DNA of 5,952 nt from Paramuribaculum sp. Lineage in GTDB: Bacteria > Bacteroidota > Bacteroidia > Bacteroidales > Muribaculaceae. The translations under genes and the position numbers were made by a program. The stretch lies in NCBI GenBank assembly GCA_029058455.1, contig JAIDXU010000052.1, positions 1-5,952 of the forward strand, given 5' to 3'. The notes below the pieces were generated by a model. That model did no database searches and was not told where the DNA came from. It saw nothing but the letters and a program-made list of their open reading frames with translations. Below, one piece after another: positions 1 through 5,952 of the stretch; within the stretch, counting starts at the first letter, position 1, and each line of letters starts with the position of its first letter.

Positions 1-79
1 GTAATATTCTACCATATAGATTATTGACTAAAAAAAGCTCTTGTAGAATAATAAAAAAGCACCCATAAATTAAAATTGG

Positions 80-94
80 TTAACCATGGGTTAA
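80..94. repeat. Short inverted repeat upstream of the SLOG gene (possible operator)
   Basis: TTAACC (80-85) and GGTTAA (89-94) form a perfect inverted repeat around a 3-base centre. The left arm also belongs to the palindrome GGTTAACC (78-85). The repeat overlaps TAAATTTC (92-99), which is one base off the Bacteroidota -7 box TAnnTTTG. A repressor binding over the promoter of the gene at 140 would fit, but there is no TTTG at the expected -33 distance, so both the promoter and operator readings are tentative. A second inverted repeat, TATTCTAC (5-12) with GTAGAATA (43-50), lies further upstream. No gene is visible in 1-139. Confidence 0.3.
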
Positions 95-139
95 ATTTCT
101 CGATCGTATTATAAAAGAGTACCAACAATAAAAAATCAT

Positions 140-418
140 ATGAAAATGGCAATCGTTGGCACTCGTAATCCGGGTGTTTCTTACCAAGAATGGGAGAGTA
201 TCTTGCTCTCAAAAATCAATGTTTCCGAGGTATTACTTATTGTATCAGGCGGAGCAAAGGATATCGATACCTATGCTAAATTCTTTGCCACACGTCATCT
301 CATCCCATTAATGGAATATCTTCCAGACTACTCAAAATATGGAAGGAAAGCTACCCTTCGCCGAAATGATCAAATTGTGCGTGAAGTTTCTACTGTAATA
401 GCTTTTCCATCACCGTAA
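140..418 (+). CDS. SLOG/DprA-like (YspA-type, DUF2493-like) nucleotide-binding protein, truncated by an in-frame stop
   Basis: The 92-residue product has the plan of the short SLOG (SMF/DprA-LOG) Rossmann-like family. It shows an N-terminal beta strand with GTRNPG (7-12), the ligand-loop signature VSGGAKDID (35-43), an RRND motif (74-77) and a final hydrophobic strand ending AFPSP (88-92). Members of this superfamily bind nucleotides or nucleotide-derived ligands, and many sit in phage or conflict loci. The start at 140 follows an A-rich leader; ATG 146 is an alternative. The family normally continues past this last strand with a serine-lysine/arginine-glycine-threonine turn and a helix. Here a TAA (416-418) interrupts it, and the missing part is found downstream in the same frame. 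The product therefore lacks its C-terminal helix and strand and may be non-functional. Family assignment is fairly firm; the exact ligand is unknown. Confidence 0.75.
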   Translation: MKMAIVGTRNPGVSYQEWESILLSKINVSEVLLIVSGGAKDIDTYAKFFATRHLIPLMEYLPDYSKYGRKATLRRNDQIVREVSTVIAFPSP

Positions 419-511
419 TCTAAAGGTACGTTTCATTCTATTCGAGAATCGGAACGTCTCTCCAAACGTCCCATCGTCGTTAATATTTTGAACGCCTCTA
501 ATAATACATAA
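419..511 (+). pseudogene. In-frame continuation of the SLOG gene after its TAA stop
   Basis: Reading on in the frame of the gene at 140 gives 30 open codons before the next TAA (509-511). They begin SKGTFHSIRESERL and continue with a KRPIVV strand. This is what a SLOG/YspA-type protein is expected to have directly after its AFPSP strand: an S-K/R-G-T turn that contacts the ligand phosphate, a helix, then a final beta strand. No ATG of its own explains it. The best reading is that one gene of about 123 codons was broken at 416-418 by a single base change, for example from AAA, GAA or CAA. The next gene starts only 10 bases after 511, which is the natural spacing if the long form was the ancestral operon member. 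Sequencing error is an alternative. Confidence 0.7.
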
Positions 512-521
512 CGATGAGCCT

Positions 522-1082
522 ATGAAAACAGAGACATTTGAAATAGATACATGGAAGATTGGTTGTATCGGGACAAAACATACCGGTGTGGAAACAATGA
601 TCTGGATTAGCACCAATCAAGGTTACACTACACCGATTATCCTTGTGGGATTCAATTCGAACTATCCTTCATCCTATGGGTACGCTGTAACTGTAGAATC
701 TAACCCAAGGATCATAAAATCTAAATCCGGAGTGACAGTTTCACCAAACATCCAGAAGCAGATTTTCGGGTGGATAATTCTTAATCTTGAGGCGCTGCAG
801 ATGCTATGGAATGATGAAATAACCACAGCAGATTTTATTTTAGATTACATGAGGAAATATAACAACATAGAAGTTGCGCACGACACGAATTTAGTGTATA
901 AATCCATGATAGGATATGCCGAACAAAAAGGTGATAATGTGTATGTATATAACACAAAAGGTGGCTTCATGTGGAATCGGTATGGAACTCTTGTGAGTTA
1001 TACGGCGAACACAGTTACCATCAAGCATGGCTCGACCATATACATCTGTGGAGAGCACGGAGAGGTAAAATTCACACGATAA
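522..1082 (+). CDS. Hypothetical protein with a C-terminal repeated beta motif
   Basis: I do not recognise a named family for this 186-residue protein. There is no signal peptide or membrane segment. Two parts can be seen. Residues 1-115 look globular and end in a tryptophan-rich helical stretch (WIILNLEALQMLWNDEI, 84-100, then TTADFILDYMRKY), which resembles the closing helix pattern WIxLNxxxLxxxWNGEI of small DUF4160-like proteins; this is a loose resemblance. Residues 137-182 contain two spaced copies of a G-x-x-[VI]-Y-[VI]-x-x-x-x-G beta motif (GDNVYVYNTKGGF and GSTIYICGEHGEV), like the short repeats in beta-rich accessory proteins of Bacteroidota. It starts 10 bases after the end of the longer SLOG frame and 16 bases before the next gene, so the three are probably one transcript. 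Confidence 0.6.
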   Translation: MKTETFEIDTWKIGCIGTKHTGVETMIWISTNQGYTTPIILVGFNSNYPSSYGYAVTVESNPRIIKSKSGVTVSPNIQKQIFGWIILNLEALQMLWNDEITTADFILDYMRKYNNIEVAHDTNLVYKSMIGYAEQKGDNVYVYNTKGGFMWNRYGTLVSYTANTVTIKHGSTIYICGEHGEVKFTR

Positions 1083-1098
1083 TTAAAAATAATTTAAG

Positions 1099-1788
1099 AT
1101 GCAGGAGAAATATCGTAAACATATGCAATGGTGGCTGGACGAGTTCTGTGCCGGCGATCAGATAGACCATTACGTTGAGCTGTTCCCGGAGCTTGACTCG
1201 CGTCTTGCAAAATTTGCCATCGGCATCTATGTATGGAACATGTCAGGATATATTGATATCAATAATCCTGATGATGTCAGTAAGGTTCGACCGATTCTAA
1301 AAGTACTTGACCAGACACCCGGCTATGACTTCTTCGATAACGTATTCAACGAAGCCGATCCCGACCCAGTATGTCAGATAATCGGGATGTCGCCTGTCGC
1401 TCCCATAGATGAAGATGAGGTCAAGTTTGATTATGGTGTTAGTGGAATCAAAAACTATAAGGATGCTCATTCGTATTTTGAAATGGTTTCATGGTGTATC
1501 GTGATTTCGGAAGAATCATTCATGGAATACACAGCAAACGGTAACCGCTTTTACTTTTGCGGAAACGGAGAAGACTGGCGGGACGTTCCTTGTATTCCCG
1601 GCATAGGTTTTCCGCATGACAAATACGGCTATTCACTGATAGCTGTCGAAATGACTCCGGAAAATAAAATCGCATCTGTGACCAGTCGCTGGAACACATG
1701 TGCAGGAGATACCGGAGATTTTCTTTCGCCCGAAAAGCTCCGAAAGGTTTTAGGTGAAGAGAACTTCAATAAACTCTTTTCAAAATGA
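1099..1788 (+). CDS. Conserved-looking hypothetical protein with C-terminal SRWN/LGExNF motif
   Basis: This 229-residue protein has no family name I can assign. It is acidic and cytosolic-looking, without signal peptide or membrane segment. Residues 1-80 are helical and aromatic-rich. Residues 140-229 form what looks like a distinct domain: NRFYFCGNGEDW (149-160), a proline-glycine loop PGIGFPHDKYGYSLIAVEM (167-185), the strand ASVTSRWN (192-199) and the closing helix LSPEKLRKVLGEENFNKLF (209-227). This sort of C-terminal block recurs, as far as I recall, in uncharacterised proteins from gut Bacteroidales, but I can give no activity for it. Four cysteines in 130-205 (133, 154, 165, 201) are spread out and do not form an obvious metal site. 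The gene follows its neighbour by 16 bases and is followed by a 352-base gap, so it is probably the last gene of the first transcript. Confidence 0.65.
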   Translation: MQEKYRKHMQWWLDEFCAGDQIDHYVELFPELDSRLAKFAIGIYVWNMSGYIDINNPDDVSKVRPILKVLDQTPGYDFFDNVFNEADPDPVCQIIGMSPVAPIDEDEVKFDYGVSGIKNYKDAHSYFEMVSWCIVISEESFMEYTANGNRFYFCGNGEDWRDVPCIPGIGFPHDKYGYSLIAVEMTPENKIASVTSRWNTCAGDTGDFLSPEKLRKVLGEENFNKLFSK

Positions 1789-1876
1789 TTCCAACATAGC
1801 AATGATGATACGAATTTACGTCTATAATAAGCTATAACAGCCCCCTATGTGTGAGAAACCTGCATGATTGCTCGAA

Positions 1877-1943
1877 TATTCAATATAATTTCGTAAATTT
1901 GCGATCGAAATCGGGAGAGCCTGATTTTGTAACATATTGAATA
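1877..1943. repeat. 10-bp perfect inverted repeat bracketing the -7 box
   Basis: TATTCAATAT (1877-1886) and ATATTGAATA (1934-1943) are exact reverse complements separated by 47 bases. Within the spacer lies a smaller inverted pair, ATTTCG (1888-1893) and CGAAAT (1906-1911), placed directly around the candidate -7 box, and the palindrome CGATCG (1902-1907) sits just after that box. Paired operator half-sites for a regulator acting on this promoter are one explanation. AT-rich sequence makes short repeats more likely by chance. Confidence 0.45.
1894..1901 (+). promoter_or_regulatory. Candidate Bacteroidota promoter (-7 box) for the rod RNA and nuclease operon
   Basis: TAAATTTG fits the Bacteroidota sigma-ABfr -7 consensus TAnnTTTG exactly. 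A TTG at 1868-1870 lies 23 bases upstream, a little further than the usual 19-21-base spacing to a -33 TTTG box, so the -33 element is weak. Initiation would fall near 1906-1909. The transcript would contain the whole predicted rod hairpin and then run into the gene at 2141. Confidence 0.5.
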
Positions 1944-1944
1944 A

Positions 1945-2111
1945 GCGAAGCGTTATGCTTTCTTGTTGACGGAAACCTGAGAAATTTCTACAAGCAGACA
2001 AGGATGGCATAATGGTTTCTCACGCATAGCGTGGGCTACCATTACTGCATCTGTCTGTAAGGTTTTCTCAGGACCTCCGTTAACGATGCACGAAGGCGGT
2101 CTGCGCTTTCG
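1945..2111 (+). ncRNA. Predicted rod-like structured RNA (unclassified) in the nuclease leader
   Basis: The two halves of this stretch pair almost end to end. From outside in: CGAAGCG 1946-1952 with 2104-2111 (one bulged T); a short TGC/GCA pair (1956-1958 with 2088-2090); GTTGACGGA 1965-1973 with 2076-2084 (one G-U); CCTGAGAAA 1976-1984 with 2064-2072 (perfect); CAGACA 1995-2000 with 2052-2057; GATG 2003-2006 with 2048-2051; TAATGGT 2010-2016 with 2038-2044; CTCACGC 2019-2025 with 2029-2035 around an ATA loop. A bubble at 1985-1994/2058-2063 breaks the rod. It begins about 40 bases after the candidate start site and ends 29 bases before the nuclease ATG. It could be a free small RNA (a 6S-like rod is one thought) or a 5' UTR regulator. 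It does not match any RNA family I can name. No reverse transcriptase is nearby, so a complete retron is not supported. Confidence 0.6.
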
Positions 2112-2140
2112 TATTTCAAACCTAATAATATTGATACCTT

Positions 2141-3004
2141 ATGACAAAAGTCCAAAGTTCAGAAATTTGTAGAATGGATCCCGCAGCAATGTTGGATCCA
2201 AATGATCCATTATTTAAAGCACTTGCCGACAATTCTCCCGAATGGTGGTCAAAACTCACAGCAGATCCTGAGATTTATGTCGAAATCAGAAAGGGCAATC
2301 TCATTCATGTATATTACTATGGTGCAAGAATTGCTGAAATTAAATATATTAGAGGAACTTATTCGGTGAAATGCCACGAAAAGTATGTAAATGGGAATCA
2401 AGCTACTGGTAGCAAATACATGTCGTGCATCAATCTTTTGGAAAATGATGTAACCCGACTTAAAGAGAATGCTCTTGAATTCTATGTTCAGGAATCAGAA
2501 GGTGAAGACACATCGGAAAAACGTATTCAAGGTAGATTGAGAATCGATAACCCACATAGGTATATAGATTCTGAGTTTGCACACGGATATGAGAAGGGAG
2601 AAAAGAAAAACCTAATTCGATTTGATTTGGTTGCTGTTGATGGAAATGAGTTGAAAGTAGAAGAACTAAAGAGAATAGGAGATTGTAGACTCAGAACTTC
2701 TGAGATGGAAATAAATCAACCCGAGGTTCTGACGCAGATGGAGCGGTACGCCACATTCATGGCTACCAATCAAGACGCCCTATGCGTTTACTATCAGACT
2801 CTTCTAAAGATAAAGAGGATGTTAGGATTACCTATGCCGATCGGCTATGACACTGAAAAGCCATTAACACTTGATCTAACTCCACTACTCTTGATCAAGA
2901 ATCTTTATGACTACTCTAAAATGGGTATGGAAAGGTATAAGAGGCTAAAAGATATACGAGATATTCTTGAAAAAAAAGAAATTAAATATTATATCCTGCC
3001 ATGA
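2141..3004 (+). CDS. Predicted PD-(D/E)XK nuclease-fold protein
   Basis: The 287-residue product carries a likely restriction-endonuclease-like core. E145 sits in YIDSEFAHGYE (141-151), D162 in the strand IRFDLVAVD (159-167) and E175-x-K177 in KVEELKR (172-178), followed by DCRLRTSE and a helix with Q199 (TQMERYATFM). This E...D...ExK...Q order is the metal-binding and catalytic pattern of PD-(D/E)XK nucleases. An N-terminal region (residues 32-82) with IRKGNLIHVYYYGARIAEI looks like a separate beta domain. The C-terminus is helical and lysine-rich. Nearly all arginines use AGA or AGG, unlike the following gene, which uses CGT/CGC often; this hints at a different origin. The stop overlaps the next start by four bases (ATGA, 3001-3004), so translation is probably coupled. 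The start at 2141 is the first ATG; 2174 is an alternative. Whether it cuts DNA or RNA cannot be seen. Confidence 0.65.
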   Translation: MTKVQSSEICRMDPAAMLDPNDPLFKALADNSPEWWSKLTADPEIYVEIRKGNLIHVYYYGARIAEIKYIRGTYSVKCHEKYVNGNQATGSKYMSCINLLENDVTRLKENALEFYVQESEGEDTSEKRIQGRLRIDNPHRYIDSEFAHGYEKGEKKNLIRFDLVAVDGNELKVEELKRIGDCRLRTSEMEINQPEVLTQMERYATFMATNQDALCVYYQTLLKIKRMLGLPMPIGYDTEKPLTLDLTPLLLIKNLYDYSKMGMERYKRLKDIRDILEKKEIKYYILP

Positions 3005-4260
3005 ATATCACAATCCATCGCGGCACCGATCAGATAGGTGGTTGCGTTACAGAATACGAATATAACGGTTGGCGTTTGTTTATTGATTACGGCGAGCAAT
3101 TACCCGGCACACCTGAAACATTCTTGCAGCTCGAAGGTCTTACTCATGGAGATTTGAGCAGAAGTGCATTGCTGATAACCCACTATCATGGAGATCATGT
3201 AGGTTGTATCGCTGAGTTACCGGAGGAGTTGCCAATTTTTATCGGCAATATTGCAAAGGAGATTCTTGAAGGTTTATCAGAACATTTGGGCCATATTGAC
3301 GATAAGCAGAAAGCATTGAGCGCACGTCTGAAATCCGTAAATACCTTCTTACCCGGTCACTTACTTGAGTGGGGGGAATTTCAAATTATGCCCATAATAA
3401 TGGATCACTCCGCTTTCGATGCATACGCTTTTCGCATTGAAGCGGGAGGTTTGAAAGTATTCCATACCGGAGATTTTCGTACGCATGGCTTCCGTAGCGG
3501 CAAACTGCCGAAGGTAGTTGAAAAATATGTCGGGAAGGTAGATTATATGGTTTGTGAGGCAACCAATGTGCGCCGTACTGCGAACAACATCAAACCGGAG
3601 CACGAGTTACAGAAAGAATTCAGACAAGCATTTACTGTGAATAAATATAATGCAGTATATCTATCCTCTACCAATATCGACCGTCTTTTTGGCCTATACC
3701 ATGCTGCGCTGCAAGCAGGCAGACCATTTTATGTTGACGGTTATCAGAAGAAGATAATGGATATTGTTGCCGGAAGAGATACTATATGGGGCAGATCGCG
3801 ACTTTATAGATACAAGGATGGTAGCGAACCCAAAGTCCTGCACAGAGATGAAGATAATTTTAGAGTCAATGGAAAGTTTGTTGATTTTCTTTCGGATCGA
3901 GGTTATGTGATTATTGCGCGTGCAGGCGAGAGATTCGACAACCTTCTTTCTCGGATACCATCCGATGGGAGAAGAACCTACTTCTCCATGTGGAACGGGT
4001 ATCTGGACAAGTCAAAGGCTGCTTATAGTCCTACTTTGGCAAAATCAGTTGGGAGCGACTATGTATCTTTACATACCAGCGGGCACTGTGATATGGATAG
4101 TCTTGAGAAATTAATTGAAATGCTCAGACCTAAGACGATTATTCCTATCCATACGGATTCCCCCAAGACGTTTGCTGAGTTATTCTCAGACAAGTGGCCT
4201 GTATTGATTATGAAAGAGGGGGATACTTTCCGTCCGATCAAACGCCCGAGCGTCTATTAG
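3001..4260 (+). CDS. RNase J-like beta-CASP metallo-beta-lactamase-fold hydrolase
   Basis: This 419-residue protein has the complete zinc-ligand set of the metallo-beta-lactamase superfamily: D29 in LFIDYGE, the HxHxDH signature H61-H63-D65-H66, H136 in MDHSAFDAYAF, and D158 in FHTGDFR. A beta-CASP-like insert follows (about 215-345), with YLSSTNIDRLFGLYHAA resembling motif A. The C-terminal part returns to the lactamase fold with SLHTSGH (356-362) and PKTIIPIH (377-384), as in RNase J and related RNA-processing enzymes. RNase J itself is about 555 residues, and this protein lacks its C-terminal domain. Known relatives cleave or trim RNA, and a few act on DNA. It overlaps the nuclease gene by four bases, so the two are probably made together; an 81-base gap follows. 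Family is firm; the substrate is not known. Confidence 0.85.
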   Translation: MNITIHRGTDQIGGCVTEYEYNGWRLFIDYGEQLPGTPETFLQLEGLTHGDLSRSALLITHYHGDHVGCIAELPEELPIFIGNIAKEILEGLSEHLGHIDDKQKALSARLKSVNTFLPGHLLEWGEFQIMPIIMDHSAFDAYAFRIEAGGLKVFHTGDFRTHGFRSGKLPKVVEKYVGKVDYMVCEATNVRRTANNIKPEHELQKEFRQAFTVNKYNAVYLSSTNIDRLFGLYHAALQAGRPFYVDGYQKKIMDIVAGRDTIWGRSRLYRYKDGSEPKVLHRDEDNFRVNGKFVDFLSDRGYVIIARAGERFDNLLSRIPSDGRRTYFSMWNGYLDKSKAAYSPTLAKSVGSDYVSLHTSGHCDMDSLEKLIEMLRPKTIIPIHTDSPKTFAELFSDKWPVLIMKEGDTFRPIKRPSVY

Positions 4261-4341
4261 GATACGGAGTTGAGAGGCTGAAAATTTCGGTCCGGGCGAT
4301 TACAAGGTATTAATCTTTTACAAATTCAAAACAAAAATAAT

Positions 4342-4857
4342 ATGAATAATATCATGATTTTGGCAATCGGTGGGGCCGGTTGCAATATGGCGGAGACCAT
4401 TATGCGTGAAGCCTCCGCTCACTGGGTGCGTGAGGCGACATATATATTTGCTGACTCAGATCATACAAGATTGGCTGAATTGGCAAAAAGAGGCTATCAG
4501 ACCATCTCATTGAAAGATAATGAGAATCCATGCGAAGTTGTGAAGGGAGTTGAAAAACTCTATCTTCTGGCGGGTATGGGTGATAAAACCGGAAGTGAAT
4601 ATGTAAATATTGTCGCTGATTCCGCAAAAGCTACCGGCGTGCAAGATGTGTCTGCCATCGTGACAACACCTTTTTACTTCGAGGGAGAAGGAAAAATTGA
4701 AAAGGCAAAAGAAGCTATCGAAAGTTTGAACGGCGTAAAAACCACGGTTCTTCGTAATGATGACCTTCTGGAGAAGTATGCGGATATAAATTTCGCAACG
4801 GCATTTGATTATGCCGACATGTCGGTATTGAAAGCTATCGAGTCAGGAGAAGTCTGA
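4342..4857 (+). CDS. FtsZ-like protein consisting of the GTPase domain only, with altered glycine loop
   Basis: The 171 residues follow the N-terminal GTPase domain of FtsZ from end to end: ILAIGGAGCNMAET (6-19, FtsZ GGGGCN loop), IFADSDHTRL (35-44, FtsZ INTDAQAL), LLAGMGDKTGSEY (75-87), VTTPFYFEGEGK (107-118), VLRNDDLLEK (136-145, FtsZ PNDRLL) and INFATAFDYADMSVLKAI (149-166), which matches the start of helix H7. It stops there. The T7 loop, which FtsZ uses to trigger GTP hydrolysis in the neighbouring subunit, and the whole C-terminal domain are absent. The tubulin/FtsZ signature GGGTGTG is changed to GDKTGSE. FtsZ proteins are usually over 300 residues, so this is not the cell-division gene. 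The stop (TGA 4855-4857) shares a base with the next start, so this is a natural end rather than a frameshift. It may bind a nucleotide as a sensor or cap filaments; both are inference. Confidence 0.75.
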   Translation: MNNIMILAIGGAGCNMAETIMREASAHWVREATYIFADSDHTRLAELAKRGYQTISLKDNENPCEVVKGVEKLYLLAGMGDKTGSEYVNIVADSAKATGVQDVSAIVTTPFYFEGEGKIEKAKEAIESLNGVKTTVLRNDDLLEKYADINFATAFDYADMSVLKAIESGEV

Positions 4858-5456
4858 TGAGAATCCTCCATTTATCAGACACACATGGCTGTCACAATCA
4901 GTTCAGGAATCTTCCCGAAGCTGATGTCGCGGTTCATTCGGGAGATTTCACCATGAATGGGAGTCAGGAGGAGGCTCTTGACTTTATGAATTGGTTTTGC
5001 GACCTTCCTTACGACCATAAGATTTTCATCTGTGGCAATCACGATGAATGTCTTTATGGGGCAAATATTGAGGGATTGGATTCCAATGTGCATTACCTCT
5101 GTAACTCCGGAGTAGAAATAGACGGCGTAACCTTCTATGGAGTGCCGATGTTTATGAGAGATTGTATCAGTGAAAAACAATCGTTTAATTACCGCCAAAT
5201 ACCATCCAATACAAGCGTTCTCGTTACGCATACACCACCTTTTGGCATATTGGATTTCGATGATGGAATTAATTATGGTTCAGAAGAGTTATTGAGCATT
5301 GTCTCAGCAATAAATCCTCGTTTACATCTTTTCGGGCATATACACAGAGAACATGGTATATTAAAAAGAGCACAAACGATTTTCTCTAATGGAGCCATAT
5401 TGAGTGCTCGCTATTCAATCCTCCACACCCCCAACATATTAAACTTGCACTTATGA
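4857..5456 (+). CDS. Calcineurin-like metallophosphoesterase
   Basis: All metal-binding motifs of the metallophosphoesterase superfamily are present and in order in 199 residues: D8-x-H10 (LHLSDTHG), D30 (HSGDF), N61-H62 (CGNHDE), H125 (VTHTPP) and H161-x-H163 (FGHIH). The compact size and the THTPPFGILD segment place it closest to the MPPED1/MPPED2-like group of small phosphodiesterases. There is no signal peptide, so it is probably cytosolic. Substrates of such enzymes include cyclic nucleotides, nucleic acid ends and phosphodiesters; this one is not known. Its ATG shares one base with the stop of the FtsZ-like gene (TGATG at 4855-4859), a strong sign of coupled translation and a shared role. 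It ends at TGA 5454-5456, with a T8 run at 5482-5489 that may help end transcription. Confidence 0.85.
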   Translation: MRILHLSDTHGCHNQFRNLPEADVAVHSGDFTMNGSQEEALDFMNWFCDLPYDHKIFICGNHDECLYGANIEGLDSNVHYLCNSGVEIDGVTFYGVPMFMRDCISEKQSFNYRQIPSNTSVLVTHTPPFGILDFDDGINYGSEELLSIVSAINPRLHLFGHIHREHGILKRAQTIFSNGAILSARYSILHTPNILNLHL

Positions 5457-5492
5457 TATGGGTGAGAAGAGTGGGGTATCGTTTTTTTTACT

Positions 5493-5500
5493 TATCTTTG
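5493..5500 (+). promoter_or_regulatory. Candidate Bacteroidota -7 box for the YciI-like gene
   Basis: TATCTTTG matches TAnnTTTG exactly, and is followed by CG as is common in Bacteroidota promoters. It lies 46 bases before the ATG at 5547. No clear TTTG is found at the expected -33 distance; that region holds a GTGGGG stretch and then the T8 run. It suggests that the YciI/GNAT pair is transcribed separately from the genes before it. Confidence 0.55.
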
Positions 5501-5546
5501 CGTTGGCTCAGCTGTTCTAAAAAGCAATGTTGAAAAAATAATAATT

Positions 5547-5837
5547 ATGTTCATAGCAATTCTGACTTATAAAAAGCCCTTGGAAGAAGTTGATCGCCAT
5601 CTTCAGGCGCATCGTGATTATCTTGCGGAACATTATACCGCAGGAGATTTAATTATGTCCGGCCCACGCACGCCTCGCGTCGGTGGTGCGATTATGATAA
5701 AAGCTGAAAACCGAGCCGCAGTAGATGCTATCATCGCACAAGACCCGTTTAATATCAACGGTATTGCAGACTATCAGATAGTGGAGTTTACTCCGACGAT
5801 GTTTAGTACAGACAATTTGAAAATGATTCTCGGATGA
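5547..5837 (+). CDS. YciI-like family protein
   Basis: The 96-residue product has the YCII-related dimeric ferredoxin-like fold pattern. It shows an initial strand [11 protein letters not shown]22 in the helix [24 protein letters not shown] (33-43) with [10 protein letters not shown] (46-55), and D66 in [19 protein letters not shown] (63-81). H22 and D66 are the conserved pair that lines the active-site pocket in this family. Functions of characterised members vary (chlorocatechol-type dehalogenation for one subgroup, unknown for most), so no substrate is proposed. The length is typical, and nothing is missing. It has its own candidate promoter at 5493-5500, and its TGA overlaps the next start by four bases (ATGA, 5834-5837). 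Confidence 0.85.
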
Positions 5838-5952
5838 TAGAAACCTCTCGTTTGATACTCAGACCTTGGCGAGAAGATGATGCTGAATCTCTTTTCAAAT
5901 ACGCGCAAGATCCCGACGTGGGTCCGATTGCAGGGTGGCCACCGCATACTTC
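5834..5952 (+). CDS. GNAT N-acetyltransferase (RimJ/RimL-like), 5' part only
   Basis: An ATG at 5834 overlapping the YciI stop opens a frame that is unbroken to the window edge (39 complete codons). It reads [20 protein letters not shown], then [19 protein letters not shown]. The ETxRLxLRpwxxxDa opening and the pattern DPDVGpxaGWpPHxs are typical of the RimJ/RimL-type GNAT acetyltransferases, which move an acetyl group from acetyl-CoA to a protein N-terminus or small molecule. The acetyl-CoA-binding motif lies beyond the window. Four-base overlap with the YciI-like gene points to one transcript. Confidence 0.85.

Follow-up and report, generated by a model that had tools for sequence, protein, structure and literature searches.

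Upstream of a probable nuclease operon in Paramuribaculum sp., within the 5,952-nt stretch of DNA that was analysed as a whole (hereafter the window), a rod-like hairpin of about 167 nt with small bulges had been predicted, and the locus raises the question of what such a structure does in front of these genes. The original prediction considered a guide, inhibitor or substrate RNA for the nuclease, or a 6S-like small RNA, and named as checks the folding energy relative to shuffled sequences and compensatory changes in homologs. Here, both checks were carried out, and the element was followed through the genomes of its family, class and phylum.

A predicted plus-strand RNA rod behind a promoter-like box

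The results showed that the predicted hairpin is real. Folded as plus-strand RNA, positions 1945–2111 reached a minimum free energy of −75.5 kcal/mol, as against a mean of −43.7 kcal/mol (sd 3.9) for dinucleotide shuffles (z = −8.08), and none of 200 shuffles folded as well. The minus strand of the same region folded less well (−60.2 kcal/mol, z = −5.63), which favours an RNA of the plus strand. The fold is a single long rod with small bulges and includes a perfect 9-bp helix between loops x and y (1976–1984:2064–2072, CCUGAGAAA:UUUCUCAGG). The Bacteroidota promoter box noticed upstream of the rod was also borne out: it reads TAAATTTG and lies 53 nt before the rod base, exactly the median distance in the RNA family described below. 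The features of the window are listed in Table 1.

Table 1. Predicted parts of the leader in the window and the two genes that follow it.
Feature	Position	Strand	Basis
Predicted promoter −7 box TAAATTTG, TAnnTTTG type of Bacteroidota	1894..1901	+	sequence; family box position
5′ hairpin of the leader (CGAAAUCGGG/CCUGAUUUUG)	1906..1929	+	prefix folds
Conserved ACAUAUU-like box, between 5′ hairpin and rod	1932..1938	+	copy listings, by eye
Rod, whole element	1945..2111	+	fold z = −8.08; covariation in 91 copies
Segment S1 (GAAGCGUUAUGC); rod partner R2, two-arm partner R1	1947..1958	+	
Loop x (CCUGAGAAA); partner of loop y in both folds	1976..1984	+	
Segment R1 (GGCAUAAUGGUUUCUCACGC)	2006..2025	+	
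Segment S2 (GCGUGGGCUACCAU)	2029..2042	+	
Loop y (UUUCUCAGG)	2064..2072	+	
y mini-hairpin flanks AGGU:ACCU, two-arm fold	2060-2063:2073-2076	+	
Segment R2, with a bulge (GGCGGUCU in the window) that serves as pseudoknot strand elsewhere in the family	2086..2110	+	
First gene after the leader, 287 aa, probable PD-(D/E)XK nuclease	2141..3004	+	
Second gene, 419 aa, RNase J-like metallo-beta-lactamase/RMMBL protein	3001..4260	+	

The earlier remark that the rod could not be matched to a named RNA family was likewise upheld, as a search of the window element against Rfam 15 gave no match at E values up to 5. Among 20 Bacteroidales loci searched at E values up to 1, no family reached its gathering cut-off on the element (the element of locus L017 had a sub-threshold antisense match to mir-3149, 27.3 bits against a cut-off of 100), and 20 further loci searched at E values up to 5 gave no match over the element.

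Distribution of the RNA and its position before genes

With positions 1900–2140 as the query, blastn located the sequence three times in the own genome and matched 35 of 99 genomes. From 29 copies, a covariance model based on the rod was built, and it matched 304 of 396 genomes within the family of the window (six candidates scored per genome), covering 27 of 30 genera. It also matched 36 of 247 genomes in a class sample (E ≤ 1e-5) and, in a phylum sample, 23 of 395 (E ≤ 1e-3); the own genome is counted in all these figures. An exact 21-mer recovered at least 119 stretches in named records, and among the matches listed were Bacteroides, Phocaeicola, Prevotella, Parabacteroides, Alistipes, Barnesiella and Butyricimonas as well as Muribaculaceae. 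The 21-mer was also present in 12 viral contigs, and blastn matched five plasmid-collection records and one phage record. The collection of copies is biased in that the 21-mer lies in segment S1 and the covariance model is rod-based. Of 60 blastn places, only those with fetched loci were used, and 183 model matches were reduced to 150 distinct copies, leaving out matches below 95 bits or cut by contig ends. Three alignments were used: A1 (29 copies from L001–L032, without L005, L019, L030 and the second copy of L008, which looks degenerate), A2 (91 of the 150 copies, below 88% identity) and A4 (46 distant copies from other families of the class, without L081 and L085, which belong to the same order).

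The own genome carries four copies, each before an unrelated gene. These are the nuclease operon, a lipoprotein gene (L087) and two genes whose putative products were named by our own assignment a Crp-like protein (L064) and a PEGA-like secreted protein. Because unrelated genes follow the copies even in one genome, an RNA that serves the nuclease as guide, inhibitor or substrate was rejected. The earlier interpretation is partly supported: it holds as regards a structured RNA behind a promoter-like box, and falls as regards the tie to the nuclease operon.

Several copies deserve separate mention. L008 contains two of them (1512–1692 and 2961–3135) at a spacing of about 1.4 kb, and the 3′ half of the second is probably degenerate. 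Full-length copies occur in MAG records labelled Staphylococcus (L124), Lachnospiraceae (L171), Roseburia (L185) and Clostridia (L199), which are probably mislabelled or mis-binned Bacteroidota contigs. A 15.9-kb plasmid of Bacteroides finegoldii (L248, NZ_OY725957.1) bears an unannotated copy before same-strand hypothetical genes, and the blastn match ends 87 nt ahead of the next CDS.

The position of the RNA relative to genes was analysed in the 143 distinct copies with at least 500 nt downstream. A same-strand ORF of at least 40 aa starts within 300 nt in 140 of them, and a same-strand ATG lies 30–65 nt past the rod in 115 (median 46), while the other 28 have none at that distance, compared with 4 of 142 on the antisense side and 14 of 81 when the origin was moved by 1000 nt along the same strand. 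Upstream, a TAnnTTTG box was found within 90 nt in 129 of 135 copies (mean of 8.2 in mononucleotide shuffles), at a median of −53 from the rod base with quartiles of −53 and −51; 135 copies could be used for this box and 140 for the permutation test of the R2 bulge against downstream regions given below, the rest having no anchor motif or not enough flank. By eye, a 5′ hairpin similar to that of the window stands at the same place in most listed copies. The general layout, as sequence and covariation support it, is promoter box, 5′ hairpin, ACAUAUU, S1-x-R1-S2-y-R2, a hairpin termed H3 (in most copies) and AUG. The first proteins behind 143 of the 150 copies fall into 81 families, of which 59 are singletons, and 55 of the 143 are lipoprotein-like by a simple pattern. 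Searches of 81 representatives of these proteins against Pfam, PADLOC and PHROGs gave no common theme among the first 25 families listed for each, and among the Pfam matches listed no family occurred in more than two representatives. The results suggested a predicted leader RNA that likely sits downstream of a promoter-like box and ahead of the start codon in many unrelated genes of Bacteroidia. Judged by sequence, the rod of the window is one copy of this RNA, which is placed as a leader before many unrelated genes across Bacteroidia.

The pairings of two mutually exclusive folds are conserved

The segments of the RNA can pair in two ways. In the rod, S1 pairs with R2, x with y and R1 with S2, whereas in a two-arm fold S1 pairs with R1 (arm A) and S2 with R2 (arm B), and the apical hairpin loops x and y can kiss. 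The two folds have x:y in common and compete elsewhere. RNAalifold returned the two-arm fold and not the rod for 29 copies, and the rod core for 46 distant copies; since this disagreement makes RNAalifold alone misleading, the two folds were tested separately.

For the rod, 89.8% of cells were paired in the MAFFT alignment of 91 copies (83.1% in shuffles), 33 pairs had changes on both sides (23.8 in shuffles) and the covariation score was 0.288 (0.171 in shuffles), with 0 of 500 shuffles reaching any of these values; the compensatory changes in homologs are therefore present. Helix 5 (x:y) was paired in 97.2% of cells, with both-side changes in five of its nine pairs. For the two-arm fold, 95.4% of cells were paired in the MAFFT alignment of 29 copies. 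In the 91 copies, the paired cells (92.2% against 89.7% in shuffles), the covariation score (0.263 against 0.212) and the cells with both-side changes (98 against 34.7) were each matched by 0 of 500 shuffles, and the base of arm B, S2:R2, was paired in 96.9%. Two measures were weaker, namely the pairs with both-side changes (15 against 11.0, 5 of 500) and the pair types (45 against 41, 16 of 500). Slid along the alignment, the rod paired in at most 45.7% and the two-arm fold in at most 55.3% of cells. These controls favour the true positions, because A1 supplied both structures and its 29 copies form part of A2 (the kissing structure described below, derived from one row of A4, is favoured likewise).

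Then, the pairing of each segment with its own partner was compared with its pairing with the partners of other copies in 5000 permutations. In the 46 distant copies, own partners were better for all four pairs: S1:R1 (−18.17 against −13.11 kcal/mol), S2:R2 (−27.65 against −22.80), S1:R2 (−12.21 against −10.59) and R1:S2 (−28.80 against −20.94), each 0/5000. The non-partner controls S1:S2 and R1:R2 gave 4851/5000 and 1219/5000. The four partner pairs again gave 0/5000 in 90 of the 91 Bacteroidales copies, where the differences were smaller (1.0 to 4.6 kcal/mol) and the controls gave 3583/5000 (S1:S2) and 492/5000 (R1:R2). As the controls do not show the own-partner effect, relatedness alone is an unlikely source of it. 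The two copy sets are disjoint, and the distant set was collected with a rod-paired model; all 46 distant copies entered the partner test, 83 of 91 and 45 of 46 entered the bulge tests, and the rest had no anchor or flank.

A structure of mini-hairpins around y and x together with x:y scored 0.427 in the 46 distant copies, as against 0.154 in shuffles (0 of 500). In these copies, all four pairs of the y mini-hairpin had both-side changes, and one of the three pairs of the x mini-hairpin failed in 18 of 46; in the 91 Bacteroidales copies, the two G-C pairs of the y mini-hairpin are nearly invariant. Combined with x:y, the y mini-hairpin makes a kissing loop, a feature that the plain rod does not have. 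A hybrid four-way junction, made of the rod base, arm A, the tip hairpin and arm B, is compatible with most helices. The x/y loop pair comes in discrete versions of CCUGAGAAA, CGUAGGAAA, CCUAGGAAA and CUGGUA types, and the own genome contains copies with CCUGAGAAA and CCUAGGAAA loops.

A bulge with two competing partners

The bulge of R2, of GCAGUUCC or GUUGGCUC type, is free in the rod and is complementary to the loop of H3, the hairpin directly upstream of the ATG. Over 140 loci, the summed own pairing of bulge and H3 was 2166, above the maximum of 1970 in 10000 permutations. The duplex energies of the bulge with the downstream region gave 0/5000 in both copy sets, and those of the bulge with the tail of S2, its partner in arm B, gave 1/5000 and 0/5000, against 392/5000 and 4869/5000 for the control S2:downstream region. 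By a rule of our own, an H3-type pseudoknot is present in 115 of 140 copies and absent from 25; downstream regions dealt anew gave a mean of 83 and a maximum of 90, there being only two common types, and shuffled letters a mean of 47.5. These covariations suggest that the R2 bulge would pair with S2 in the two-arm fold or with the H3 loop in the rod, and thus has two competing candidate partners.

Proposed mechanism and alternatives

Energy prediction gave the rod as the minimum for 145 of the 150 Bacteroidales copies and for 43 of the 46 distant ones. Folded separately, the two halves are on average 11.9 kcal/mol less stable, with kissing left out of account. Each half alone beat its shuffles (mean z of −3.5 and −3.8 in 38 of 150 copies, values slightly flattered by a split point chosen on the real sequence only). 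Arm A was the best fold of 120–135-nt prefixes in all four copies folded, the window copy among them. Taken together, we consider that two exclusive folds have been conserved in a predicted leader which probably acts as a cis switch, with the rod dampening and the two-arm fold allowing translation. The element is thus likely a bistable switch for the gene behind it. During transcription, arm A would form first and arm B after it, and their loops would kiss; this form would later refold to the rod unless something held it. The rod would free the bulge, which would lock H3 beside the start codon and lower translation (OFF), whereas the two-arm kissing fold would hide the bulge, and the gene would be read (ON). 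To our knowledge, Bacteroidota make no strong use of Shine-Dalgarno sequences, so structure just upstream of the AUG should matter; the rod was assigned lower translation because the locked H3 adjoins the start codon. Given the energy advantage predicted for the rod, the two-arm fold may be no more than an intermediate of folding.

Other readings of the element were weighed as well. Since a T-rich tract (about 5–6 of 9 nt) follows R2, termination rather than translation could be controlled: with the same two folds, arm B, whose S2:R2 base is GC-rich, and the U-rich tract would form an intrinsic terminator and the rod an anti-terminator, so that read-through is regulated. Such an attenuator would agree with the T content after R2 (6.2 of 9 nt for the bulge type with 37 copies, 5.4 of 9 for that with 86) and with the steady pairing of S2:R2 in the 91 copies, but the U tracts are broken in many listed copies (e.g., CUUCGUG), and termination leaves the bulge:H3 pseudoknot and the usual ATG distance unexplained; we regard it as unlikely. 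A metabolite riboswitch for one ligand, in which the conserved internal loops around x and y form the pocket and binding picks the fold, appears doubtful. Its site would be typical, a 5′ leader between promoter box and ORF as judged by the box and the ATG distance; mutually exclusive folds are conserved by covariation, and invariant positions exist in both the 91-copy and the 46-copy sets. However, the 81 families and 59 singletons among the first proteins, and the Pfam matches listed for their representatives, point to no shared pathway downstream. A ligand would be a possible trigger of the two-fold switch with the same anatomy, and the chance given to it is not exclusive of that switch.

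The dominance of the rod as predicted minimum would also suit a constitutive element for translation or stability, in which the rod alone matters as 5′ protection and the two-arm complementarity is a transient path. We consider this improbable, given the covariation within S1:R1, S2:R2 and the y mini-hairpin and that of the bulge with both of its partners. An independent small RNA of the 6S or FopS kind, which merely lies upstream of genes, could have the same promoter box and discrete compact fold, but the start codon at 30–65 nt in most copies, the pseudoknot into the stretch just before it and the lack of an Rfam match at cut-off make it very unlikely; the 6S-like part of the original prediction is not sustained by the Rfam models of 6S RNA and 6S-Flavo, which matched neither the window nor 40 loci. 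Hardly credible is a palindrome that acts at the DNA level, as in a repeat of the attC-like, REP or MITE kind. The RNA is indeed multi-copy, palindromic and carried by plasmid-collection records and viral contigs, but the plus-strand energy bias, the near-constant distance of the promoter box and the pseudoknot covariation point to RNA.

Relation to known RNAs

In hok mRNA with its metastable hairpins and in the cspA thermoswitch leader, co-transcriptional hairpins rearrange to a long-range fold and gate translation. The predicted switch resembles them in its rearranging hairpins, but in the present case a single module stands before first genes of 81 families, and we know of no relation between these leaders and the present RNA. 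The Guanidine-II riboswitch is much smaller than the present leader. In the available text of PMC9094411, it has two 5′-leader hairpins with kissing loops that control genes, as is the case here; the present RNA differs in its loops of about 9 or 6 nt, the competing rod, the third partner H3 and the absence of a single downstream pathway.

FopS, as described in the available text of PMC11697453, is a multi-copy RNA of Bacteroides with a sigma-ABfr promoter, a single-stranded 5′ stretch and a terminator hairpin, which acts in trans and is deposited in Rfam. The present RNA shares with it the multiple copies in Bacteroides and a predicted promoter of the sigma-ABfr type, but it is a rod of about 165 nt before ORFs, has no Rfam match at cut-off and, with the rod as minimum in nearly all copies, lacks the single-stranded 5′ seed and terminator hairpin of that description. 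Flavo-1 and the other Weinberg 2010 motifs are, in the available parts of PMC2864571 and PMC9723704, likewise computationally found structured RNAs widespread in Bacteroidota; cmscan of the window and 40 loci gave no match to them, and Flavo-1 is reported on either strand (PMC9723704), whereas the present RNA is mostly strand-fixed before ORFs. HMP2_4205 (Fremin and Bhatt 2021), in the available text of PMC8040213, is a 132-bp palindromic candidate, mostly from Bacteroidetes, predicted as a Rho-independent terminator and commonly near TPR genes; the present RNA differs from this description, though the two may overlap. No description of the present RNA was found in the literature, in the available text of PMC11697453, PMC7366714, PMC10994844, PMC2864571, PMC9723704 and PMC8040213; it may nevertheless correspond to an unnamed entry in a published candidate list.

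More tentatively, and at rather less than even chances in our estimate, the leader may be a portable, class-wide four-segment exchange switch of Bacteroidia that isomerises between the rod and the kissing two-arm form, answers a global cell signal common to the class and defines one RNA-based regulon of otherwise unrelated accessory, surface and defence genes, which new genes, phages and plasmids would join by acquiring the module. If the switch as such is real, it could be one of the most common cis-regulatory RNAs in gut Bacteroidota, given its frequency in the family genomes, and would define a regulon invisible to protein-centred annotation and without a matching entry in Rfam 15. With four partner-swapping segments and a bulge for which two partners compete, its design would be a natural example, of unusual clarity, of evolution keeping two incompatible folds of one RNA. 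Laboratory strains of Bacteroides would allow a direct test of its trigger, and the module itself would offer a ready-made part for gene regulation.

The window copy and its neighbouring genes

By eye, all six elements (S1, R1, S2, R2, x and y) are retained in the window copy, in part by way of G-U pairs. The two folds both keep their pairings there, some of those in arm B being G-U, and the y mini-hairpin AGGU:ACCU is kept as well. By the pseudoknot rule, its bulge GGCGGUCU has no downstream partner, no H3 was found, and the ATG lies only 25 nt past the rod. In a related operon (L004), the CAGUUCA bulge keeps its UGAACUG partner; in another (L005), no bulge partner was seen downstream by eye. 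The missing bulge partner, the short ATG distance and the partner kept in L004 indicate that the window copy is, as judged from these comparisons, a derived member of the RNA family. Its read-out may be altered or lost, since no H3 was found there.

The first gene behind the leader (2141–3004) probably encodes a PD-(D/E)XK nuclease. D162, E175 and K177 are invariant in an alignment of 26 sequences, and by our placement they would form the D...ExK catalytic set; a search of the 287-aa protein against genome contigs found no relatives. The closest named homolog of the protein adjacent to the leader comes from Muribaculaceae, which makes this family the probable source of the window. The RNase J-like gene overlaps the nuclease gene by 4 nt. 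In the same strand run as these two genes, positions 4857–5456 encode a metallophosphoesterase with a strong PADLOC match (246 bits) to PDC-S10, a candidate defence family. Between the RNase J-like protein and the phosphoesterase lies, unusually, a short FtsZ-like protein of 171 aa (4342–4857), which aligns with no more than the middle of the FtsZ profile (94–200 of 353) and with the last part of the tubulin GTPase profile. At the other end of the window, a SLOG/DprA-like frame of 92 aa (140–418) is shorter than the related frame in L006 (116 aa) and may be a shortened gene.
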